A program made the position numbers and the translations under genes. From an uncultured Clostridia bacterium (GTDB lineage: Bacteria > Bacillota > Clostridia > Oscillospirales > Ruminococcaceae), in assembly GCA_947389015.1 (NCBI GenBank), contig CANDVA010000003.1:62001-126000 (forward strand): a stretch of DNA of 64,000 nt. Reading direction: 5' to 3'. The notes beneath the pieces are model-generated. The model was not told the origin of the DNA. It made no database searches and saw only the letters and a list, made by a program, of their open reading frames with translations. This document shows positions 1-64,000 of the stretch, piece after piece. Position 1 is the first letter of the stretch; the number at the start of each line of letters is the position of its first letter.

Positions 1-82
1 AATGATAAGTTGAATTCGGATAAGATCATGTATAAATAAAATCTGTCCAAATTTTAGGGAGCGTTTTTGTTGTTTTATGATA

Positions 83-111
83 TTGTTCTTTTTTGGCGTG
101 TGTGATATAAT
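83..111 (+). promoter_or_regulatory. Sigma-A promoter for tag
   Basis: TTGTTC (83-88) and TATAAT (106-111) are separated by 17 bases. A second TATAAT overlaps at 111-116. It lies about 65 bases before the tag start. Bases 1-82 show nothing recognisable. Confidence 0.6.
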
Positions 112-174
112 ATAATGTAACATAAGACAAGGAAAGTGAAAAAACAAAAAAAGCAATTAATAGAAAGGAAAACA

Positions 175-759
175 ATGGACTTACATAGGTGTGAATGGGC
201 GGGCAGCGACCCCGTCTACATTGCTTACCACGACAACGAATGGGGCAGACCCGAGCACGACGATCGCAAGCTCTTTGAGATGCTGATACTCGAGGGTATG
301 CAGGCGGGCTTGTCGTGGATAACGATACTGAAAAAGCGTGAAAATTTCCGCAGATCTTTCGACAACTTCAATCCGAAAAAGGTCGCGAAGTACGGCGACA
401 AGAAGATAGCCGCGCTGCTCGAGGACGCGGGAATTATCCGCAACCGTCTGAAGATCAACGCCGCCGTCGCCAACGCCAAGGCTTTTCTTGAGATACAGCG
501 CGAATTCGGCAGCTTTGACAAGTTCATCTGGAGCTATGTCGGCAACACCCCGATAGTCAACCGCCCGAAGACCCTCGCCGACGTTCCCGCGAGCACTCCG
601 CTGTCCGATAAGATCAGTGCGGACTTGAAAAAGCGGGGCTTTAAATTCGTCGGTACGACGATAATCTACTCGTTTATGCAGGCGGTCGGAATGGTGGACG
701 ATCATGTCGTTTCCTGTTCCTGTCACACCGACAACAGAAAAATGCACAAAAAGCCGTGA
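175..759 (+). CDS. tag: DNA-3-methyladenine glycosylase I
   Basis: This enzyme removes 3-methyladenine from alkylated DNA as the first step of base excision repair in the cytoplasm. The 194-aa protein opens with MDLHRCEWAGSDP and carries the Tag signature: an N-terminal Cys and His plus a C-terminal DDHVVSCSCH segment, matching the Cys/His zinc site known in the family. The aromatic and acidic base-pocket region (HDNEWG, QAGLSWITIL) is intact. The ATG at 175 is preferred over the upstream GTG at 136 because AGAAAGGA precedes it at good spacing and family proteins begin here. It appears monocistronic, with its own promoter and a weak terminator before htpG. Confidence 0.93.
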   Translation: MDLHRCEWAGSDPVYIAYHDNEWGRPEHDDRKLFEMLILEGMQAGLSWITILKKRENFRRSFDNFNPKKVAKYGDKKIAALLEDAGIIRNRLKINAAVANAKAFLEIQREFGSFDKFIWSYVGNTPIVNRPKTLADVPASTPLSDKISADLKKRGFKFVGTTIIYSFMQAVGMVDDHVVSCSCHTDNRKMHKKP

Positions 760-777
760 TAAACCGCGGTTTTTTTT
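750..777 (+). terminator. Weak terminator after tag
   Basis: A short GC hairpin around AAACCGCGGTTT (761-772) overlaps an eight-base T run. The stem is short, so termination may be partial. Confidence 0.4.
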
Positions 778-790
778 GTTGATTTGTCAC

Positions 791-818
791 TTGATTTTTT
801 CCTCAAATGGTGTATAAT
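791..818 (+). promoter_or_regulatory. Sigma-A promoter for htpG
   Basis: TTGATT (791-796) and TATAAT (813-818) are 16 bases apart. The predicted start of transcription falls just before the CIRCE element, so repressor binding there would block initiation. Confidence 0.75.
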
Positions 819-829
819 ATAATTATGAG

Positions 830-856
830 TTAGCACTCTCGGGGGTAGAGTGCTAA
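830..856 (+). promoter_or_regulatory. CIRCE operator (HrcA site)
   Basis: TTAGCACTC (830-838), a nine-base spacer and GAGTGCTAA (848-856) form the perfect canonical CIRCE inverted repeat bound by the heat-shock repressor HrcA. It sits between the -10 box and the htpG ribosome binding site. Confidence 0.95.
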
Positions 857-876
857 AAGCAGAGAGGAGAAAAATT

Positions 877-2778
877 ATGAGTGAAACAAAAGAATTCAAA
901 GCCGAATCCAAGCGACTGCTTGAAATGATGATCAACTCGATCTACACGCACAAGGAAATATTTCTGCGTGAGCTGATCTCCAACGCTTCGGACGCGATGG
1001 ACAAGCTCTACTTCAAGTCTATGCAGGATAATTCCGCAGAGGCTGTAACGCGCTCGGATATGGCGATAACGCTTGAGCTTGACAAGGACGCGCGAAAGCT
1101 GACGATCTCAGACAACGGTATCGGAATGACCGCCGAGGAGCTTGAAAACAACCTCGGTACTATCGCGCAGAGCGGCTCGTTCGCGTTCAAAAAGGACAAC
1201 GAAAAGGCGGAGGACGTTGACATAATAGGTCAGTTCGGCGTGGGATTCTACTCCGCGTTTATGGTTGCCAAGCGCGTGACTGTTATCTCCAAGGCGTTCG
1301 GCACGGATACCGCGTTTATGTGGCAGAGCGAGGGTGTTGACGGCTATACCGTCTCCGAGGCGGAGAAGGACAGTCACGGCACGGTGATCACTCTTGAAAT
1401 AAAAGACAACACCGAGGACGAAAATTACGACGAATTCCTCACCCCGTACAAAATAAAGGAGCTTGTAAAGAAGTACTCCGACTATATTCGCTATCCCATT
1501 AAAATGGACGTAGAGCATGAAAAGCTCCGCGAGGGCACGGGTACGGACGGCAAAGAGCCTGAGTACGACAAGGAGATCGTCACGGAAACGCTCAATTCGC
1601 AGATACCTATCTGGAAGAAAGCCAAGTCGGAGCTTAAGGACGAGGATTACAATCAGTTCTACAAGGACAAGTTCTACGACTACACCGACCCGCTTCTGCA
1701 TATCCACTCCAAGACAGAGGGTACGGCGACTTATTCCGCGCTGCTGTATATCCCCGAAAAAGCGCCATACGATTACTACTCCAAGAACTTTGAAAAGGGC
1801 TTGCAGCTCTATTCGAGCGGCGTTATGATAATGGAGAAATGCGCCGACCTGCTTCCCGATTATTTCAGCTTTGTACGCGGTCTTGTGGACAGCGAGGATT
1901 TGTCGCTGAACATCTCGCGCGAAATGCTCCAGCACGACCGTCAGCTTAAAATTATCGCGAAAAGTATCGAAAAGTCGATAAAGAACGAGCTGAAAAAGTT
2001 ACAGAAGAACGATCGCGAAAAGTATGAGAAGTTCTTTGAAACGTTCGGCACTCAGATCAAGTACGGCATTTACGAGAGCTACGGAATGAACAAGGCGGAT
2101 TTGCAGGATCTGTTGATGTTCAAAACCTCTAACGGCGGCGTAACTACCCTTGAGGAATACGTTTCCCGAATGAAAGAGGAGCAAAAGTACATTTACTTCG
2201 CGAGCGGCTCGAGCGTTTCCCGTATCGAGAGCCTGCCGCAGACCGAACTTGTCCGCGACAAGGGCTTTGAGATACTGTATCTTACCGATCATGTTGACGA
2301 ATTCTGCTTGCAGATGATGCACGACCTCGACGGCAAGGAGTACAAATCCGTTTCCGCGGACGATCTCGGACTTGAAACCGAGGAGGAGAAGGAGGAGATC
2401 AAAAAGGAGCAGGAGGACAACAAGGACTTGTTTGATTTTCTTACGGAGAAGCTCAGCGGCAAGGTAAAGGCAGTAAAGCTCTCGCAGCGACTGAAAAATC
2501 ACCCCGTCTGCATTACCAGCGAGGGGGCTCTTTCCGTCGAAATGGAGAAGGTGCTTTCCGCAATGCCGAACGGCGAGGGCGCGAAAGCCGAGAAAATTCT
2601 CGAGATAAATCCCAATCATGCGATATTCGGAAAGCTGAAGTCGCTCTATGAGAACGACAAGGAGACCGCGGGCGAATACGCCGATATCCTCTATTCGCAG
2701 GCTCTGCTTATCGAGGGTATGCCTATTGAAAATCCCGTGGAGTTCTCAAACAAAATTTGCGAGATCATGGCGAAATAA
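877..2778 (+). CDS. htpG: Chaperone protein HtpG (Hsp90)
   Basis: This is the bacterial Hsp90, a cytosolic ATP-dependent homodimeric chaperone. The 633-aa protein has the normal family length. The N-terminal GHKL ATPase motifs are visible: NASDAMDKL (helix with the Mg-binding Asn), DNGIGM, and the glycine lid motif [11 protein letters not shown]. The middle and C-terminal dimerisation domains follow. The ATG at 877 is chosen because AGAGAGGAGA precedes it; the earlier in-frame start at 850 would lie inside the CIRCE element. Control by CIRCE/HrcA is directly supported by the operator, whereas Bacillus subtilis htpG lacks CIRCE. A strong terminator follows. Confidence 0.97.
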
Positions 2779-2788
2779 TTTCAATAAA

Positions 2789-2820
2789 GCCGCTGTTCAG
2801 AACGAACAGCGGCTGTTTTT
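2789..2820 (+). terminator. Rho-independent terminator after htpG
   Basis: A 10-bp perfect stem (GCCGCTGTTC, 2789-2798; GAACAGCGGC, 2804-2813) with a 5-base loop is followed by TGTTTTTT. It lies between the converging htpG and glgP and may serve both. Confidence 0.9.
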
Positions 2821-2823
2821 TCT

Positions 2824-5193
2824 TTAATTGAACTTGCCGTCCGCGGGAGCGATCTTCCATATCTCGCTTGCGTAGTCCGCGATTGTGCGATCAGAGCTGA
2901 ACTTGCCCGCGCTCGTCATATTCAGCCAGCACTTCTTGATAAATTCGTCGTGGTTGAAGCAGAAGTCGCTGTTGGCTTTTAGCTTTGCCTGAACGTAGTT
3001 TTCGAGGTCGCCAAGCAGATAATAGTGGTCGGGTCTGTGCCAAGAAGCGCCGTCCAGAAGCGAGTAGTACAGCTCTCTGAACGAGCCGCTGCCGCCGTCG
3101 GAAAACGTACCGTCGATAAGCGTATTGAGAACTCTCGCGATACGGGTGTTCTCGGAGTAGAGCTTTCTCGGGTCGTAGGTCGGCATTCTCTGCGCCAGAT
3201 CCTCAACGCGCGCGCCGAAGATGTAGTTGTTCTCCTCGCCCGCTTCCTCGCATATCTCGACGTTCGCGCCGTCGTATGTGCCGAGCGTCATCGTACCGTT
3301 GAGCATAAACTTCATATTGCCCGTGCCAGAAGCCTCTGTACCCGCAGTGGATATCTGCTCGGAGATATCCGCCGCAACCACCAGCTTTTCGGCATAGGAT
3401 ACGTTGTAATTCTGGATATAAACGACCTTAAGAGCGCCGTTTATTGTCTCGTCGTTATTGACAAGTTTCGCTATCTCATTGATATACTTGATTATCGCCT
3501 TTGCGCGGACGTAGCCGGGAGCCGCCTTTGCACCGAAGATAAACGTAGTCGGCGCGAAGTTCGCTATGCTGCCGTCCTTTATACCATAATAAATATACAA
3601 TATGCTGAATGCGTTCAGCAGTTGGCGCTTGTATTCGTGCAGACGCTTTGCCTGAATGTCGAACATGGAATTCGGGTCGATATCCACGCCCTCGTGCTTT
3701 TTGATATATTTTGCCAGAGCGGTCTTGTTGAGGTACTTGATATCGTTGAACTTCGCAAGAATTTCCTTGTCGTCCGCGTATTTGCGCAGCTCGCGGAGCT
3801 TGGGAAGATCGGTTATCCACTCCTCGCCGCCGAGCAGTTTGGTTATAAGGTCGGAGAGCTTAGGGTTGCATAGGGCTATCCAGCGGCGCGGAGTAATGCC
3901 GTTGGTTTTGTTTTGAAAGCGCTCGGGAAACAGCTCGTACCACTCGGGAAGAGCGTCTTTTTTGAGTATCTCGGTGTGAATTTTCGCGACACCGTTGACG
4001 TGCTGTGAGCAGTAGATCGCCATTTTTGCCATGTGGACAACGCCGCCCGATACGGGCTGCATGGTCTCGATTTTGCCGCGCGAAATCCCGCGGCGGTACA
4101 TATCCGAAATAAATTCGTCGTTTATACGCAGTATTATCGCGTATACCTCGGGCAGCAGTTCCTCGACGATGCCGCAGTCCCACTTTTCAAGGGCTTCCGC
4201 CATAATGGTGTGGTTGGTGTAGTTGAAAGTCTTTTCGGCGATCTCAAGCGCCTTTGCAAACGGAACATTCCGCTCGGTAACAAGTATACGTATGAGCTCG
4301 GGGATGGAGATAACGGGGTGAGTATCGTTAAGCTGAACCGTATTGTATTCCGCGAATGAGAAGATATCACGTCCTGCCGCCAAGTGCTTTCTCACCAAGT
4401 CAGCCATAGACGCGGCGCTGAAGAAGTACTCCTGTTTTAAACGCAGTATCTTTCCGGGACGCGCGTCGTCATTGGGGTAGAGCGTACCGGAAATGTTTTC
4501 CGCCTCGATCTGCCCTTTAGCCGCGGCGAAATAGTCCTGACGGTTAAATGCGTCAAAGTCGAACGCGTTTATCGGTTCCGCCTGCCACAGGCGCAGAGTG
4601 CCCGCAAAGTCGTTCTTGTAGCCGAATATCGGCATATCGTAGGGCACCGCCTTGACGTCTCCCGTCGAGTAGTGAACGATCACGGTGTCGTCGTCGACAC
4701 GTCTGCTCCACGGGTCGCCGAACCGCGTCCAGTCATCCGCATACTCGCGCTGAAAGCCGTCCTCAATAGTTTGCCTGAACAGACCGTACTTGTAGCGGAT
4801 ACCGTAGCCGTTCAGCGGCAGCTTCATAGTCGCCGCGCTGTCGAGAAAGCACGCCGCAAGTCTGCCTAAGCCGCCGTTTCCGAGAGCCGCGTCTTCGATC
4901 TCCTCAAGATCGTTAAGGCTTCCGCCCGCGCTGTTAAGCAGCTCCTCGGCATAGTCGTGCAGACCGAGACATAAGATGTTGTTGTACACCGCGCGTCCTA
5001 CGAGGAATTCCATCGACAGATACGATGCGCTCCTGCCGTCGGGCGCGGAGCAGCTCATCATCGGCACAGCCTGCTTCATTATCGCGCGGGAGAGCGCATC
5101 GTGAAGCTGCGCGGGGGTGCGCTGTTTTCCCTGAACATGGGAATCGCGCAGAATGTCCTCGAAATCGTTTTTCAATAGTGTTTTATCGATCAT
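2824..5193 (-). CDS. glgP: Glycogen/maltodextrin phosphorylase
   Basis: This PLP-dependent GT35 enzyme releases glucose-1-phosphate from the non-reducing ends of glycogen or maltodextrin. The 789-aa protein is typical of bacterial GlgP/MalP. Visible markers are the N-terminal YLSMEFLVGRAV and NGGLGRLAACFLDS segments and the C-terminal EASGTGNMKFMLNG motif, whose Lys binds pyridoxal phosphate. The start has GGAG-like pairing just upstream (ctcctttatc on the plus strand). No other glycogen gene is adjacent, so it is a single-gene unit with its own promoter. Substrate preference (glycogen or maltodextrin) cannot be told from sequence. Confidence 0.95.
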   Translation of the reverse strand: MIDKTLLKNDFEDILRDSHVQGKQRTPAQLHDALSRAIMKQAVPMMSCSAPDGRSASYLSMEFLVGRAVYNNILCLGLHDYAEELLNSAGGSLNDLEEIEDAALGNGGLGRLAACFLDSAATMKLPLNGYGIRYKYGLFRQTIEDGFQREYADDWTRFGDPWSRRVDDDTVIVHYSTGDVKAVPYDMPIFGYKNDFAGTLRLWQAEPINAFDFDAFNRQDYFAAAKGQIEAENISGTLYPNDDARPGKILRLKQEYFFSAASMADLVRKHLAAGRDIFSFAEYNTVQLNDTHPVISIPELIRILVTERNVPFAKALEIAEKTFNYTNHTIMAEALEKWDCGIVEELLPEVYAIILRINDEFISDMYRRGISRGKIETMQPVSGGVVHMAKMAIYCSQHVNGVAKIHTEILKKDALPEWYELFPERFQNKTNGITPRRWIALCNPKLSDLITKLLGGEEWITDLPKLRELRKYADDKEILAKFNDIKYLNKTALAKYIKKHEGVDIDPNSMFDIQAKRLHEYKRQLLNAFSILYIYYGIKDGSIANFAPTTFIFGAKAAPGYVRAKAIIKYINEIAKLVNNDETINGALKVVYIQNYNVSYAEKLVVAADISEQISTAGTEASGTGNMKFMLNGTMTLGTYDGANVEICEEAGEENNYIFGARVEDLAQRMPTYDPRKLYSENTRIARVLNTLIDGTFSDGGSGSFRELYYSLLDGASWHRPDHYYLLGDLENYVQAKLKANSDFCFNHDEFIKKCWLNMTSAGKFSSDRTIADYASEIWKIAPADGKFN

Positions 5194-5283
5194 ATTTTTC
5201 TCCTTTATCAGAAAAGCAGAGCATGCACCGCTGCAATTCGTTTTGGAACATACCGTTTTTGGAAAATACTTTTATACCTTGTT

Positions 5284-5312
5284 ATTATACCACAATATTC
5301 CGATAAAATCAA
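5284..5312 (-). promoter_or_regulatory. Sigma-A promoter for glgP
   Basis: Read on the minus strand: TTGATT (5312-5307), 17 bases, TATAAT (5289-5284). This leaves a leader of roughly 80 bases. Confidence 0.75.
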
Positions 5313-5369
5313 TAGGCTTTTTGCCGCAAATAAAACCGCAATTGTGTATAAACACGATTACAAAGCCGT

Positions 5370-5412
5370 TTTCGGGCTTTCGCCCGGAAAGTTTTCAACC
5401 AAAGTTGAAAGT
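5370..5412. other. Two tandem small hairpins in the glgP-pilC gap
   Basis: CGGGC/GCCCG (5373-5386) and TTTCAAC/GTTGAAA (about 5393-5410) are adjacent stem-loops between the divergent glgP and pilC promoters. There is no clear T run. Nothing else is recognised between 5313 and 5506. Confidence 0.35.
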
Positions 5413-5506
5413 TGTTTGTTTAAATTGCACATAAGTTTAAGTGGAAATTCTACATTAAAAAAGGCGTTTTTGGGAGCGATTATTTGAAAAAAACGTTTAC
5501 AGACGC

Positions 5507-5535
5507 TTGAAAAAAATATGAATTTATGGTATAAT
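5507..5535 (+). promoter_or_regulatory. Sigma-A promoter of the type IV pilus operon
   Basis: TTGAAA (5507-5512), 17 bases, TATAAT (5530-5535). It starts a roughly 95-nt leader that can fold (GTAGGCGG 5546-5553 with CCGCCTGC 5592-5599, inner TGGG/CCCA). Confidence 0.85.
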
Positions 5536-5637
5536 TTATTTACAAGTAGGCGGCTATGGGTAAATTGCGCCCAAAATTCGGAGTGTTTTTACCGCCTGCA
5601 TATTTCAACAAAGTTGTTGGGGAACGGAGGTTTTCAG

Positions 5638-6828
5638 GTGAACAAATACTCTTATGTTGCCACCGACGTCAACGGCCGTACCGTCAGAGGACAGGAGCTA
5701 GCGGAGGATTATAAGGACCTTCAGGCAAGACTGAGGGAACGAAAGCTCTACGTTACAAGCTACCGCGATCTCGGCGGGGGCGTCGCGGACGTCAAGTACA
5801 AATTCAAGACCAAGGAGGTTTCTTTCATCAGCCGTCAGCTGGCGTCTATGACTTCTGCGGGTCTGTCACTGGTAAGAGCACTGCACATTCTCCAGGAACA
5901 GCAGGAAAATAAAAAGGCAAAGGCTGTCCTGCTGGATATCTACGAGGAGGTTCAAAAGGGTAAATCCTTCTCCGACGTACTTATTTCGAAGCCGGGCGTT
6001 TTTCCGGACATGTTTGTAAGTATGGTGGCCGCCGGTGAAGCGTCGGGTACTCTCGATCAGATGCTGAACAGATTGTCCGACCACTACGCTAACGCTAACA
6101 AGACCGCTAACAAGGCTAAATCGGCGATGGTTTATCCTATCGTTCTGGGCGTTTTGCTGCTCGTGGTACTGATATTCATGTTCGTGGCGATTCTCCCGAC
6201 GTTCAAGGATATGATGAATCCGGAGGATATCACGCCTATTTCGGCGGCGTTGATCGCGTTTTCCGATTCGCTTATCGGTTACTGGTATATTTACGTGATC
6301 GCTATAGTGGCTGTTATATTTGTATTTATGCTTATGCACAGAACTCCCTCGACGCGTTTGAAGATGGATGAGCTTCTGCTGAAGATACCGAAGGTCGGAA
6401 AGCTTATCGCGACAATGTATACGGGACGTTTCGCGAGAAGCATGGCTAACCTGTACGGCGCGGGTCTGCAAATGGTTGAATGTATAGAAAAGTCCGTCGA
6501 CACTATCGGAAATACATATGTTGACAAACGCTTCAAAGACGTTGTCAACGATATCAAGCTCGGCGAGAGCATGTCGAAGGCTATCGAGAAAACAGGAATA
6601 TTTGAGGGTATGTTTACCTCAATTATATATGTCGGCGAGGAATCCGGTACGCTGGATACGATCCTCAACAAGGCTGCGGACTATTACGAGGAAGAAGCCG
6701 ATTCGGCAATCACAAAGCTGGTAGGTTTGATGGAGCCGTTGATGATCATCATCATGGGCGTCGCGATCGGTTTTTTCCTCGCGGGCGTATTCCCGATGCT
6801 CTACGGCGGAATGACAAACGTTGCGTAA
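5638..6828 (+). CDS. pilC: Type IV pilus inner-membrane platform protein
   Basis: PilC is the polytopic membrane platform on which the pilus motors act. The 396-aa protein has two T2SSF domains (about 60-190 and 262-388), each holding a GE-SGTLD motif (131-140 and 332-340). Transmembrane helices lie near 165-189, 212-233 and 359-385. The GTG at 5638 is used because GGAACGGAGG lies 7 bases upstream and the product begins MNKYSYVATD, the usual PilC N-terminus; the open frame extends further upstream without support. It heads a long co-directional pilus gene set. Confidence 0.93.
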   Translation: MNKYSYVATDVNGRTVRGQELAEDYKDLQARLRERKLYVTSYRDLGGGVADVKYKFKTKEVSFISRQLASMTSAGLSLVRALHILQEQQENKKAKAVLLDIYEEVQKGKSFSDVLISKPGVFPDMFVSMVAAGEASGTLDQMLNRLSDHYANANKTANKAKSAMVYPIVLGVLLLVVLIFMFVAILPTFKDMMNPEDITPISAALIAFSDSLIGYWYIYVIAIVAVIFVFMLMHRTPSTRLKMDELLLKIPKVGKLIATMYTGRFARSMANLYGAGLQMVECIEKSVDTIGNTYVDKRFKDVVNDIKLGESMSKAIEKTGIFEGMFTSIIYVGEESGTLDTILNKAADYYEEEADSAITKLVGLMEPLMIIIMGVAIGFFLAGVFPMLYGGMTNVA

Positions 6829-6878
6829 TCAATGGTCAGCCGAAAGAAATCCCAAAATAAAAATTATGAGGTGAAGAT

Positions 6879-8531
6879 ATGCTTTCAATAGATATTACCG
6901 ACAGACAAATTAAGCTTGTCAGAGGCGTACACAGCGGTAACAAGATCAGGGTGCAGGACGCGGATATGCGCGAGCTTTCGCTCGGAATGATCTCTAACGG
7001 TTATGTTACCGACGTTCCTATGGTGGCAGCAGAGCTGAACGATATCATCAAGACCAAGGATATCAAGGAGAAGGAAGCGATCGTTTCCATTACTTCGAGC
7101 TCTATCGTATACAAGGAAATGGTTGTTGCGAAGCCAAAGAATATGAAAAATCCGGCTATCATCGAGGCGATGATCCAGTCGAATATGAACGTATCCAACG
7201 ACTTCAACATATCCTTTACTATAGCGGGTGAGACCGAGGACGAGGAAAAGAACAAGATGCTCAAGGTCATCGCGGCTGCCTGTCCGCAGAGATTGGTTGA
7301 CGGTTATGTCAGACTGTTTTCGCATATAGGTTTGCAGCTCAAGGGCGTGAACATCTCCAACAATTCCGTAACGCGCCTTATCTTAAACACTCCGAAGATG
7401 GCGGACAGAATGCCGATATTGCTTATCCAGATCGACAAGAACTTCCTCAATATGAATCTGTATGAGGAAAATCAGCTTGCGTTCTCCCGTTTCTTCAATA
7501 TTGACCCGAACGATTATGAGAACGCTCCCGACTATGTTACCCGCGCGGTTTACGATAACCTGTTCAGAATGATCCAGTTTATCAGATCCCGCAAGGGCGC
7601 AAAGCCGCTTCAGGAGATTTTGTTCTACGGCGAGATCGACAGCTTTATCGAGATAACCAACGCGATCTCCTCGTTCAATGTTCCCACGAATATGCTTTCG
7701 ATGCCCAGCTCTATCGCGTCGTCCGTACAGTTCGACTTCTCGAAGTACGCGAACGCTATCGGCGCTCTTTACCGCCGCAACAAGGAGCTTGAGCATATCA
7801 ATCTGCTGGAGGCTACCTCCGCTAAGGAATCCAAGGGCGCGAACGGTTTTTTGCTCGGTCTTTTTGGCGCTATGGTAGCTTCGGCAGCGGTTGTCGGCGG
7901 CGTGGTCGTAGCATGTGAGTTATACAACAATACTTTGACGGGTAAGATCAACGGTCTCCAGGCATTGATTGACGATCCGCAGATGCAGAACGATCTTAAG
8001 ATCGTGGACGACAGAGATGCGATGCTTGCGGGCTTCAATAGCTATAACGACACCGTAAAAAAGACGGGCTTGCTGTTCGATTACAGACCCAAAGCTCAGA
8101 GCATCGTTTTCGATAAGGTTCGCGAACCGCTTACCGCTGAGGATGACAAGCTTCTGACACAGGACGAGGAGCTTGAGATAGAAGAGGTTTCCGTTGGAGG
8201 GTACACCGTTTCCGTTAAGTTCAAAGGACTTTCAAAGGGCGATCCCTCATCTGTTCCGTCGAGATATGCGGAGTATCTTACGAATAAGGTTCTGAATAAA
8301 TACGGAGATCCTTATTTTGTAAACATCACGTATACCGGATTTGTAAAGGATAATATTACCGATTGGGGTACATACGCGATAATTTCCGCAGACGGCAGTA
8401 AAACTTATGATACCGTGTTCTCGTTTGAGATGACGATGCAGCTGCAGATGGGCAGCGACGAGGAGCATACGGATATCGATAAGCTGGAGATAAATAACGG
8501 ATCCGAGCAGCAGCAGGAGGTGACCGAATAA
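6879..8531 (+). CDS. pilM: PilM-PilN fusion, pilus assembly protein
   Basis: Residues 1 to about 310 resemble PilM, the actin-like cytoplasmic assembly protein: an N-terminal LSIDITDRQIKLV strand pair followed by alternating helix/strand segments. A basic/acidic stretch and one transmembrane helix (about 323-348) lead into a periplasm-like C-terminal domain as in PilN. The 550-aa length equals PilM plus PilN, and pilO follows directly, so one polypeptide seems to replace two subunits of the usual PilMNO alignment complex. The RBS is GAGGTGAAGAT before the ATG. Its stop overlaps the next start (TAATG), indicating translational coupling with pilO. Confidence 0.8.
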   Translation: MLSIDITDRQIKLVRGVHSGNKIRVQDADMRELSLGMISNGYVTDVPMVAAELNDIIKTKDIKEKEAIVSITSSSIVYKEMVVAKPKNMKNPAIIEAMIQSNMNVSNDFNISFTIAGETEDEEKNKMLKVIAAACPQRLVDGYVRLFSHIGLQLKGVNISNNSVTRLILNTPKMADRMPILLIQIDKNFLNMNLYEENQLAFSRFFNIDPNDYENAPDYVTRAVYDNLFRMIQFIRSRKGAKPLQEILFYGEIDSFIEITNAISSFNVPTNMLSMPSSIASSVQFDFSKYANAIGALYRRNKELEHINLLEATSAKESKGANGFLLGLFGAMVASAAVVGGVVVACELYNNTLTGKINGLQALIDDPQMQNDLKIVDDRDAMLAGFNSYNDTVKKTGLLFDYRPKAQSIVFDKVREPLTAEDDKLLTQDEELEIEEVSVGGYTVSVKFKGLSKGDPSSVPSRYAEYLTNKVLNKYGDPYFVNITYTGFVKDNITDWGTYAIISADGSKTYDTVFSFEMTMQLQMGSDEEHTDIDKLEINNGSEQQQEVTE

Positions 8532-9487
8532 TGAAATTAAGCAAACAAGAGCGCATCGGCGCGCTGATTATTATAGTAATTTTAATTCTGGCGCTCGGAG
8601 GTTGGCTGCTTGTCAAGCCGAGGATCGAAACTATCGGCGCAACAAAGGCGTCGCTCGCGGCGAAGCAGCAGGAGTATGACGCGGATGTTGCAAAGCAGTC
8701 GAGAAAAGCTCCTCTCAGAGAGGAGATCGAAAAGGCATACGAGAAAGGCGAACACTTGGCGGATATGTTCTTCCCCGAGCTCAGTGCTTACGAAGCGGAT
8801 ATGGCGTTCAGGGCTTTTCTCAGCCAATGTACCGCTAAGATCGTTGTAGAGGCTCTTGAGGTAGGAGAGCCTACGACCGCAACTCTCGGAACAAATTTCT
8901 ATGTAAGACCCGAGGTCGAGTATGACCTTAAAACATACGCAACTCAAGGCGCGGATATCGACGAGGATTATGCGGCGATTTTACTGCGTCAGACGAATCT
9001 CGCAGCGGCTCTCGGCGACCCGCAGACTATTGGTGCGAGTATGGTGAGCTTCACCGTAAGCGCTATCGATCAAGACGAATTGGTAAAGTTTGCCGACGAG
9101 GTAAACTCCTATATGCTTGAGGAAAACGGCACCGCTACCAGAAAAGCAGTGGGTATTAATGGTCTTGTTCTTACGTATCCGCTTGTAACAAGCAAGTACG
9201 AAAAACTTGTTGAATCTCTCAACGCCGAGGCGGAGACGGAAGGCAAGCGTGCGCTGTCAGCTGCTACGGGACTTCCTGTTGAGGGTGACGAGGAAAATAA
9301 TACCGGCGCTTCCAATCCCAACGGAACCGGAACAAATCCCGGAACCCCCGGCGGTGAGGAGGAGAAAGAGACTGCGGTAATGACCGATTATTTGTACTCT
9401 TATTCCGATACATTTACCTTCTACTGCATAGAGCGTATGCAGGATCCCACCCCACAACTTGACGCTCAGGACGGTATTTCAGCGTAA
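8531..9487 (+). CDS. pilO: PilO-like type IV pilus assembly protein
   Basis: The 318-aa protein has a short cytoplasmic start, one transmembrane helix (about 10-30), a coiled-coil-like stretch, then an extracellular domain, the architecture of PilO. It is called from this layout and from its position after PilM/PilN; sequence identity to PilO is low. A low-complexity Asn/Gly/Pro stretch (about 258-275) near the C-terminus is an exposed linker. It overlaps pilM/N by one base. In Gram-positive pili this subunit would align the membrane platform and the filament. Confidence 0.7.
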   Translation: MKLSKQERIGALIIIVILILALGGWLLVKPRIETIGATKASLAAKQQEYDADVAKQSRKAPLREEIEKAYEKGEHLADMFFPELSAYEADMAFRAFLSQCTAKIVVEALEVGEPTTATLGTNFYVRPEVEYDLKTYATQGADIDEDYAAILLRQTNLAAALGDPQTIGASMVSFTVSAIDQDELVKFADEVNSYMLEENGTATRKAVGINGLVLTYPLVTSKYEKLVESLNAEAETEGKRALSAATGLPVEGDEENNTGASNPNGTGTNPGTPGGEEEKETAVMTDYLYSYSDTFTFYCIERMQDPTPQLDAQDGISA

Positions 9488-9571
9488 AATTTGCGGCATA
9501 GGTGCGGATTTATATTCGCACCGACTGTTGCAATCGGGAAAACTGTGAATACTTGAAAGGAGGACATTTTA

Positions 9572-12010
9572 ATGGCACACTCACTAAGGAAATACCTTAG
9601 CAACCGCGGAAGCGCGTTGTTTATGGTAATCAGCACGATGACTGCGCTGATGATTGCGTGCATGGCGATGTACTTTTCGGTAATATCGGCGCGTACAACG
9701 CAGTTTGCGACGTTCTTCCGTGAGCAGTCCTATCAGTCAGCGGTCTCGCTGAATGATATGGTGCTTGCCGGTCTTATGGACGGAACGCTCACATCGGGCG
9801 ATAAAGATCTTCTTTCGACGCTTGCCGAGATGAACGAGGGAGAAACGATAACAACGGGAGCGAATGGCTTTTCAAGCTTCGATTCAACGCTTACCGGCTC
9901 GGATATCGCACAGATGGGTGCGTACTCTATGGATATTACCCGTCTGCCGAATGAAATGGTAAACGGTAAGGACAATATGACTTTTGATATCGCAACAACG
10001 ACAATAAACAACGGAGTTGCGGATACGGTGCATACTTACGTTCATGTTCAGATGTCGGACGAGGAGATTCCGAACGGAGATAATATCTTCGCGGCTACGG
10101 GTTATGTGCCGAATGATGCTTTTCTTGATGCCGGTAAATTTATGACGGATGCTTTCTTTGATACAGAATTTACCTATCTTAGCTTATATGGCAATGCAAG
10201 TACGTTCGGTGGCGATTTAAAAACTGGTGGTTCGTTGTATGTAAATAAAGCGTTTATGCCAATGACCGATGGTACAAATCTTGGCGGCTCAGAAAATGTT
10301 AGCGGCAGATTTATTCCTGTGACATGGGGAATAAGAGGCAACATGAGCATGAACTTCAACGGCGCTTTAAAATTTAGATCGGGCAGTAAGATATTTATTG
10401 GTGGTGACTATACTTATATGCCGGACAGTGGCGCGGCTTTTTCGGTAATTGACAGCAGCGGTAGTGAAGACATGTCTGGCACAATTGATGTTTACGTTCT
10501 GGGCGACCTGAAAATTAAAAAACAAGTAAGTTTTAAAGGCGTGAATTTGTATGTTCACGGCAATATTTCCGCAGGTAGTCTTACTGATGTTAAAAATCTG
10601 TATGTAAGCGGAAACGACTTGTCTACGCATACTGGTACAACTCCAGCAAAAGAATCATGGGATAGTTCTGTTCCGGGATTATCGTATGAAGATGCTAAGC
10701 GCGAGTTAAACCGCACCACATACAGCAAGACCTACAAGAAGTGGGTAATAAATGGCGAGGACGCATTAAAGAAAGATTATGTTCCAGAGATAAACGCTTC
10801 AACCGGCACAAAGATTACTCTTCAAATAAATAACCAGAACATAATAAATGATGGTGTTGACGCAATGAAGACTGCCTATGTTATTGCATATCCCGGCTCA
10901 AAATCGGATACCGATGGAACTGCCGATGTGGTATCAAAGGGCGGTATCATTGAAGGCTTTAAGGGAAAGGTAGCTGATTCAGCTACTGGCGTGGCAATAA
11001 TTATTGATACGGGAGATGATCCCGATAATGTAATGACTTTCCGTGTAAAAGCATATCTCGACAAAGACGGAAGAAATTTCGGAGATGAAGTGTTTAGATG
11101 GTTTCCAGATTATAGCAGTTGCCCGAAAAATGTGATTGTAAAAGGAAAGGGTATAGTAATCATTGATATTCCAGATGGTGTCACTTATCAAGACGCTCCT
11201 TTCCAACAAACCATGCATTACTCTTGGTGGAAAGTCCTTGGCGGAAAAGAAGATAAATCAACAATAATGGTAAATACAGGGGTTGCATGGGAAGACCGTG
11301 AAGTGACTTCGTATAATAATGCCGACATCATAAATCACTCAGCGGCGTTGGCAACGTCATTCATACATTATAATTGCACGAACGCCGATGCTTGTTCGTA
11401 TTCGACTTACGATGCAAAAGACGATAAGGGTCAGCCAATAAAATGCGAGAAGCATAAAAAAGTTAAAATTGGTGTGACATGCAGCGTTACAGGTCATGAG
11501 ACGACAAGCGTTTCAGAATTTTGCGAGGAATGTGATAAATTCCAAGCAGAAAAGGTCAAGAAGTTGGTTGACGGTACGTTTGATGAGGGAGTTTGCTCAA
11601 ACCGTTTAGATCAAGGTAAGGTGCAGGCATATGTAAATACTCACCCAGACAGAGATCCCGATATCTCATACAATGGTATGCCAAACGTTAATATCTTCCT
11701 TGTGTGTAGTGCGGAAAGTGCGGAAATTCAGCTTTCACACAAAACGGCAGATTATAAGAGGGTTGAAAGTAACGGTTTTTATGGATTTATATACGCGCCC
11801 TATATGACATTTAAGGCGGAAGGACAATCCGGTCCTGGATGCATGCGTATGCTGGGTGGGCTTGTTGTTTCCGATTACGCTATCGACGACCATTATCCTT
11901 TTGCAAACTGTTACCCCACCAAAATGCCCAACGATCTTATGGGCGAAAGCAGCGAGGTAATGACAGGCTTAACCGATAAGAGCTGGAAAATCGGTTTGGG
12001 CAGCTATTAA
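9572..12010 (+). CDS. PilX-like large pilus-associated protein
   Basis: This 812-aa protein has an N-terminal hydrophobic helix (about 13-40, RGSALFMVISTMTALMIA) after a short basic stretch, without a classical G/FTxxE prepilin site, like PilX/TadE-type anchored proteins. The remainder looks extracellular. Residues about 600-655 hold six Cys in a compact pattern (C-x6-C, then Cys/His pairs, ending CEEC), which could bind metal or form disulfides. Its place between pilO and the minor prepilins implies a tip or adhesin role (inference). Bases about 10120-11870 are visibly more A+T-rich and use different codons from the flanks, suggesting an exchanged central segment. RBS AAAGGAGG is clear. Confidence 0.6.
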   Translation: MAHSLRKYLSNRGSALFMVISTMTALMIACMAMYFSVISARTTQFATFFREQSYQSAVSLNDMVLAGLMDGTLTSGDKDLLSTLAEMNEGETITTGANGFSSFDSTLTGSDIAQMGAYSMDITRLPNEMVNGKDNMTFDIATTTINNGVADTVHTYVHVQMSDEEIPNGDNIFAATGYVPNDAFLDAGKFMTDAFFDTEFTYLSLYGNASTFGGDLKTGGSLYVNKAFMPMTDGTNLGGSENVSGRFIPVTWGIRGNMSMNFNGALKFRSGSKIFIGGDYTYMPDSGAAFSVIDSSGSEDMSGTIDVYVLGDLKIKKQVSFKGVNLYVHGNISAGSLTDVKNLYVSGNDLSTHTGTTPAKESWDSSVPGLSYEDAKRELNRTTYSKTYKKWVINGEDALKKDYVPEINASTGTKITLQINNQNIINDGVDAMKTAYVIAYPGSKSDTDGTADVVSKGGIIEGFKGKVADSATGVAIIIDTGDDPDNVMTFRVKAYLDKDGRNFGDEVFRWFPDYSSCPKNVIVKGKGIVIIDIPDGVTYQDAPFQQTMHYSWWKVLGGKEDKSTIMVNTGVAWEDREVTSYNNADIINHSAALATSFIHYNCTNADACSYSTYDAKDDKGQPIKCEKHKKVKIGVTCSVTGHETTSVSEFCEECDKFQAEKVKKLVDGTFDEGVCSNRLDQGKVQAYVNTHPDRDPDISYNGMPNVNIFLVCSAESAEIQLSHKTADYKRVESNGFYGFIYAPYMTFKAEGQSGPGCMRMLGGLVVSDYAIDDHYPFANCYPTKMPNDLMGESSEVMTGLTDKSWKIGLGSY

Positions 12011-12022
12011 GGAGGTGCTTTT

Positions 12023-13141
12023 ATGAAAAGATTATTCTCGAATAAAAGCGGCTTTTCGCTTGCGGAGATCATAATTGCTATCGCTGTCTTTTCGATAATG
12101 ATGGCTATGATCATGCAGATGCTGCAGCTTTCCATATCGCAGCGCAACGAAAATTACAAGTTCGCGCAAGACCTTGCCGAGCAGCAGGATCAGCTTGCCG
12201 CAAACGGCAAGGACACGACCAAGCCCAAGACCGAATCCGGCGACCCCGACATAGACGATACACTTCGTCTGAACTTTGTGCGCACAAAGGCGGATGGTAC
12301 GGAGGAAGTCGTGTTCAAGGACGCCGAGGACAGCTCGAAAAATAAGGCTAACGGCATACCCATTGACTATAAGATCAGGGGAACGGACACGTCGGACGTA
12401 AACAACGGGCTTAACTACTTCGTAGGCAATTATGATTACAGTGCTGACGGCGTCGGCGGCTCCGGCGGTGACGGCAGTCCCAACGGTGCGGGTCAGACCG
12501 CGCAGTACGACACCAGAATTACAGGTACAAAGGGGTTGAAGAACATTACGATATCCGAATGTTCAAAGGTAGCCACTGTACCCGGTGTTGCTGATCTCAG
12601 CGGTAAGACGGCATATAAGATGAAGGTAACGGCCGATTCGAGCAGTATGCAGACCGATGACAAGAAATATTCTCAAATGAGATTTTATTTCTATTCGTCC
12701 GAGGATTACGATATTGTAAAGGTTTCAAAGCCAAAAATAGGCGCGGACGGAAAGCCGGTAATGAAGGCCGACGGCAAAACTCCGGAAACGGAAGATTACT
12801 ATAAAAAGGTCTACAAAAAGGCGAGTCTTGATAAGGTTGTTGAGGCGAGCGGCAACGTTTATACGGTGGAGAAAAGCTCCGATTATGCGATAAGGATCGG
12901 CTTACCGCTTGGCGGAAGCAATGACAACGGATTTTCATCGAGCACGGCGACTACGTTTTATCTGATTTTTAACGGTGATCCCAAGATCGACGCAACGTCA
13001 TTTGGCGAAAACGGCACAAATGTTTACAACCGCGCGGATAAATATGACGAGAAAACCGGAACCGACACGGGTAAGGATCACGTAAATATTTACGGCGCGA
13101 AGAAGTTTGAAGTTCACGAGAAAAAAGAAGACTTTAAGTAA
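12023..13141 (+). CDS. Prepilin-like protein (minor pilin)
   Basis: The class III leader ends at Gly10, followed by FSLAE and a hydrophobic helix, so PilD should cleave between G10 and F11 and methylate Phe; Glu at +5 is conserved. The mature protein is about 362 aa, much larger than a major pilin, with a Gly/Asp-rich middle. RBS AAGGAGG. It starts 13 bases after the 812-aa gene and ends 12 bases before the next prepilin, indicating one operon. Likely a minor pilin in the priming complex; its exact Pil/Gsp equivalent cannot be set. Confidence 0.75.
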   Translation: MKRLFSNKSGFSLAEIIIAIAVFSIMMAMIMQMLQLSISQRNENYKFAQDLAEQQDQLAANGKDTTKPKTESGDPDIDDTLRLNFVRTKADGTEEVVFKDAEDSSKNKANGIPIDYKIRGTDTSDVNNGLNYFVGNYDYSADGVGGSGGDGSPNGAGQTAQYDTRITGTKGLKNITISECSKVATVPGVADLSGKTAYKMKVTADSSSMQTDDKKYSQMRFYFYSSEDYDIVKVSKPKIGADGKPVMKADGKTPETEDYYKKVYKKASLDKVVEASGNVYTVEKSSDYAIRIGLPLGGSNDNGFSSSTATTFYLIFNGDPKIDATSFGENGTNVYNRADKYDEKTGTDTGKDHVNIYGAKKFEVHEKKEDFK

Positions 13142-13152
13142 GGGGGCGCAAT

Positions 13153-14124
13153 ATGAAAAAAATATTGAGACTCCTGAAACGCAGGAACAACGGCGGTTTT
13201 ACGCTGATTGAGGTCATCATTTCCTGTGCGTTGCTGGCTATTTTGATACTTGCGGTCATGGGAATGGTAACTCCCGTAATGTCGGTCGTTATGAGCAACG
13301 AGAAAAACGCAAACGCTCTGATGATCGCCGAGGCGGTAGAGGCGCATATCGACAGGAATATCAAGAATTCCGTTTATTGCGCCATATTTACCAACGCTCA
13401 GTACAGCGACTTGTCCAGCAGCACAGGTCTCGTGGCGACACATAAGGCGATGGAGGAAATGATAAATTTCATTAAGGAGGGCAGCAACGGCAAGATATAC
13501 GATCTGAAATGTATCGGAATCAAGTGGACGGAGGATACCCGGACACATCAGCGCAAGTATATGCTGACAAACATTAAGCCTAAAATTACCGTCTCGGGAG
13601 ATACGATCACCGATATCAAGTTTGAGGCATCCGCCAATGAAACGAAGATTTTCGAGGAATGCTTCTATGACAATCTTTACCCCGACGTCAAGTTTGAGGT
13701 TTTGAAGTACTACGAGTACCCCTCTACCATGACCGAGGCTGAAATAGAGGCTGATAAGGCGGCTTCGCCGCCTTACACCAAAGCAGTCAAGGCAAGAAAT
13801 GTGGCTCTTAAAACCACGATCGACGTTTACTCCGATCCTGCCATGACGTCACGTGCCGCCGAGGGTGTCGGTTACGCGGATTTCATCAATATCCGAACTC
13901 CGGCGATAAACCGCGACGACATTTACAAGCTCTATTCGCCAGATGGCGACAGCACTTCAGCTGTACCGCCTATCGCTCACGCGATAGAAAATGCTACTCA
14001 GGTACGCGATGACACCGAATTCACGACGGAATTTCCGGATACGGTCACGCAGCATCCCGAAACATATGTGATTTACGTCACGAGAAAGCTGAAGTACTAC
14101 GAAGCACCCACTCCCTCGCCGTAA
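13153..14124 (+). CDS. Prepilin-like protein (minor pilin)
   Basis: The 323-aa product has a basic leader of 15 residues ending in GG, then FTLIE and a hydrophobic helix, a canonical prepilin peptidase site (G15/F16, Glu at +5). The rest is a long extracellular domain with no family recognised. GGGGGC precedes the ATG at 12 bases, a fair RBS. It is the last forward gene of the pilC operon; a stem-loop separates it from the convergent pilD. Confidence 0.75.
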   Translation: MKKILRLLKRRNNGGFTLIEVIISCALLAILILAVMGMVTPVMSVVMSNEKNANALMIAEAVEAHIDRNIKNSVYCAIFTNAQYSDLSSSTGLVATHKAMEEMINFIKEGSNGKIYDLKCIGIKWTEDTRTHQRKYMLTNIKPKITVSGDTITDIKFEASANETKIFEECFYDNLYPDVKFEVLKYYEYPSTMTEAEIEADKAASPPYTKAVKARNVALKTTIDVYSDPAMTSRAAEGVGYADFINIRTPAINRDDIYKLYSPDGDSTSAVPPIAHAIENATQVRDDTEFTTEFPDTVTQHPETYVIYVTRKLKYYEAPTPSP

Positions 14125-14142
14125 AGCGGCAGGGAAAATCAT

Positions 14143-14184
14143 ACAAACAAGATCGGGGCGATACGCTCGCCCCGAAATGTTTGT
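14143..14184. terminator. Stem-loop between convergent minor-pilin gene and pilD
   Basis: CGGGGCGA (14154-14161) pairs with TCGCCCCG (14167-14174), extended by ACAAAC/GTTTGT (14143-14148, 14179-14184). There is no strong T run, so it may act bidirectionally or as a stability element. Confidence 0.55.
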
Positions 14185-14192
14185 ACCGACTG

Positions 14193-15236
14193 TTATACTC
14201 CAAGCAGGGTCATATACCAGGTCATTATGAACTCACCTGCAAGCCAAGCGGCAGATATTCCGACCGCGAGAAACGGTCCGAATACCATTCGGCGGGAATA
14301 CTTGACTTTCTCAACAAGATCCTCTTTGATGAAGATCTTGAATCCGCCTTCGCGTTCTTCCGTGATATTGTCACGCAGCGCTTGACTTAACGCCGCCTTA
14401 TCGGGCAGACCTTTCCAGACCTTTTCCTCGAGGAACTCCCATTCTATATCGGGATCACCCTCGCTTATACTACCGACAATAATATCATCGTGGCCGTCGA
14501 GCACATATCCAACGTCGCGGTCAAGTTGATTTTGATACCAGTCCATCGCGAGTTCTCTGATCTTCTCGGAGACCGCATTCTCGGCTTTCTTGTCATGAGC
14601 TTTCTTGATAATGCCGTAGACGGCGCCGAGAACGATACCGATAAACAGCGCGATGAACACCCTATAACCGAGCAGAAGCGACGCGCCGATCATCAATTGA
14701 AGGTCGCCGCCGCCCATGCCTCCGACAAGAACAAGGATAACAAACAGAACGGCGATGACTCCGAGAGCGATAAGGCGCTCGTACCACGGGGTATCGGGAA
14801 ATACGAAAAACGACGCTATTCCCAGCACAGCGGTAACGATACTGCACCAGTAGGGAATCTCAAAGTGGTCGATATCAATCCCGCTAAGTACGACCAGCAC
14901 GGCGAACAGCACCACCGAAAAGGCGAGCTCCCACTTGAAGCCGAACACCAGATAAGCCAGACAGTAGCTCACGGCGGTCACCGCTTCGACGATCATGTAG
15001 CGCGGAGAAATCCTCGCCTTGCAGTAACGGCATTTGCCACGCAGGAACAGCCAGCTGAATATCGGGAACATATCGTACCACGCAAGCCTGTGACCGCAGG
15101 AAAAGCAGTGCGAGGGTTCGGTGATTATCGACTGCTTGAGCGGAGTGCGCAGGATAACGACGTTCAGGAAGCTTCCGATTATCGAGCCGAAAATGAACGC
15201 GAAAACCGCGTATGCAATATTAACAACAACGGGCAT
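14193..15236 (-). CDS. pilD: Prepilin peptidase / N-methyltransferase with cytosolic insertion
   Basis: PilD cleaves prepilin leaders and methylates the new N-terminus in the membrane. The 347-aa protein keeps the zinc cysteines (C44, C47, C69, C72), the first catalytic Asp in GIDIDH (121-124) and the second in the GxGD motif GMGGGD (D178). The final RRMVFGPFLAVG helix, normally close behind the preceding helix, is displaced by an extra hydrophilic segment of about 100 residues (about 211-314). All catalytic parts are intact, so activity is expected; the insertion has no recognised domain. It is divergent from pilB and has its own promoter. Confidence 0.92.
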   Translation of the reverse strand: MPVVVNIAYAVFAFIFGSIIGSFLNVVILRTPLKQSIITEPSHCFSCGHRLAWYDMFPIFSWLFLRGKCRYCKARISPRYMIVEAVTAVSYCLAYLVFGFKWELAFSVVLFAVLVVLSGIDIDHFEIPYWCSIVTAVLGIASFFVFPDTPWYERLIALGVIAVLFVILVLVGGMGGGDLQLMIGASLLLGYRVFIALFIGIVLGAVYGIIKKAHDKKAENAVSEKIRELAMDWYQNQLDRDVGYVLDGHDDIIVGSISEGDPDIEWEFLEEKVWKGLPDKAALSQALRDNITEEREGGFKIFIKEDLVEKVKYSRRMVFGPFLAVGISAAWLAGEFIMTWYMTLLGV

Positions 15237-15266
15237 TATTACCCCTCCTTAAAATAGATTACCTCT

Positions 15267-15295
15267 ATTTTAACATAAAATTGCAATTATTGCAA
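15267..15295 (-). promoter_or_regulatory. Sigma-A promoter for pilD
   Basis: On the minus strand TTGCAA (15295-15290), 17 bases, TAAAAT (15272-15267). TTGCAA is repeated at 15281-15286. No convincing promoter for the divergent pilB was found in the gap. Confidence 0.7.
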
Positions 15296-15369
15296 GTAAT
15301 TTGCAGAATCAGCAATATATTTATTCCGAAAAAATTCGGAAAGTTTACCCCGAAAGGAAGAGTTTACAC

Positions 15370-17076
15370 ATGGCGGGACCGATAAAAAACATACGAATCG
15401 GCGAAGTACTTCTGGAAAGCGGATTTATCAGCCAAAGCCAGCTCGATGACGCGCTCAACAAGCAGAAGGGCAGCGGAAAGATGCTCGGCGACATCGTGCT
15501 CGAAATGGGACTTGTGTCCGAAACGCAGTTGGCTCAGGCGCTGTCGATAAGACTTAAAGTTCCGTTTGTCGATCTTTCCTCCGTAAAGGTCAGCACAGAG
15601 GCGGTATCCAAAATACCGGAGGCAATCGCTAAGGAGAAAACGGTTTTTGCTTACGCGATAAATCATAATCGTCTTATGGTCGCGACGAATGACCCCGTAA
15701 ACTTCTATATTTTCGAGGACTTGAAGGTCACGACGGGTATGGAGGTCGTTCCTCAGATATCCACCAAGTCGCAGATAGAGGCGGCGATAAACAAGTTCTA
15801 TTCGTCTCAGGCGCTCGACAGCACGATGAACGAGCTGGAGAACGAGGGCGGCGACGAAAAGACCATGGAGCAGAACCTCGCGCAGGCGGAGTCCGAGGGT
15901 CGTATCGACAACGCTCCTATCGTAAAGCTTGTCAATATGATGGTCGAGACGGCGTTCAGAATGCAGGTAACGGATATTCATATCGAGCCGTTCAAGGACA
16001 GAACACGTATTCGCTTCAGAATTGACGGCGAGCTTGTGGAGCAGGATATGAAGATACCACCGTCGTTCCACAATTCTATCATAACCCGTATCAAGATTTT
16101 GGGCGGTATGAACATCGCCGAGAGACGTATACCGCTTGACGGACGTTTCGGAACGCGTATCGACGGCGTAAACCTTGATATGCGTGTCTCGACTATCCCC
16201 TGCGTATACGGCGAGAAATGCGTTATCCGTCTGCTGTCGACTGCCGACGAAAAAACGCGTAAGGTTACGGATCTCGGTATGACGGATCATAACTATCAGA
16301 TGTTCAAGCAGATCATACGCTGCCCGAACGGAGTTATGCTCGTTACGGGTCCTACGGGCTCGGGAAAATCCACGACACTTTACGCGACGCTCGGCGAGCT
16401 TTCGCAGCCTAACGTTAACATCGTAACGGTTGAGGACCCTGTTGAGAAGAAGATAGACGGCGTAAACCAGTGCCAGATCAACGCTAAGGCGGGTATGACC
16501 TTTGCGGCGGCGCTGCGTTCGATCCTCCGTCAGGACCCCGATATCATTATGGTCGGCGAGATCCGTGACGGTGAGACCGCCGATATCGCGATACGCGCGG
16601 CGATCACGGGACACTTCGTGCTCTCCACGCTTCATACCAACGACGCGGCTTCCACTATCGTCCGTCTTGTAGACATGGGCGTCGCTCCTTATATGGTTGC
16701 GTCATCACTTGTGGGAATTATCGCTCAGCGTCTTGTAAAGCTGCTTTGCAACTCCTGCAAGGAAACCTTTACGCTTGACGATCCCGAGGAGCTCAAACTG
16801 ATGAACAAGACCGCTCCCGTACAGATATGCAAGCCCCACCCGGGCGGCTGCAGGGTCTGCCACGGCACGGGCTACACGGGACGTACCGCGATCCACGAGA
16901 TCATCGTTACCACGCCCAAGATCAAGGAGCTTATCTCCGCGGGCGCTACCGCCGAGGAAATCGGCGCGATGGCAACAAAGAGCGGCACGCTGCTGCTTCG
17001 CGACAACGTTTCGCAGATGGTTCTCCAAGGGAGGACTTCAATGGACGAACTGGTAAAAGCGACTTATACCGTATAA
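15370..17076 (+). CDS. pilB: Type IV pilus extension ATPase
   Basis: PilB powers pilus extension from the cytoplasmic face. The 568-aa protein opens with an MshEN-type domain: a first 24-residue motif R9-Q32 (RIG..L..L..AL..Q) and a second at 38-61 that lacks the leading Arg and final Gln. MshEN domains bind c-di-GMP in MshE and PilB homologues, so ligand control is plausible but the second half-site is degenerate. The ATPase has Walker A GPTGSGKST (327-335), the Asp and His boxes, Walker B (IIMVGEIRD), and a four-Cys zinc site (CNSC near 460; CRVC 494-497). The ATG at 15370 follows AAAGGAAG. Confidence 0.95.
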   Translation: MAGPIKNIRIGEVLLESGFISQSQLDDALNKQKGSGKMLGDIVLEMGLVSETQLAQALSIRLKVPFVDLSSVKVSTEAVSKIPEAIAKEKTVFAYAINHNRLMVATNDPVNFYIFEDLKVTTGMEVVPQISTKSQIEAAINKFYSSQALDSTMNELENEGGDEKTMEQNLAQAESEGRIDNAPIVKLVNMMVETAFRMQVTDIHIEPFKDRTRIRFRIDGELVEQDMKIPPSFHNSIITRIKILGGMNIAERRIPLDGRFGTRIDGVNLDMRVSTIPCVYGEKCVIRLLSTADEKTRKVTDLGMTDHNYQMFKQIIRCPNGVMLVTGPTGSGKSTTLYATLGELSQPNVNIVTVEDPVEKKIDGVNQCQINAKAGMTFAAALRSILRQDPDIIMVGEIRDGETADIAIRAAITGHFVLSTLHTNDAASTIVRLVDMGVAPYMVASSLVGIIAQRLVKLLCNSCKETFTLDDPEELKLMNKTAPVQICKPHPGGCRVCHGTGYTGRTAIHEIIVTTPKIKELISAGATAEEIGAMATKSGTLLLRDNVSQMVLQGRTSMDELVKATYTV

Positions 17077-17117
17077 GCGGAATATTGTCGTTTGGCTAAT
17101 AGTTAAGGAGAAAAATA

Positions 17118-18203
17118 GTGGAACATACAAATAATGTAATGGATATCAACCGCATACTGGACGAGGCTCGCGATCTCGGGTGCTCGGACTTGCACTTCAC
17201 GGCGGGACTTCCCCCTATCGTACGTCTGCACGGCTCTATCAGAAAGCTTTCGGGTTATCCCGACTGTACAGAGCCGCTTATCGTAAATATAATCAACCAG
17301 ATCACTTCGATAAAGCATAAGTCGCAGATATCGAAGGGTCTGGATACCGACTTCTCGTATACGTCGGCGACGGGTTTCCGCCACAGAGTTAACGTGTACA
17401 GACAGCGCGGCTATCATGCCGTGGCGATCCGTCTGCTGCGCGACGATATCCCCACGCTGTCAGACCTGAACCTCCCCGCTACGCTCGGAGAGTTTGCTCT
17501 CGCGCCGCGCGGATTGGTGCTTGTTACGGGACCTACGGGTTCGGGTAAGTCGACGACGCTGGCGGCGATGATCGACCATATCAACCGTCAGAAGAATTGT
17601 CATATAATTACAATAGAGGATCCTATCGAGTATGTTCACACTCATAAGCAGTCGATGGTAAATCAGCGTGAGATCGGACAGGACGTGGACTCGTTCGCGG
17701 GCTCGCTCCGTGCGGCTCTTCGTGAGGACCCCGACGTTATCCTCGTAGGTGAGATGCGTGACTTCGAGACGATCAACGCGGCAGTCACCGCGGCTGAAAC
17801 GGGTCACTTGGTGCTTTCGACGCTGCATACTACGGGCGCAGCGGAGACTATCGACCGTATTATCGACGTTTATCCCCCGCATTCGCAGGGACAGATACGC
17901 TCGCAGCTGTCGGGAAATATCGTCGGAATTATCTCGCAGACACTTGTGCCGACCTCGGACGGCAAGGGCAGATGCGCTGCGCTTGAAATTCTCTGCGCGA
18001 CCGACGCTATCCGCGCAATGATACGCGAGGGTAAGATATTCCAGGTCCCCACCGCAATAGCGACGGGAAAGAAGAACGGAATGTTCACGCTTGACCAGGA
18101 TCTGGCGCGTCTCGTGCGTATGGGCAAGGTGGACGACGCTATTGCGAGAAACCGCTGTCAGGATATCACAGAGTACAAGCGTTTCCTCGAAATGGGAAGC
18201 TAA
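17118..18203 (+). CDS. pilT: Type IV pilus retraction ATPase
   Basis: PilT depolymerises pilin and retracts the filament, driving twitching motility and DNA uptake. The 361-aa protein has the usual PilT length, Walker A GPTGSGKST (138-146), the Asp box (ITIEDPIEYVH), Walker B (VILVGEMRD) and the His box with HLVLSTLHTTGA. It starts at GTG 17118, seven bases after TAAGGAG. It follows pilB by 41 bases and precedes a prepilin gene, so it is likely co-transcribed. Its presence implies that the pili are retractile. Confidence 0.95.
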   Translation: MEHTNNVMDINRILDEARDLGCSDLHFTAGLPPIVRLHGSIRKLSGYPDCTEPLIVNIINQITSIKHKSQISKGLDTDFSYTSATGFRHRVNVYRQRGYHAVAIRLLRDDIPTLSDLNLPATLGEFALAPRGLVLVTGPTGSGKSTTLAAMIDHINRQKNCHIITIEDPIEYVHTHKQSMVNQREIGQDVDSFAGSLRAALREDPDVILVGEMRDFETINAAVTAAETGHLVLSTLHTTGAAETIDRIIDVYPPHSQGQIRSQLSGNIVGIISQTLVPTSDGKGRCAALEILCATDAIRAMIREGKIFQVPTAIATGKKNGMFTLDQDLARLVRMGKVDDAIARNRCQDITEYKRFLEMGS

Positions 18204-18240
18204 GGTCGGTATTGGTAACTGAAAAGAGGGGGGCGGTCGT

Positions 18241-18819
18241 TTGATAAAGCGATTACATGCATTGAGAGCAAAACGCGGCTTTACAATTGTGGAATTGGTG
18301 GTTGTTATCGCGATAATCGGAGTTCTGGCAGGGATACTTATTCCCATGATTTCAAACACGGTCGCCTCCGCGAGGATAACATCCGCAAACAGCAACGCCA
18401 CAAACATAACCAAGGTCATTGACGCGTTTATGGCTAATAACCAAATCATTCAAATAAGTGATGCGGTTTTCAAGATTACCGTGAACGGAAACACATGGTC
18501 GGGCACCGCCCTGTCGGGGCTTTCGGGCGGCGGCTTCACATGGGGCACTGCTGCCACATACAGCGGTACTCCCGATACCTCAAGCGGCGAAAGTATGCTG
18601 CTTGCGGCGCTTGAGGGCGATCTGGCGGGAATAGGCGACGCTTCGATATATGTGGTGTTTAAGGGCGGTTTTGCGCGGTTTGCGGCGTATGCAGCAGGTA
18701 CGGCGGCGCTTGATTCGGAACTTCCCCCTATAAACAACGGACAGCCCGATTTCAGCGGGGGCTGGAGTAATCAATCCCCGAGCGGCAGAATAATCGGCAC
18801 TTATCCGCAGAAGAAGTAG
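18241..18819 (+). CDS. Type IV prepilin (minor)
   Basis: The leader IKRLHALRAKRG ends at Gly13 and is followed by FTIVE and a 20-residue hydrophobic helix, a textbook prepilin site. The 192-aa product is near major-pilin size. It begins at TTG 18241 after a G-rich RBS (AGAGGGGGG). The leader is almost the same as in the next two prepilins, so these three form a recently duplicated family. A different C-terminal head marks it as a separate subunit, probably a minor pilin co-transcribed with pilBT. Confidence 0.8.
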   Translation: MIKRLHALRAKRGFTIVELVVVIAIIGVLAGILIPMISNTVASARITSANSNATNITKVIDAFMANNQIIQISDAVFKITVNGNTWSGTALSGLSGGGFTWGTAATYSGTPDTSSGESMLLAALEGDLAGIGDASIYVVFKGGFARFAAYAAGTAALDSELPPINNGQPDFSGGWSNQSPSGRIIGTYPQKK

Positions 18820-18950
18820 ACACTTGGGTTAAAATGGAACGTTACATTGAAAAAACGTTCAAGAATTTATCGAAATGCACAAAAATCGTTATCGAAATGA
18901 ATAACTTTTAACAAACTTGTGCGTTTTGCAAAAAAGTTTTCAAAAACCCC

Positions 18951-18979
18951 TTGCAATTTTAGTTAACTTGCGTTATAAT
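18951..18979 (+). promoter_or_regulatory. Sigma-A promoter for the major pilin
   Basis: TTGCAA (18951-18956), 17 bases, TATAAT (18974-18979). Its strength fits a highly expressed pilin. It creates a leader of about 245 nt. Confidence 0.85.
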
Positions 18980-18985
18980 ATGTTT

Positions 18986-19232
18986 ACAGTCAAGAAAATG
19001 AAATTCCCATTTTGGGTAAACGTTTACACGGCTGACAGTTCTTTTGAAAATTTAATATTCAAAGTACATTTCAAAGTGAAGTGTATCATAAACGACCTTA
19101 TCTTATGATTTTGCCTTTCGATTTGCGGCGCTGCCGCTGCGGAGGCTAGCCCGACGCGGTCGGGATCATAATTCAGGATATAGCCCCGCCGGGGTTATAC
19201 AAAATAAATTTTTTTCACAGGAGGTCTTTACT
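18986..19232 (+). promoter_or_regulatory. Long structured 5' leader of pilA
   Basis: About 245 nt lie between promoter and start codon. Three perfect hairpins occur in a row: GCGGC/GCCGC (19125-19137), CCCGAC/GTCGGG (19150-19164) and a 9-bp stem with 3-base loop (19179-19199). The last is followed within 10 bases by TTTTTTT, directly before the SD AGGAGG. It could stabilise the transcript or attenuate it. It does not match the c-di-GMP-I or -II riboswitch consensus by eye. The short reading frame inside (18917-19108) is not credible. Confidence 0.6.
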
Positions 19233-19724
19233 ATGATAAAGAAACTTCAGGCTCTCAGAGCCAAAAAGGGCTTCACGCTCGTTGAGTTGATCGTAGTTAT
19301 CGCTATCATCGGCGTTCTTGCTGCGATCCTTATTCCTACTCTGTCCGGTGTTATCGAGAGCGCTCGTAAGAGATCCGCAGAGAGCACCTGCCAGTCTATC
19401 CAGAATCTGGCAAAGACGTTTGCTTCTACCGTAATGTCCAAGACCGGCAATCTTTGCGCCTCTGGCACCACTGTTGATATGGACGACGGCAATGGAGCAC
19501 AGACAATGAGTGCGTACATTATGAGCCAGATTCCCGAGATCAGCGGTTCCACCGATAAGGGTGCAACTATTACGCTTAGCGGCGGTAATGTTACTGCTGT
19601 GTACTACACCGAGGGTGCATTTACCGCGGGTTGGACATCTACTGCAGGTACATTGGCTGCTACAAAATCCACTGACTCTCCCGCTAACCCTCCCGCAACT
19701 GCTGGTTCTGTAACAGTTTCTTAA
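19233..19724 (+). CDS. pilA: Probable major type IV pilin
   Basis: The 163-aa prepilin has leader IKKLQALRAKKG, then FTLVE and the hydrophobic assembly helix (G13/F14, Glu at +5). Two Cys (C53, C75) could form a disulfide in the globular head. Small size, a strong private promoter, a strong SD and a strong terminator, together with a Thr/Ser/Gly-rich surface-type C-terminus, make it the best candidate for the main filament subunit. The symbol is positional; no comparison was run. Confidence 0.82.
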   Translation: MIKKLQALRAKKGFTLVELIVVIAIIGVLAAILIPTLSGVIESARKRSAESTCQSIQNLAKTFASTVMSKTGNLCASGTTVDMDDGNGAQTMSAYIMSQIPEISGSTDKGATITLSGGNVTAVYYTEGAFTAGWTSTAGTLAATKSTDSPANPPATAGSVTVS

Positions 19725-19752
19725 TCTTTAAGCAGATAGCTTAACGGAAAAT

Positions 19753-19806
19753 TAACACAATATTCCTCGACGGCGCTTTGCGCTGTCGGGGAATTAGTGT
19801 TATTTT
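19753..19806 (+). terminator. Rho-independent terminator after pilA
   Basis: A long stem-loop: AACAC (19753-19757) pairs with GTGTT (19797-19801), enclosing TTCC/GGAA and CGACGGCGC/GCGCTGTCG around a TTTGC loop, then ATTTTAAAA. Confidence 0.85.
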
Positions 19807-19878
19807 AAAATCAAAACCTTTGTTTGTGCATAATGAAGATTGTGTAAAAACAAGAGCTTTGACTTCAAGGAGGTTTTT

Positions 19879-20739
19879 ATGATAAAACAGCTTCAAAAAT
19901 TGAGAACCAAGCGTGGTTTTACCATGATCGAGCTGATCGTCGTTATTGCGATCATCGCTATTCTTGCCGCGATGATACTGCCGTCGCTCGATACGAAAAA
20001 AGCCGCTATTGACGACGCGAATTCCGCGGCGCGTGATATGTACAACGTGGCGCAATCGATATTTACAAAATATTCGCTTACCGAGGCGCCGCTCAATCTG
20101 GGCCTTAAAAATGAAGGCAACGAGGCGGAAAAGGACAACACGAAAACCTACGATGAGTGTATACGCTTTTATAAGAAAGCGGGCGGAAATTTTCCATGTA
20201 CACCCGGCACAATAACTGTGTCGGAAATGCCCAAAAGCACCGAGCTGTATATTGAGGTATGTGCGGAAAACGGCGTAATTACCGAGGTGAATACGGCAGC
20301 CTCCGCTCCTGCGGCTTCGAGAGGCTCGTGCGCTAGCGCGTTTGAGACGCTTTTGCAGCGCGGCACCGCTACTCAGAACACGGCGATCGGTCTTGTATTC
20401 AAGGGCGACCTTGAATCCCGCATGGACGTTCATGGCGGTTATTATTACATCCGGGCGAGCTATACAGCACCGCCGAAAGTGGGGGGAAAGGACGCGGATT
20501 ATGTAAATCCCGTGAAAGTAACCTTTGTTGCGTATTCCAAGAGCCGTCTGCCCAAGGATACCGGGGCGTGGGCGGATTATGTGACGGCAAATCTTACCTT
20601 TACCCAGAATTACATTAACAAAAATAATAATATCATAGGTGTTTTCGGCGGCATAATTTACAATATTGACTTAAGCCAAAATGCGGTGCGCGGAGTAAAA
20701 GGCACCACTATCGCTCACGATGTTTATTATCCGTCGTAA
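19879..20739 (+). CDS. Type IV prepilin (large minor pilin)
   Basis: The 286-aa protein carries leader IKQLQKLRTKRG and FTMIE (G13/F14, Glu at +5), then the assembly helix. The head domain of about 250 residues is unrecognised. The ATG at 19879 is placed by SD AAGGAGGT five bases upstream; the frame is open from 19840 but without an RBS. Only a terminator separates it from pilA, so expression may depend on read-through. Probably a minor or tip subunit. Confidence 0.78.
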   Translation: MIKQLQKLRTKRGFTMIELIVVIAIIAILAAMILPSLDTKKAAIDDANSAARDMYNVAQSIFTKYSLTEAPLNLGLKNEGNEAEKDNTKTYDECIRFYKKAGGNFPCTPGTITVSEMPKSTELYIEVCAENGVITEVNTAASAPAASRGSCASAFETLLQRGTATQNTAIGLVFKGDLESRMDVHGGYYYIRASYTAPPKVGGKDADYVNPVKVTFVAYSKSRLPKDTGAWADYVTANLTFTQNYINKNNNIIGVFGGIIYNIDLSQNAVRGVKGTTIAHDVYYPS

Positions 20740-20758
20740 GTAAATTTTATACATATGT

Positions 20759-20785
20759 CCCCCGACCCAAGGTCGGGGGATTTTC
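20759..20785 (+). terminator. Terminator ending the pilus locus
   Basis: A 9-bp perfect stem CCCCCGACC/GGTCGGGGG (20759-20767, 20771-20779) with a 3-base loop, then ATTTTCT. It separates pilus from flagellar transcription. Confidence 0.88.
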
Positions 20786-20906
20786 TGCGCGAGGGTTCGG
20801 TCGGTTATATGTCACCGCAAAAGTCCATTTGTTGATAACGCCGAAAATCCGCTGTAAAAAAAGGCGATTTTTTGGTATATCCAACACGAAAATTCTCACA
20901 TAACAC

Positions 20907-20933
20907 TAAAGTTTTGCTTTTTACTGCCGATAA
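20907..20933 (+). promoter_or_regulatory. Sigma-D (sigma-28) flagellar promoter
   Basis: TAAA (20907-20910), 15 bases, GCCGATAA (20926-20933) match the SigD/FliA consensus TAAA-N15-GCCGATAA exactly. It lies upstream of flgM, so the operon should be a late class under the sigma factor that FlgM inhibits. Confidence 0.9.
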
Positions 20934-20990
20934 TATATATGTGGGGAAAAATGCGCCCATTTACAAAATTTTAATAAGGAGGCAGGCACT

Positions 20991-21257
20991 ATGGAGATAA
21001 AAGGAATCAACGGTATAATTTCCACCTATAAAACGACAAAGGCACAATCGCCCAAAAAGTCCGGTGCCGCCGTTTCCGCTAAAAATAACACCGACAGAGT
21101 TGAGTTCGGATTTGAGAAAACTCTTGCTGCCGCGAAGCTCGCTATCGCGCAGGAGGTAAACTCCGACGCTTCTCCAAAGGAGCTTCTTGAAGCGCAGAAT
21201 ACGGCAGAGCAGGGAATGACAAGCGCCGAGCTTGCGGCATTGATTTTCATGAGGTGA
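20991..21257 (+). CDS. flgM: Negative regulator of flagellin synthesis (anti-sigma-D)
   Basis: FlgM holds sigma-D/28 inactive until the hook is complete and FlgM is exported. The 88-aa protein is short, starts with an Ile/Tyr-containing segment (GINGIISTYK) and contains the DRVEFG motif followed by helical segments, in line with Firmicutes FlgM. The call is strengthened by the perfect sigma-D promoter and by the order flgM-flgN-flgK-flgL. SD AAGGAGG. It forms an autoregulatory loop with its own promoter. Confidence 0.8.
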   Translation: MEIKGINGIISTYKTTKAQSPKKSGAAVSAKNNTDRVEFGFEKTLAAAKLAIAQEVNSDASPKELLEAQNTAEQGMTSAELAALIFMR

Positions 21258-21261
21258 GATT

Positions 21262-21744
21262 ATGGATAAAATAACCGCCGACGCAGTGGTCAAATGTCTT
21301 GAGATCGACGTGGATTTTTACAGAGAACTTACCGTTTTTTTGATGAAAAAACACACGAAGATACTCGCGGACGACCTCGAATGGCTGACGGATTCCCTCA
21401 ACGACGAGCAGGCTTATTTGATGAAAAGCCGTTCGCTGGAGGATAAAAGATTGGAGCTTTTCAAGGGGCTGGGGATCGGCGATAAAAAGCTGAGCGAGCT
21501 TATAGAAGAGTCTCCCGAGGAGTACAGACCGAAGATGCGAATGCTGTATGGGCAGCTTGTGGAGCTCGTTGACAATATAACGGAGCTTAATTCGCAAACG
21601 ACGGAGGTCGTAAAGCGTAAGCTCGACAACCAAAAAGAATTCGTGGCTAGGGCGGGAATTCTCGAAAAGCCCGAGACCTACAACAGAAACGCCTCGAAGG
21701 TTGCGGGAGGACAATCCTCCGCGCAGGTTTTCAGACAGGTATAA
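21262..21744 (+). CDS. flgN: FlgN-like flagellar export chaperone
   Basis: FlgN chaperones the hook-associated proteins FlgK and FlgL to the flagellar secretion gate. The 160-aa protein is all-helical with charged heptad-like segments, the size and character of FlgN/YvyG, and sits between flgM and its clients. It starts four bases after the flgM stop, which suggests coupling. Identity is inferred mainly from position and helical profile. Confidence 0.75.
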   Translation: MDKITADAVVKCLEIDVDFYRELTVFLMKKHTKILADDLEWLTDSLNDEQAYLMKSRSLEDKRLELFKGLGIGDKKLSELIEESPEEYRPKMRMLYGQLVELVDNITELNSQTTEVVKRKLDNQKEFVARAGILEKPETYNRNASKVAGGQSSAQVFRQV

Positions 21745-21765
21745 TACAACTTCAGGAGGATATAT

Positions 21766-23331
21766 ATGCGTCCAACATTTTTAGGTTTTGAAACACAGAA
21801 GCGCACCTTGCAGATCGCGCAGAAAAATCTCGACATTACGGGCAACAACATCTCGAATATAAATACTCCCGGCTATACAAGGCAGCGCGTGGATCTGTAT
21901 TCGATGTATGTTTCGGGCAACCGTTCGCTGCGCTGGTCATCGAAAACGAACAACCTTTCGATGCAGGGACAAGGCGTAAACGCTTACGGTGTAAGCCAGA
22001 TACGCGACATCTTCATTGACAAGCGCTATCGTGAGAATGTCGCGGTAGAAGCGGAGACCAATACAAAGGTGCAGATACTCTCCGAGATAGAGGATATGCT
22101 GGACAACTTCGAGACCGACGGTCTGCAGCACTATACGACCCAGCTTTTCGACGCGCTCCAGGATTATTCCGCCGAAAAGCCTGACAGCACAGAGGTCGCT
22201 ACCATCGTGGTGAACGCCGCTAAAAACCTTTGCCGTGCGCTGAATGTTTACGATGAGCAGATCAAGGAGATCGAGTATACATATGTACACGAGCTCAGCG
22301 ACTCGGTGGATTACATAAACAATATGGTCGCGGATATGAAAGCGCTCAACGACAAGATCGCGCGAGAGAAGATACATCTCGGAGAGGGATACGATCCCAA
22401 CGAGCTTTGCGACGAGATGAACCTGTATATCGACGAGATGGCGACTTACGGGAATATTGAGTTCAACCGTAACGACGACGGTACATACAACGTTATGCTG
22501 GGCGGCGTTACGATTCTTGACGGCGAGACGGGAAAAACCAACCGTCTTATTATGAAGGACTACGACAACTACGGTCTGGCGATAGTTCAGTATGAGAGCG
22601 GTCACCCTACGGATTTTACCTCGGGCTCGCTCAAGGGTTATATAGATATGCTCAACGGCAACGGCGTTTACGCGTCGGGCGGTCAGAACAGCGTTCACGG
22701 TATCGCGTATTACAAGAGCGCGCTCAACGAGTTTGCGCGTACTGTTGCCAATACGTTTAACAACGCGAACGGCGCGGCTGAGGATAAGTCGAGAATGATG
22801 TTTGAGTCGTCTATTGACGGCGCGCTTATCACCGCGGGCAATATCCACATTGCGGACACATGGAAAGACGATCCGACAATGATCGGTAAGGTCAGAACCC
22901 TTGATCCCATTACGGGTCTGTACAAGTACGGATTTGACGAAAACAAGGACGATATCAAGGATGACGAAACCTCTAATCTGGTAAATCTCCAGAACAGCAA
23001 TATTAAGTATCTGATATCTCAGTTCGACAATAAGAACATTAAATTCGGCAACTGCCACGATTTCCAGGGCAGTATTTACGAATATATTTCTTTCATTTCC
23101 AACAGATTGGGACAGGATATTGATTATGAGATCAGCCGCCAGGAGACCGCAGAGGTCACGGTAAACGGTCTTCTCGACGCGAGAGACGACGTTTCGGGCG
23201 TGCAGATGGACGAAGAGGGTATCAATATGCTGAACTACCAGAAATGGTATAACGCGTCCTCGAGAATGGTAACGGCGCTTGACGATCTTCTCGACAAGCT
23301 TATCAACGGAACAGGCAGAGTTGGTCTGTAA
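21766..23331 (+). CDS. flgK: Flagellar hook-associated protein 1
   Basis: FlgK forms the first hook-filament junction ring. The 521-aa protein has the conserved N-terminus (FLGFETQKRTLQIAQKNLDI, then NNISNINTPGYTRQRVDL) and the C-terminal helix with EEGINMLNYQKWYNASSRMV and a final LLDKLI. Length is normal. SD AGGAGG. It overlaps no neighbour and lies 20 bases before flgL. Confidence 0.95.
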   Translation: MRPTFLGFETQKRTLQIAQKNLDITGNNISNINTPGYTRQRVDLYSMYVSGNRSLRWSSKTNNLSMQGQGVNAYGVSQIRDIFIDKRYRENVAVEAETNTKVQILSEIEDMLDNFETDGLQHYTTQLFDALQDYSAEKPDSTEVATIVVNAAKNLCRALNVYDEQIKEIEYTYVHELSDSVDYINNMVADMKALNDKIAREKIHLGEGYDPNELCDEMNLYIDEMATYGNIEFNRNDDGTYNVMLGGVTILDGETGKTNRLIMKDYDNYGLAIVQYESGHPTDFTSGSLKGYIDMLNGNGVYASGGQNSVHGIAYYKSALNEFARTVANTFNNANGAAEDKSRMMFESSIDGALITAGNIHIADTWKDDPTMIGKVRTLDPITGLYKYGFDENKDDIKDDETSNLVNLQNSNIKYLISQFDNKNIKFGNCHDFQGSIYEYISFISNRLGQDIDYEISRQETAEVTVNGLLDARDDVSGVQMDEEGINMLNYQKWYNASSRMVTALDDLLDKLINGTGRVGL

Positions 23332-23351
23332 GATATGGAGGTAACTGACAT

Positions 23352-25538
23352 ATGAGAATAACGAACCCTACGATACTCAGAGGTTATAACCGCGATCTTA
23401 ACAGACTGCTGAACCTCAAGTCACAGACCGAGAAAAGGATTACCTCGGGAAGAAAATTCGCGAGAGCCTCCGAGGCTCCGCTTTCGGCGGCAAAGGCGTT
23501 GAACGTCAGAAAGTCGCTGTATTATTCCGCGCAGCATAAGGAAAACCTGAAGGTCGCGAATAAATTTTACACCGAGGCGGAGACCTCGCTTATCCAGGTG
23601 TCCGAAAAAATGGCGACTATCCGCGAAACCATCATTGCCGCGGTAAATACCACCAAGAACATAGAGGACTACAACATCTACGCTCAGCAGCTTGAAACCA
23701 ACGCAAGGGAGCTTTGCGCTATCTTCAATACTGATTCGGCGGGACGCGCTATCTTCGGCGGCGAGAGCGACGACACGTCTCCGTTTGAGATCATCAACGA
23801 CGCGAACGGAAATGCATCTACCGTTCTTTATCACGGGATTCCCGTAAACGCAATGAGCGATTACAAAAGTTTCCCCTACACAAAGGAAGTAAATCTCGAT
23901 ATCGGTTTAGGTATGGATATTGATCAGGAGACGCAGGAGGTAGATCCTCAGTCCGTTCTCAAGATATCGTTCATAGGAACGCAAGTCTCGGGCTGTGGCG
24001 CTCAGTACGGCGTTGCGGACGTTGACCTTTCGAAGATCAAGCCGAACAGGAGCTACTGCATAGACGTATATGCGGGAAACATCAAAAAGACAATCACCTT
24101 TATGGGTTCGGCGGATCAGGCGACGAACGTTCAGAACATAAACGACGCAATGGCTGCGGCATACAGCAAAGAGCGCGCGTATGGCAAGGGTTATCCCAAA
24201 ATGGACGACCAGGGCGTTATTGCGCTGTTTAAGGACGAGCTTGACGAGGACGGCAACGTAACAAAAGCCGAGGTTCCCGTTGAGGACGGAATTTGCTGCG
24301 TAGTCAACAATAAAGACAAAAATCCCAGAGCCGAGGATCTTGTGGTGGACAACGACTCGGGTTACACGAATAAATTCAAGGTAAATGTCGAGAACCTTGA
24401 GGAGGGTCAGAGTTATTCTCTCGAGGTAAAGGTCGGAGACGGGGAATCAAAGACTATTACGTTTTCCGCGGCTACCGACGACGATCCCGAGAAGCGCGAC
24501 AAGGCTACGCTGGATAATATCCAGAAAGAGCTTGACGCAGCGTTCGGAGAGGGTGTTGTGAATATTTCCAAGGGCAAGGTAACACAGGGCATCATCACCT
24601 CCGAGGGCAACAAGGTCAAGGTAAGCGCCGTAGACAATAAGGGCGTATCCCCTTCGGCGGTAAAGGCGGATATTACGACCGAAAGCACCACGAAGTTTGA
24701 TACGACAAAGTTTGCCGCGGGTACATATACGTTTTCTGTTCCCGGCGGCGCCGATATAACCGTTACATTGGCTGACGGAGAGAACATTGTTGACAAGTTC
24801 AACGCCGCAAACAATACCTACTCAATGAACACTAACGGTGTTATTACCAAGAAGGACGACGGCTCGTATATTTCGGGCATCACCTGCAAGGATGCCGCGG
24901 GAGCTTCCGTAGCCGCGAGCCGTAAGACCGATTACTCGATCGACCTCGGAACAATGATACCAGGTGCGTACTATGAGCTTAAGGTAGTTACCGGCAACGG
25001 AACGGACGTCAAGAACATCTCCTTTAAGGCAGGCGACACTCCGGCGGATACTCTGAAAAGTATTCGGGACGCTCTGGACGGAACGGGAGTTACTCTTACC
25101 AATACCAAGGACGATATTTACAAGTTCAGCGATGGCGTTGCCGTGGCTAACCCCATAGCGGCTTCGAAGGAAAACCCCGTTGTACAGAGGGAGTCCATTT
25201 ACTCAAACAACTACATTCAGCTTACACTTGACGCGGCAAGAGCGCTCAGACAGGGCGATATCGAGTACGCGACCGGCTGTATCGACAGAATTGTTACCGC
25301 GAACGAAAATCTGCTCGTGGAGATCGCCGATCTGGGCTGCAATGAGGATTTTATCAGCTTTAATATTGACAGGATCACCACGAGAGAGGAAAACCTCCAG
25401 GAACGTCAGGTAGACCTCGAAGCGACCGACGCAAAGAGCGAGATCACGCTGTGGAAAACATATGAGGCAATGTACAACGCCTGCCTTCAGATGTCCAGCT
25501 CGGTTGTGCCGAACAGCATTTTCAACTATATAAAGTAA
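23352..25538 (+). CDS. flgL: Flagellar hook-associated protein 3, enlarged
   Basis: FlgL is the second junction protein between hook and filament. The N-terminal (1-140) and C-terminal (about 610-728) flagellin-like helices are typical: start MRITNPTIL and the ITSGRKF segment, end with the coiled region before SIFNYIK. Bacillus FlgL is near 300 aa, whereas this is 728. The extra length is a surface domain with about four copies of a module of roughly 50 residues (about 224-275, 340-400, 447-490, 527-582) sharing a pattern of G-x-Y-x-x-x-V, K-x-I-x-F and a helix with D/N-AL. Similar modules occur in FliD here. Frame and SD (TATGGAGG) are good. Confidence 0.92.
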   Translation: MRITNPTILRGYNRDLNRLLNLKSQTEKRITSGRKFARASEAPLSAAKALNVRKSLYYSAQHKENLKVANKFYTEAETSLIQVSEKMATIRETIIAAVNTTKNIEDYNIYAQQLETNARELCAIFNTDSAGRAIFGGESDDTSPFEIINDANGNASTVLYHGIPVNAMSDYKSFPYTKEVNLDIGLGMDIDQETQEVDPQSVLKISFIGTQVSGCGAQYGVADVDLSKIKPNRSYCIDVYAGNIKKTITFMGSADQATNVQNINDAMAAAYSKERAYGKGYPKMDDQGVIALFKDELDEDGNVTKAEVPVEDGICCVVNNKDKNPRAEDLVVDNDSGYTNKFKVNVENLEEGQSYSLEVKVGDGESKTITFSAATDDDPEKRDKATLDNIQKELDAAFGEGVVNISKGKVTQGIITSEGNKVKVSAVDNKGVSPSAVKADITTESTTKFDTTKFAAGTYTFSVPGGADITVTLADGENIVDKFNAANNTYSMNTNGVITKKDDGSYISGITCKDAAGASVAASRKTDYSIDLGTMIPGAYYELKVVTGNGTDVKNISFKAGDTPADTLKSIRDALDGTGVTLTNTKDDIYKFSDGVAVANPIAASKENPVVQRESIYSNNYIQLTLDAARALRQGDIEYATGCIDRIVTANENLLVEIADLGCNEDFISFNIDRITTREENLQERQVDLEATDAKSEITLWKTYEAMYNACLQMSSSVVPNSIFNYIK

Positions 25539-25630
25539 ATTAAACAATGGGAGCGTCCGTGCGGTAGCAAGAAGCTTTTTCAGGCAGCGCGGCGCACCTC
25601 GAAAATATTATTACACAGGAGGTGTTTTAA

Positions 25631-26257
25631 TTGATTCCGAATTTACTTCAGATCACCACGATCCCGATCCAGATAGAGATCAAGGTGACAAACGCGAGGT
25701 TTGAGCACTCCGATGAGTATGTCCAGCCGCAGGTAAATATAAAGAGCCGTAACGGCGGTTTTGTAATGGAAGCGGAGCCGTTGAAGCTCAATATTGATAC
25801 TTATCAGGCGAGGAAGAGCATGGGCTTTGGTCATATGACCGACGGGGATATGCTCAAGCAGAAAGCACAAGAGGGCTGGTCTATCGCGTTTCAGGGAACG
25901 GCAAAGGACGTGTCCGAGGGCGACCAGCTGGCGCGCGGAGCGTCTCCCGCGGAGATCGCGCTCAATAATGCGAGAGCAGGCGCTACCGTTCAGACGATCA
26001 TGGAATTTTTGCCCAAAGAGGGCGCGGACGTTACGTTTGAGGCAGGAAAGCTGAACATTGAGTATCAGATGGGCAGCCAGGACATTGACTGGAATATTCA
26101 CCCCGACTCGCCGTTGGAGTTCATTCCGGGAAGCGTGGAGTTTATCGTTCACGACAGACCGCGCGTAGAGATCGAGTATATCGGCGATCCGATCTATGTT
26201 CCGCCAAGCGCGAACCCGAATTACGAGCCGCCGCCATTCTTGGATATTAAGGGTTGA
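25631..26257 (+). CDS. DUF6470 family protein (YviE-like)
   Basis: The 208-aa protein has a short N-terminal beta strand (LLQITTIPIQIEIKVTNA), a central helix-rich part and a C-terminal acidic/proline tail, resembling YviE, which lies between flgL and fliW in Bacillus. Its function is unknown. TTG 25631 is used because AGGAGGTGTTTTAA precedes it. Its stop overlaps the start region of fliW, implying coupling. The gene order is the main support for the family call. Confidence 0.75.
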   Translation: MIPNLLQITTIPIQIEIKVTNARFEHSDEYVQPQVNIKSRNGGFVMEAEPLKLNIDTYQARKSMGFGHMTDGDMLKQKAQEGWSIAFQGTAKDVSEGDQLARGASPAEIALNNARAGATVQTIMEFLPKEGADVTFEAGKLNIEYQMGSQDIDWNIHPDSPLEFIPGSVEFIVHDRPRVEIEYIGDPIYVPPSANPNYEPPPFLDIKG

Positions 26258-26262
26258 TGAAA

Positions 26263-26691
26263 ATGAAGATTGAAACCAGAGATTTCGGAGAGATTGAAAT
26301 TGACGAGAGCACTATAATCAACATTCCCGAGGGAATTATCGGGTTTGAGAGCGTAAAGCGCTATACGCTTATTTATCCTCTCGGGGAGAATACTTTCCCG
26401 ATGTGGCTGCAGGCGGTCGACAGCGTGGAGCCGTGCTTTGTCGTTTATAATCCCACGCAGATATATTCCGATTACCGTTTTGAGATATCCGACGACGAGC
26501 AAGAGCTGTTGAAGCTGGACGAGAACACTCCGTACACCTGCTTAGCCGTCGCGATAGTTCCCGATGATTATAAGCAGACGACCATAAATCTGCGCTGTCC
26601 TATCGTTCTTAATCTGAAAGATAATATTGCCGCGCAGGTAATGCTGGAGGACTATGACTTCAAGTATCCCGTGTATTCTAAGGAGGATTGA
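26263..26691 (+). CDS. fliW: Flagellar assembly factor FliW
   Basis: FliW binds flagellin or CsrA; when flagellin is exported, FliW is freed, sequesters CsrA and lifts repression of flagellin translation. The 142-aa product has the FliW features: an N-terminal strand with DFGEIEIDE, a GIIGFE motif and the VNP-like PTQIYSDY region. ATG 26263 is favoured over ATG 26257 because AAGGG lies nine bases before it. The next gene is csrA, two bases downstream, the known partner arrangement. Confidence 0.92.
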
Positions 26692-26693
26692 GT

Positions 26694-26927
26694 ATGCTGG
26701 TAGTAACGCGAAAGGCAAACGAGAGCATAACGATCTCCGATAATGTAGAGATAACGGTGCTTGAAATAACAAAGGACAAGGTGAAGATCGGGATCAACGC
26801 TCCAAAAGAGGTTAAGATTTTCCGAAGCGAGCTTAAAACGCTCCGTCAGACTAACGAGCAGTCCGCTCACGCGTCGGGCACTGCGATAGAGCAGCTTCTT
26901 AATTTACACAAACAGGAGGAGAAATAA
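26694..26927 (+). CDS. csrA: Carbon storage regulator, translational repressor
   Basis: CsrA is a small homodimeric RNA-binding protein that blocks translation by binding GGA motifs near ribosome sites. The 77-aa product begins [14 protein letters not shown] and has the [11 protein letters not shown] core, both diagnostic. ATG 26694 has SD AAGGAGG at six bases; the upstream TTG would add two residues. FliW precedes it, forming the FliW-CsrA switch known from Bacillus. The flagellin gene, its classic target, is not in this window. Confidence 0.95.
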
Positions 26928-26928
26928 G

Positions 26929-29322
26929 ATGGCGAATGACATAATGCGTCTTAGCGGCATCAATTCGGGCTATGATACCGAAGCGATGATCGAAAAGATG
27001 ATGTCCACTTATCAGACAAAGATCGACAATCAGAACAAGAAGCTCCAGAAGCTCCAGTGGCAGCAGGAGGCTTATCGTGACATAATCTCGAAACTGAGCG
27101 ATTTCAAGGGCAAGTATTTCGATATACTTAAAAGGGACAGCTACCTTATGAGCCCGAACTCCTTCTCGAAGTTCAAAACCAATATTACCAACAGGGTCGA
27201 CTCCACCAAGGATACGGGTCTGAAGGTAACTACGTCCTCGAGCGCCGTTGAGGGAACGCACAAGCTGAAAGTTGCGCGCACCGCGACCGCGACCACACGC
27301 ACGGGTTCTGTCCTCGGTACGCAGAACTTCAATATCGATATTGAAAAGGCATTAAAAACCTCCGAGTATACCACCAACGACGACGGAACGAGAACCTATT
27401 CCTTTGCGCTTGATGTAAAGGTCGGAGACGTTTCCAAGACGTTGGAGTTCGAGGCGAAAATCACACCCAATCTTGACGGCAGCATTCCCGAGACGGCGAT
27501 AAATCAAGCAAAGACCGATATCGTCGACAGTCTTAATCAGCAGCTCAAGGATTATTTCGGCGAGACGGATAAGGACAGCGGAAATTATTTTCTTCAGGCA
27601 AAGGATAACGGCGACGGCTCTATCGGGTTTACCGTAAACGGAAACTCCGCCGTTACCATCACCGAAAAGACGGGTAACTTCGGTCTTGCGAGACCTGCGA
27701 CAAAAGTCGCTATCGCTCCGCAGTCCGCCGTTACGGGTCAGAATTCCATTACCGTGGATGTAAACGGAGAAGCGAGAGAGGTAAAGTTTTACGCTGTTTC
27801 CGATACATATTACGACAGCCGCAATGAGCCGGGCAACGAAAAAATACTTATGGAGTATAATCAGCTTAAGGCTGAGGCGTTCCTCAAGGAGAATCACAGG
27901 CTCGGCACCGAAGAGGAGCTTGAAAAGTACACCTATACGAGCACTCAGGCTGCAAAGGATAAGAATACCTATGCTATTCAGCAGGCTTTCAACAGAGAGT
28001 TCAGGGGCGACGGTATTAAATTCGAGATAGACAAGTCTTATGTTACCGCAAAGGACAGTAACGGCGAAGCTGTAAGATTTTCGCTTACCGCAACGGGCGG
28101 CGGAACGTTCGGTATTGAAAAGGGCAGCGTTTCCAACAAGTTCACCGATAAGACGGAGCTGTACAATCTCGGTCTTGAGGCGAATGCGGACGGCAAGTAT
28201 TCGATGAAGATAAACGGCAAGGAGATAACGGTCGATAAAAACGCTACTATCGCGGATCTCGTTTCCGCTGTCAATAAGAGCGACGCGGGAGTTACGATGA
28301 CCTATTCCAAGCTCGAAAACAAGTTTATTATCGAAGCGAACGATATGGGTAACGGCGGCGACGTCGATATCGACGAAAACGACGAGTTTGCGAAGGCTCT
28401 CGGTCTTACGACGGGTGCGGGCGGAGTTTATGAACTCGGCGAGAACGCCAAGTTCACCATAGACGGCGTCGAGATATACCACAACTCCAACAGCTATACC
28501 ATGGACGGCATCACTTTTGATTTTAACGAGGTCGAGCTGAATACCGATATCACGGTAAGCGTTACCAAGGATTACGAGGATATCAAGCAGGCGATCAAGG
28601 ACTTTGTAAAGGACTACAACCAGCTTATTGACGACGTTTACGGTCATATAGGCACCGCTCCCAAGCGCGACGCTAAGAACAACACATACGATCCTCTGAC
28701 TGACGCACAGAAGGAAGAGATGACCGAAAAGGAGATCGAAAAGTGGGAGGAAGCTGCCAAGACCGGCGTTATCTACAACGATTCCACGGTTTCCGGCATT
28801 ATGTCCAATATCAGAATAGCGTTGTACAACAGCGTTACGCTCGATAACGGCTCCAGGTTCGGACTGTATAACATGGGTATAAGCGTCGTAACGTCTATGA
28901 CCGACAGCGAGGGTGCGCGTCACGGTAAGCTTGAGATAGATGAGGAGGCTTTCGATAAGGCGTTCGAGGAAAATCCCGAGGCTGTTTCTAAGCTGTTCAC
29001 CGATCCCGAGACGGGCATTATGAAAAAGGTCAGCGAGACTATTGACGGCGCTATCAGCACCACGAGACTTTCGGGCAATACCGTCAAGGGTACGCTTATC
29101 CGCAAGGCGGGTCTCGAGAGCGGCTCTACCTCCAAGAACAATGCGATCTATCGTCAGATGGAGCAGATCAACAAGCGTATCAGCACATTGCAGGATCGCT
29201 ATGATTCCAAGGAAGATTATTGGTGGAGTGTATTCACCAACCTCGAGAAGATGATGTCCGATATGAACAGCCAGTCCAATTACATGGCAAGCTACCTCGG
29301 CAACTTCGGCTCAACACAGTAA
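26929..29322 (+). CDS. fliD: Flagellar filament cap protein, enlarged
   Basis: FliD caps the growing filament and folds flagellin. The start (MRLSGINSGYDTEAMIEKMM) and the C-terminal helices are typical of FliD. At 797 aa it is about 300 residues longer than Bacillus FliD (about 500). The extra material includes at least two segments (near 156-205 and 270-292) with the same strand pattern as the repeat module in FlgL. It follows csrA with one base of space, so the hag gene that sits between them in Bacillus is absent. Confidence 0.93.
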   Translation: MANDIMRLSGINSGYDTEAMIEKMMSTYQTKIDNQNKKLQKLQWQQEAYRDIISKLSDFKGKYFDILKRDSYLMSPNSFSKFKTNITNRVDSTKDTGLKVTTSSSAVEGTHKLKVARTATATTRTGSVLGTQNFNIDIEKALKTSEYTTNDDGTRTYSFALDVKVGDVSKTLEFEAKITPNLDGSIPETAINQAKTDIVDSLNQQLKDYFGETDKDSGNYFLQAKDNGDGSIGFTVNGNSAVTITEKTGNFGLARPATKVAIAPQSAVTGQNSITVDVNGEAREVKFYAVSDTYYDSRNEPGNEKILMEYNQLKAEAFLKENHRLGTEEELEKYTYTSTQAAKDKNTYAIQQAFNREFRGDGIKFEIDKSYVTAKDSNGEAVRFSLTATGGGTFGIEKGSVSNKFTDKTELYNLGLEANADGKYSMKINGKEITVDKNATIADLVSAVNKSDAGVTMTYSKLENKFIIEANDMGNGGDVDIDENDEFAKALGLTTGAGGVYELGENAKFTIDGVEIYHNSNSYTMDGITFDFNEVELNTDITVSVTKDYEDIKQAIKDFVKDYNQLIDDVYGHIGTAPKRDAKNNTYDPLTDAQKEEMTEKEIEKWEEAAKTGVIYNDSTVSGIMSNIRIALYNSVTLDNGSRFGLYNMGISVVTSMTDSEGARHGKLEIDEEAFDKAFEENPEAVSKLFTDPETGIMKKVSETIDGAISTTRLSGNTVKGTLIRKAGLESGSTSKNNAIYRQMEQINKRISTLQDRYDSKEDYWWSVFTNLEKMMSDMNSQSNYMASYLGNFGSTQ

Positions 29323-29338
29323 TAAGCGATAAATGACG

Positions 29339-29377
29339 GGACTGCTCCGTATGGATAAAATTTCACACGGAGCGTCC
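29339..29377 (+). promoter_or_regulatory. Stem-loop between fliD and fliS
   Basis: GGAC-T-GCTCCGT (29339-29350) pairs with ACGGAGC-GTCC (29367-29377), giving 11 bp with one bulged T and a 16-base loop. No T run follows. The fliS SD is 13 bases downstream. It may set mRNA stability or serve as an RNA-binding site. Confidence 0.6.
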
Positions 29378-29401
29378 TATTAGATAAGGAGAAGGAAAAG
29401 T

Positions 29402-29815
29402 ATGATAAATCCTTATTCCGAATACAAGAAGCAGTCTGTCACGACCATGACCCCCGTAGAGGTCGTTATCAGGTTGTACAGTGAGATAGAGCGTCAGCTC
29501 GCTATCGGCATGGACTTTGTCGAAAAGAAGAACTACGCTAAATCAAACGCCGCGTTTATCAAGGCAGAGGACTGCATAGACGCGCTCAGAGAGGCGCTTG
29601 ATATGTCCGTGCCGATCTCTCAGAATCTGGAAAGTCTGTACATTTTCTTCTATAAGGAGATAGTAAAGGCGAACGTCAGCAAGGACTGCACCGAGATCAA
29701 GAAGATAATCCCGATGATAGGCGAGCTTCGCGATGCGTTCACTCAGATAAGTCAGATGACAAGAGAAGAGATCGAGGCTCAGGAGAAACAAAATCACAAA
29801 AAGGGCATATTATAA
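29402..29815 (+). CDS. fliS: Flagellin export chaperone FliS
   Basis: FliS binds the flagellin C-terminus in the cytosol and prevents premature polymerisation. The 137-aa helical protein has the FliS N-terminus (NPYSEYKKQSVTTMTPVEVV) and the LYSEIERQL segment, with normal length. SD AAGGAGAAGG. It follows fliD, as in Bacillus. The C-terminal charged tail is unremarkable. Confidence 0.93.
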   Translation: MINPYSEYKKQSVTTMTPVEVVIRLYSEIERQLAIGMDFVEKKNYAKSNAAFIKAEDCIDALREALDMSVPISQNLESLYIFFYKEIVKANVSKDCTEIKKIIPMIGELRDAFTQISQMTREEIEAQEKQNHKKGIL

Positions 29816-29848
29816 CATAAGAGAATGCCGCGGAAAGAGGGGAAAAGC

Positions 29849-30334
29849 ATGGCGGAGCTTTTTGGCTGCGAGAGAGTGAATGAGATTATGACACGGATAC
29901 TCAGCACCCTCCAGGAATATGAAAAACAAACGGACAGCATGATCAATGCCGAGCTGGAGATCATTCAGCAGGGGCTTATCGCCAGAAATGAGCTGATAGA
30001 TACCCTCGAGGATCTTAAAGAGGATCTTGACGCGGTCGTGGAATGTGAGGCTCCGGAGGAGCAGACGCTTCTTAAAGCGCTTATTAACGGCAGCTACGTC
30101 AGCATAACGCTTGACGAAACTCACAAGAAGCTGCAGCTGCTCCAGCGAAATATCGCAGTGGCAAAGCAAAGAATTCTTGACAAGGACAAGGTCATCAACG
30201 GGCAGTTCAAGGATCGGCACGTCGATTCGCGCCGCGAGCTTGAACAGCTCAAGCAGACCAAGCAGAAGATCGGCTACTATAACAGCGCGGTTGTCGGCAG
30301 GGCAACGGGTCAGTCGCTGAATAAAAATTTGTAA
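29849..30334 (+). CDS. FliT-position flagellar chaperone
   Basis: The 161-aa protein is highly helical and charged, with heptad-like Leu/Ile spacing and no transmembrane segment. It takes the place of fliT after fliS, where Bacillus encodes the FliD chaperone. It also resembles FlgN in helical profile, so it may be a second FlgN-type chaperone. ATG 29849 is chosen for its SD (AGAGGGG) over ATG 29825. A terminator follows, making it the last gene of the sigma-D operon. Confidence 0.6.
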   Translation: MAELFGCERVNEIMTRILSTLQEYEKQTDSMINAELEIIQQGLIARNELIDTLEDLKEDLDAVVECEAPEEQTLLKALINGSYVSITLDETHKKLQLLQRNIAVAKQRILDKDKVINGQFKDRHVDSRRELEQLKQTKQKIGYYNSAVVGRATGQSLNKNL

Positions 30335-30350
30335 GAACAAGTTCTAAGAG

Positions 30351-30385
30351 AAAACCGCCGAGCATGGACGTGAGGCGGTTTTTAT
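30351..30385 (+). terminator. Terminator ending the flagellar operon
   Basis: AAACCGCC (30352-30359) pairs with GGCGGTTT (30374-30381) over a 14-base loop, followed by TTTATTATT. It ends only 15 bases before the next start codon. Confidence 0.75.
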
Positions 30386-30399
30386 TATTCGGAGGGTAT

Positions 30400-31287
30400 A
30401 TGAGGTGTGAACTGTGTCCGCGCAGATGCGGAGTTGACAGAGCAGTCTCGCGCGGATACTGCGGAATGAGCGAGAAGATCACCGCCGCAAAGGCTATGCT
30501 GCACCATTGGGAGGAGCCGTGCATTTCGGGTACGCGCGGGAGCGGCGCGGTGTTCTTTTCGGGGTGTGTGCTTAAATGCGTGTATTGTCAGAACTACGAT
30601 ATCAGCGCAGAGCATAAGGGAAAAGCAATCTCTGTGAAACGGCTCGCGGAAATATTTCTTGAACTTCAGCGGCAGGGAGCGCATAATATAAATCTGGTCA
30701 ACCCCACGCATTTCGTTCCGCAGGTCATACGTGCGATCGAAACGGCAAAGGAAAAAGGACTTACGCTTCCGATAGTGTACAATTCGGGAGGATACGAGCG
30801 AGTGGAAACGCTTCGGATGCTGGGCGGTCTGGTGGATATTTATCTTCCCGACATAAAGTATTTCGATGACGGGTTGGCGAAAACGCTTTCGGACGCGCCG
30901 GGTTATTTCGATACGGCAATGTGTGCCGCCGCCGAAATGATACGGCAGACAGGCAAACCGATACTTGCCGAGGACGGTATCCTCTTGCGCGGTACTGTCG
31001 TCCGCCACCTGGTATTGCCCGGGCAATATAAGGACTCAATAGAGATAATCAGGCGCGTCGGTGAGCGGTTTGGCGGAGAGATACTGTTCAGCTTGATGAG
31101 CCAGTACACGCCGTTCGGCAAGGTGAAAACTAATGTTCGTTTTGAGAAATTCAATCGGAGAATTACCACTTTTGAGTACCGAAAGGCGCTCGACGCGGTT
31201 TATGGCGCGGGACTGAAAGGATATATGCAGGAAAAATCCTCCGCGAAGGAGGAGTATACTCCGATATTTGATTTTTCGGGACTATAA
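30400..31287 (+). CDS. Radical SAM protein, PflA/PflX-like (COG1313 type)
   Basis: The 295-aa protein has the radical SAM cluster motif C56-x3-C60-x2-C63 in GCVLKCVYC. It also has an N-terminal Cys set (C3, C6, C10, C21), as in the PflX-type group related to the pyruvate formate-lyase activase. The HFVPQ and LPDIKYF segments match the activase-like barrel. The physiological target is unknown. ATG 30400 follows GGAGGG. It stands directly after the flagellar terminator with no visible private promoter, so read-through or an internal promoter must drive it. Confidence 0.8.
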   Translation: MRCELCPRRCGVDRAVSRGYCGMSEKITAAKAMLHHWEEPCISGTRGSGAVFFSGCVLKCVYCQNYDISAEHKGKAISVKRLAEIFLELQRQGAHNINLVNPTHFVPQVIRAIETAKEKGLTLPIVYNSGGYERVETLRMLGGLVDIYLPDIKYFDDGLAKTLSDAPGYFDTAMCAAAEMIRQTGKPILAEDGILLRGTVVRHLVLPGQYKDSIEIIRRVGERFGGEILFSLMSQYTPFGKVKTNVRFEKFNRRITTFEYRKALDAVYGAGLKGYMQEKSSAKEEYTPIFDFSGL

Positions 31288-31290
31288 AAA

Positions 31291-31320
31291 ACGCACCCAT
31301 TAGGGTGCGTTTGATTTTTT
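31291..31320 (+). terminator. Terminator after the radical SAM gene
   Basis: An 8-bp perfect stem ACGCACCC/GGGTGCGT (31291-31310) with loop ATTA is followed by TTGATTTTTT. It lies between convergent genes. Confidence 0.85.
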
Positions 31321-31321
31321 G

Positions 31322-32206
31322 TTATTCCTTTACCGAACCCGAAACGAGGTTTGAGTAAATGGACTTTTGCAGCGCGAGGAAGATAACGAGCGTGGGGATA
31401 ATACATATTATTATACCCGCGAAGATGATCTCCCACTTTGCTCCGTAAGGACCTACGAACGTGTAAAGCGCTGTCGATACAACGGCGTTTTTGGGGCTCG
31501 GCATATAGAGCTGAGCGGTATAGAAGTCGTTGTAGATGCCGACAAACTTGATTACCAGTACAGTAGCGATTGCAGGACGGAGCATGGGAAGAATGATACT
31601 CCAGTACACTCTCGGATAGGAGCAGCCGTCAAGAATTGCGCTCTCGTCAAGTGATACGGAAATGTTGTCGAGGAACTGAATAAATATCTGGATAGCGATG
31701 ATATCCGTTCCTATGTACATAATAATGGGAGCAGCCATATTATCGTAGAGACCGAGCTTGTTTACTATCTGGAATACCGTTACCTGCATGGATATGCTGG
31801 GCAGCAGCGCAACAATAAGGAAGATAGCCTTGACTACCTTTGTGAACATCATGTTGAAGCGCTGTACGACAAAGGCGGTCATAGTACCCGTGATTATTGT
31901 GCCGAAGCAGGAGATCACAAGGATTATCATAGTGTTGAACAAGCCGCGGAGCACGTTTCCTTGATTGAACGCAGTCACATAGTTGCTGAACTGCGGCACG
32001 GCGGGAAGCGCGAAAACATTCGACTGAATGTACTCGTCATGCGTTTTGAGCGAGCCGAAAAGGACGATAATAAGCGGAATGATAACGACGAGACAGCAGA
32101 CTACCAGAAAAGCGTATTTCAGTACCTGAAAGAGAATTCTGACGGACTTGGGGGTCTCCTTGAACGTATAGTCCTTCAAATCAAAATAGTGTTTATTTTC
32201 CGCCAT
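31322..32206 (-). CDS. Sugar ABC transporter permease (MalG/MsmG type)
   Basis: One of two membrane subunits of a CUT1-family carbohydrate importer. The 294-aa protein has six predicted transmembrane helices and the binding-protein-dependent transport EAA-like loop (DESAILDGCSYPRVYWSIILP). It lies four bases after the partner permease, so the two are co-translated. Substrate cannot be deduced. No ATPase gene is in the operon. Confidence 0.88.
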   Translation of the reverse strand: MAENKHYFDLKDYTFKETPKSVRILFQVLKYAFLVVCCLVVIIPLIIVLFGSLKTHDEYIQSNVFALPAVPQFSNYVTAFNQGNVLRGLFNTMIILVISCFGTIITGTMTAFVVQRFNMMFTKVVKAIFLIVALLPSISMQVTVFQIVNKLGLYDNMAAPIIMYIGTDIIAIQIFIQFLDNISVSLDESAILDGCSYPRVYWSIILPMLRPAIATVLVIKFVGIYNDFYTAQLYMPSPKNAVVSTALYTFVGPYGAKWEIIFAGIIICIIPTLVIFLALQKSIYSNLVSGSVKE

Positions 32207-32210
32207 ACTA

Positions 32211-33134
32211 TCACTTCCTCTCTCTGAAGCACAGCTTCTGAATTCCCGTTATGATCAGGATTATCAGCAATAGGACTATTGCCATTGCCGAGCCCAGCCC
32301 GACTTTTTTGTACACGAATGCCGTGTCTATCGTCTTGATAACAAACGTCGACGTGTCGTTTCGTCCGCCGGTGATGATATACGGTATCTCAAATACGGAA
32401 GCCGCGCCCTTGATAGCAAGCACAAGCTGAAGAGCGACAATAGACCTGATACTCGGGAAAACTATGTACCAGAACCGCTGCCAGCCGTTTGCGCCGTCGA
32501 GATCGGCCGCCTCGTAGACGTCGGGAGAGATAGACTGAATAGCGCCAATGAACATAATGATATCAAATCCGATGTATCTCCAGATCGAAGCGAAAACCAG
32601 ACAAACGTTTACAAGTCCGGGGGTTGAAAGCCACTTTACAGGATCAAGTCCGAACAGCGCGAGAATAGTGTTCAACGTACCCTCGCTGTTGGTGATGCCG
32701 TCGCCCTTCTGGAAGAAACGGCGGAAGATAAGCGATACCGCAACGCCGTTCATCATATACGGGAAAAACAATATTCCTTTGAAGAGGTTGCCGAACTTTA
32801 TCTTCGAGCAGAGTATCGTCGCTATCAGCAACGCAAGGGCAAGCTGAATGAACGAGCCGAAGAAGTAGTAGATACAGTTCTTGAAGGTGCTGAGATAGGT
32901 AGGGTCTGTAAACAGCGTGACATAGTTGTCAAGACCTATCCATTTCGGGTTTACGCCAAGCTGGTCGCGCTCCTGAAAGCTGAAAATGACCATATTGACT
33001 GCGGGGATAAGCGTAAATAATGTCAGCAGCACGATAGGTATCAGGAGAAACAGAACCGTTGTGATGTACTTTTGCCCCGTATAGCCGCGTACCCATTCAA
33101 GAAGGGTGCGTTTTTGCTTAACATTGGCACTCAT
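32211..33134 (-). CDS. Sugar ABC transporter permease (MalF/MsmF type)
   Basis: The 307-aa partner permease of the CUT1 importer has six hydrophobic helices and the EAA loop YEAADLDGANGWQRFWYIVFP, which docks with the ATPase. It belongs to the solute-binding protein/MalF/MalG operon read on the minus strand and is separated from the upstream binding-protein gene by a stem-loop. Its start has a purine-rich RBS (AAAGGACGG). Confidence 0.88.
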   Translation of the reverse strand: MSANVKQKRTLLEWVRGYTGQKYITTVLFLLIPIVLLTLFTLIPAVNMVIFSFQERDQLGVNPKWIGLDNYVTLFTDPTYLSTFKNCIYYFFGSFIQLALALLIATILCSKIKFGNLFKGILFFPYMMNGVAVSLIFRRFFQKGDGITNSEGTLNTILALFGLDPVKWLSTPGLVNVCLVFASIWRYIGFDIIMFIGAIQSISPDVYEAADLDGANGWQRFWYIVFPSIRSIVALQLVLAIKGAASVFEIPYIITGGRNDTSTFVIKTIDTAFVYKKVGLGSAMAIVLLLIILIITGIQKLCFRERK

Positions 33135-33188
33135 TGCAGTAACCGTCCTTTCAATTGATGTTGTCGCCCTCGCGGGGAAATTACAGCA

Positions 33189-33219
33189 TTTCGCTCCGAG
33201 AGAAATGCCCGGAGCGAAA
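33189..33219 (-). promoter_or_regulatory. Intercistronic stem-loop after the binding-protein gene
   Basis: A 10-bp stem (33189-33198 with 33210-33219) and an 11-base loop without a T run. Such structures after solute-binding genes often protect the upstream message and raise its level over the permeases; that role is inferred here. Confidence 0.6.
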
Positions 33220-33251
33220 CGCCATGAGAAAACTATGAAAAATTGATTGGT

Positions 33252-34748
33252 TTAGCTGAGTGTTGCCATATAAGCATTATAATCTTCGTTTGCGTCTCTT
33301 GTTTCCGCCCACTTCTTGTTGCACTCGTCTATGATAGCTTTGAAGGTTGCTTCGTCGTTCTTGAATGCAGCCTCTGCCATACGGATCTTGAAGTTGGCAG
33401 CGTCGTCATTGTAGAGACCGATCTCGGAGTCATTGTTGATCGCGTCCCAAACGCCTACCAAACCCTCGGGAGCAGGAGCGGCAACAAAGAACTCGCAGTC
33501 CGAAAACGCTTCAAGGTAGTCGGGCATTTCAGCGCCTCTTACGGGAGATACGCCCTTGTTGTAGGAAATATACGGAGAATCGTTTACAAACCAGTCGATA
33601 TATGCCTTGCCAAGCTCCTTAACAGCTTCGTCACTGTGAACGTTTATACCAAGCGCATAGTCGGATGTACTCTGTGCGTACTGCTTGCCGTCCTTGGTGA
33701 AAGGAGCGGGCATATAACCGATATCCTGAGGATTATCGCCTGCCTCCTGGAACTGAGATACAGCCCAAGAGCCCATGATCATTGTAGCAATCTTGCCTGC
33801 GTTGATAGCGGGCTTGGAACCCTCCCAGTCGCCTGTCATCGGGTCTTCCTCGTGAATGTCCGTTTCCTTGAAGATATCAAACATCAGCTTCATGGTGTTG
33901 TAGTAATCCTCTCCCTCGACAAAAAGGTCTCTCTTCGAGGTAAGGATGTCGTTCTGGATATTGCTGTTGCCCGAAACCGCAACGGACATATCAATGATCT
34001 GAGCAAGCGCCCAACCTGTGTTGAAGTTGGTGTAGTAGGGGATGACCTCGCCATCGAACTGATCCTTGATCTTCTTCAGAGCGGCAACAAAGTCTTCGGG
34101 GGTTTTAGGTATCTCGGTAACACCCGCTTCAGACCAAATTCTCTTGTTGTAGCACAGACCGCCCGAAACAGCGCCCATATGCGGAATTCCGTATACAACG
34201 TTATCATACATTTTCTGATCCATCCAGAAATATCTCTCGTTAAGAGTTGCATAATCTCCGAGCGGCTCAAAGAAGTTGCTGAGATCCATAAGCTTTACCT
34301 GATCCGGAATCATCAGAACGTCGCCGTAGTTATCGGTGCTCATCATCGTGGTAACGTCGCCGGAGTACTTTGTAAAGCCCTGATATTCGACCTTGCAGTT
34401 GAACTTTTCCTCAAACTCTTTCGTCCATTCCTGGAGCAGCTGGGAATCGTTGCAAAGGTCGGTACGGTGAGTAAGTACCTTAAGAGTCAGACCGTCCGTT
34501 ATCTTGGAAGCGTCGAAGAAGTTATCGCGAACGGATTGTGTTTCGTTGTCGATGGGGTTATCAACGGTAGTGCTGCTCGTGCTGTTATCGGAAGTGCTGT
34601 TTCCGCTGCTCGTTGAGCTGCTGCTTGAAGAGCTTGAGCTATTGCTGCTGTTGCTGCTGTTACCGGGGTTATCGTTGGAGTTGCAGCCCGCGAAAGAAAG
34701 AGCTGTCGCAACGGAAAGCACACCCGCCATGATCTTTTTCAGTTTCAT
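33252..34748 (-). CDS. Sugar ABC transporter substrate-binding lipoprotein
   Basis: The 498-aa protein has a lipoprotein signal peptide (lysine-rich start, hydrophobic core, lipobox SFAGC with Cys22), then a Ser/Asn/Thr-rich linker (about 24-65) and a family-1 extracellular solute-binding domain. It captures the sugar outside the membrane for the two permeases. The ATG at 34748 has SD GGAGG at six bases; the longer frame from 34793 is unsupported. Expression starts at a strong promoter with an inverted repeat at the transcript start. Confidence 0.9.
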   Translation of the reverse strand: MKLKKIMAGVLSVATALSFAGCNSNDNPGNSSNSSNSSSSSSSSSTSSGNSTSDNSTSSTTVDNPIDNETQSVRDNFFDASKITDGLTLKVLTHRTDLCNDSQLLQEWTKEFEEKFNCKVEYQGFTKYSGDVTTMMSTDNYGDVLMIPDQVKLMDLSNFFEPLGDYATLNERYFWMDQKMYDNVVYGIPHMGAVSGGLCYNKRIWSEAGVTEIPKTPEDFVAALKKIKDQFDGEVIPYYTNFNTGWALAQIIDMSVAVSGNSNIQNDILTSKRDLFVEGEDYYNTMKLMFDIFKETDIHEEDPMTGDWEGSKPAINAGKIATMIMGSWAVSQFQEAGDNPQDIGYMPAPFTKDGKQYAQSTSDYALGINVHSDEAVKELGKAYIDWFVNDSPYISYNKGVSPVRGAEMPDYLEAFSDCEFFVAAPAPEGLVGVWDAINNDSEIGLYNDDAANFKIRMAEAAFKNDEATFKAIIDECNKKWAETRDANEDYNAYMATLS

Positions 34749-34795
34749 ATTATTCCTCCGTAAAACAAATTGGGATAAATAAAAGTTACGCATTC

Positions 34796-34831
34796 GATTA
34801 AGCTAATTGTGAAGTTATCAATAGCTTAATC
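34796..34831 (-). promoter_or_regulatory. 10-bp inverted repeat at the importer transcript start
   Basis: GATTAAGCTA (34796-34805) and TAGCTTAATC (34822-34831) are perfect complements, 16 bases apart, starting just downstream of the -10 box. It may be a repressor operator or an RNA hairpin at the 5' end. Confidence 0.65.
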
Positions 34832-34839
34832 ATATTTTA

Positions 34840-34868
34840 ATTATAACTTTTTTAAGCAACTTTGTCAA
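34840..34868 (-). promoter_or_regulatory. Sigma-A promoter of the sugar importer operon
   Basis: On the minus strand TTGACA (34868-34863), 17 bases, TATAAT (34845-34840): both boxes are consensus. Confidence 0.9.
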
Positions 34869-34898
34869 GTTTATTTTTTATTTTTTGTGAATGCGCAT

Positions 34899-34941
34899 AA
34901 AAAAAGCCTCGCATATTTGTATAAATGCACACATATGCGAG
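34899..34941 (-). terminator. Terminator after glyS
   Basis: On the minus strand CTCGCATAT (34941-34933) pairs with ATATGCGAG (34916-34908), followed by seven T. It is 95 bases after the glyS stop. Confidence 0.85.
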
Positions 34942-35036
34942 ACTTAATCAATGTAATTCGTGTAACTTAACGTTTTAATACGCTTGGTTAAAAATCGCCT
35001 TAATAACCTAATTTTCTAAGTTTTAACTAAACTAAG

Positions 35037-36416
35037 TTAAAACTTAATCCTTTCCTCAATATACGCCCTTACATCGGAGAGAGGAATTCTTACCTGTGAC
35101 ATCGTATCACGCTCGCGGACGGTCACGCAGCTGTCATTTTCGGTGTCAAAGTCGTAGGTAATGCAGAACGGTGTGCCTATCTCGTCTTGGCGGCGGTAAC
35201 GCTTGCCGATAGAACCTGCTTCGTCGTACTCGGTCATAAAGCTTTCGGAAAGCTCGTCTGCGAGCTTTATCGCCTTTTCCCCAAGCTTTTTGGAAAGCGG
35301 AAGAACAGCCGCCTTAATAGGAGCGAGCGCGGGGTGGAAGTGGAGCACAACGCGAGTATCGTTCTTCTCCGCGTCGATGACCTCCTCGTCGTATGCCTCG
35401 CAGATAAGCGCGAGGACGGTTCTGTCAAGCCCGTATGTGGACTCGATAATAAAGGGTACAAACTTCTCGTTGGTCTCGGGGTCGAGATACTCTATTTTCT
35501 GACCGCTGTACTCTTGATGACGGGAGAGATCGAAGTTGGTACGGTTATGAGTTCCGTTTACCTCACCCCAACCGAACGGGAACAGAAACTCGATATCGCA
35601 TGCAGCCTTTGCGTAATGCGCGAGTTTCTCGTGATCGTGATAGCGAAGGTGCTCCTCCGATATGCCGAGATCCATATAAAACTTCTTTCCGAACTCCTTG
35701 AAGTAGTCGTAAAGCTCGGTGTCCGTGCCCTCCTTGCAGAAGGTCTGGAACTCCATCTGCTCGAATTCTATGGTGCGGAACGTAAAGTTTCCGGGAGTGA
35801 TCTCGTTTCTGAACGCCTTGCCGATCTGACCAATGGAGAACGGCAGTTTCGCGCGCATGGTGCGCTGAACGTTAAGAAAATTCACATACTCGCCCTGAGC
35901 GTTCTCTGGACGCAGATAAATGGTGCTCTTGCTGTCGTTGGTAGTGCCGCGGAACGTCTGGAACATCAGGTTGAATTCACGGATATCTGTGAAGTTGTGC
36001 TTTCCGCAATGGGGGCAGGGTATGCTGTGGCTCTTGATATATTCAAACATCTCCGCCTTTGTCATAGCGTCGGGGTGAGCGTCGGGGTCAAAGCTCTCGA
36101 TAAGATTGTCGGCTCTGTGGCGCATTTTGCACTCCTTGCAGTCGAGCAGCGGGTCGGAAAAGCTCGCGACGTGTCCCGAAGCCTCCCAAACTCTCGGGTG
36201 CATAAGGATATCCGCGTCCAGCTCGTAGGAGTTTCTGCGCGACTGAATAAAGCGTTTTCTCCAGCAGTCCTTGACGGTGTTCTTAAGTCTCGCGCCCAAA
36301 GGACCGTAGTCCCAAGTATTGGCAAGACCTCCGTATATCTCGCTCCCCGCGAAAATAAATCCTCTGCCCTTGCACAAGGCGACGATTTTGTCCATTGTCT
36401 TTTCGGTGTTTTTCAT
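35037..36416 (-). CDS. glyS: Glycine--tRNA ligase, dimeric type
   Basis: This single-chain (alpha2-type) class II enzyme charges tRNA-Gly. The 459-aa protein has class II motifs (the GLANTWDYGPLG start region, FRNEITP motif 2, GLDRTVLA motif 3) and the C-terminal anticodon-binding domain. Two Cys pairs (CKECKMRH and CPHCGKHNF) form a likely zinc site in the inserted domain. ATG 36416 follows AAAGGAAA. The upstream frame to 36470 lacks an RBS. No T-box leader is visible in the short upstream gap. Confidence 0.95.
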   Translation of the reverse strand: MKNTEKTMDKIVALCKGRGFIFAGSEIYGGLANTWDYGPLGARLKNTVKDCWRKRFIQSRRNSYELDADILMHPRVWEASGHVASFSDPLLDCKECKMRHRADNLIESFDPDAHPDAMTKAEMFEYIKSHSIPCPHCGKHNFTDIREFNLMFQTFRGTTNDSKSTIYLRPENAQGEYVNFLNVQRTMRAKLPFSIGQIGKAFRNEITPGNFTFRTIEFEQMEFQTFCKEGTDTELYDYFKEFGKKFYMDLGISEEHLRYHDHEKLAHYAKAACDIEFLFPFGWGEVNGTHNRTNFDLSRHQEYSGQKIEYLDPETNEKFVPFIIESTYGLDRTVLALICEAYDEEVIDAEKNDTRVVLHFHPALAPIKAAVLPLSKKLGEKAIKLADELSESFMTEYDEAGSIGKRYRRQDEIGTPFCITYDFDTENDSCVTVRERDTMSQVRIPLSDVRAYIEERIKF

Positions 36417-36476
36417 TAAATATATTTCCTTTCTTATCCCGTATGGCTTACGGGAATATTCACGAGCCAAAAGCCG

Positions 36477-36962
36477 TCAGCCGTCAAGCTCCTCTTTCAG
36501 ATCTTTGTACAAAAACATATACACGCTCGGCAACGATTCGCCCTCGGGAATAGAGTTCACTATCTCCGCGATATCATTCCCAAGCTTATCCGCGTCCTCT
36601 GCGCTTCTTGCGTCGATCAGCTTAAGCGCCGCCTTGTTCCATTTATACTCGTAATCGAGTGACTTTACAAGCTCCTTGTGACGTTCGGCATACTTTTCGG
36701 GAGGGTTGATCTTCGCGATATCGTCAAGCGCATTTTCGCGGCGTGAGACGGTATCTTTTAGTCCCTTGATATCCTCGCCGCTGAACGGATAATTCTCGGG
36801 AGCGTATTTTGTCCACTCCATAGTCGCGTTCAAAAATTCGCCCCAGCAGCGGTAAAGCTCGTCGCCGTACTCCCGAACGGTCAGTCTGTTGCCCGAGCAG
36901 CCGCACAGCAGGATCAAAGGCAGGGCGGCAGCAAGCAAAATCGTTACAATGCGTTTCGTCAT
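36477..36962 (-). CDS. Small lipoprotein of unknown function
   Basis: The 161-aa protein has a signal peptide ending in a loose lipobox (ILLCGC, Cys22), so it should be anchored outside the membrane. The mature part is helical and charged, with a WTKYAPENYPF segment; no family is recognised. SD GAGAGGATATTT. It lies between glyS and a small gene behind ilvE and may be co-transcribed with them. Confidence 0.65.
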   Translation of the reverse strand: MTKRIVTILLAAALPLILLCGCSGNRLTVREYGDELYRCWGEFLNATMEWTKYAPENYPFSGEDIKGLKDTVSRRENALDDIAKINPPEKYAERHKELVKSLDYEYKWNKAALKLIDARSAEDADKLGNDIAEIVNSIPEGESLPSVYMFLYKDLKEELDG

Positions 36963-36972
36963 AAATATCCTC

Positions 36973-37191
36973 TCAATCGCCGGCTATGACGCTTTCGCGT
37001 ATCTCTCCGAGCCTGTGCTCATATCGCGCAATAACCTCGGGATCGTTCTCGTTCTTTGCCTTAACGAATATATCCATGACCTCGTCCTTAAGAACCAGTA
37101 CCTCGGGCGGGATTTCCAAGTCGGTCATAACGTACTTCTGAGTTATCGCGGCGAGTATACTCTGAACCTGTACCTCGATACCGTTCGTCAT
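36973..37191 (-). CDS. Small conserved-looking protein, function unknown
   Basis: The 72-aa acidic soluble product overlaps the ilvE stop by four bases (ATGA), which indicates translational coupling. No motif is recognised. The coupling and the good codon usage favour a real gene rather than a chance frame. Confidence 0.5.
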
Positions 37192-38252
37192 ATCTTAAAG
37201 ATCCAGCCGAATTCGTCGGGCAGCTTGCCGTACTGGATTCCCGTCATGGTGTCGTAGAGCTTCTGAGAGACAGCGCCAATCTTGTTGTCGTTGATCGTCA
37301 TTATCTTATCGCCCCATTTGAGGTGTCCGACGGGCGAAATTACGGCGGCGGTACCCGTGCCGAATACCTCGTCAAGCTTGCCCGCGTCGTAAGCCTCGGC
37401 GACCTCCTGAATGGTTATTCTGCGCTCAGTGACCTTCATTCCCCACTTTTTGCACAGCTCAATAGAGGACTTTCTGGTAATTCCCGGGAGAACCGAGCCC
37501 GTAAGCTGCGGAGTGATAACTTCTCCGTCGATAACAAAAAAGATATTCATAGAGCCGACTTCCTCGATATACTTCTGCTCAACTCCGTCCAGCCAGAGAA
37601 CCTGCTCATAGTCCTGATTGTGAGCCTCGTCCTGACCTTTAAGGGAAATAGCGTAGTTAGCGGCGGTCTTTGCGAATCCCGTGCCGCCTCTTACGGCTCT
37701 TACATACTTCTCCTCAACATATATCTTAACGGGATTGAGACCCGTCGAGTAGTAAGCTCCCGACGGAGAGAGGATTATCATAAACAGATAGTGATCCGCG
37801 GGCTTTACTCCGACATACGGGTCGGTCGCGAAGATAAACGGACGAATATACAAGGACGCGCCGTCGGTGTGAGGAACCCAATCCTTTTCCATTTCGACAA
37901 GCTGCTTTAATGCGCCGAGGACGAATTCCTCGTCTATCTGCGGGATAACCATTCTCTCGGCGGAGACGTTCATTCTCTTGAAGTTTTCGTCGGGACGGAA
38001 CATCTGAACAGAGCCGTCCGCGGTGCGGTAAGCCTTTAGCCCCTCGAATATCTCCTGACCGTAGTGCAGACACATAGCCGCGGGGGAAAGCGAAATTTCG
38101 CCGTAGGGGATTATACGCGCGTCGTGCCAGCCCTGACCCGCGTCGTAGTTCATTACGAACATATGGTCGGTGAAAATATGACCGAAGCCGAGCTTGGTCT
38201 CGTCAGCGGGCTTTGCCTTGGGTGCCGTTGTCTTTTGGATCTTGATTTCCAT
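37188..38252 (-). CDS. ilvE: Branched-chain amino acid aminotransferase
   Basis: This PLP enzyme interconverts branched-chain 2-oxo acids with Leu, Ile and Val using glutamate. The 354-aa protein is of the class IV fold seen in the longer BCAT group, with [12 protein letters not shown] near the N-terminus, [13 protein letters not shown], and the segment [13 protein letters not shown] containing the PLP Lys. Good RBS (GGAAGG) and a strong promoter upstream. Its product closes branched-chain synthesis; no other ilv gene is present here. Confidence 0.95.
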
Positions 38253-38311
38253 TTTGAATTACCTTCCTTTGGGGTGGGTTTTTTGAGCCCGAAATTTATT
38301 TATACGCCTTT

Positions 38312-38340
38312 ATTTTACCACTTTTTGACACGATTGTCAA
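38312..38340 (-). promoter_or_regulatory. Sigma-A promoter for ilvE, with a palindrome over the -35
   Basis: On the minus strand TTGACA (38340-38335), 17 bases, TAAAAT (38317-38312). The -35 hexamer is one arm of an inverted repeat TTGACA-N4-TGTCAA (38325-38340), which could be a repressor site. Confidence 0.8.
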
Positions 38341-38389
38341 CCACTTTACTTTAATATTATCCCAAAGCCGAAAAAGAGCGGCAACACGT

Positions 38390-39154
38390 TTATCTCCATT
38401 CGTTGATCGCGTAAAAGACCGCGAGCCGTATATTTTTCAGCAGCCTTGCCGAAAGCTCCTCGTATTCCGCGTCCAATCCCTTTTCGTGAGCCATATAAGG
38501 CGGTGAGTCGTTCCACGAGCCCATAGCGCCGAAAACGTCGGCGGTATCGGCGGAGCAGAAAAGCGGCAGGAACTTTTCGGGTATCTTCGGGAGCGGCAGC
38601 TTTGACGACGGTGATTCCTCCCCGTCAAGAATATTCAGCGCGCGTTCAAAAATCTTTGAGAACCCCGAACAGTCTATCCTCTCGGCGAGGTCGGATATCT
38701 CGATAAGCACTTCGCGGAAAGTCTCGGAGTTATCCTCGCCGTAAGGCTTGACAAACGGGATAAGCAGCAGGCGCTCGGTATACAGTATATTCCACATTTT
38801 ACGTTTTTTGTCGAATTCCCACCTCGGGTCAAACGCGGTGACCTCGCTGTTCTTGAAGTAACAGATAATGCTGCTCTGTGAGGTGTTTGCAAAGCCCAAC
38901 GCCTGCCGCTCCTTTACTTCCGTCGGCATAACGAACTTTATGTCGCGCAGTCCCTTTTTCGCCAAATATCTGTACCATTGCTCCGCGTTCTTGGCAGTAC
39001 GGTTAAATATCCCGCATTGGCGGATATTCGACAGAAAGAAAAACTCGATTTTATGTTCATACGCGGTCGGCTCGAATTCAAACTCCGCTCCCCGGAAAAG
39101 CGCCTGCTTAGCGGCGGCGGTCAAAAGGCACATCTGATACATTTCGCCGTTCAT
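38390..39154 (-). CDS. Protein of unknown function
   Basis: The 254-aa soluble protein begins MNGEMYQMCLL after a purine-rich RBS (AGAAAGAGAG); the in-frame extension to 39304 overlaps the next gene and is rejected. There is no signal peptide, no transmembrane segment and no recognised motif. Aromatic residues are frequent. It lies 16 bases downstream of the two-helix membrane protein gene and may be expressed with it. Confidence 0.6.
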   Translation of the reverse strand: MNGEMYQMCLLTAAAKQALFRGAEFEFEPTAYEHKIEFFFLSNIRQCGIFNRTAKNAEQWYRYLAKKGLRDIKFVMPTEVKERQALGFANTSQSSIICYFKNSEVTAFDPRWEFDKKRKMWNILYTERLLLIPFVKPYGEDNSETFREVLIEISDLAERIDCSGFSKIFERALNILDGEESPSSKLPLPKIPEKFLPLFCSADTADVFGAMGSWNDSPPYMAHEKGLDAEYEELSARLLKNIRLAVFYAINEWR

Positions 39155-39170
39155 ATAAGCTCTCTTTCTG

Positions 39171-39905
39171 TCATTTCCAGTTTCTGTTATAGCTCGGCGC
39201 TTCAAGCGCGGGATTGGAGGTGGTGGGCTTGGGTTTATGACGCACGGTAACGAAATCCGAAAGGACGAACGGCTTTTTCTCGGGCATATTTTTATATTGC
39301 TCAAGGTAGTACAGCGCCGATTTCTCCAGTTGCTTAGTATTGCCGAAACGATTCTTTACGGTGATTTCGTGAACGCTATCGAACATCCCTCCGTTGAGCA
39401 GTTCGGTGTCAAACTTGATGTTGCCGTCCTCATCCACATGATAGCCCAGTCGGCTGCTTTCGCAGAAGTAGCCGCGTATCTCGCCCTTAAAGGTGATTTC
39501 GTGAGGGGCTTTTTTCGGGTCGCGCGATACGCTTTCAAGCGTTTCAAACGGGATAAAGTACAGCCGCCGCAGGATAACACGATCACCCCAGTGGACATAC
39601 TCGCCCGCGTATTCGCTGAACACCATTCCGCACGGCAGGAAGTCGAAAAAAGTGTAATGCGCGTGGCGGCGCTTATATTTTTCGGCTATATACACCGACG
39701 AAAACGCGAATATCATACCGAGCAGTATGCTTCCCGCTATGATCGCAAGGAGCATAAAAACTATCTCCGAGCGGTAGTTCAGGACTATCTGGATGGTGCA
39801 AAACACACAAAGCGCTATGATCGGCACATTGACGATTATAAGCAGATGCCGCAGACGTTCGCCGTACTTGGAAGTGTCCGCGTGGAAGAAGTATCTGTTG
39901 CGCAC
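39171..39905 (-). CDS. Two-helix membrane protein of unknown function
   Basis: The 244-aa protein has two adjacent hydrophobic helices (about 21-43 and 48-73) close to the N-terminus and a soluble, strand-rich C-terminal domain of about 160 residues, the arrangement of YcxB/PH-like membrane proteins, although no homology was established. Start GTG 39905 follows GGAGG at eight bases. No function is assigned. Confidence 0.6.
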   Translation of the reverse strand: MRNRYFFHADTSKYGERLRHLLIIVNVPIIALCVFCTIQIVLNYRSEIVFMLLAIIAGSILLGMIFAFSSVYIAEKYKRRHAHYTFFDFLPCGMVFSEYAGEYVHWGDRVILRRLYFIPFETLESVSRDPKKAPHEITFKGEIRGYFCESSRLGYHVDEDGNIKFDTELLNGGMFDSVHEITVKNRFGNTKQLEKSALYYLEQYKNMPEKKPFVLSDFVTVRHKPKPTTSNPALEAPSYNRNWK

Positions 39906-39984
39906 AGCGCCCGCCTCCTTTTAAGAATACTATTTATATTTTAACACATAAGCGAAAAATAGTCAATGGATTATTAAACCTTGA

Positions 39985-40023
39985 ATCAAAAAACAACACC
40001 CGAAAGCCAAGGCTCTCGGGTGT
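39985..40023 (-). terminator. Terminator after jag
   Basis: On the minus strand a 13-bp stem (40023-40011 with 40008-39996) has one mismatch and is followed by TTGTTTTTTG. It ends the rpmH-to-jag cluster. Confidence 0.85.
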
Positions 40024-40028
40024 ATAAA

Positions 40029-40994
40029 TTAAAGCTCAATTTTTCCGTACAGTGTGGCGTTCTTTTCGGTGTCGACCGTTTCCTTGGAAAACTCGCCCGC
40101 GTTTGCGTTCTCGTCGGGCTGATATTGCTTGCGCTTGTATTCGCGCTCAAAGCTCGTCGAGAAACCGCTTGACTGACGGTAGCTGCGCGTCGGCGTCCCG
40201 TCCAAGGAACGTCTGCCTCCTCCGCGGCGGCGATTGTCGAACTTAGGCTTATCGGCGTAGATAACCACCTTTCTGTAAGGCTCCGTGCCCGTTGAGCGGC
40301 TGGAAACGCCTTCTATCTCCGCGACGCAGCTATGGATTATTCTGCGCTCATAAGGGTTCATAGGTTCGAGAGCTATTTTTCTGCCCTGCTTGATGACCTT
40401 TGCGGAGGTCTTTCTCGCGAGCGCGTCAAGCGTTTCACGGCGCTTGTCACGGTAATCGTTGCAGTCGAGGGAGATACGGCAGTAGCTTTCCTCGGAGCGA
40501 TTGGATGCGAGAATAGTCAGATACTGGAGACTGTCTAAGGTCTCGCCGCGCTTTCCGATAACGATGCCGAGCTTTTCACCTGTAATGTTCAATACGACGT
40601 TTCCGTCGCGCTTTATCGGGGTTATCTCGAATTTTTCCAATCCGAGCGCGTGCAGAACGTCGGTAAGATACTCGATTGCCGTTTTTACTTTCAAACTGCC
40701 GCTTACGTCAAAATCCTCGGGCAGGTCTCCGCTGTCCGTTTCGGCAGCTTCGTCTTCCTGCGCAGTCTCGGCAGCGTCATCTTCCGGCTCGTATTCCTCC
40801 GCCGCAGTCTGAGTCTCGGCAGCGGGCGCTTCATAAAACGCCTTGACCCTTGCTTCTCCCTTCAATCCGCCAAAAAGCGTTTTCCGCGGCTGCTCCAAGA
40901 TTTCAAAATCGATCTCGTCCGCGCTTACGCCGAATTCCTGTGCGGCAAGAGCCTTTGCTTCTTCCAAGGTCTTTGCTGTGAATTCTTTTTCCAT
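40029..40994 (-). CDS. jag: RNA-binding protein Jag/KhpB (SpoIIIJ-associated)
   Basis: Jag/KhpB is a cytosolic RNA-binding protein linked to cell division and envelope control. The 321-aa protein has the Jag_N domain (KTLEEAKALAAQEFGV; FGGLKGEARV), an acidic linker (about 78-110), a KH domain (NVVLNITGEKLGIVIGKRGETLD) and an R3H domain (MNPYERRIIHSCVAE), followed by a basic Arg/Gly-rich tail. ATG 40994 follows AAAGGGG. It is downstream of yidC, as usual. Confidence 0.95.
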   Translation of the reverse strand: MEKEFTAKTLEEAKALAAQEFGVSADEIDFEILEQPRKTLFGGLKGEARVKAFYEAPAAETQTAAEEYEPEDDAAETAQEDEAAETDSGDLPEDFDVSGSLKVKTAIEYLTDVLHALGLEKFEITPIKRDGNVVLNITGEKLGIVIGKRGETLDSLQYLTILASNRSEESYCRISLDCNDYRDKRRETLDALARKTSAKVIKQGRKIALEPMNPYERRIIHSCVAEIEGVSSRSTGTEPYRKVVIYADKPKFDNRRRGGGRRSLDGTPTRSYRQSSGFSTSFEREYKRKQYQPDENANAGEFSKETVDTEKNATLYGKIEL

Positions 40995-41016
40995 TTGATC
41001 CCCTTTCCGACGGCGA

Positions 41017-42549
41017 TCAGTCGTCGTCATCGTCGTGATATTCCTCGCCGTATTTCAGTGCGTCGGCTTTGCGAGCCTCCGCAAGCTTCCGGCGGTTGAT
41101 TTCTTTCTGAGAGAGAGTTTCCTCCTTGCCGTCTTCGTTGATGACCTTGACAGCCTCTACATTTACGGTTTTTTCGTGCTTCGCTTCAAATTCGGCGACA
41201 GCCTGCTCTCTGAGCTTTGCGGGATCGTAGAGTTTGTTGAGGAGTATCGTCTGAATAATACCGAATACGTAGCTTATAGCCCAGTAGAATCCCGCTCCCG
41301 CAGGTACGGTGAACGCGATCCAGAGCGACATAAGCGGCATGATATACATTGTGACCTTCATAGGCCCCATAGCCGCCGAGGCTTCGGGATTGCTCTTTGC
41401 CATCATTCTGTTTGAGACAAATGCCTGGAGCAGCGACATCAGGAACGAAACGATCGGTATCAGTATCATCGGAAAGCGCATATCGTCCTTGGGTACTACG
41501 CCTAGCTTTATTCCGATAAAGTTGAGGTTATCATACAGCTCTTCAAGTTCCGCTCTTACCTCGGGACGAACCGCCGCCTCGCTGTACGCGTTTTTGCAGA
41601 TGTACTTCTCGGTCTCCGTGCCGAAGCAGTTAAGGGCGTACAGCTCGCGCTGCATATTCAAGGTAGCCTGGAACGTAACGGTATCGTCGTCCGTTGCTTT
41701 GTAAGCGCCGTAGTGCATCTGTACGTTGTTCAGCACGGTTATGAAGTTGCTGCTGAACGAGTGCTCCTGACGGTATGGCGCCTTTTCCTCCTCGGACGCC
41801 ATAGCGTCAAGAGTAGCTTTTTCCTCATCGGTGATCCTGTACAGATCGGTATTCACGAGCTGCGTGTTGGCTTTATCCTGCGAGTAAGCCTCGCTTATCG
41901 CCGCCTTGACAGAGCTTTCAATCACACTTACGGTCTTGGTATCCAGCGTGTTGAACACTGTCAGATCAACGGAGCTTTCACCGTCTTTAAGACAGTGCGT
42001 GTTGTAATAATCGACGAGCTTTGCCGAGTCGCGGAGGATATCCTCGTGCTTGATCTTATCCTTTTCGTTGAGCTTTTCAACGTCTTCGGGAGACTTTGTA
42101 TACTCGTTGACGATGACCGAAGTCAGCTCTACGTTGTAGGATTCCTCGACAACGGCATTGATCGAGTCGCCGTTCATATGCATGATATGCGTCAGCGGCT
42201 TGTAGACAACGTCGATGACGCCGAACAGTATCAGAAACGACAGCAGCATTGAGCCGCATCCCGACATGGGCTTATAGCCCTGCGCCTGGAGCTTCGCGAG
42301 CTCCTCCTGCATTTTCTGCTGATTGTTCTTGTATTTTTTCTGGATCTCTGATACCTTCGGTTGGAAGATAGCCGACTTTGCGGAGTTTTTCTGCTGCTTT
42401 ATCGACAAAGGCAACAGAGCCGCTTTAACGATAAAGGTGAATATCAGAATAGCAACTCCGACGTTGGAGCATATGAACTTATAAATAAAGTACAGAATGT
42501 ACCCCAAAGGCGTACCTATCAGGCTGTATAGAAACTGTATAATGTCCAC
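41017..42549 (-). CDS. yidC: Membrane protein insertase YidC/OxaA
   Basis: YidC inserts and folds membrane proteins. The 510-aa protein contains the Oxa1 core in five hydrophobic helices, but has a large hydrophilic insertion (about 95-310) between the early core helices that is not seen in typical Gram-positive YidC near 260-290 aa. The C-terminus is highly charged. GTG 42549 gives MDIIQFLYSLIGTPLG, the family-like start; AAGAAAGG is close to it, so the start is uncertain within 60 bases. It lies between yidD and jag. Confidence 0.92.
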   Translation of the reverse strand: MDIIQFLYSLIGTPLGYILYFIYKFICSNVGVAILIFTFIVKAALLPLSIKQQKNSAKSAIFQPKVSEIQKKYKNNQQKMQEELAKLQAQGYKPMSGCGSMLLSFLILFGVIDVVYKPLTHIMHMNGDSINAVVEESYNVELTSVIVNEYTKSPEDVEKLNEKDKIKHEDILRDSAKLVDYYNTHCLKDGESSVDLTVFNTLDTKTVSVIESSVKAAISEAYSQDKANTQLVNTDLYRITDEEKATLDAMASEEEKAPYRQEHSFSSNFITVLNNVQMHYGAYKATDDDTVTFQATLNMQRELYALNCFGTETEKYICKNAYSEAAVRPEVRAELEELYDNLNFIGIKLGVVPKDDMRFPMILIPIVSFLMSLLQAFVSNRMMAKSNPEASAAMGPMKVTMYIMPLMSLWIAFTVPAGAGFYWAISYVFGIIQTILLNKLYDPAKLREQAVAEFEAKHEKTVNVEAVKVINEDGKEETLSQKEINRRKLAEARKADALKYGEEYHDDDDD

Positions 42550-42651
42550 GACCTTTCTTTTGTTCGGGTGATAAGCGCGCATCCTCGCCGTTAGATAATA
42601 ACGAGACTGCAACGAAATTGTTCTACATCATATATTATTTAACTCCCGCGG

Positions 42652-42984
42652 TCAATGCCGCTTATACGGAGATTTTTTACGTGACCTTTGTCTGCGGTAA
42701 CGCTCCGCGCAGTCCTTACCTATCTGCGTTTTTGTGCGCGACACGGTGAACTTCTCGGGACGAAAACAGAATTTTTTGGGCACGGGGTCTATCCCTCCGT
42801 TGCCGAACGGATTACATCTGAAAATCCGCCAAAATGTCAAATAACCGCCCTTAACCGCACCAAACCGCCGAATGGCGGTAAGACCATACTCGGAACAGGT
42901 TGGATAAAAGCGGCAGCACGGCGGTAAAATCTTTGACAGCGTAAGTCGATACAGCTTAATAATTCCCAAAAAAATATATTTCAT
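42652..42984 (-). CDS. yidD: Membrane protein insertion efficiency factor YidD
   Basis: This small amphipathic protein helps membrane protein insertion next to YidC. It has the signature PPCCRFYPTCSEYGLTAI and the ending GNGGIDPVP, with a long basic tail. The product is 110 aa from ATG 42984; a TTG nine bases upstream is an alternative. The SD is weak. It lies between rnpA and yidC, the usual order. Confidence 0.93.
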   Translation of the reverse strand: MKYIFLGIIKLYRLTLSKILPPCCRFYPTCSEYGLTAIRRFGAVKGGYLTFWRIFRCNPFGNGGIDPVPKKFCFRPEKFTVSRTKTQIGKDCAERYRRQRSRKKSPYKRH

Positions 42985-43005
42985 TTCGATCAAACGACGG
43001 GCGCG

Positions 43006-43368
43006 TCAGCCCGCCTTGTTCAACTTCGGCAGAATATTCTTTTTCATAAGACTTAAGATCTGCTGCATTTTTAACGTTGGCGTTTTTGCCCTCGCGACAA
43101 ACACGAAATCAAATCGCCGATCGGTTTTTTCCTTGATGATCGGGTCCAAAAGGCGGAAAGCTTCTCTGATTATCCGCCTTGCCCGATTGCGTTTGACCGC
43201 GTTTCCGACCTTTTTGCCCGTGACTATGCCGAGGCGGTTTTTCCCCGCCCTGCGCGGCTTCATGTAGCACACAAAGCCGTAGTTCACCACGGACTCCCCT
43301 TTTTTAAAGAGGTAGGTAAAATCGCGGTTGCTTTTGATCACGACGTACCTTTTTCTAAAATCAGACAT
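43006..43368 (-). CDS. rnpA: Ribonuclease P protein component
   Basis: RnpA supports the RNase P ribozyme in maturing tRNA 5' ends. The 120-aa basic protein has the RNR motif in KKVGNAVKRNRARRIIREA, an FxxxF-type region and normal length. It follows rpmH by 12 bases, so the two are co-transcribed. The RNase P RNA itself was not recognised in this window. Confidence 0.95.
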   Translation of the reverse strand: MSDFRKRYVVIKSNRDFTYLFKKGESVVNYGFVCYMKPRRAGKNRLGIVTGKKVGNAVKRNRARRIIREAFRLLDPIIKEKTDRRFDFVFVARAKTPTLKMQQILSLMKKNILPKLNKAG

Positions 43369-43380
43369 TGATACCCGTCA

Positions 43381-43515
43381 TCAGTGAGAAAGTCTTTTTC
43401 TGCCCTTGGCGCGGCGGCGTGCGAGAACCTTTCTGCCGTTCTTGGTAGCCATTCTCTTCATAAAGCCGTGCTCGTGCTTTCTCTGGAGCTTCTTGGGCTG
43501 GTAAGTTCTTTTCAT
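43381..43515 (-). CDS. rpmH: 50S ribosomal protein L34
   Basis: The 44-aa basic protein reads [18 protein letters not shown] at its start and ends with [13 protein letters not shown], as L34 does everywhere. Two in-frame ATG codons exist; SD GGAGG lies two bases from the outer one (43521) but eight bases from 43515, so the inner one is chosen. It is too short for standard ORF tables. First gene of the rpmH-rnpA-yidD-yidC-jag cluster. Confidence 0.97.
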
Positions 43516-43588
43516 CTTCATTTCCTCCTCAATTATTTTTTCTGTGTCGGGGTATAATTATCCCGTACACAACTACTCACATTAAATT

Positions 43589-43617
43589 ATTATACCTCAT
43601 TACAAAAGCCTTGTCAA
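43589..43617 (-). promoter_or_regulatory. Sigma-A promoter of the rpmH cluster
   Basis: On the minus strand TTGACA (43617-43612), 17 bases, TATAAT (43594-43589), both consensus. The leader between it and rpmH contains a partly paired TGTGT/ACACA hairpin (about 43543-43572). No cluster of DnaA boxes is seen in the gap to 43908. Confidence 0.9.
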
Positions 43618-43787
43618 GGGGTTTTTGCAAATTTCATTTAAAAATGTGGTTTTTTATACTTGCCGTCGCATTTTAAACATATATTCCGAAAAGTATAGAT
43701 GCAGTCATTAGTTTACCGCATTATTGAAAAATATGCTCAAAACGTCAAGACAGCCGCGCGGAAATATGCTACAATATAGTCACAGAT

Positions 43788-43834
43788 AAGCACCTATACT
43801 GCTTCCGCTTTGAACTATTCAATCAAAGGTGCTT
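43788..43834 (+). promoter_or_regulatory. Possible attenuator hairpin before the AraC-GGDEF gene
   Basis: AAGCACCT (43788-43795) pairs with AGGTGCTT (43827-43834), followed by TATTTTG. It lies between a weak extended -10 (TGcTACAAT, 43770-43775) and the start codon at 43908. Confidence 0.4.
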
Positions 43835-43907
43835 TATTTTGTATAGTTGTTCGTTTTTTCCGAAAAACATTAAGCAGGAGCAGTATATCTGTATCGGAGG
43901 TGGGATA

Positions 43908-44747
43908 ATGAAGAATTTCTGTATTTTCGCGGACGCGGTGAACTATATCGAGGAGAATTTGTGTAACGAAGTAACACAGGACGATATCGCGGCGGCTTGC
44001 TGCTGCTCGCTGTCGGCGCTGCAAAAGGTGTGGCGCTACTGTACGCATACCAGTCTCAAGGAATACATCACCAAGCGGCGGCTGACAAGGAGCGCGGAGG
44101 ATATCGCGCACACCGATATGACGCTGACCGAAATAGCCATGAAATATCAGTACAATTCACCCGAGGTGTTTACGCGGGCATTCCGTAAGCTTTGGGGCGT
44201 TTCTCCCTCCAAATTCAGGACTAAATGGCATTCGACGGGGTTATTTCCGCGGATAATCCCCGACGAGAGCACGCTCAAAGGAGGAATTTATATGGGCAGA
44301 CGAGTTGATATTACCGAGCTTTACAACGAGCTGAGACCAACAGACCGCGATAACTGGGTGCTATGTTTTGACATCGTGAATTTTTCGGATGTCAATAAGA
44401 ACATTGGCAGGGACGCGGGCGACGTGGTTATCCGCGAAGCTTTCCGTCGTGTCGACGCGGCGGCGGGGGACACTATGGCGGCGTTCCGTATCGGAGGCGA
44501 CGAGTTCGCCGTAGTAACGGGAACGGACAACAAGACCACCGCCGAGGAGACCGCTCAAAAGGTCGTTTCGCTGAACGGGCAGCCCGTCGAATTCAACGGC
44601 AAGGGGATACCTCTTACAATGCGCGTGGGGGCGATAAAGCTCACTGCGAACATTCACAGTATGCGCTTTGCGGAGCTGTTTGACCGTATGCAGAACGCGA
44701 TCAACGAGACCCGTGACGCAGGCGCGGTGATTTTCTTTAACGGTTAA
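43908..44747 (+). CDS. AraC-type DNA-binding / GGDEF fusion protein
   Basis: The 279-aa protein joins an AraC/XylS double helix-turn-helix (about 5-105: DDIAAACCCS, then TEIAMKYQYNSPEVFTRAF) to a GGDEF diguanylate cyclase-like domain (about 145-275). The GGDEF motif (RIGGDEF, GGDEF at 196-200) and the first metal Asp region (FDIVNFSDVN) are intact; no RxxD inhibitory site precedes it. ATG 43908 follows GGAGGTGGG. A perfect internal SD and ATG at 44292 (residue 129) sit at the domain border. It may link c-di-GMP and transcription. Activity is inferred, not shown. Confidence 0.85.
   Translation: MKNFCIFADAVNYIEENLCNEVTQDDIAAACCCSLSALQKVWRYCTHTSLKEYITKRRLTRSAEDIAHTDMTLTEIAMKYQYNSPEVFTRAFRKLWGVSPSKFRTKWHSTGLFPRIIPDESTLKGGIYMGRRVDITELYNELRPTDRDNWVLCFDIVNFSDVNKNIGRDAGDVVIREAFRRVDAAAGDTMAAFRIGGDEFAVVTGTDNKTTAEETAQKVVSLNGQPVEFNGKGIPLTMRVGAIKLTANIHSMRFAELFDRMQNAINETRDAGAVIFFNG
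44277..44294 (+). promoter_or_regulatory. Internal ribosome binding site and start codon
   Basis: AAAGGAGG (44277-44284), seven bases, ATG (44292), in frame within the AraC-GGDEF gene. Initiation here would yield a 151-aa protein of the GGDEF part only. Confidence 0.65.
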
Positions 44748-44754
44748 TAAAAAG

Positions 44755-44786
44755 GCGGAGGGCTTATGGCTCTCCGCTCATTTTAT
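44755..44786. terminator. Bidirectional terminator between convergent genes
   Basis: GCGGAG/CTCCGC (44755-44760, 44772-44777) form a hairpin with inner GC/GC pairs, followed by TCATTTTATC on the plus strand. It separates the AraC-GGDEF gene from rubrerythrin. Confidence 0.7.
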
Positions 44787-45322
44787 CAATAGTTTTCCGC
44801 GCTGATTTCAAAATAGGACTGCGGGTGACTGCAGACGGGGCAGATCTCGGGCGCGTTGGTGCCCACTACGATATGTCCGCAGTTGCGGCACTCCCAGACC
44901 TTGACCTCGCTTTTGGCAAAGACCTCCCGCATCTCGACGTTTTTCAGCAGCGCGCGGTAACGCTCCTCGTGACGCTTTTCGATAGCGGCAACTGCGCGAA
45001 ATTTCGCGGCAAGCTCGGTAAATCCCTCATCCTCGGCTGTCTTTGCAAAGCTCTCGTACATATCCGTCCATTCGTGGTTCTCGCCGTCCGCGGCAGCCTT
45101 AAGGTTTTCGGATGTGTCGCCGATACCGTTCAGCTCCTTGAACCACATCTTCGCGTGTTCCTTCTCGTTGTCGGCTGTTTTCAGGAAAAGAGCTGCGATC
45201 TGCTCGAACCCCTCTTTTTTTGCCTTGGACGCGAAATATGTATACTTATTTCTTGCCTGGGACTCGCCCGCGAAAGCTGCCTCCAAATTTTTTTCGGTTT
45301 TTGTACCTGCGTATTTGCTCAT
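44786..45322 (-). CDS. rbr: Rubrerythrin
   Basis: Rubrerythrin reduces hydrogen peroxide in anaerobes. The 178-aa protein has a ferritin-like diiron four-helix domain with the ExxH and EKxHxxR motifs ([22 protein letters not shown]) and a C-terminal rubredoxin-like FeS4 domain with CRNC and CPVC pairs (about 144-164). ATG 45322 follows AAGGAGAA. It has its own promoter. A rubredoxin gene at 58.4 kb could supply electrons. Confidence 0.96.
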
Positions 45323-45372
45323 TGTTACATTCTCCTTTTTATAGTGTTCGCCATGCGGCATTTGGTACTTTA

Positions 45373-45401
45373 ATTATAACATTATGGCGCGGAAAAAGCA
45401 A
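45373..45401 (-). promoter_or_regulatory. Sigma-A promoter for rubrerythrin
   Basis: On the minus strand TTGCTT (45401-45396), 17 bases, TATAAT (45378-45373). It is independent of the RNA unit upstream. Confidence 0.8.
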
Positions 45402-45422
45402 TAGTTTCGGAAAGATTACGAG

Positions 45423-46047
45423 CCCCCGTTTTCTCGCGGAGGCTCGGATATATTCAATTGTTATAAATTTGGTATTACATCGGACCGTACTCCCTATTAA
45501 AATTTGATCATACAACAAATTTTATCGGACATCGGACTCATTCCTTTCAGTCAGCTTTGCAAAGCTAATATTTTCCTAACCTCAATTTTAAAGCGCACAT
45601 CGCAATCACCACTTTCGATACGGCTTATCTATGTAAACGCTTAACGCGGTAGAAAATATCTGCGGACTGCCGAAAACCTCTGCGGTTTTCTTAATTAGGT
45701 TAGACACCTTGTCGGGGCGGATTTTGCGCTTTCGGGAACAAGTCCCGCGCAAATCATCGCCGATATTTTAACCTCAGCGGCCGGCGGGTTGCGACTCCGC
45801 AGACAGTTTGAAAAAATGTTCCGTTATTTCCATGGGACTCGCTTCCTTTCTGCTCAAAGCTGATTTTATTGCCGTTGCAAGTTCAACAAGCCATTGGAGT
45901 AACTCCTTTCAAAGTAGCGGCTAGACTCTACCAAGCCTTCGCCTTACTGCCTCAAACTCAGTTTTCCATTGGACTGAACTCCTTTCGGTATATTTAAAGG
46001 AGACCCGTACCGACCTCTCGGCTTGTCTTCGGGTTCTCTCTTTCCTT
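45423..46047 (-). ncRNA. Large structured transcript with four SD-AUG cassettes
   Basis: About 620 nt without a credible long reading frame lie behind a consensus promoter and end near a GC-rich hairpin (about 45423-45448). Four copies of GAAAGGA-N5/6-GTCC-N-ATG(G) occur on the minus strand at 45966-45986, 45891-45910, 45830-45850 and 45530-45548. Their AUG codons open reading frames of only 3, 3, 19 and 11 codons. Many stems are perfect, for example CTCCTTT/AAAGGAG (which would hide the first SD), GGAGT/ACTCC, GGGA/TCCC inside GCGC/GCGC, GAAAACC/GGTTTTC and AAAATTTG/CAAATTTT. No match to RNase P, tmRNA, 6S or SRP by eye. It could instead be a decayed gene. Confidence 0.6.
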
Positions 46048-46053
46048 GATATA

Positions 46054-46082
46054 ATGATACCACACTTTTTGGTAAATGTCAA
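46054..46082 (-). promoter_or_regulatory. Sigma-A promoter of the structured transcript
   Basis: On the minus strand TTGACA (46082-46077), 17 bases, TATCAT (46059-46054). The predicted start is near 46047. Confidence 0.85.
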
Positions 46083-46199
46083 TAGAATTTTTTATTTTTT
46101 TCATGGGCGTTTTGTATATATTTTTTTGATTTGTTTTGGTGAAAGTAATGATAATTCCAAGAAAACCGTGAAAACGATATTGTTTCACAAAATTTCCTC

Positions 46200-46228
46200 T
46201 TGACAATAACGCACGGGTGATGTAAAAT
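46200..46228 (+). promoter_or_regulatory. Sigma-A promoter for the DUF1292 gene
   Basis: TTGACA (46200-46205), 17 bases, TAAAAT (46223-46228). Confidence 0.85.
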
Positions 46229-46288
46229 ATAAACACAAGCGTGATTCTTTTCACAAAGAAAATCTCACGCACGGAAAGGCGGTCGGAT

Positions 46289-46624
46289 ATGGCTGAAAAT
46301 GAAGATGCTTTCCTTGACGAGGACGAGGGAATTATTGAGCTCGAGGACGAGGAAGGAAACGTTACGCGGTTTGAGTTTGTGGATCGCACGGAGATAAACG
46401 GAGTGGTCTACTACGCGCTTATCCCTGCCGATTACGATGAGGAAGAGGGCGCGGCGGAGTTCGTTGTGCTTAAGGAGACCGAGATCGACGGTGAGTCCAT
46501 GCTCGCGACCATCGACGACGATGCGGAATACAACGAGGTCGGAGAGGTGTTTCTGCAGCGTTTTTCGGAACTTCCCGAGCTTGATGTCGAGGATCTTGAA
46601 AAGCTTGACGGCGTTGAAGAATAA
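46289..46624 (+). CDS. DUF1292 family protein (YrzB-like)
   Basis: The 111-aa very acidic protein contains the DUF1292 pattern (IIELEDEEGNVTRFEFVD, then VYYALIPAD and EFVVLKE), two beta-rich motifs typical of the family, which is widespread in Firmicutes and lacks a known function. ATG 46289 follows GGAAAGGCGG; the longer frame from 46241 has no RBS. It is a monocistronic unit with a strong promoter, followed by a separate small RNA unit. Confidence 0.88.
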   Translation: MAENEDAFLDEDEGIIELEDEEGNVTRFEFVDRTEINGVVYYALIPADYDEEEGAAEFVVLKETEIDGESMLATIDDDAEYNEVGEVFLQRFSELPELDVEDLEKLDGVEE

Positions 46625-46667
46625 TCTTTGCATTACGGGAAAGAATAATGCTGTAAATACTACTGCC

Positions 46668-46695
46668 TTGATTCGCGAATGTGTGCTACTATAAT
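46668..46695 (+). promoter_or_regulatory. Sigma-A promoter of a small RNA
   Basis: TTGATT (46668-46673), 16 bases, TATAAT (46690-46695). The predicted start is around 46702. Confidence 0.75.
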
Positions 46696-46701
46696 CCAAC
46701 A

Positions 46702-46890
46702 CATTGTAAACGGGATTTCGTCTCCGACGGCGGATTGCAGACCTCCTTTAAGCTTCGGCTTATTGTTGGTGGGAGCGTGAAAACGTCGGGCGATTTTACC
46801 CACCCTGCCATTAGCGGGTTTTATATTGCATCTTACGGCAAGGCGGTAACAATTTAATAGTGTGCGGGGAGCTTTTTGGCTCCCCGTTTT
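46702..46890 (+). ncRNA. Stand-alone small RNA, about 190 nt, 6S-like candidate
   Basis: A promoter and a strong terminator (CGGGGAGC/GCTCCCCG, 46865-46886, then TTTT) bracket about 190 nt with no reading frame. The ends can pair (CACA near 46700 with TGTG 46861-46864; TTGT with ACAA 46849-46852), and a central hairpin GGTGGG/CCCACC with an inner helix fills the middle, beside a small AAGC-TTCG-GCTT hairpin. Size, terminal helix and monocistronic layout fit 6S RNA, but no consensus bubble was verified. Confidence 0.55.
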
Positions 46891-46907
46891 GTGTTGGCGG
46901 AATAAGT

Positions 46908-47225
46908 TAAATCAGAATTTAGCGCAGTAATTTCACGGCACCCTCCGCGCGAAGCGCGGAAAAAAGTTTTTCGCCAAGCCTTTTTTCAAAAAGGCTTGCG
47001 GAGTGCAGAGGCAGAGCCTCTGCGCAGGTTTGGGCGGCAGCCCAAAATGCCGCGTAGCGGCATAAGAAAGAGCGCTAAAAGGGCTTGGGGAAAAACAAGA
47101 GTTTTTCCCCAAATCGGTGGTTTTGCCAACAGGCAAAATCGCCGATAAATCACTTTTTTCTGCCGGTGGCAGAAAAAAGTGATCCGCGCTCTAAGCAACA
47201 CCTTACTGATATAAATTCTGATTTA
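46908..47225 (+). mobile_element. MITE-like element packed with hairpins
   Basis: Terminal inverted repeats of 23 bp with one run of three mismatches (46908-46930 and 47203-47225: TAAATCAGAATTTA-N3-CAGTAA) bound 318 bp, with TA at both outer edges, as for Tc1/IS630-type targets. Inside are eight consecutive near-perfect hairpins: 46945-46959, 46975-46998, 47005-47023, 47029-47046, 47048-47062, 47085-47112, 47115-47144 and 47149-47183 (16-bp stem). An outer stem AGAGCGC/GCGCTCT (47069-47075, 47186-47192) encloses the last three. No transposase is present. Confidence 0.75.
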
Positions 47226-47383
47226 CCTATACATTTACACCGATACAAGACTTTAATGTGAAAAAAATTTCACATTTTTTAAATACCCCCTTTTTTTTTT
47301 CATAATAATATGTTATAATATATATGTATACAATGGTTTATTGTATCAATTTCCCAAAAATTCGGAAAGAAGAGGTGCCTAAA

Positions 47384-48253
47384 ATGGCTTTCAGTGACTT
47401 AAAGCCCGTATGCGTCATCGATGATGACAGCGGTCGTACATACATCATCGGAAGCGTGTTCGCGGTTTATGGGGCGGTGGGCTCGGAGCCGCCGCTCGTA
47501 TACAGCTGGGATATGGTGCGCAATGTCGCGGTAACGCGTAAGGAAATCACTATAGAGACCGCCAACAAGAGTTTTTGCATCACCAATAAAATGATCTCGG
47601 ATATTGAGGAGATCCTGCGAACTATCGCGATAATCGAGTGTCGTCAGAAAGAATACAATTTCGGATATCAGCATGAAAAGCGTATGTTCCCGCTGAAATC
47701 CATGTATACCGAGTGCTCCCCGGGGAAAGAGACCTACACGGGAGAGGGTATGCTCGACGACGGCGAGACCGCGGCGGCATTCATTATGCTTCTCAATTTC
47801 AAGCTGGTGAAATTTTTGTGGCTTATCGCGCTGCTTATTATGCTGGTAGTATTTGGCACTCTGCATATTACCATTGGCATATCGCGGGACAATATATTGT
47901 ACTTCGTGCCGATCTCGATCGCTTCGGGCGGCATAGCCTCGCTGTTGGTTTATATCATCACACACGCGGTGGCAAGGGCGAAGTTCAAACGGCTGGCCGA
48001 CGCCGATCTCGCTACAAGACAGCCCATAACGTTCGTTGTGAGCAGAGCGGGCTTTGCCGCCTGCGAAAGCTGCACCTACGAAAGCAGAGACCTTGTGCCG
48101 TGGAGCGAGTTGGACTATTTTATCGAGTCGGATAAAATGTTTATCCTGTATAAAAACAACGCCGCGGTAGCTTATATTCCCAAAAAGGCGTTTGATAAAA
48201 AGTTTGTTGGCGGAATTGCGGATATTATCGCGCTGAGCCTTGAACAACGATAA
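47384..48253 (+). CDS. YcxB-like membrane protein
   Basis: The 289-aa protein has an N-terminal soluble domain with strands and a helix (1 to about 135), two transmembrane helices (about 142-166 and 177-200) and a C-terminal strand-rich domain (FVVSRAGFAACES, then LVPWSELDYFIES and YIPKKAF), the last resembling the YcxB/PH-like domain. ATG 47384 follows GAAGAGGTG. A TATAAT lies at 47314-47319 but no good -35, because a run of 12 T precedes it. It starts a co-directional three-gene set. Function unknown. Confidence 0.65.
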   Translation: MAFSDLKPVCVIDDDSGRTYIIGSVFAVYGAVGSEPPLVYSWDMVRNVAVTRKEITIETANKSFCITNKMISDIEEILRTIAIIECRQKEYNFGYQHEKRMFPLKSMYTECSPGKETYTGEGMLDDGETAAAFIMLLNFKLVKFLWLIALLIMLVVFGTLHITIGISRDNILYFVPISIASGGIASLLVYIITHAVARAKFKRLADADLATRQPITFVVSRAGFAACESCTYESRDLVPWSELDYFIESDKMFILYKNNAAVAYIPKKAFDKKFVGGIADIIALSLEQR

Positions 48254-48274
48254 TACGGTAAAGGAGTGAGTGCA

Positions 48275-49699
48275 ATGGGCGCCGAGGTAAAATCGGAAAC
48301 GATAGATCTGAACGGTAAAAGTGTGCTGCTTGTTTCCGTGAAGAACGGAGAAGCGGCGATCGGTACCTGCTTTGCGGGGCATACCGATTACAGCGGAAGT
48401 GCGAGCACGCAGACCAGGTTATTTTTTATCGGAACGGATCCTGTAATAAATCTTATCTGTCCGAATCATTCAAACAAGCAAAGCGATAAGCTGGTGTCGT
48501 TCTGCCCGGGATTTCAGGGGTATGAGCCTAAGATCCACGACGCGCTTGGCAACAGCTTCAACAAGCTGAACAACGGCGATTCGCTCGCGGCGGGTCTGCA
48601 TGATATATTCTCGCTGCTGGAGGACGGAGTATACACCGCGTATATGTCGGATTATTATACCACCGACGGCAGCGGCATATTCTTCTGGGGCGGCTACAAT
48701 ATCTCGCACGAGGTGCGCGGAACCGCGGAGCGCAGCCGCATTATCGGACCCGATCAGACGTTTAAGCCGTGTTTCCTTGTACCGACCGAGCCGTTGGACT
48801 ACTTTACGGCGAGAACGAGAGTAACTACCGACGAGCAGGTAAAGCATCGCAGTGTTCAGGGTATCGTGTACCATCTGTCGGGGCTTCATTCCGCGCTGCT
48901 TAAAGGACATCACGGAGCGGTCTCCTGCACGGATAAGGATATTCCGTACAGCTGCGCGGTCATAGAGAAGATCACCGAGCCGTACACCGATATAATTTAC
49001 CCCGAGGCTCCCCCTCCTGCGCCCGCTCCCGCGACGGGGGATGGTGAAGAGAGCGCCGAGACCGAGGTTCAACCTGCACCCGTTGCGCCGCCTAAGCCCG
49101 TATTTGTTCCCGAGGGGATTACGGGGTTCAGAAGCCCGTCGGTAAAGATACCGCTCAATGCGTTCCCGAAGGATATGCTCAGGATCATCATTGAGGGCAG
49201 AACCGAATACAAGCCGAGACAGTTCCCCGTTCTTTCGGCAAAGCTGAGCACCGTAAGGCGAAAGTCCGTAAGCAATAATGTACTGCCGTTCAGTGTTCTA
49301 GAAAAGTCAGAGCAGATGCCCGATTGTGAGATGATCGAGTCCGCATACGCGATAAAGAAGCTGTCGGATGAGGAACTGAACTGCCTGCTTCGCGGCGATG
49401 TGGAATACAACGGCGAGGTGATCGTGTCGCCGAATTTCTATTCGAGTATCGTAACCGCCTGCAACTTCCTGCAATTCAGCGATACGAAGAGGTTTGTTGA
49501 TTTTTCTATCGCGATTATGGATAACCCCGATCTCGTGGCTACCCATGAATACGTTGCGCACCGCGCGGCGGGACAGAGCTCGAGCAAAAAGCTGTACAAC
49601 TTTTTCAAGAACGCCGTCGAGGGCGGCGACGCGAAGTATGAAAAGATAATCCCCGTAGCGCAGACGTTTGTAAACAGATATAAAGACCAAGCAAAATAA
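48275..49699 (+). CDS. Two-domain protein of unknown function, partner of a radical SAM gene
   Basis: The 474-aa protein has an N-terminal domain (1 to about 240) rich in Gly, Tyr and His, a Pro/Glu/Ala linker (about 244-276) and a C-terminal helical domain (about 277-474). There is no signal peptide, no transmembrane segment and no familiar catalytic motif. ATG 48275 has SD AAGGAG at eight bases. It begins 21 bases after the YcxB-like gene and ends 20 bases before the radical SAM gene, so it is probably in one operon and may be substrate or partner of that enzyme. Confidence 0.65.
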   Translation: MGAEVKSETIDLNGKSVLLVSVKNGEAAIGTCFAGHTDYSGSASTQTRLFFIGTDPVINLICPNHSNKQSDKLVSFCPGFQGYEPKIHDALGNSFNKLNNGDSLAAGLHDIFSLLEDGVYTAYMSDYYTTDGSGIFFWGGYNISHEVRGTAERSRIIGPDQTFKPCFLVPTEPLDYFTARTRVTTDEQVKHRSVQGIVYHLSGLHSALLKGHHGAVSCTDKDIPYSCAVIEKITEPYTDIIYPEAPPPAPAPATGDGEESAETEVQPAPVAPPKPVFVPEGITGFRSPSVKIPLNAFPKDMLRIIIEGRTEYKPRQFPVLSAKLSTVRRKSVSNNVLPFSVLEKSEQMPDCEMIESAYAIKKLSDEELNCLLRGDVEYNGEVIVSPNFYSSIVTACNFLQFSDTKRFVDFSIAIMDNPDLVATHEYVAHRAAGQSSSKKLYNFFKNAVEGGDAKYEKIIPVAQTFVNRYKDQAK

Positions 49700-49719
49700 A
49701 TTTGCCGAGGTGATCAGCT

Positions 49720-50688
49720 GTGGGCAGAGTTATAGTCTGGAGAGTAACTCAAAGCTGTAATATGAAGTGCAAATTCTGCTCGTACAGTACCGAGGTCGAG
49801 CGCGTCCGCTCCGACGCGGACAGTGCGGAGGCTGAGAGACTGTGCGCTGTGTTGGGTGAATACCGCCGTTTGACGGGCGAGGAAATGCTCGTAAGCTGGA
49901 TAGGCGGCGAGCCGTTCCTTTGGAAGGATGTCGTTCCGCTTTCGGAAAAGCTTCACGGGTACGGCATTGGCGTAAGCGCCACCACAAACGGACTGTTGTT
50001 TAACAAAAAGGAGCTGCAAAAAGCCGTCCTGGAGAATTTTTCGGAGCTTGTGTTCAGTCTGGACGGATTTAACGAGTGCGACGATGCGGTTCGTCAGCAT
50101 TTCGGGCATTTTGATACTGTGTCGAAAAACATCAAGACCATTGCCGATAAGCGTGACAATTGCATGAGCGACATGAAGATCAAGGTGAACACTATTCTTA
50201 TGCGGCACAATATCGCGCAGTTCGAGGAATTCTGCGAGTATCTGCTTTGGCTGGGCGTTGACGAGGTGACCTTCAATCAGCTCGGCGGTTATGACAGACC
50301 CGAATTTTTTGAGGCAAACCGATTGACCGAGCAGCAGGTCGAGGTGTTCCGAGATCGGCTGCCGCTGTTGAAAAAGATATTTGCTGAGCGTGGACTGATA
50401 ATTCACGGAAGCGACAAGTATTTCGACAGAATACTGAAATCGTCGCGGAACGAGAAAAATCCCGTTACCGAGTGCGATACGGGGTCGTGGTTTTGGTTTA
50501 TCAACGAGAACGGTTTTATAAGTCCTTGCAGCTATACGTCGTATGAGTACAAGTTCGACACCAAGGAGATAACCCGCCCGGAGGATTTTGCGCGCGCCGA
50601 GGAATTTTTTCGCAAATGCAGAAGCGAATGCCGCTCAAAATGGTGTGACGACTGTTGCTGCACACAGGTCTATGATAAATTTGAATAA
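49720..50688 (+). CDS. Radical SAM/SPASM-type enzyme
   Basis: The 322-aa protein has the radical SAM triad C13-x3-C17-x2-C20 (CNMKCKFC), the GGEP motif (SWIGGEPF), a strand with TTNG and SLDG, and a Cys-rich C-terminus (ECDTGSW, SPCSYT, then CRSECRSKWCDDCCC) that fits a SPASM-like site for auxiliary iron-sulfur clusters. Such enzymes usually modify peptides, proteins or enzyme active sites. No precursor peptide gene is recognised nearby. GTG 49720 follows GAGGTGATC. It likely shares a transcript with the 474-aa protein gene. Confidence 0.85.
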   Translation: MGRVIVWRVTQSCNMKCKFCSYSTEVERVRSDADSAEAERLCAVLGEYRRLTGEEMLVSWIGGEPFLWKDVVPLSEKLHGYGIGVSATTNGLLFNKKELQKAVLENFSELVFSLDGFNECDDAVRQHFGHFDTVSKNIKTIADKRDNCMSDMKIKVNTILMRHNIAQFEEFCEYLLWLGVDEVTFNQLGGYDRPEFFEANRLTEQQVEVFRDRLPLLKKIFAERGLIIHGSDKYFDRILKSSRNEKNPVTECDTGSWFWFINENGFISPCSYTSYEYKFDTKEITRPEDFARAEEFFRKCRSECRSKWCDDCCCTQVYDKFE

Positions 50689-50692
50689 GAGC

Positions 50693-50719
50693 CGCCGCGC
50701 GGATAAATTCCGCGCGGCG
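50693..50719 (+). promoter_or_regulatory. Stem-loop between the radical SAM and GH9 genes
   Basis: An 11-bp perfect GC-rich stem CGCCGCGCGGA/TCCGCGCGGCG (50693-50703, 50709-50719) with a 5-base loop and no T run. It probably modulates message stability rather than ending transcription. No promoter is seen for the GH9 gene. Confidence 0.6.
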
Positions 50720-50740
50720 TTGCGATAACGGAGGAAATTT

Positions 50741-53368
50741 ATGGATAACAAGCGCGGAATATTCGCGGGAATTCTTGCGGCTGTAATGATGATATCGGGC
50801 TGTACTGACAGCGGCTTTGAGCGGTCGGACATTTCCGAAAGCTCCGTCAGCTCGTCATCAAGCTCCACGGGGAACAGCTCGGAAAGCAGTACGCCAAGCA
50901 GCTCGGAAAGTAATAGCGAAAGTTCTGGCGACAGCGGCTATGCTGCTCCGCCAATAGATAACTCCCGTCCGTCGGGAAACGGACTTTCGGCATCGGGCAG
51001 CGGCTATGAGGGCGTTAAGGGCACGGGCGCGTTCAACTATGGCGAGGCACTCCAGAAGTCGCTGCTGTTTTACGAGTTGCAGCGCAGCGGTGATATCGAC
51101 GAGGAGACGGCGCGTACAAACTGGCGCGGCGACAGCGGAATGACCGACGGCGCGGACGTGGGTCTCGACCTTACAGGCGGGCTGTACGACGCGGGCGACA
51201 ACGCAAAGTTCAACCTGCCCATGGCGTACACCGCGGCAATGCTCGCGTGGAGCGTTCACGAGGATAAAGCCGCATACGAGCGGAGCGGACAGCTCGATTA
51301 CGCGCTCGGCAGCATCAAGTGGATATGCGACTATCTTATAAAATGCCACCCCGAGGACGAGGTGTACTATTATCAGGTCGGCGACGGAAACGCCGATCAC
51401 GCGTGGTGGGGCGCGTGCGAGGTCATGCAGATGAACCGTCCGTCGTTCAAGGTCGACAAAAGCTCTCCCGGCTCGACCGTCGTCGGGGAGGCAGCGGCGG
51501 CGCTGGCGGCTTGCGCGGCGGTATACGCGGATATAGACAAGGATTACGCCGAGATATGTCTCGACCACGCGAAACGTCTCTACAAATTTGCCGAGGATAC
51601 CAAAAGCGACGCGGGCTACACCGCCGCAAACGGCTTTTACACCTCGTGGAGCGGTTTTTACGACGAACTTACATGGGCGGCAATGTGGCTGTATATCGCG
51701 ACGGACGACGGCTCCTATCTCGATAAGGCGAAACAGTACGAACCTCAATGCGGCGGCGAATACAAGTGGACGATGTGCTGGGACGACAAGTACACGGGCG
51801 CGGTCTGTCTGCTCGCGAATATTACGGGTGAGGACAAGTATAAGCAGAAGATCGAGAAAAATCTCGACTGGTGGTGCGGCAAAGGCGGGGAGAGCGTTAC
51901 ATATTCACCGAAAGGTCTCGCTTGGATAGACCAGTGGGGAAGTCTGCGATATGCGACTACTGCGGCGTTTATCGCGGCAGTCTACGCGGAGGGCGGGCAA
52001 TGCTCCTCCGACAAGGCTAAGACATACATGGACTTCTGCGAGGGGCAGATAAACTACGCGCTCGGCAGCACTGGGCGGAGCTTTGTGGTCGGGTTCGGCG
52101 AAAATCCTCCCGAGCACCCGCACCACCGCACCGCGCAAGGCTCGTGGGCGGACAATATGAGTGAGCCGAGCTATCACCGCCATACGCTCTTCGGCGCGCT
52201 TGTAGGCGGTCCCGACGCTTCGGACGGCTATACCGACACCGTCACGGATTATAACAAGAACGAGGTCGCGGACGACTACAATGCGGGCTTTACGGGCGCT
52301 CTTGCCAAAATGTACAAGAAATACGGCGGTGAGACGCTGAAAGATTTCGGCGCGGTAGAGGAAGTCGGCGAGGAGATGTACGTTGAGTACCGCATAAACG
52401 CAAGCGGCGAGGGCTTCACCGAGATCAAGGCAATGGTGTATAATAAATCGGCATGGCCCGCGAGAGTTGCGGACGATCTCGAATTGCGTTATTTCGTGGA
52501 CCTCTCGGAGCTTTCCGACCCGTCCTCCGTTACGGTATCGCTCAACTACGCCGAGGGCGCGGCTTTCGGCGGTTTGTACGAATGGGATAAGGAAAACGGT
52601 ATCTATTACGTCAGCATTGACTTCGGCGGCAGCAAAATTTATCCCGGCGGACAGAGCGCCTATAAAAAAGAGGTGCAGTTCAGAATGTCGGCAGGCGGTT
52701 GGTCTTCCGATAACGACCCGTCATTCGCCGAGCTTGTCGGCACTAACGGCTCGGAGCTTGTCCGCGCGAATTCGCTCGCGCTGTACGATGGCGAAACCCT
52801 AGTTTTCGGTACGGAACCCAACGGCGAGAGCGCGGGACTTGTAAAGCCCTCCGATACGTCAAATAAGCCCGGTTCGTCAAGTCAGCAATCGACGAATACT
52901 TCTCCGTCCGCTCCCGTCGCGGACAAGAACGGTCTGCGCGTTACCGTAAATCAACAGCAGTCGAGCGGAAACGCCAACACCATTCAGTTCACGATCGACT
53001 TACAGAATGGCACGGGCGCGGCAATAGACCTGTCGTCGCTTGAAATCGACTATTTCTTCACCGCCGACGGCAAGAGCGGTCTTAATTTTTGGTGCGATCA
53101 CGCGGCGACCTCGGGCAGCGGTTACACGGCGCTTACCGACAGCGTAAAGGGCGAGTTTTTGTCCGCGTCGGGCGATAACTGCGACACGAAATGCGCGGTC
53201 AAATTCGGCGGGGGAACGCTTGCCGCGGGCGACGCGCTCACGGCGCAGATACGCATTACCTCCGCCGACTGGACGGAGTTCGACCTCGGGAACGACTTTT
53301 CGGCGGGCGGCGCGGAAAAGCTCTGCATAATCAGCGGCGGTTCCGTTATATTCGGAACGCAGCCGTAA
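50741..53368 (+). CDS. GH9 endoglucanase lipoprotein with two CBM3-like modules
   Basis: This secreted cellulase cuts beta-1,4-glucan. The 875-aa protein has a lipoprotein signal (MMISGC, Cys21), a Ser/Asn/Glu linker to about 95, a GH9 catalytic domain (about 97-535) and a CBM3c-like module fused to it (about 540-705), the processive theme-B layout; a Ser/Pro linker then leads to a second CBM3-like module (about 733-875). The GH9 DAGD motif (D150, D153), the [12 protein letters not shown] segment and the catalytic acid (E508 in [11 protein letters not shown]) are intact. No dockerin is present, so it acts at the cell surface rather than in a cellulosome. Confidence 0.93.
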
Positions 53369-53371
53369 CAT

Positions 53372-53402
53372 AAGCCCCGTCGGGCGTTTCGACGGGGCTT
53401 TG
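53372..53402 (+). terminator. Terminator after the GH9 gene
   Basis: An 11-bp perfect stem AAGCCCCGTCG/CGACGGGGCTT (53372-53382, 53390-53400) is followed by TGTTATG. It lies between convergent genes. Confidence 0.8.
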
Positions 53403-53981
53403 TTATGAACGTTTTCTTTCGTTGATCTTCTCGCAAACGGAGTTTATCGCCGCCGAAATTATCAAAACGACCAATATTATAATTGTCAGCGGTTCAAGAA
53501 GAAACACAGCCAACAGCACGGCAATTTGCCAATCGGCATTTTCTCCCGTGGAAAATGTCAGAGCGCTGCCGTCGGCAAAAAGTCCGCGGTGTTCGGAGCA
53601 GCCGTATTTCATACGCGCGTTCTCGGTAATGCCGAGAACGTTGCCGCCCTCGCCGATGTACGCGGCTTTGAACGCGCCGAGGCGTTTTTGCAGTTCCTCG
53701 GGAGTTTCGCTTCCCGACAGCCGCAGCCAACCGTCTCCCATATCCTCGCAATACGCCGAAATGCTTATGTATTCGCCGTTTTCCGACTTGATGAGCGGCA
53801 TCATAAGGACGGTCCCCTCGGGTGCGTTCTCGAAAGATAACTCGAGATGCATAGGGTCGTACGCACCGTGCATAAGCCTGAAATCAAAAAGCGAGCACAG
53901 TCCGAAAATTGCGGCGGGTATCACCAATATGACGCTTATCGCAAGAATATATATAATTCCCGTATACGGTATGCTTTTCAT
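53403..53981 (-). CDS. Membrane protein with NAPEGT domain, paralogue A
   Basis: The 192-aa protein has an N-terminal transmembrane helix (about 8-30), an extracellular strand-rich domain containing ENAPEGTVLM and a C-terminal helix (about 156-180), giving a membrane-spanning hairpin layout. Family unknown. ATG 53981 follows AAAGGAG; the longer frame to 54107 is rejected. Its start overlaps the stop of paralogue B by four bases, which implies coupled translation, and the two share the NAPEGT segment and domain order, so they arose by tandem duplication. Confidence 0.6.
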   Translation of the reverse strand: MKSIPYTGIIYILAISVILVIPAAIFGLCSLFDFRLMHGAYDPMHLELSFENAPEGTVLMMPLIKSENGEYISISAYCEDMGDGWLRLSGSETPEELQKRLGAFKAAYIGEGGNVLGITENARMKYGCSEHRGLFADGSALTFSTGENADWQIAVLLAVFLLEPLTIIILVVLIISAAINSVCEKINERKRS

Positions 53982-54670
53982 AAATTTCTCCTTTCGCGTT
54001 TTCCTCTTGCGGCAGATACTATCGCCAATATGATAAATATTGCCAGTCCCGCGAGCGCGCCGCCCTCGACGACGTACAGTATGCCCAGCATAAGCCGCAC
54101 GAACCAAGCGGGTCTTCCTGGATAACCTAATACAAGACTGTCTCCGTTGGCGGCGAGAGTGAAGTCGCGCTTGCCGTTATAGCGCATTTTACCGTGCTCG
54201 ATTATCTTCAATACATTCCCGTTTTCGTCGACGTATGCCGCCTTATAACGGAAATCCTCGCGCATATCGTCCGGTATCGGGAGCGTTCCCGTGTTCGAGC
54301 TTAGGTAAACGCTGCCGTCCTCGCGGATATAAAGCATTCCGTAATGCGACGCGGCGCTGACCAATCCGTCCGAGTTCAACCGCGCTATCCCGCTTTCGCC
54401 GTCGACGTTCAGCAGCTCAAAGCTGCCGTCCTCCGCGTAACGCTTTGGCGGGAATGTAAAGTCCTTAAAATCGTATTCGCCGTCCTCCAAGAGAATGTCG
54501 ACATAGGCGGTACCCTCGGGGGCGTTTTTATATGATATTTCAACGCCGAGCGCGTAAACACTGAAAAAATTTATTCCCGACAGAAGCGCGGCGATATACC
54601 ATAAAATGGGAAAAAAGAAAAGAATGTCGATAAATGCGACTATAATAACGGTGGACGGAAGTTTTTTCAT
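53978..54670 (-). CDS. Membrane protein with NAPEGT domain, paralogue B
   Basis: The 230-aa protein mirrors paralogue A: N-terminal helix (about 7-30), extracellular domain with KNAPEGTAYV, then a C-terminal helix (about 203-225) and a basic tail. The extracellular part is longer and rich in aromatic and Gly residues. ATG 54670 follows AAGGAGG. It has a good promoter on the minus strand and is the first gene of this two-gene unit. Function unknown. Confidence 0.6.
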   Translation of the reverse strand: MKKLPSTVIIVAFIDILFFFPILWYIAALLSGINFFSVYALGVEISYKNAPEGTAYVDILLEDGEYDFKDFTFPPKRYAEDGSFELLNVDGESGIARLNSDGLVSAASHYGMLYIREDGSVYLSSNTGTLPIPDDMREDFRYKAAYVDENGNVLKIIEHGKMRYNGKRDFTLAANGDSLVLGYPGRPAWFVRLMLGILYVVEGGALAGLAIFIILAIVSAARGKRERRNL

Positions 54671-54695
54671 AATACCCTCCTTGCTGTTTTTCCTT

Positions 54696-54724
54696 ATTAT
54701 ACCATATTGTTTTTTCAAAAGCAA
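54696..54724 (-). promoter_or_regulatory. Sigma-A promoter for the NAPEGT pair
   Basis: On the minus strand TTGCTT (54724-54719), 17 bases, TATAAT (54701-54696). Confidence 0.8.
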
Positions 54725-54771
54725 TTACAAAGCGGTTACAAATAGTTACAAAATTATTACAAACGCAGATA

Positions 54772-54800
54772 TTGACTTTACGGGCAAAATGCTATATAAT
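54772..54800 (+). promoter_or_regulatory. Sigma-A promoter for ttcA
   Basis: TTGACT (54772-54777), 17 bases, TATAAT (54795-54800). Confidence 0.85.
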
Positions 54801-54841
54801 AGTAGAGTAGGCTCGAAAAAGGCTTACTCGGAGGCTGAACA

Positions 54842-55597
54842 ATGCAGAAAATTCTCGGATACATACGCCGCGCCTGTCAGGAATTTGACCTGATTGAGGA
54901 CGGCGACAGAATAGCCGTCGGCGTATCGGGCGGCAAGGACAGTCTTGTGCTGCTGGCGGGATTGGCAAAAATGCGCAGGTTCTACGAAAAGAAATACGAG
55001 GTAACGGCGATAACGCTCGACCCCCGTTTCGGCGGCGCAGAGACCGACTATTCACCCGTCGAGCGGCTGTGTACGGAGCTTGACGTGGAATTCCACTTGA
55101 TAAAAACCGATATCGGAGAGATAGTTTTCGATATCCGTAAGGAGCCTAACCCGTGCTCGCTGTGCGCGAAAATGCGTCGCGGAGCATTGCACGACGCGGC
55201 AAAGGAGCTCGGCTGCAATAAGATAGCGCTCGGTCACAATAACGACGACGCTGTCGAAACGTTTATGATGAATCTGTTCAACGAGGGGAGGATAGGCTGC
55301 TTTGCGCCGATATCGTATCTTTCGCGAAAGGATATCACGCTGATACGTCCGTTGGTTTTCGCGCCCGAGAGCGCCGTGATGTCGTGCGCGCGGAGGAATG
55401 ATTTCGAGATAGTCAAGTCGAAATGTCCCGCAGACAAGACCACCTCGCGGCAGACCACAAAGGAGCTTTTAGCCCGTCTCGAACACGAGAACAGGGGCGT
55501 TAAAATGCGTATATTCGGTGCAATGCGCCGTGCGGGGATAGACCGCTGGGGCTGTAAAGAAGAAAACAACGAGGTAGAACAATGGGAAGAAACGTAA
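54842..55597 (+). CDS. ttcA: tRNA 2-thiocytidine biosynthesis protein TtcA-type
   Basis: TtcA-type enzymes thiolate C32 of certain tRNAs with an iron-sulfur cluster. The 251-aa protein has the PP-loop ATP motif SGGKDS (29-34), a conserved CxxC (C105, C108) and the third cluster Cys (C195), the standard TtcA arrangement. Start ATG 54842 follows CTCGGAGG. Its 3' end overlaps the next gene by 16 bases. The symbol is by family; substrate tRNAs are not known for this organism. Confidence 0.88.
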   Translation: MQKILGYIRRACQEFDLIEDGDRIAVGVSGGKDSLVLLAGLAKMRRFYEKKYEVTAITLDPRFGGAETDYSPVERLCTELDVEFHLIKTDIGEIVFDIRKEPNPCSLCAKMRRGALHDAAKELGCNKIALGHNNDDAVETFMMNLFNEGRIGCFAPISYLSRKDITLIRPLVFAPESAVMSCARRNDFEIVKSKCPADKTTSRQTTKELLARLEHENRGVKMRIFGAMRRAGIDRWGCKEENNEVEQWEET

Positions 55598-56124
55598 AGC
55601 TAAACAGCAAAATACCAACTCAGAAAAAAGAGGAAAAAGAGAGCTTTTTCTTTTTCGTGCGCGATCAGGGTGAGGGTGCGGCGCGCGTCGTCGTGATAAT
55701 ATTGAAGGTGCTCGAGCTGATAATGACTACGATTTTCGGAGTTGTGCTCGGTATTTTCGGTCCCTTGGTGATACGGGGACTAGACATTCAAGGCGTGTCG
55801 TCGGATCCGTCGTCGATATACTGGATAGTTACGTCGGCTTTGTATATTATCGGGCTGTTTATTTTAATGCTCGGTCATTCAAGGATAGCGACCGCGGTAC
55901 ATATTATCGCCGCTGTCGGAACGTTCATTACGCATTTTGCGTATCTGAAAATATTCCGCGATCAGCAGGAGAACGGCCTTATGGGATTGTATATGCCGTG
56001 TCTGTTTATTACGGTGATGACTATTGTTATCATGCTGCTGATAAACCTGCCGAAGTGGATAGACAAGCGTGTCCGGAAAGCGAACGAACAGGCTCCGTCT
56101 ATACTGGACGACAGCGACGAATGA
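55582..56124 (+). CDS. Four-helix membrane protein of unknown function
   Basis: The 180-aa protein has a charged N-terminal segment and four predicted transmembrane helices (about 37-66, 81-102, 106-124 and 132-156), with an acidic C-terminal tail. No family recognised. It overlaps ttcA and lies 13 bases before the SPFH gene, so these three genes probably share a transcript. Confidence 0.6.
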   Translation: MGRNVKLNSKIPTQKKEEKESFFFFVRDQGEGAARVVVIILKVLELIMTTIFGVVLGIFGPLVIRGLDIQGVSSDPSSIYWIVTSALYIIGLFILMLGHSRIATAVHIIAAVGTFITHFAYLKIFRDQQENGLMGLYMPCLFITVMTIVIMLLINLPKWIDKRVRKANEQAPSILDDSDE

Positions 56125-56137
56125 AAGGATCATTGAA

Positions 56138-57238
56138 ATGAAAATAACTATCAATGAAAGTCAAAAGGGACTGCTGTATCAGAACGGCGTACTTTTGAAA
56201 ATACTCGGTGCGGGTAAATATTACGCGTTCGGCGGCAAGACCATTGAGGTGCTGCCCGTCGATAAGGAGATAACTCCCGCGGGATGTCCGCTGTCGAAAT
56301 TGCTTGAGTGTGCGGGTGCAAAGGGCTTGATCTCCGAGGTTACGGTGAAGAACGGCGAAATATGTCTGCACTATGTCGACGGCTGCTTTGATGGCGCGCT
56401 TACGGCGGGTCGTCACGCATTCTGGAACGAACAGGGCGAGCACGAATTCAAGGTCTGCTCCACAGACGAGCCGAAGATCGCCGACGTTGCGCCTACGGTT
56501 CTCGCGGGTCTCGGCGCGGCGTATGTTACGGAGATAAACGTTCCCGCGCAGTGCAAGGCGGTCGTCTGCTATAATGGGAAAACCTCCGAATATCTTGACG
56601 AGGGACGCTATTTTTACTGGAACGGCGCGGTCAAAGTCACGGCAAGAATTTACGATATGCGCGTTCAGACGCTGATGATAAACGGGCAGGAGATACTCAC
56701 AAAGGATAAGGTGGGCGTTCGCGTCAACTTTACCGCGAACTGGAGGATCACCGATTATAAGAAGCTCGCCGAGGAGTACAATGAATTCGATACGGTTTTG
56801 TACACCGCCGCACAGCTTGCTCTGCGTGACTATCTCGGCGGCAGGACAATGGACGAGCTGCTGTCCGACCGCGAGAATATCGGCGCGGAAATTCTCGCGG
56901 AGCTGAAAAAGCGTACCGAGGGAATGTATATAGAGATACTTTCGGCGGGTATCAAGGACGTTATTCTCCCCGGCGAAATTTCCGCGATAATGAACAGCGT
57001 TCTCGCCGCGGAAAAGCGCGCTCAGGCGAACGTCATCACGCGCCGCGAGGAGGTGGCGAGTACGCGCAGTCTGCTCAACACCGCCAAGCTCATGGACGAA
57101 AACGCCACGCTCCGCCGCTTGAAGGAGCTTGAGTACATAGAGAAGATTTTCGGCAACGTCGGCGAGGTCACCGTGGACGCGCGGAGCAGCATACTTTCAC
57201 AGCTCGCGCGGATAGTCGGCGGCGATGATGAAAAATAA
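56138..57238 (+). CDS. SPFH/band-7 (slipin-like) family protein
   Basis: The 366-aa protein carries an SPFH-type core: strands with GAGKYYAFGG and VYKDKVGVRV-like spacing (QEILTKDKVGVRVNFTANWRITD), a following segment with the conserved YTAAQLALRDYL helix, and a C-terminal alpha-helical tail with RREEVASTRSLLNTAKLMDE typical of coiled-coil slipins. No clear membrane helix is visible. SPFH proteins form cage-like assemblies. ATG 56138 follows GAAAGGATCATTGAA. A terminator follows. Confidence 0.8.
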   Translation: MKITINESQKGLLYQNGVLLKILGAGKYYAFGGKTIEVLPVDKEITPAGCPLSKLLECAGAKGLISEVTVKNGEICLHYVDGCFDGALTAGRHAFWNEQGEHEFKVCSTDEPKIADVAPTVLAGLGAAYVTEINVPAQCKAVVCYNGKTSEYLDEGRYFYWNGAVKVTARIYDMRVQTLMINGQEILTKDKVGVRVNFTANWRITDYKKLAEEYNEFDTVLYTAAQLALRDYLGGRTMDELLSDRENIGAEILAELKKRTEGMYIEILSAGIKDVILPGEISAIMNSVLAAEKRAQANVITRREEVASTRSLLNTAKLMDENATLRRLKELEYIEKIFGNVGEVTVDARSSILSQLARIVGGDDEK

Positions 57239-57243
57239 CGAAA

Positions 57244-57275
57244 TTTGCCCTTGAAATACAGGGCAAAATTTTTTT
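57244..57275 (+). terminator. Terminator after the SPFH gene
   Basis: TTTGCCCT/AGGGCAAA (57244-57251, 57260-57267) with an 8-base loop, then ATTTTTTT. Confidence 0.85.
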
Positions 57276-57296
57276 AAAAATTTTTCAAAAAACCTC

Positions 57297-57325
57297 TTGA
57301 CAAATATATGCACATCGTATATAAT
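57297..57325 (+). promoter_or_regulatory. Sigma-A promoter for the CPBP protease gene
   Basis: TTGACA (57297-57302), 17 bases, TATAAT (57320-57325): full consensus. Confidence 0.9.
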
Positions 57326-57366
57326 GTACATATGAAACATACACATTATAAACAGGGGGTAATGTT

Positions 57367-58326
57367 ATGAAATTGCAGACTATTTTTTCGGGAGCGCACT
57401 TTACCGACGGCGCAAAGCAGGCGAAGTTTCAGCCGTCATGGTGGCTTCAGATAATTTTGTTCGTGCTGGTTTTCAGCGTGGCGCAGACGCCGCAGGCAAT
57501 AGTTATTTACGCGGTTATTATTGTTAAGATCATCATGGACAAGAGCATTGAGGGCACCGAGGAGATAACCCGTGCGTTCGGTGAGATGACGCTGAACCCT
57601 ACGGGAGAGGTGCTGATAGCGCAGCTGCTGTCAACGCTCCTGCCCGCGGCGATCGTCATTATATATTGCCGCTTTGTCGAGCGCCGCAGTCTGAACAGCA
57701 TGGGATTTGTCAAGAAGGGCTGTGCGGTAAAGTACCTGATCGGGCTTGTCGCGGGGTTCGCGATGTTCACGGCGACGCTGCTGATCTCTTATGCGTTCGG
57801 TGCGGTTAAATATGTCGGCACCGATCTGAACAACGGCGTGATGTTCGCGCTTATGTGCGTGGGTTGGCTTATTCAGGGCGCGGAGGAGGAGATACTTTGC
57901 CGCGGCTACTTTATGTCGTCGCTGTCGAATAAGCTGCCGCTGTGGGCGGCAGTGCTGATAAGCTCCTTGTTCTTCTCGCTTATGCATCTCATGAACGCGG
58001 GCTTTAACCTTATCGTTCTGGTGAACCTCACCCTGACGGGAATTATGTTCGCGGTGCTGGCTATCCGTTTTGACAGCCTGTTCGTATGCTGCGCGGCGCA
58101 CTCTATCTGGAATCTGGTTCAGGGCAACTTTTACGGACTGCCCGTAAGCGGAATGGACGCAGGCGGCTCGGTATTCAGATTTGAGCTCGCCGAGAATATG
58201 GACTTGTGGACGGGCGGCGTGTTCGGTCTCGAGGGAAGCCTGTCCGAAACGATAGTAATGGTAATCGTAATAGCGGCAATCATATTTATACCGAAAAAGA
58301 ACAAAAACGCCGAAATTTCGGCTTGA
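57367..58326 (+). CDS. CPBP-family intramembrane metalloprotease
   Basis: CPBP (Abi/Rce1-like) proteins are membrane-embedded metalloproteases. The 319-aa protein has about eight hydrophobic helices and the two family motifs: EEExxxR (EEEILCRGYF, E173-E175) and FxxxH (FFSLMHLMN, His207), followed by a third conserved helix (the HSIWN motif). It may process a prenylated or secreted peptide; the partner is unknown. Start ATG 57367 follows GGGGG. The next promoter overlaps its stop codon. Confidence 0.88.
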   Translation: MKLQTIFSGAHFTDGAKQAKFQPSWWLQIILFVLVFSVAQTPQAIVIYAVIIVKIIMDKSIEGTEEITRAFGEMTLNPTGEVLIAQLLSTLLPAAIVIIYCRFVERRSLNSMGFVKKGCAVKYLIGLVAGFAMFTATLLISYAFGAVKYVGTDLNNGVMFALMCVGWLIQGAEEEILCRGYFMSSLSNKLPLWAAVLISSLFFSLMHLMNAGFNLIVLVNLTLTGIMFAVLAIRFDSLFVCCAAHSIWNLVQGNFYGLPVSGMDAGGSVFRFELAENMDLWTGGVFGLEGSLSETIVMVIVIAAIIFIPKKNKNAEISA

Positions 58327-58351
58327 CAAAGCAATAAAACCGTGCTATAAT
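58323..58351 (+). promoter_or_regulatory. Sigma-A promoter for rubredoxin
   Basis: TTGACA (58323-58328), 17 bases, TATAAT (58346-58351). The -35 box overlaps the stop codon of the CPBP gene. Confidence 0.9.
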
Positions 58352-58380
58352 TTATAAAAAAAGGAAAGGAGTTTTTACCA

Positions 58381-58536
58381 ATGAAGAAGTACGAATGCCC
58401 CTGCGGCTACGTTTACGACGAGGCTGTCGGCGATCCCGACAACGGCATTGCGGCGGGAACCAAGTTTGAGGATCTCCCCGACGACTGGACCTGTCCGACC
58501 TGCGGTCTCGGCAAGGACGCATTTACCGAGGTATAA
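58381..58536 (+). CDS. rub: Rubredoxin
   Basis: Rubredoxin is a one-iron electron carrier. The 51-aa protein has both CxxC-type pairs (CPCG near the start and CPTCGLG near the end) and the acidic [17 protein letters not shown] middle. ATG 58381 follows AAGGAAAGGAG. The gene is too short for standard ORF tables. It is a single-gene unit with its own promoter and terminator, and may donate electrons to rubrerythrin. Confidence 0.97.
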
Positions 58537-58542
58537 ACATTA

Positions 58543-58575
58543 ACGGGCGCTGTAAAGTTACAGCGCCCGTTTTTG
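58543..58575 (+). terminator. Terminator after rubredoxin
   Basis: A 13-bp perfect stem with 2-base loop (58543-58555, 58558-58570), then TTTTTGG. Confidence 0.88.
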
Positions 58576-58588
58576 GGTAAAAATTTTA

Positions 58589-59248
58589 TCACCGCATAAA
58601 CACTTTTTTCAGATCAATATCTTTAAAGAAATCGTCATTATACTTTTGGGTGAACGGCTTTACAAAACATCTTTTGTACGAACGCATATCAGCCGTTACC
58701 GCGCCCGCGATCTCGGGCAGCGCGTGAACCGCGTCGATAAGCCCGCACGCGTGCTCTGTTTTGCCGAGTGAGAGAAGAGTTTCCGCTCTGTCAACAGCGG
58801 CGGCAACAATTTTTCCAAGCTCAGGATATTCCTCGGACAGCTCCGATACCGCATTACGAACGCCGCGAATTTGTTCGTCAGCTTGTGCCGTACCGTTAAG
58901 CAGCGCGGCGCGGAGCTGCGTCAGCGCAGATGACAGCCCATTCAGCGGTTCGCTTAAAATATACTTTCCGAAATGCTTTTCCAACAGCTCGTCAAGCGCT
59001 CCGTCACCGCAGTTTTCCGAGTAACGCGCGCGAATTTCCGAAAGTTTTTTACGGCTAATCAGTGCCGTTTTGTCAAGCGCGTTTACGACAACGCAAAGCT
59101 CCGCAGCGTAAAGATCGTCGCCGTCCTTGAACAGTTTCTCCGCTCGTTTGAGCAGATCGAGGTGCAGATTGTCAAGAGCAGTGCGCGTTTTCTTGGAGTG
59201 AATAATATTTTTAAGTCGTCTTATATCACTTAATAATTCTTTGCACAT
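58589..59248 (-). CDS. Helical protein of unknown function behind moxR
   Basis: The 219-aa protein is largely alpha-helical and charged without a signal peptide or transmembrane segment. Several Leu/Ala-rich heptads suggest coiled coils. It starts five bases after the MoxR stop with a weak SD and shares that transcript. Position suggests a role with the MoxR ATPase, but no domain (such as VWA or DUF58) is recognised. Confidence 0.6.
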   Translation of the reverse strand: MCKELLSDIRRLKNIIHSKKTRTALDNLHLDLLKRAEKLFKDGDDLYAAELCVVVNALDKTALISRKKLSEIRARYSENCGDGALDELLEKHFGKYILSEPLNGLSSALTQLRAALLNGTAQADEQIRGVRNAVSELSEEYPELGKIVAAAVDRAETLLSLGKTEHACGLIDAVHALPEIAGAVTADMRSYKRCFVKPFTQKYNDDFFKDIDLKKVFMR

Positions 59249-59253
59249 AGCTT

Positions 59254-60168
59254 TTAAACCGGCACGATCGTTTCCATAAGAATTTTCTGAATGATCTCCT
59301 CCGAGGACAGGTAATCGCTCTGACCCGCCGCGAGGATAACTCTGTGCCCGAGCACGGACGGCGCCATTGTTTTCACGTCGTCGGGAGTAGCGAACGCGCG
59401 GTTGTTTATCAGCGCCATAGCCTGCGCCGCTCTGTACAGCGCGATAGACGCTCTCGGCGACGCTCCGAGCTTTACCTCCTGCTTGTTTCGTGTAGCGCCG
59501 ACGATCATCAGTATATATGCCTTTACCTGCTCCGACACGGAAACGCGTGACGACATCTCGCGCAGTGAAACGACCTCCTCCAAAGACATCACGGGCTGCA
59601 CTTCGATATTATGCGGCATCTTTTCCAGCATTTGAAGTTCGGCGGCGCGGTCGGGATAACCTATTGAAATGCGCATTAAAAAGCGGTCGAGCTGCGCCTC
59701 GGGCAGGTGATACGTTCCGTAGGTCTCGATAGGGTTCTGCGTAGCCAAGGTCATAAACGGCACGGGCAGCTTGTGAGTGATACCGTCGACGGATATTTGC
59801 AGCTCCTCCATTGCCTCCAGCAGAGCGGACTGCACCTTCGGCGAGGTGCGGTTGATCTCGTCCGCAAGCAGGAAGTTGCACATCGCCGCGCCCGCGCGGT
59901 ACTCGGCAGCTCCCGTCTTTTGGTCGATGACCGTATACCCGATAACGTCCGACGGCATAAGATCGGGTGTGAACTGTATGCGCCCGAACGTTCCCGAAAC
60001 GGACTTCGCGAGGGTCTCCGCGAGCAGGGTCTTACCCACGCCCGGCACGTCCTCGATAAGCACGTGACCGCCCGCTATCATAGCGCAGATTATCTTTACG
60101 ATAACGTCGTGCTTGCCGATAATAACGGTCTCGATATTTTGAATTAGCTGTTCAATTCTTGGGTTCAT
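59254..60168 (-). CDS. MoxR-family AAA ATPase
   Basis: MoxR ATPases are chaperone-like hexamers often acting on VWA-domain partners. The 304-aa protein has Walker A (GVGKT, 43-47), Walker B (LLADEINR), sensor 1 (TQNP), the arginine finger region and an ATPase lid, all intact. Its usual partners, DUF58/VWA and a transglutaminase gene, are not adjacent; instead an unknown helical gene follows and two small membrane proteins precede it. The RBS is weak, but the upstream gene overlaps its start by 17 bases, suggesting coupling. Confidence 0.9.
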   Translation of the reverse strand: MNPRIEQLIQNIETVIIGKHDVIVKIICAMIAGGHVLIEDVPGVGKTLLAETLAKSVSGTFGRIQFTPDLMPSDVIGYTVIDQKTGAAEYRAGAAMCNFLLADEINRTSPKVQSALLEAMEELQISVDGITHKLPVPFMTLATQNPIETYGTYHLPEAQLDRFLMRISIGYPDRAAELQMLEKMPHNIEVQPVMSLEEVVSLREMSSRVSVSEQVKAYILMIVGATRNKQEVKLGASPRASIALYRAAQAMALINNRAFATPDDVKTMAPSVLGHRVILAAGQSDYLSSEEIIQKILMETIVPV

Positions 60169-60412
60169 TGTTGTTTTTCCTTTTCAATTTGTTGTTTTTT
60201 CTTGATATACAATACATATCAAGAAGTATAGCGCCGCCGGACAAAGCGAGTAAAATTGCCGCGCCGATGATCATCAGCCCGATACCGCCGAGAGCCAAAG
60301 CTCCCCAGCCCCCGTTTACATGTGCGAGCGGTTTAGCTTGGATAAACATTATAGCTCCCAAAACGCCCGCTGCAAACGCCGAAATCAAAAGAATTTTCGC
60401 GAATTTTTTCAT
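60152..60412 (-). CDS. Small two-helix membrane protein
   Basis: The 86-aa protein has two hydrophobic helices (about 7-26 and 37-66) and a basic Lys/Asn-rich tail. It overlaps both neighbours (the 157-aa gene by four bases, moxR by 17), so translation of the three genes appears coupled. No homology is recognised. Confidence 0.6.
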   Translation of the reverse strand: MKKFAKILLISAFAAGVLGAIMFIQAKPLAHVNGGWGALALGGIGLMIIGAAILLALSGGAILLDMYCISRKNNKLKRKNNNEPKN

Positions 60413-60882
60413 AAACCACCGCTCCCGTGTTTTTTACCGCGTACAAGTTTAAAAGTTAACAGCATAATTATCTGCCCCGCGAAAAAAGCGGATGACGCAA
60501 CGAGCCACGTCAATGTAAACAGATCGGTCAGTCCCATTCCTATGCCGCCCATAAAGTAGTCGTAACCGTCGTGTGCGACCCGATACAGATGACGCGCGCG
60601 TTCGTAAATGCTCAACGCCAACGGAACTACGCTCACCGACGCAATAAACACGGGCGCGGGTATGCCGAATCTGCGGTTCAGCTTTTCCCGAATAAATTGA
60701 ACGGGAATACAAAGCGCGATCATCACCGCCGACTCAAACAATAACAGCAACGCCCATTCGGTTATATCGCTTGTGCTCAGACATCCGCCCGCAAGCCCGA
60801 AAGCGGCAGCGCCGATAAACGTTATTAGCAGACCGCCGAGTGTTCCGAGAATAGCGCAGAGTATAACAGCGGACTTTTTCAT
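60409..60882 (-). CDS. Four-helix membrane protein of unknown function
   Basis: The 157-aa protein has four predicted helices (about 4-28, 41-62, 77-96 and 118-142) and a basic C-terminus. ATG 60882 follows AAAGGAG; the frame running further to 61020 is rejected because it overlaps the msmX terminator and end. It heads the small operon leading into moxR. No family recognised. Confidence 0.6.
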   Translation of the reverse strand: MKKSAVILCAILGTLGGLLITFIGAAAFGLAGGCLSTSDITEWALLLLFESAVMIALCIPVQFIREKLNRRFGIPAPVFIASVSVVPLALSIYERARHLYRVAHDGYDYFMGGIGMGLTDLFTLTWLVASSAFFAGQIIMLLTFKLVRGKKHGSGGL

Positions 60883-60903
60883 ATGTGCTCCTTTCGGCAT
60901 ATT

Positions 60904-60934
60904 AAAAACGGCGCGGCTAAAAACAGCCGCGCCG
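60904..60934 (-). terminator. Terminator after msmX
   Basis: A 10-bp stem CGGCGCGGCT/AGCCGCGCCG (60909-60918, 60925-60934), then a T run on the minus strand (60908-60904). Confidence 0.85.
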
Positions 60935-60955
60935 CAAAATTGCTTATGAATTAAA

Positions 60956-62098
60956 TTAGTTAAGCAGGCTGTGCTCGTCGCCCGGATCGAACAGGTGGAT
61001 CTTGTTGGGATCAAGAGCAAGTCTGATGGTGTCCTGAGGACGTGCGGTACATCTGGGAGATACGCGCGCGGTGAGGGGCATACCCTCGCAGGTGAGGTAC
61101 AGATAAGTCTCCGCGCCGAGCATTTCGGTTACGTCTACGGTAGCCTCGATGATACCGGTCTTAGCGGCGGACAGGAACATCTCCTCGTCGTGGATGTTCT
61201 CGGGACGTATACCGAGGATAACTTCCTTGTCAACATAGTACTTCAGCGCGTCGGTATCAGCCTTAGCGGAGGGAATCTCCACATAGAACTTTCTGCCTCT
61301 CGCGGTCTTGGTGTCCTCGGAGCCGAACTCTATGGTATACTTGCCGTCCTGCATAATGAGCTTCGAGTTGATGAAGTTCATCTGCGGAGAGCCGATAAAG
61401 CCCGCTACAAACTTGTTTACGGGCGACTCGTACAGATTTATAGGAGAATCGATCTGCTGAACATAACCGTCCTTCATTACGACGATTCTGTCACCCATGG
61501 TCATAGCCTCTGTCTGGTCATGCGTTACGTAAATGAACGTAGTGCCCAGTTTCTTATGCAGCTTGGAAAGCTCGGTTCTCATCTGTGCACGAAGCTTAGC
61601 GTCCAGGTTGGACAGCGGCTCGTCGAGAAGGAATACCTGAGGATCACGAACGATAGCACGACCCAACGCAACACGCTGTCTCTGACCGCCGGAGAGAGCC
61701 TTCGGCTTTCTGTCGAGCAGGTGAGCGATATCGAGAATCTTCGCAGCTTCCTCAACAAGCTTCTTGATCTCGTCCTTGGGAACCTTGCGGAGCTTCAGAC
61801 CAAACGCCATATTGTCGAACACAGTCATATGAGGATACAGAGCGTAGTTCTGGAAAACCATCGCGATATCTCTGTCCTTAGGAGCAACGTCGTTTACAAG
61901 ACGGTCGCCGATGAACAGCTCGCCCTCGGAGATCTCCTCCAGGCCCGCGATCATACGCAAAGTGGTGGACTTACCGCATCCGGAAGGACCGACGAGTACG
62001 ATAAACTCCTTGTCCTTGATATTCATGGTGAAGTCCGAAACGGCTACAACGCCGCCCGCATAACGCTTATAAATGCCTCTTGCCGATAAACTTGCCAT
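60956..62098 (-). CDS. msmX: Multi-sugar ABC transporter ATPase (MsmX/UgpC type)
   Basis: This is a shared ATP-binding subunit that energises CUT1 sugar importers. The 380-aa protein has Walker [10 protein letters not shown] (37-45), the Q-loop, signature [10 protein letters not shown], Walker B ([12 protein letters not shown]), the H-loop ([10 protein letters not shown]) and a C-terminal TOBE-like regulatory domain (about 245-375). It is a single-gene unit. MsmX-type ATPases serve several permeases in Firmicutes, and the importer at 31.3-34.7 kb lacks an ATPase, making it a candidate partner. Confidence 0.93.
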
Positions 62099-62158
62099 TT
62101 ATATAACCTCCTACTAATGTAAATGTAACAAAATAATAGTTAATATTTCGCTAATAAT

Positions 62159-62187
62159 ATAATACCAAAACCAAGCAAAAAAATAAA
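62159..62187 (-). promoter_or_regulatory. Probable promoter for msmX
   Basis: On the minus strand TTTATT (62187-62182), 17 bases, TATTAT (62164-62159). The gap from 62188 to 62471 otherwise holds only a TATAAT at 62414-62419 that could serve the next gene; its -35 is weak. Confidence 0.5.
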
Positions 62188-62471
62188 GAGCCTAAACCAA
62201 CAAATATTTTTGAATTCGTTTATATACTTTCACTAACGTTTACAAATTTCCCCGTAAAATCCGCCGCGTTGATTGGCACATTGCACAAAAAAACGCACAA
62301 ATTTGCTTTGGCGTCAATGATAGAGCCGAATTTTCGGCATATCTTACAAAGACCGACGAAAGATTTTGGTAATATTGGCACAATATATTGTATTTTCTGT
62401 GAAATTATCCGCATATAATAGTTACGGTCACGGACAATAATATCAAATACATTGTAAAGCGGAGGGATAGT

Positions 62472-62921
62472 ATGGCGGGAAAAAAGCCGCGTCGAAGCAG
62501 AAGCCTTACATTTGGGGTTCTGCTGATAGTGCTCGCGGGGATATGGTGCATATTCAAGCTGTCGTCGGGCGGGGGGGCGCATATCCCGGGCGCTACCAAC
62601 GAAGAGCGCGTACAGTACATAGAAACTTTCGGCTGGGACGCCGCGCCCGTGCCGTCAAGCGTGGAGGAGGTGCGTATCCCCTCGCGCTTCGACGAGGCGT
62701 ATACGCAATACAACGCGCTTCAGAAAGAGCAGGGCTTCGACCTGATGAAGTACCGCGCATGCTTCGCAAAAAAGTATACATATGATATAACCAATTTTGA
62801 CGGAGCGGATCCCGTGGTGCCTATCTGCGCTAATTTGCTGGTCATAGACGGCGAGATCGTCGGGGCGGATATTTCCTCCTCGGAGGCTAACGGGCTGGTA
62901 ACGGTGCTTGCCAAAAAATAG
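62472..62921 (+). CDS. DUF4830-like membrane-anchored protein
   Basis: The 149-aa protein has a basic N-terminus, one transmembrane helix (about 13-32) and an extracellular domain with IETFGWD, VRIPSRFDEAYTQYN and YTYDITNFDG segments that resemble DUF4830, a family of unknown function common in Clostridia. SD GGAGGG precedes ATG 62472. The domain is small and single. A separate promoter for the next gene follows 8 bases after the stop. Confidence 0.7.
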   Translation: MAGKKPRRSRSLTFGVLLIVLAGIWCIFKLSSGGGAHIPGATNEERVQYIETFGWDAAPVPSSVEEVRIPSRFDEAYTQYNALQKEQGFDLMKYRACFAKKYTYDITNFDGADPVVPICANLLVIDGEIVGADISSSEANGLVTVLAKK

Positions 62922-62928
62922 ATAACAC

Positions 62929-62957
62929 TTGACAATCTCGGTCTTTTGGTGTAAAAT
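62929..62957 (+). promoter_or_regulatory. Sigma-A promoter for the transglutaminase-like gene
   Basis: TTGACA (62929-62934), 17 bases, TAAAAT (62952-62957). The transcript should begin near 62965, leaving only about 20-30 bases before translation. Confidence 0.85.
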
Positions 62958-62984
62958 AAAGTACATAATGATTGAGATTGCGGG

Positions 62985-64000
62985 GTGCTGTCTATAAAAA
63001 AGATTATTTTAATTTTTTCATTATGTATCGCGGCTTTGCTGCTTGGGGGGTGCGGAGAAAACGTACCCGACTTGCCGTCGTTCACTTTTCCCGGCAGCGG
63101 CTCGGAAAATTCCCGCTCGTCAAGCTCGGAGAGCATTTCCAAGCCCGACGGTACTGCGACAAGTACCGAGCCGCAGTCCGATACCTCCGAGACGTCCTCG
63201 TCTGTCGAAACGAGAGAGCCTGCGTCCGAAACAAGCGATCCCGTATCCGTCGATCCCGAGGTTTGCTCGCTGACGCTTTCGCACGACCCGATAAACGAAA
63301 AGACGGTCAAGATCAGCGGTAATACCGTAACGATCAACGGCAAAACTGCGGATAGCCCGATCGACCATATATCCGTGTTCCCGCGCGGCGCGGAATTTGA
63401 CCTGAATTTCGACAAGGACGGCTTTTCTGCGGAGATCGTGCTGACCGAGCCGCAAAGCGGATATCTTACCGTCACTCTGGTATACAAGGACGGTCATAAT
63501 GATGAGATTATGCTTGAAGTCACTCGGCAAGTCTTTGAATTTTGGGATCTTTCCGATATCGTGGAGAATAACAGAAAAGCAGTGGAAAACGCGATAGAGC
63601 AGCCGCAAAATCAGGTGGCGGAATATATCGTAAAGGGTGGAAAGCCCGACGAGATACGCAAAGTTCTCGAGGAGATACAGGCGCTGTCGGACGAGATATG
63701 CGCGGGTCTCAACGGCGATTACGACAAATTACGCGCGATATCTCGCTGGGTGTCGGCCAATATTTATTATGACTACCCGTCCTACGACAAGGGAGTACCC
63801 GAGGAAACGCTGTCGCTGAAGTATATGCTGGACAGGCACAGCAGCGTATGCGGCGGCTACTCCAATATGACCTCGGCGTTGTGTGCGGCTCAGGGGATAA
63901 AGTGCTGGAACGTACACGGCGGCGCGCTTAACGGCGGGCGTATGTTCGTGACCGATAGCGACAGCGAGTATCACGAATGGAATTTCGCGGAGATAGACGG
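62985..64000 (+). CDS. Transglutaminase-like lipoprotein, cut by window end
   Basis: The frame is open from at least 62985 to the window edge. A lipoprotein signal ends in LLLGGC, followed by a Ser/Thr/Glu linker and a beta-rich region, then a transglutaminase-like domain with Cys in SSVCGGYSN (about 289), His in YHEWNF (about 330) and a following Asp, the Cys-His-Asp triad. The start is unclear: GTG 62985 (weak RBS) is given, but a typical lipoprotein start would fall at AUA 62994, nine bases downstream of a GGGGTG. The C-terminus is missing. It is probably a surface protein acting on peptides or envelope. Confidence 0.8.
   Translation, partial: MLSIKKIILIFSLCIAALLLGGCGENVPDLPSFTFPGSGSENSRSSSSESISKPDGTATSTEPQSDTSETSSSVETREPASETSDPVSVDPEVCSLTLSHDPINEKTVKISGNTVTINGKTADSPIDHISVFPRGAEFDLNFDKDGFSAEIVLTEPQSGYLTVTLVYKDGHNDEIMLEVTRQVFEFWDLSDIVENNRKAVENAIEQPQNQVAEYIVKGGKPDEIRKVLEEIQALSDEICAGLNGDYDKLRAISRWVSANIYYDYPSYDKGVPEETLSLKYMLDRHSSVCGGYSNMTSALCAAQGIKCWNVHGGALNGGRMFVTDSDSEYHEWNFAEID

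Follow-up and report, generated by a model that had tools for sequence, protein, structure and literature searches.

A free-standing structured RNA with putative serial ribosome entry sites and conserved early stops in a clostridial genus

What could be the use of a bacterial transcript that offers ribosomes several starting points and hardly anything to translate? Noncoding RNAs are normally defined by the absence of translation, and the question is raised by a unit lying in the stretch of 64,000 nucleotides analysed here (64 kb, hereafter the window) of an uncultured Clostridia bacterium, the relatives of which are animal-gut dwellers. An initial annotation had considered the unit to be a ribosome-interacting regulatory RNA, a leader-peptide array or a decayed gene. 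Comparison between genomes favours the first option and speaks against the other two, since an SD, an AUG and an early stop are kept in a covarying RNA that has its own promoter. In the reading developed below, to which we give about an even chance, the unit is a structured noncoding RNA that stands alone, is transcribed from a promoter of its own and offers ribosomes an array of entry sites, several of which open very short frames.

All elements of the unit are found on the minus strand, running from about 46047 to 45420 (~630 nt). A −35 box TTGACA (46077..46082, minus) and, after a 17-nt spacer, a −10 box TATCAT (46054..46059, minus) can be read directly in the sequence, which bears out the promoter TTGACA-N17-TATCAT proposed initially (46082-46054, minus strand); the start of the RNA at 46047 was inferred from the position of this promoter. 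The GC-rich hairpin at which the unit had been said to end is likewise there (45445-45420): it is a terminator-like element (45420..45445, minus) read in the sequence and also present in the predicted fold, and inspection by eye of 40 of the 43 3′ flanks showed a GC-rich hairpin after an element of the AAUUGAAUA type. Matches at the DNA level throughout the genus, covariation and the stability of the fold (minimum free energy of −188.2 kcal/mol for its own sequence, z −3.44 against 20 shuffles) speak for a structured noncoding RNA at 45420..46047 of the minus strand.

A blastn-type comparison with related genomes, as suggested at the outset, revealed how regularly this RNA occurs. Among 100 genomes searched with the DNA, 43 gave a match, corresponding to 42 of the 43 genomes of the genus (its own included) and to 1 of 57 others; the sole genome of the genus lacking a DNA match (G036) is 89% complete, and several of the same-genus DNA matches cover only part of the unit. 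All 42 copies of the genus are preceded by a TATTGAC-type promoter, and the copy from another genus (G044) by a TGTTGAC one. A divergent gene for a DUF1292 protein (PF06949) lies at most 1 kb upstream of the RNA in 38 of the 42 genus copies, G004, G012, G015 and G021 being those with no such gene nearby. Downstream, the next open reading frame of at least 100 amino acids lies on the strand of the RNA in 20 of the 40 genomes compared and on the other strand in the remaining 20, and the downstream genes fall in different protein clusters from one genome to another. This bears on the idea of a cis-acting leader, in which translation of the small frames would attenuate the gene that follows, as suggested by a terminator-like hairpin placed after SD-AUG-stop modules and, in this genome, by a rubrerythrin gene (PF02915) downstream on the same strand. 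With the next gene varying and no fixed same-strand neighbour, such a leader is largely refuted and we regard it as very improbable. Having a promoter of its own and no fixed neighbour downstream, the RNA is free-standing, and since the next gene occurs on either strand it probably acts in trans. Nor do the tiny frames, the one feature recalling a decayed protein gene, outweigh the conservation of promoter, structure and modules, which refutes that reading and leaves it a practically negligible probability. A mobile or phage origin was also considered and rejected, as blastn gave no match at E 1e-5 among 50,697 phage and 72,556 plasmid records.

On the other side of the DUF1292 gene, and directly after it, the window holds a candidate 6S RNA (46657-46853, plus strand; 42.9 bits, E 1.1e-6, gathering score 46.4). 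The 6S model matched in 8 of 8 loci of the genus (3 above gathering) and, elsewhere in the family, in 3 of 3 loci (2 above gathering); where coordinates were compared, these matches fall on the side of DUF1292 away from the RNA, so that this gene is flanked by two noncoding RNAs, the 6S candidate and the RNA described here.

The most singular trait of the unit is its set of SD-AUG cassettes. The four described initially are all present inside it, and the same lengths of 3, 3, 19 and 11 codons were obtained for their frames. The pattern AAAGGA-N3-9-TCC-N-AUG has four matches in the 64-kb window, every one inside the unit, against an expectation of 0.04, and none of 100 shuffles reached four; a slightly wider pattern has nine matches in the 2.9-Mb genome, four of them in the unit, and one when reversed. 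On the minus strand, module C1 (45958..45985) joins the SD AAAGGAG and UCCA to the frame AUG GAA AAC UGA, C2 (45883..45909) the same SD and UCCA to AUG GCU UGU UGA, C3 (45774..45849) AAAGGA and GUCC to the 19-codon frame, and C4 (45497..45547) AAAGGA and GUCCG to the 11-codon frame, which passes through a hairpin. A fifth cassette, C5 (GGGAG-N5-UCCG-AUG-UAA; 45475..45494), with its start directly abutting its stop, had been overlooked. C1, C2 and C5 are thus minigenes of the bar type, with an SD, an AUG and a stop within 1-3 codons; C3 is never that short, and C4 only in 10 of 41 genomes.

To compare the modules across the genus they were assigned by thresholds on predicted anti-SD energy (all but C3), with C5 further required to stop within 4 codons and C3 to span at least 14; under this rule the first module was labelled C2 in G003 and G035, and in G012 the C3, which has a GUG start, was overlooked. 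All five modules were assigned in 28 of 41 complete copies, one copy having two and five having three. A stop within three codons is found in frame 0 at C1 in 31 of 34 genomes (3 in +1, 4 in +2), at C2 in 27 of 30 (1 and 3) and at C5 in 41 of 41 (7 and 1), a frame control that leaves out the codon overlapping the AUG. The stops are not one inherited word, since many different frames end early: C1 has 22 distinct frames of at most five codons, 19 of them of at most three and using UAA, UGA and UAG, and C2 has 18, of which 17 are of at most three codons and use UAA and UGA. C5 reads AUG-UAA in 35 of 41 genomes, and the other six stop at codon 3 or 4, as AUG-UAC-UGA (two), AUG-AAC followed by UAA, UGA or UAG (one each) and AUG-AAC-CAG-UAA (one). 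The counts for C3 (41 genomes) and for C4 and C5 (30 aligned rows) were repeated without the assignment conditions: in rows chosen with no stop condition C5 kept its AUG in 30 of 30 and an early stop (at most three codons) in 30 of 30, and C4 its AUG in 30 of 30. The C4 frame has 11-12 codons in 30 of 41 genomes, 2-3 codons in 10 and 7 codons in one; early stops also occur in frame +2 of this module, in 22 of the 41. The SDs drift in their letters, at C4 from GAAAGGA to AGGAGGU (for example GAAAGGAUUGAGUCC and AGGAGGUUGAGUCC), and keep their complementarity to the 16S tail. Mean predicted anti-SD energies for C1-C5 were −12.0, −10.6, −12.3, −10.6 and −8.1, compared with −4.1 in windows elsewhere and −5.0 at 299 further AUGs in these RNAs (17.4% of which have an SD-like sequence at −9 kcal/mol or better), although these means are partly circular because energy thresholds had assigned all modules but C3.

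Would these frames encode useful products? A polycistron of functional micropeptides gains some appeal from C3, which spans 16-23 codons in 41 of 41 genomes, with no length condition imposed; among 44 distinct starts, some of them from other genera, 42 have GA-N (Glu/Asp, with all four third bases) as codon 5. Past codon 5, however, the C3 peptide is variable, its conserved nucleotides falling in shifted frames (SAES, SAAR, CGS), and the products of C1, C2 and C5 mostly comprise 1-3 residues with no conserved sequence, so that we consider micropeptides unlikely. What selection appears to keep is the ribosome site and its early stop, not a peptide. A different use of the same motifs would be that of a sponge in which the GGA of each module binds CsrA. 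CsrB/RsmZ are sponge RNAs for CsrA, with repeated GGA/SD-like modules resembling those seen here, and 38 of the genus's 43 genomes have CsrA. On the other hand, GGA is not enriched in the RNA (12 against 12.3 ± 3.3 in 500 Markov-resampled copies), and the five genomes of 43 in which CsrA was not found all keep the RNA: four of them (G002, G005, G007 and G010) are 96-99% complete and the fifth, G025, 75%, the gene possibly having been missed in these drafts. A CsrA sponge moreover predicts neither the AUG nor the stops that, unlike in CsrB/RsmZ, are conserved here, and was rejected as highly improbable for its lack of GGA excess and the retention of the RNA where CsrA was not found. The RNA sequences of G002, G005, G007 and G010 are very similar to one another.

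As to the fold, the proposal that named segments sequester the SDs was not confirmed. The CTCCTTT segment, said to pair with the first SD, pairs with the 5′ end of the RNA in the minimum-energy structure, and predicted folds showed no consistent masking of SDs, whose predicted unpaired fraction of 0.28-0.45 is close to the background of 0.39 for the RNA; SD and AUG together are no more exposed in these folds than the rest of it. Covariation was counted in a 3′ alignment (A1) and a core alignment (A3) of 30 and 29 of the 42 same-genus copies, with near-duplicates left out of both; A3 was also made without G008, G017, G026, G028, G037, G018 and its near-duplicate G041, which were harder to align, and without G038 and the truncated G030. 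In the core, a long-range helix joins UCUGCGGA (45796..45803, minus), the first seven residues of which are invariant in 29 of the 29 chosen rows, to UCCGCAGA (45659..45666, minus), as seen in the core alignment; it is 98.7% paired in these 29 sequences and, being nearly invariant, says little for or against pairing. Inside it lies hairpin D (45716..45761, minus, ends approximate), where both partners have changed at 11 of the 13 pairs. Over the three helices counted in A3 there are 61 cells with both-side changes; shuffles gave 18.4 ± 4.0, and none of 500 attained this level. Pairing falls from 92.9% to 28-50% when the partner strand is slid. The structure used was derived from the same A3 alignment, and two short helices were dropped from it before counting. 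Beyond the long-range helix lies hairpin E with the conserved GCGUUUACAUA (45591..45642, minus, ends approximate), in which A1 gave 84.1% of cells paired and both-side changes at 1 of 10 pairs. Support is weaker in the 3′ region, where a hairpin between the C4 start and C5 (45496..45526, minus, ends approximate) has both-side changes at 5 of 11 pairs: A1 holds 22 such cells, a figure reached by 6 of 500 shuffles and leaning towards the supplied structure because this was taken from the whole-unit fold. The pairs with both-side changes (6) and the further pair types (27) in A1 were not above shuffles, and RNAalifold found no pairs on this alignment, probably owing to its gap-rich columns. Altogether, comparison of sequences establishes the unit, its structure and the conservation of SD, AUG and early stop. 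An extra AUG occurs in hairpin E (GGUGAUUGCGAUGUGCGCUUUAA; 45565-45612, minus) behind GGUG, reading MCALKLRLGKY here by eye, and is kept in many, not all, genomes.

The statement that the unit resembles no nameable RNA class agrees with the comparison with Rfam (4227 families), which yielded no fitting family: the whole window had no match at the gathering threshold, and a relaxed search of 44700-47400 and 14 other loci produced no credible match on the RNA itself; in the window, SNORD49 (17.1 bits, E 0.72) was the sole model seen to overlap it. OLE, ROOL and GOLLD are likewise bacterial, structured and several hundred nucleotides long, but the RNA here has no Rfam match, and we know of no minigene array in any of them.

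Related forms in other genera were detected through the third cassette. A model of the 3′ region (R1) matched 15 of 396 genomes of the family, 7 of which belong to the genus itself, the matches being spread over 7 of 126 genera; a model of the C3 module (R2) matched 57 of the 396, again including 7 from the genus, and reached 24 of the 126 genera. We inspected 26 of the 50 R2 matches of the family outside the genus (G415 included), mostly the best-scoring, the other 24 being mostly weaker. The divergent DUF1292 gene lies upstream in 25 of these 26 loci, the exception (G451) being near a contig end; ten loci viewed in other genera included seven with DUF1292, and G329 and G451 were cut by contig ends. 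At least one short-frame site is found on the RNA strand in 23 of the 26, and the remaining three have C3 and no short frame; counted over whole loci of 2-3 kb, beyond the RNA alone, such sites number 58 on the RNA strand and 2 on the other. The frame control is weaker in these genomes than within the genus: at 71 distinct sites from other genera a stop within three codons occurs 48 times in frame 0, 34 times in +1, a count inflated by ATGA giving UGA in that frame, and 3 times in +2. The most extended case, G191, has seven sites in a row spaced by 54, 52, 50, 53, 51 and 52 nt, with a stop within three codons at five of them. Gaps of 48-58 nt account for 36 of 53 between successive sites in other genera, a list that contains near-duplicate loci and lacks G336, and whose reverse-strand control, with only 5 sites, was too small to use; within the genus, C4 and C5 are 52 nt apart in 26 of 41 genomes (range 46-57).

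These arrays weigh on a further explanation, that the RNA base-pairs in trans or is a protein-bound scaffold whose structured core does the work, the ribosome sites only protecting or refolding it. It is in the core between C3 and C4, not in the minigenes, that the strongest covariation and the longest invariant sequence are found. Alone, this explanation leaves unaccounted for the multiplication of SD-AUG sites to seven, about 52 nt apart, in another genus, and we judge it rather unlikely, if the most serious of the alternatives. The array of ribosome entry sites would instead operate as follows. Ribosomes may initiate at the SD-AUG modules; at C1, C2 and C5 the stop would be met at once (AUG-UAA, or one to two further codons), so that ribosomes would bind and terminate at fixed points and not travel through the folded RNA, whereas translation of the longer C3 frame may serve to open a hairpin. 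With a ribosome taking up some 30-40 nt, a spacing of about 52 nt would let neighbouring sites be occupied together. The purpose, we infer, would be to retain initiating ribosomes in trans or to keep count of them, so as to brake translation or sense its capacity. More specifically, and somewhat short of an even chance, the RNA may be a riboregulator of a new class in which ribosomes dock serially on start-stop minigenes ~52 nt apart, as a holding scaffold or a gauge of free initiating ribosomes in the family. Another possible output would be the tying up of tRNA as peptidyl-tRNA, which minigene translation can cause (PMC8012679); given the variety of codons, this would not seem aimed at any one tRNA.

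Some known systems are similar in part. Expression of the phage lambda bar minigenes (AUG-AUA-UAA), which share with those here an AUG followed by a stop after one or two codons, can release peptidyl-tRNA and starve the cell of tRNA (PMC8012679), but they are described there as phage minigenes, in contrast to an array in a chromosomal covarying RNA whose variable codons single out no tRNA. Ribosomes stall on an AUGUAA start-stop element, like that of C5, in the plant NIP5;1 mRNA (PMC11915504), although this one acts in cis in the 5′-UTR of a single mRNA. The uORF/leader-peptide motifs odc1 and ilvB also conserve a start and an in-frame stop in structured RNA (PMC8632094, PMC11109978), but precede a fixed gene, which is lacking here. 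A search of open-access papers found no description of such an RNA. We know of none of this make-up, and for these two reasons we hold that, function aside, its architecture, as judged from sequence, is new in kind. Selection appears to preserve ribosome sites throughout the genus and yet to forbid translation past a few codons, and a related form reaches many genera of the family; if ribosomes do dock on it, this would be an RNA mode of sensing or controlling translation for which no described counterpart was found.

In the order, R2 matched 10 of 295 genomes, three of which belong to other families, and in the class 4 of 291, one falsely. Among the candidates set aside, the R2 match of G1010 corresponds to the beginning of a long protein, that of G698 is doubtful as it adjoins a protein gene on its 5′ side, and G204, a weak R1 match (E 0.02) having neither DUF1292 nor array, is probably false. 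A pattern scan of genome contigs gave 33 matches, 31 of them apparently from the same genus by eye and two, in Mycobacterium and an Acidobacteria metagenome-assembled genome, due to chance. In another family of the order (f13), R2 matched 4 of 87 genomes. Loci L164 and L165, and by eye L168 and L169, have a promoter and one C3-type module in a stretch of several hundred nucleotides; L164 and L165 have neither array nor DUF1292 within the locus examined, and no Rfam match on the promoter-driven stretch. The C3-type peptide MV[LI]EEASY.FAGLAA.L is found in L165, L168 and L169 (the last two by eye) and GCCGAUGGGCAUAC is shared among the loci, and the stretch is likely to be homologous to the minigene RNA. 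As regards the arrays themselves, loci L126 (oriented 1-560) and L124 (oriented 6000-6420) include extra GGAGUGAGUCC-type motifs with no AUG, and L126 has a two-module unit of ~200 nt repeated in tandem, the copies being near-identical.
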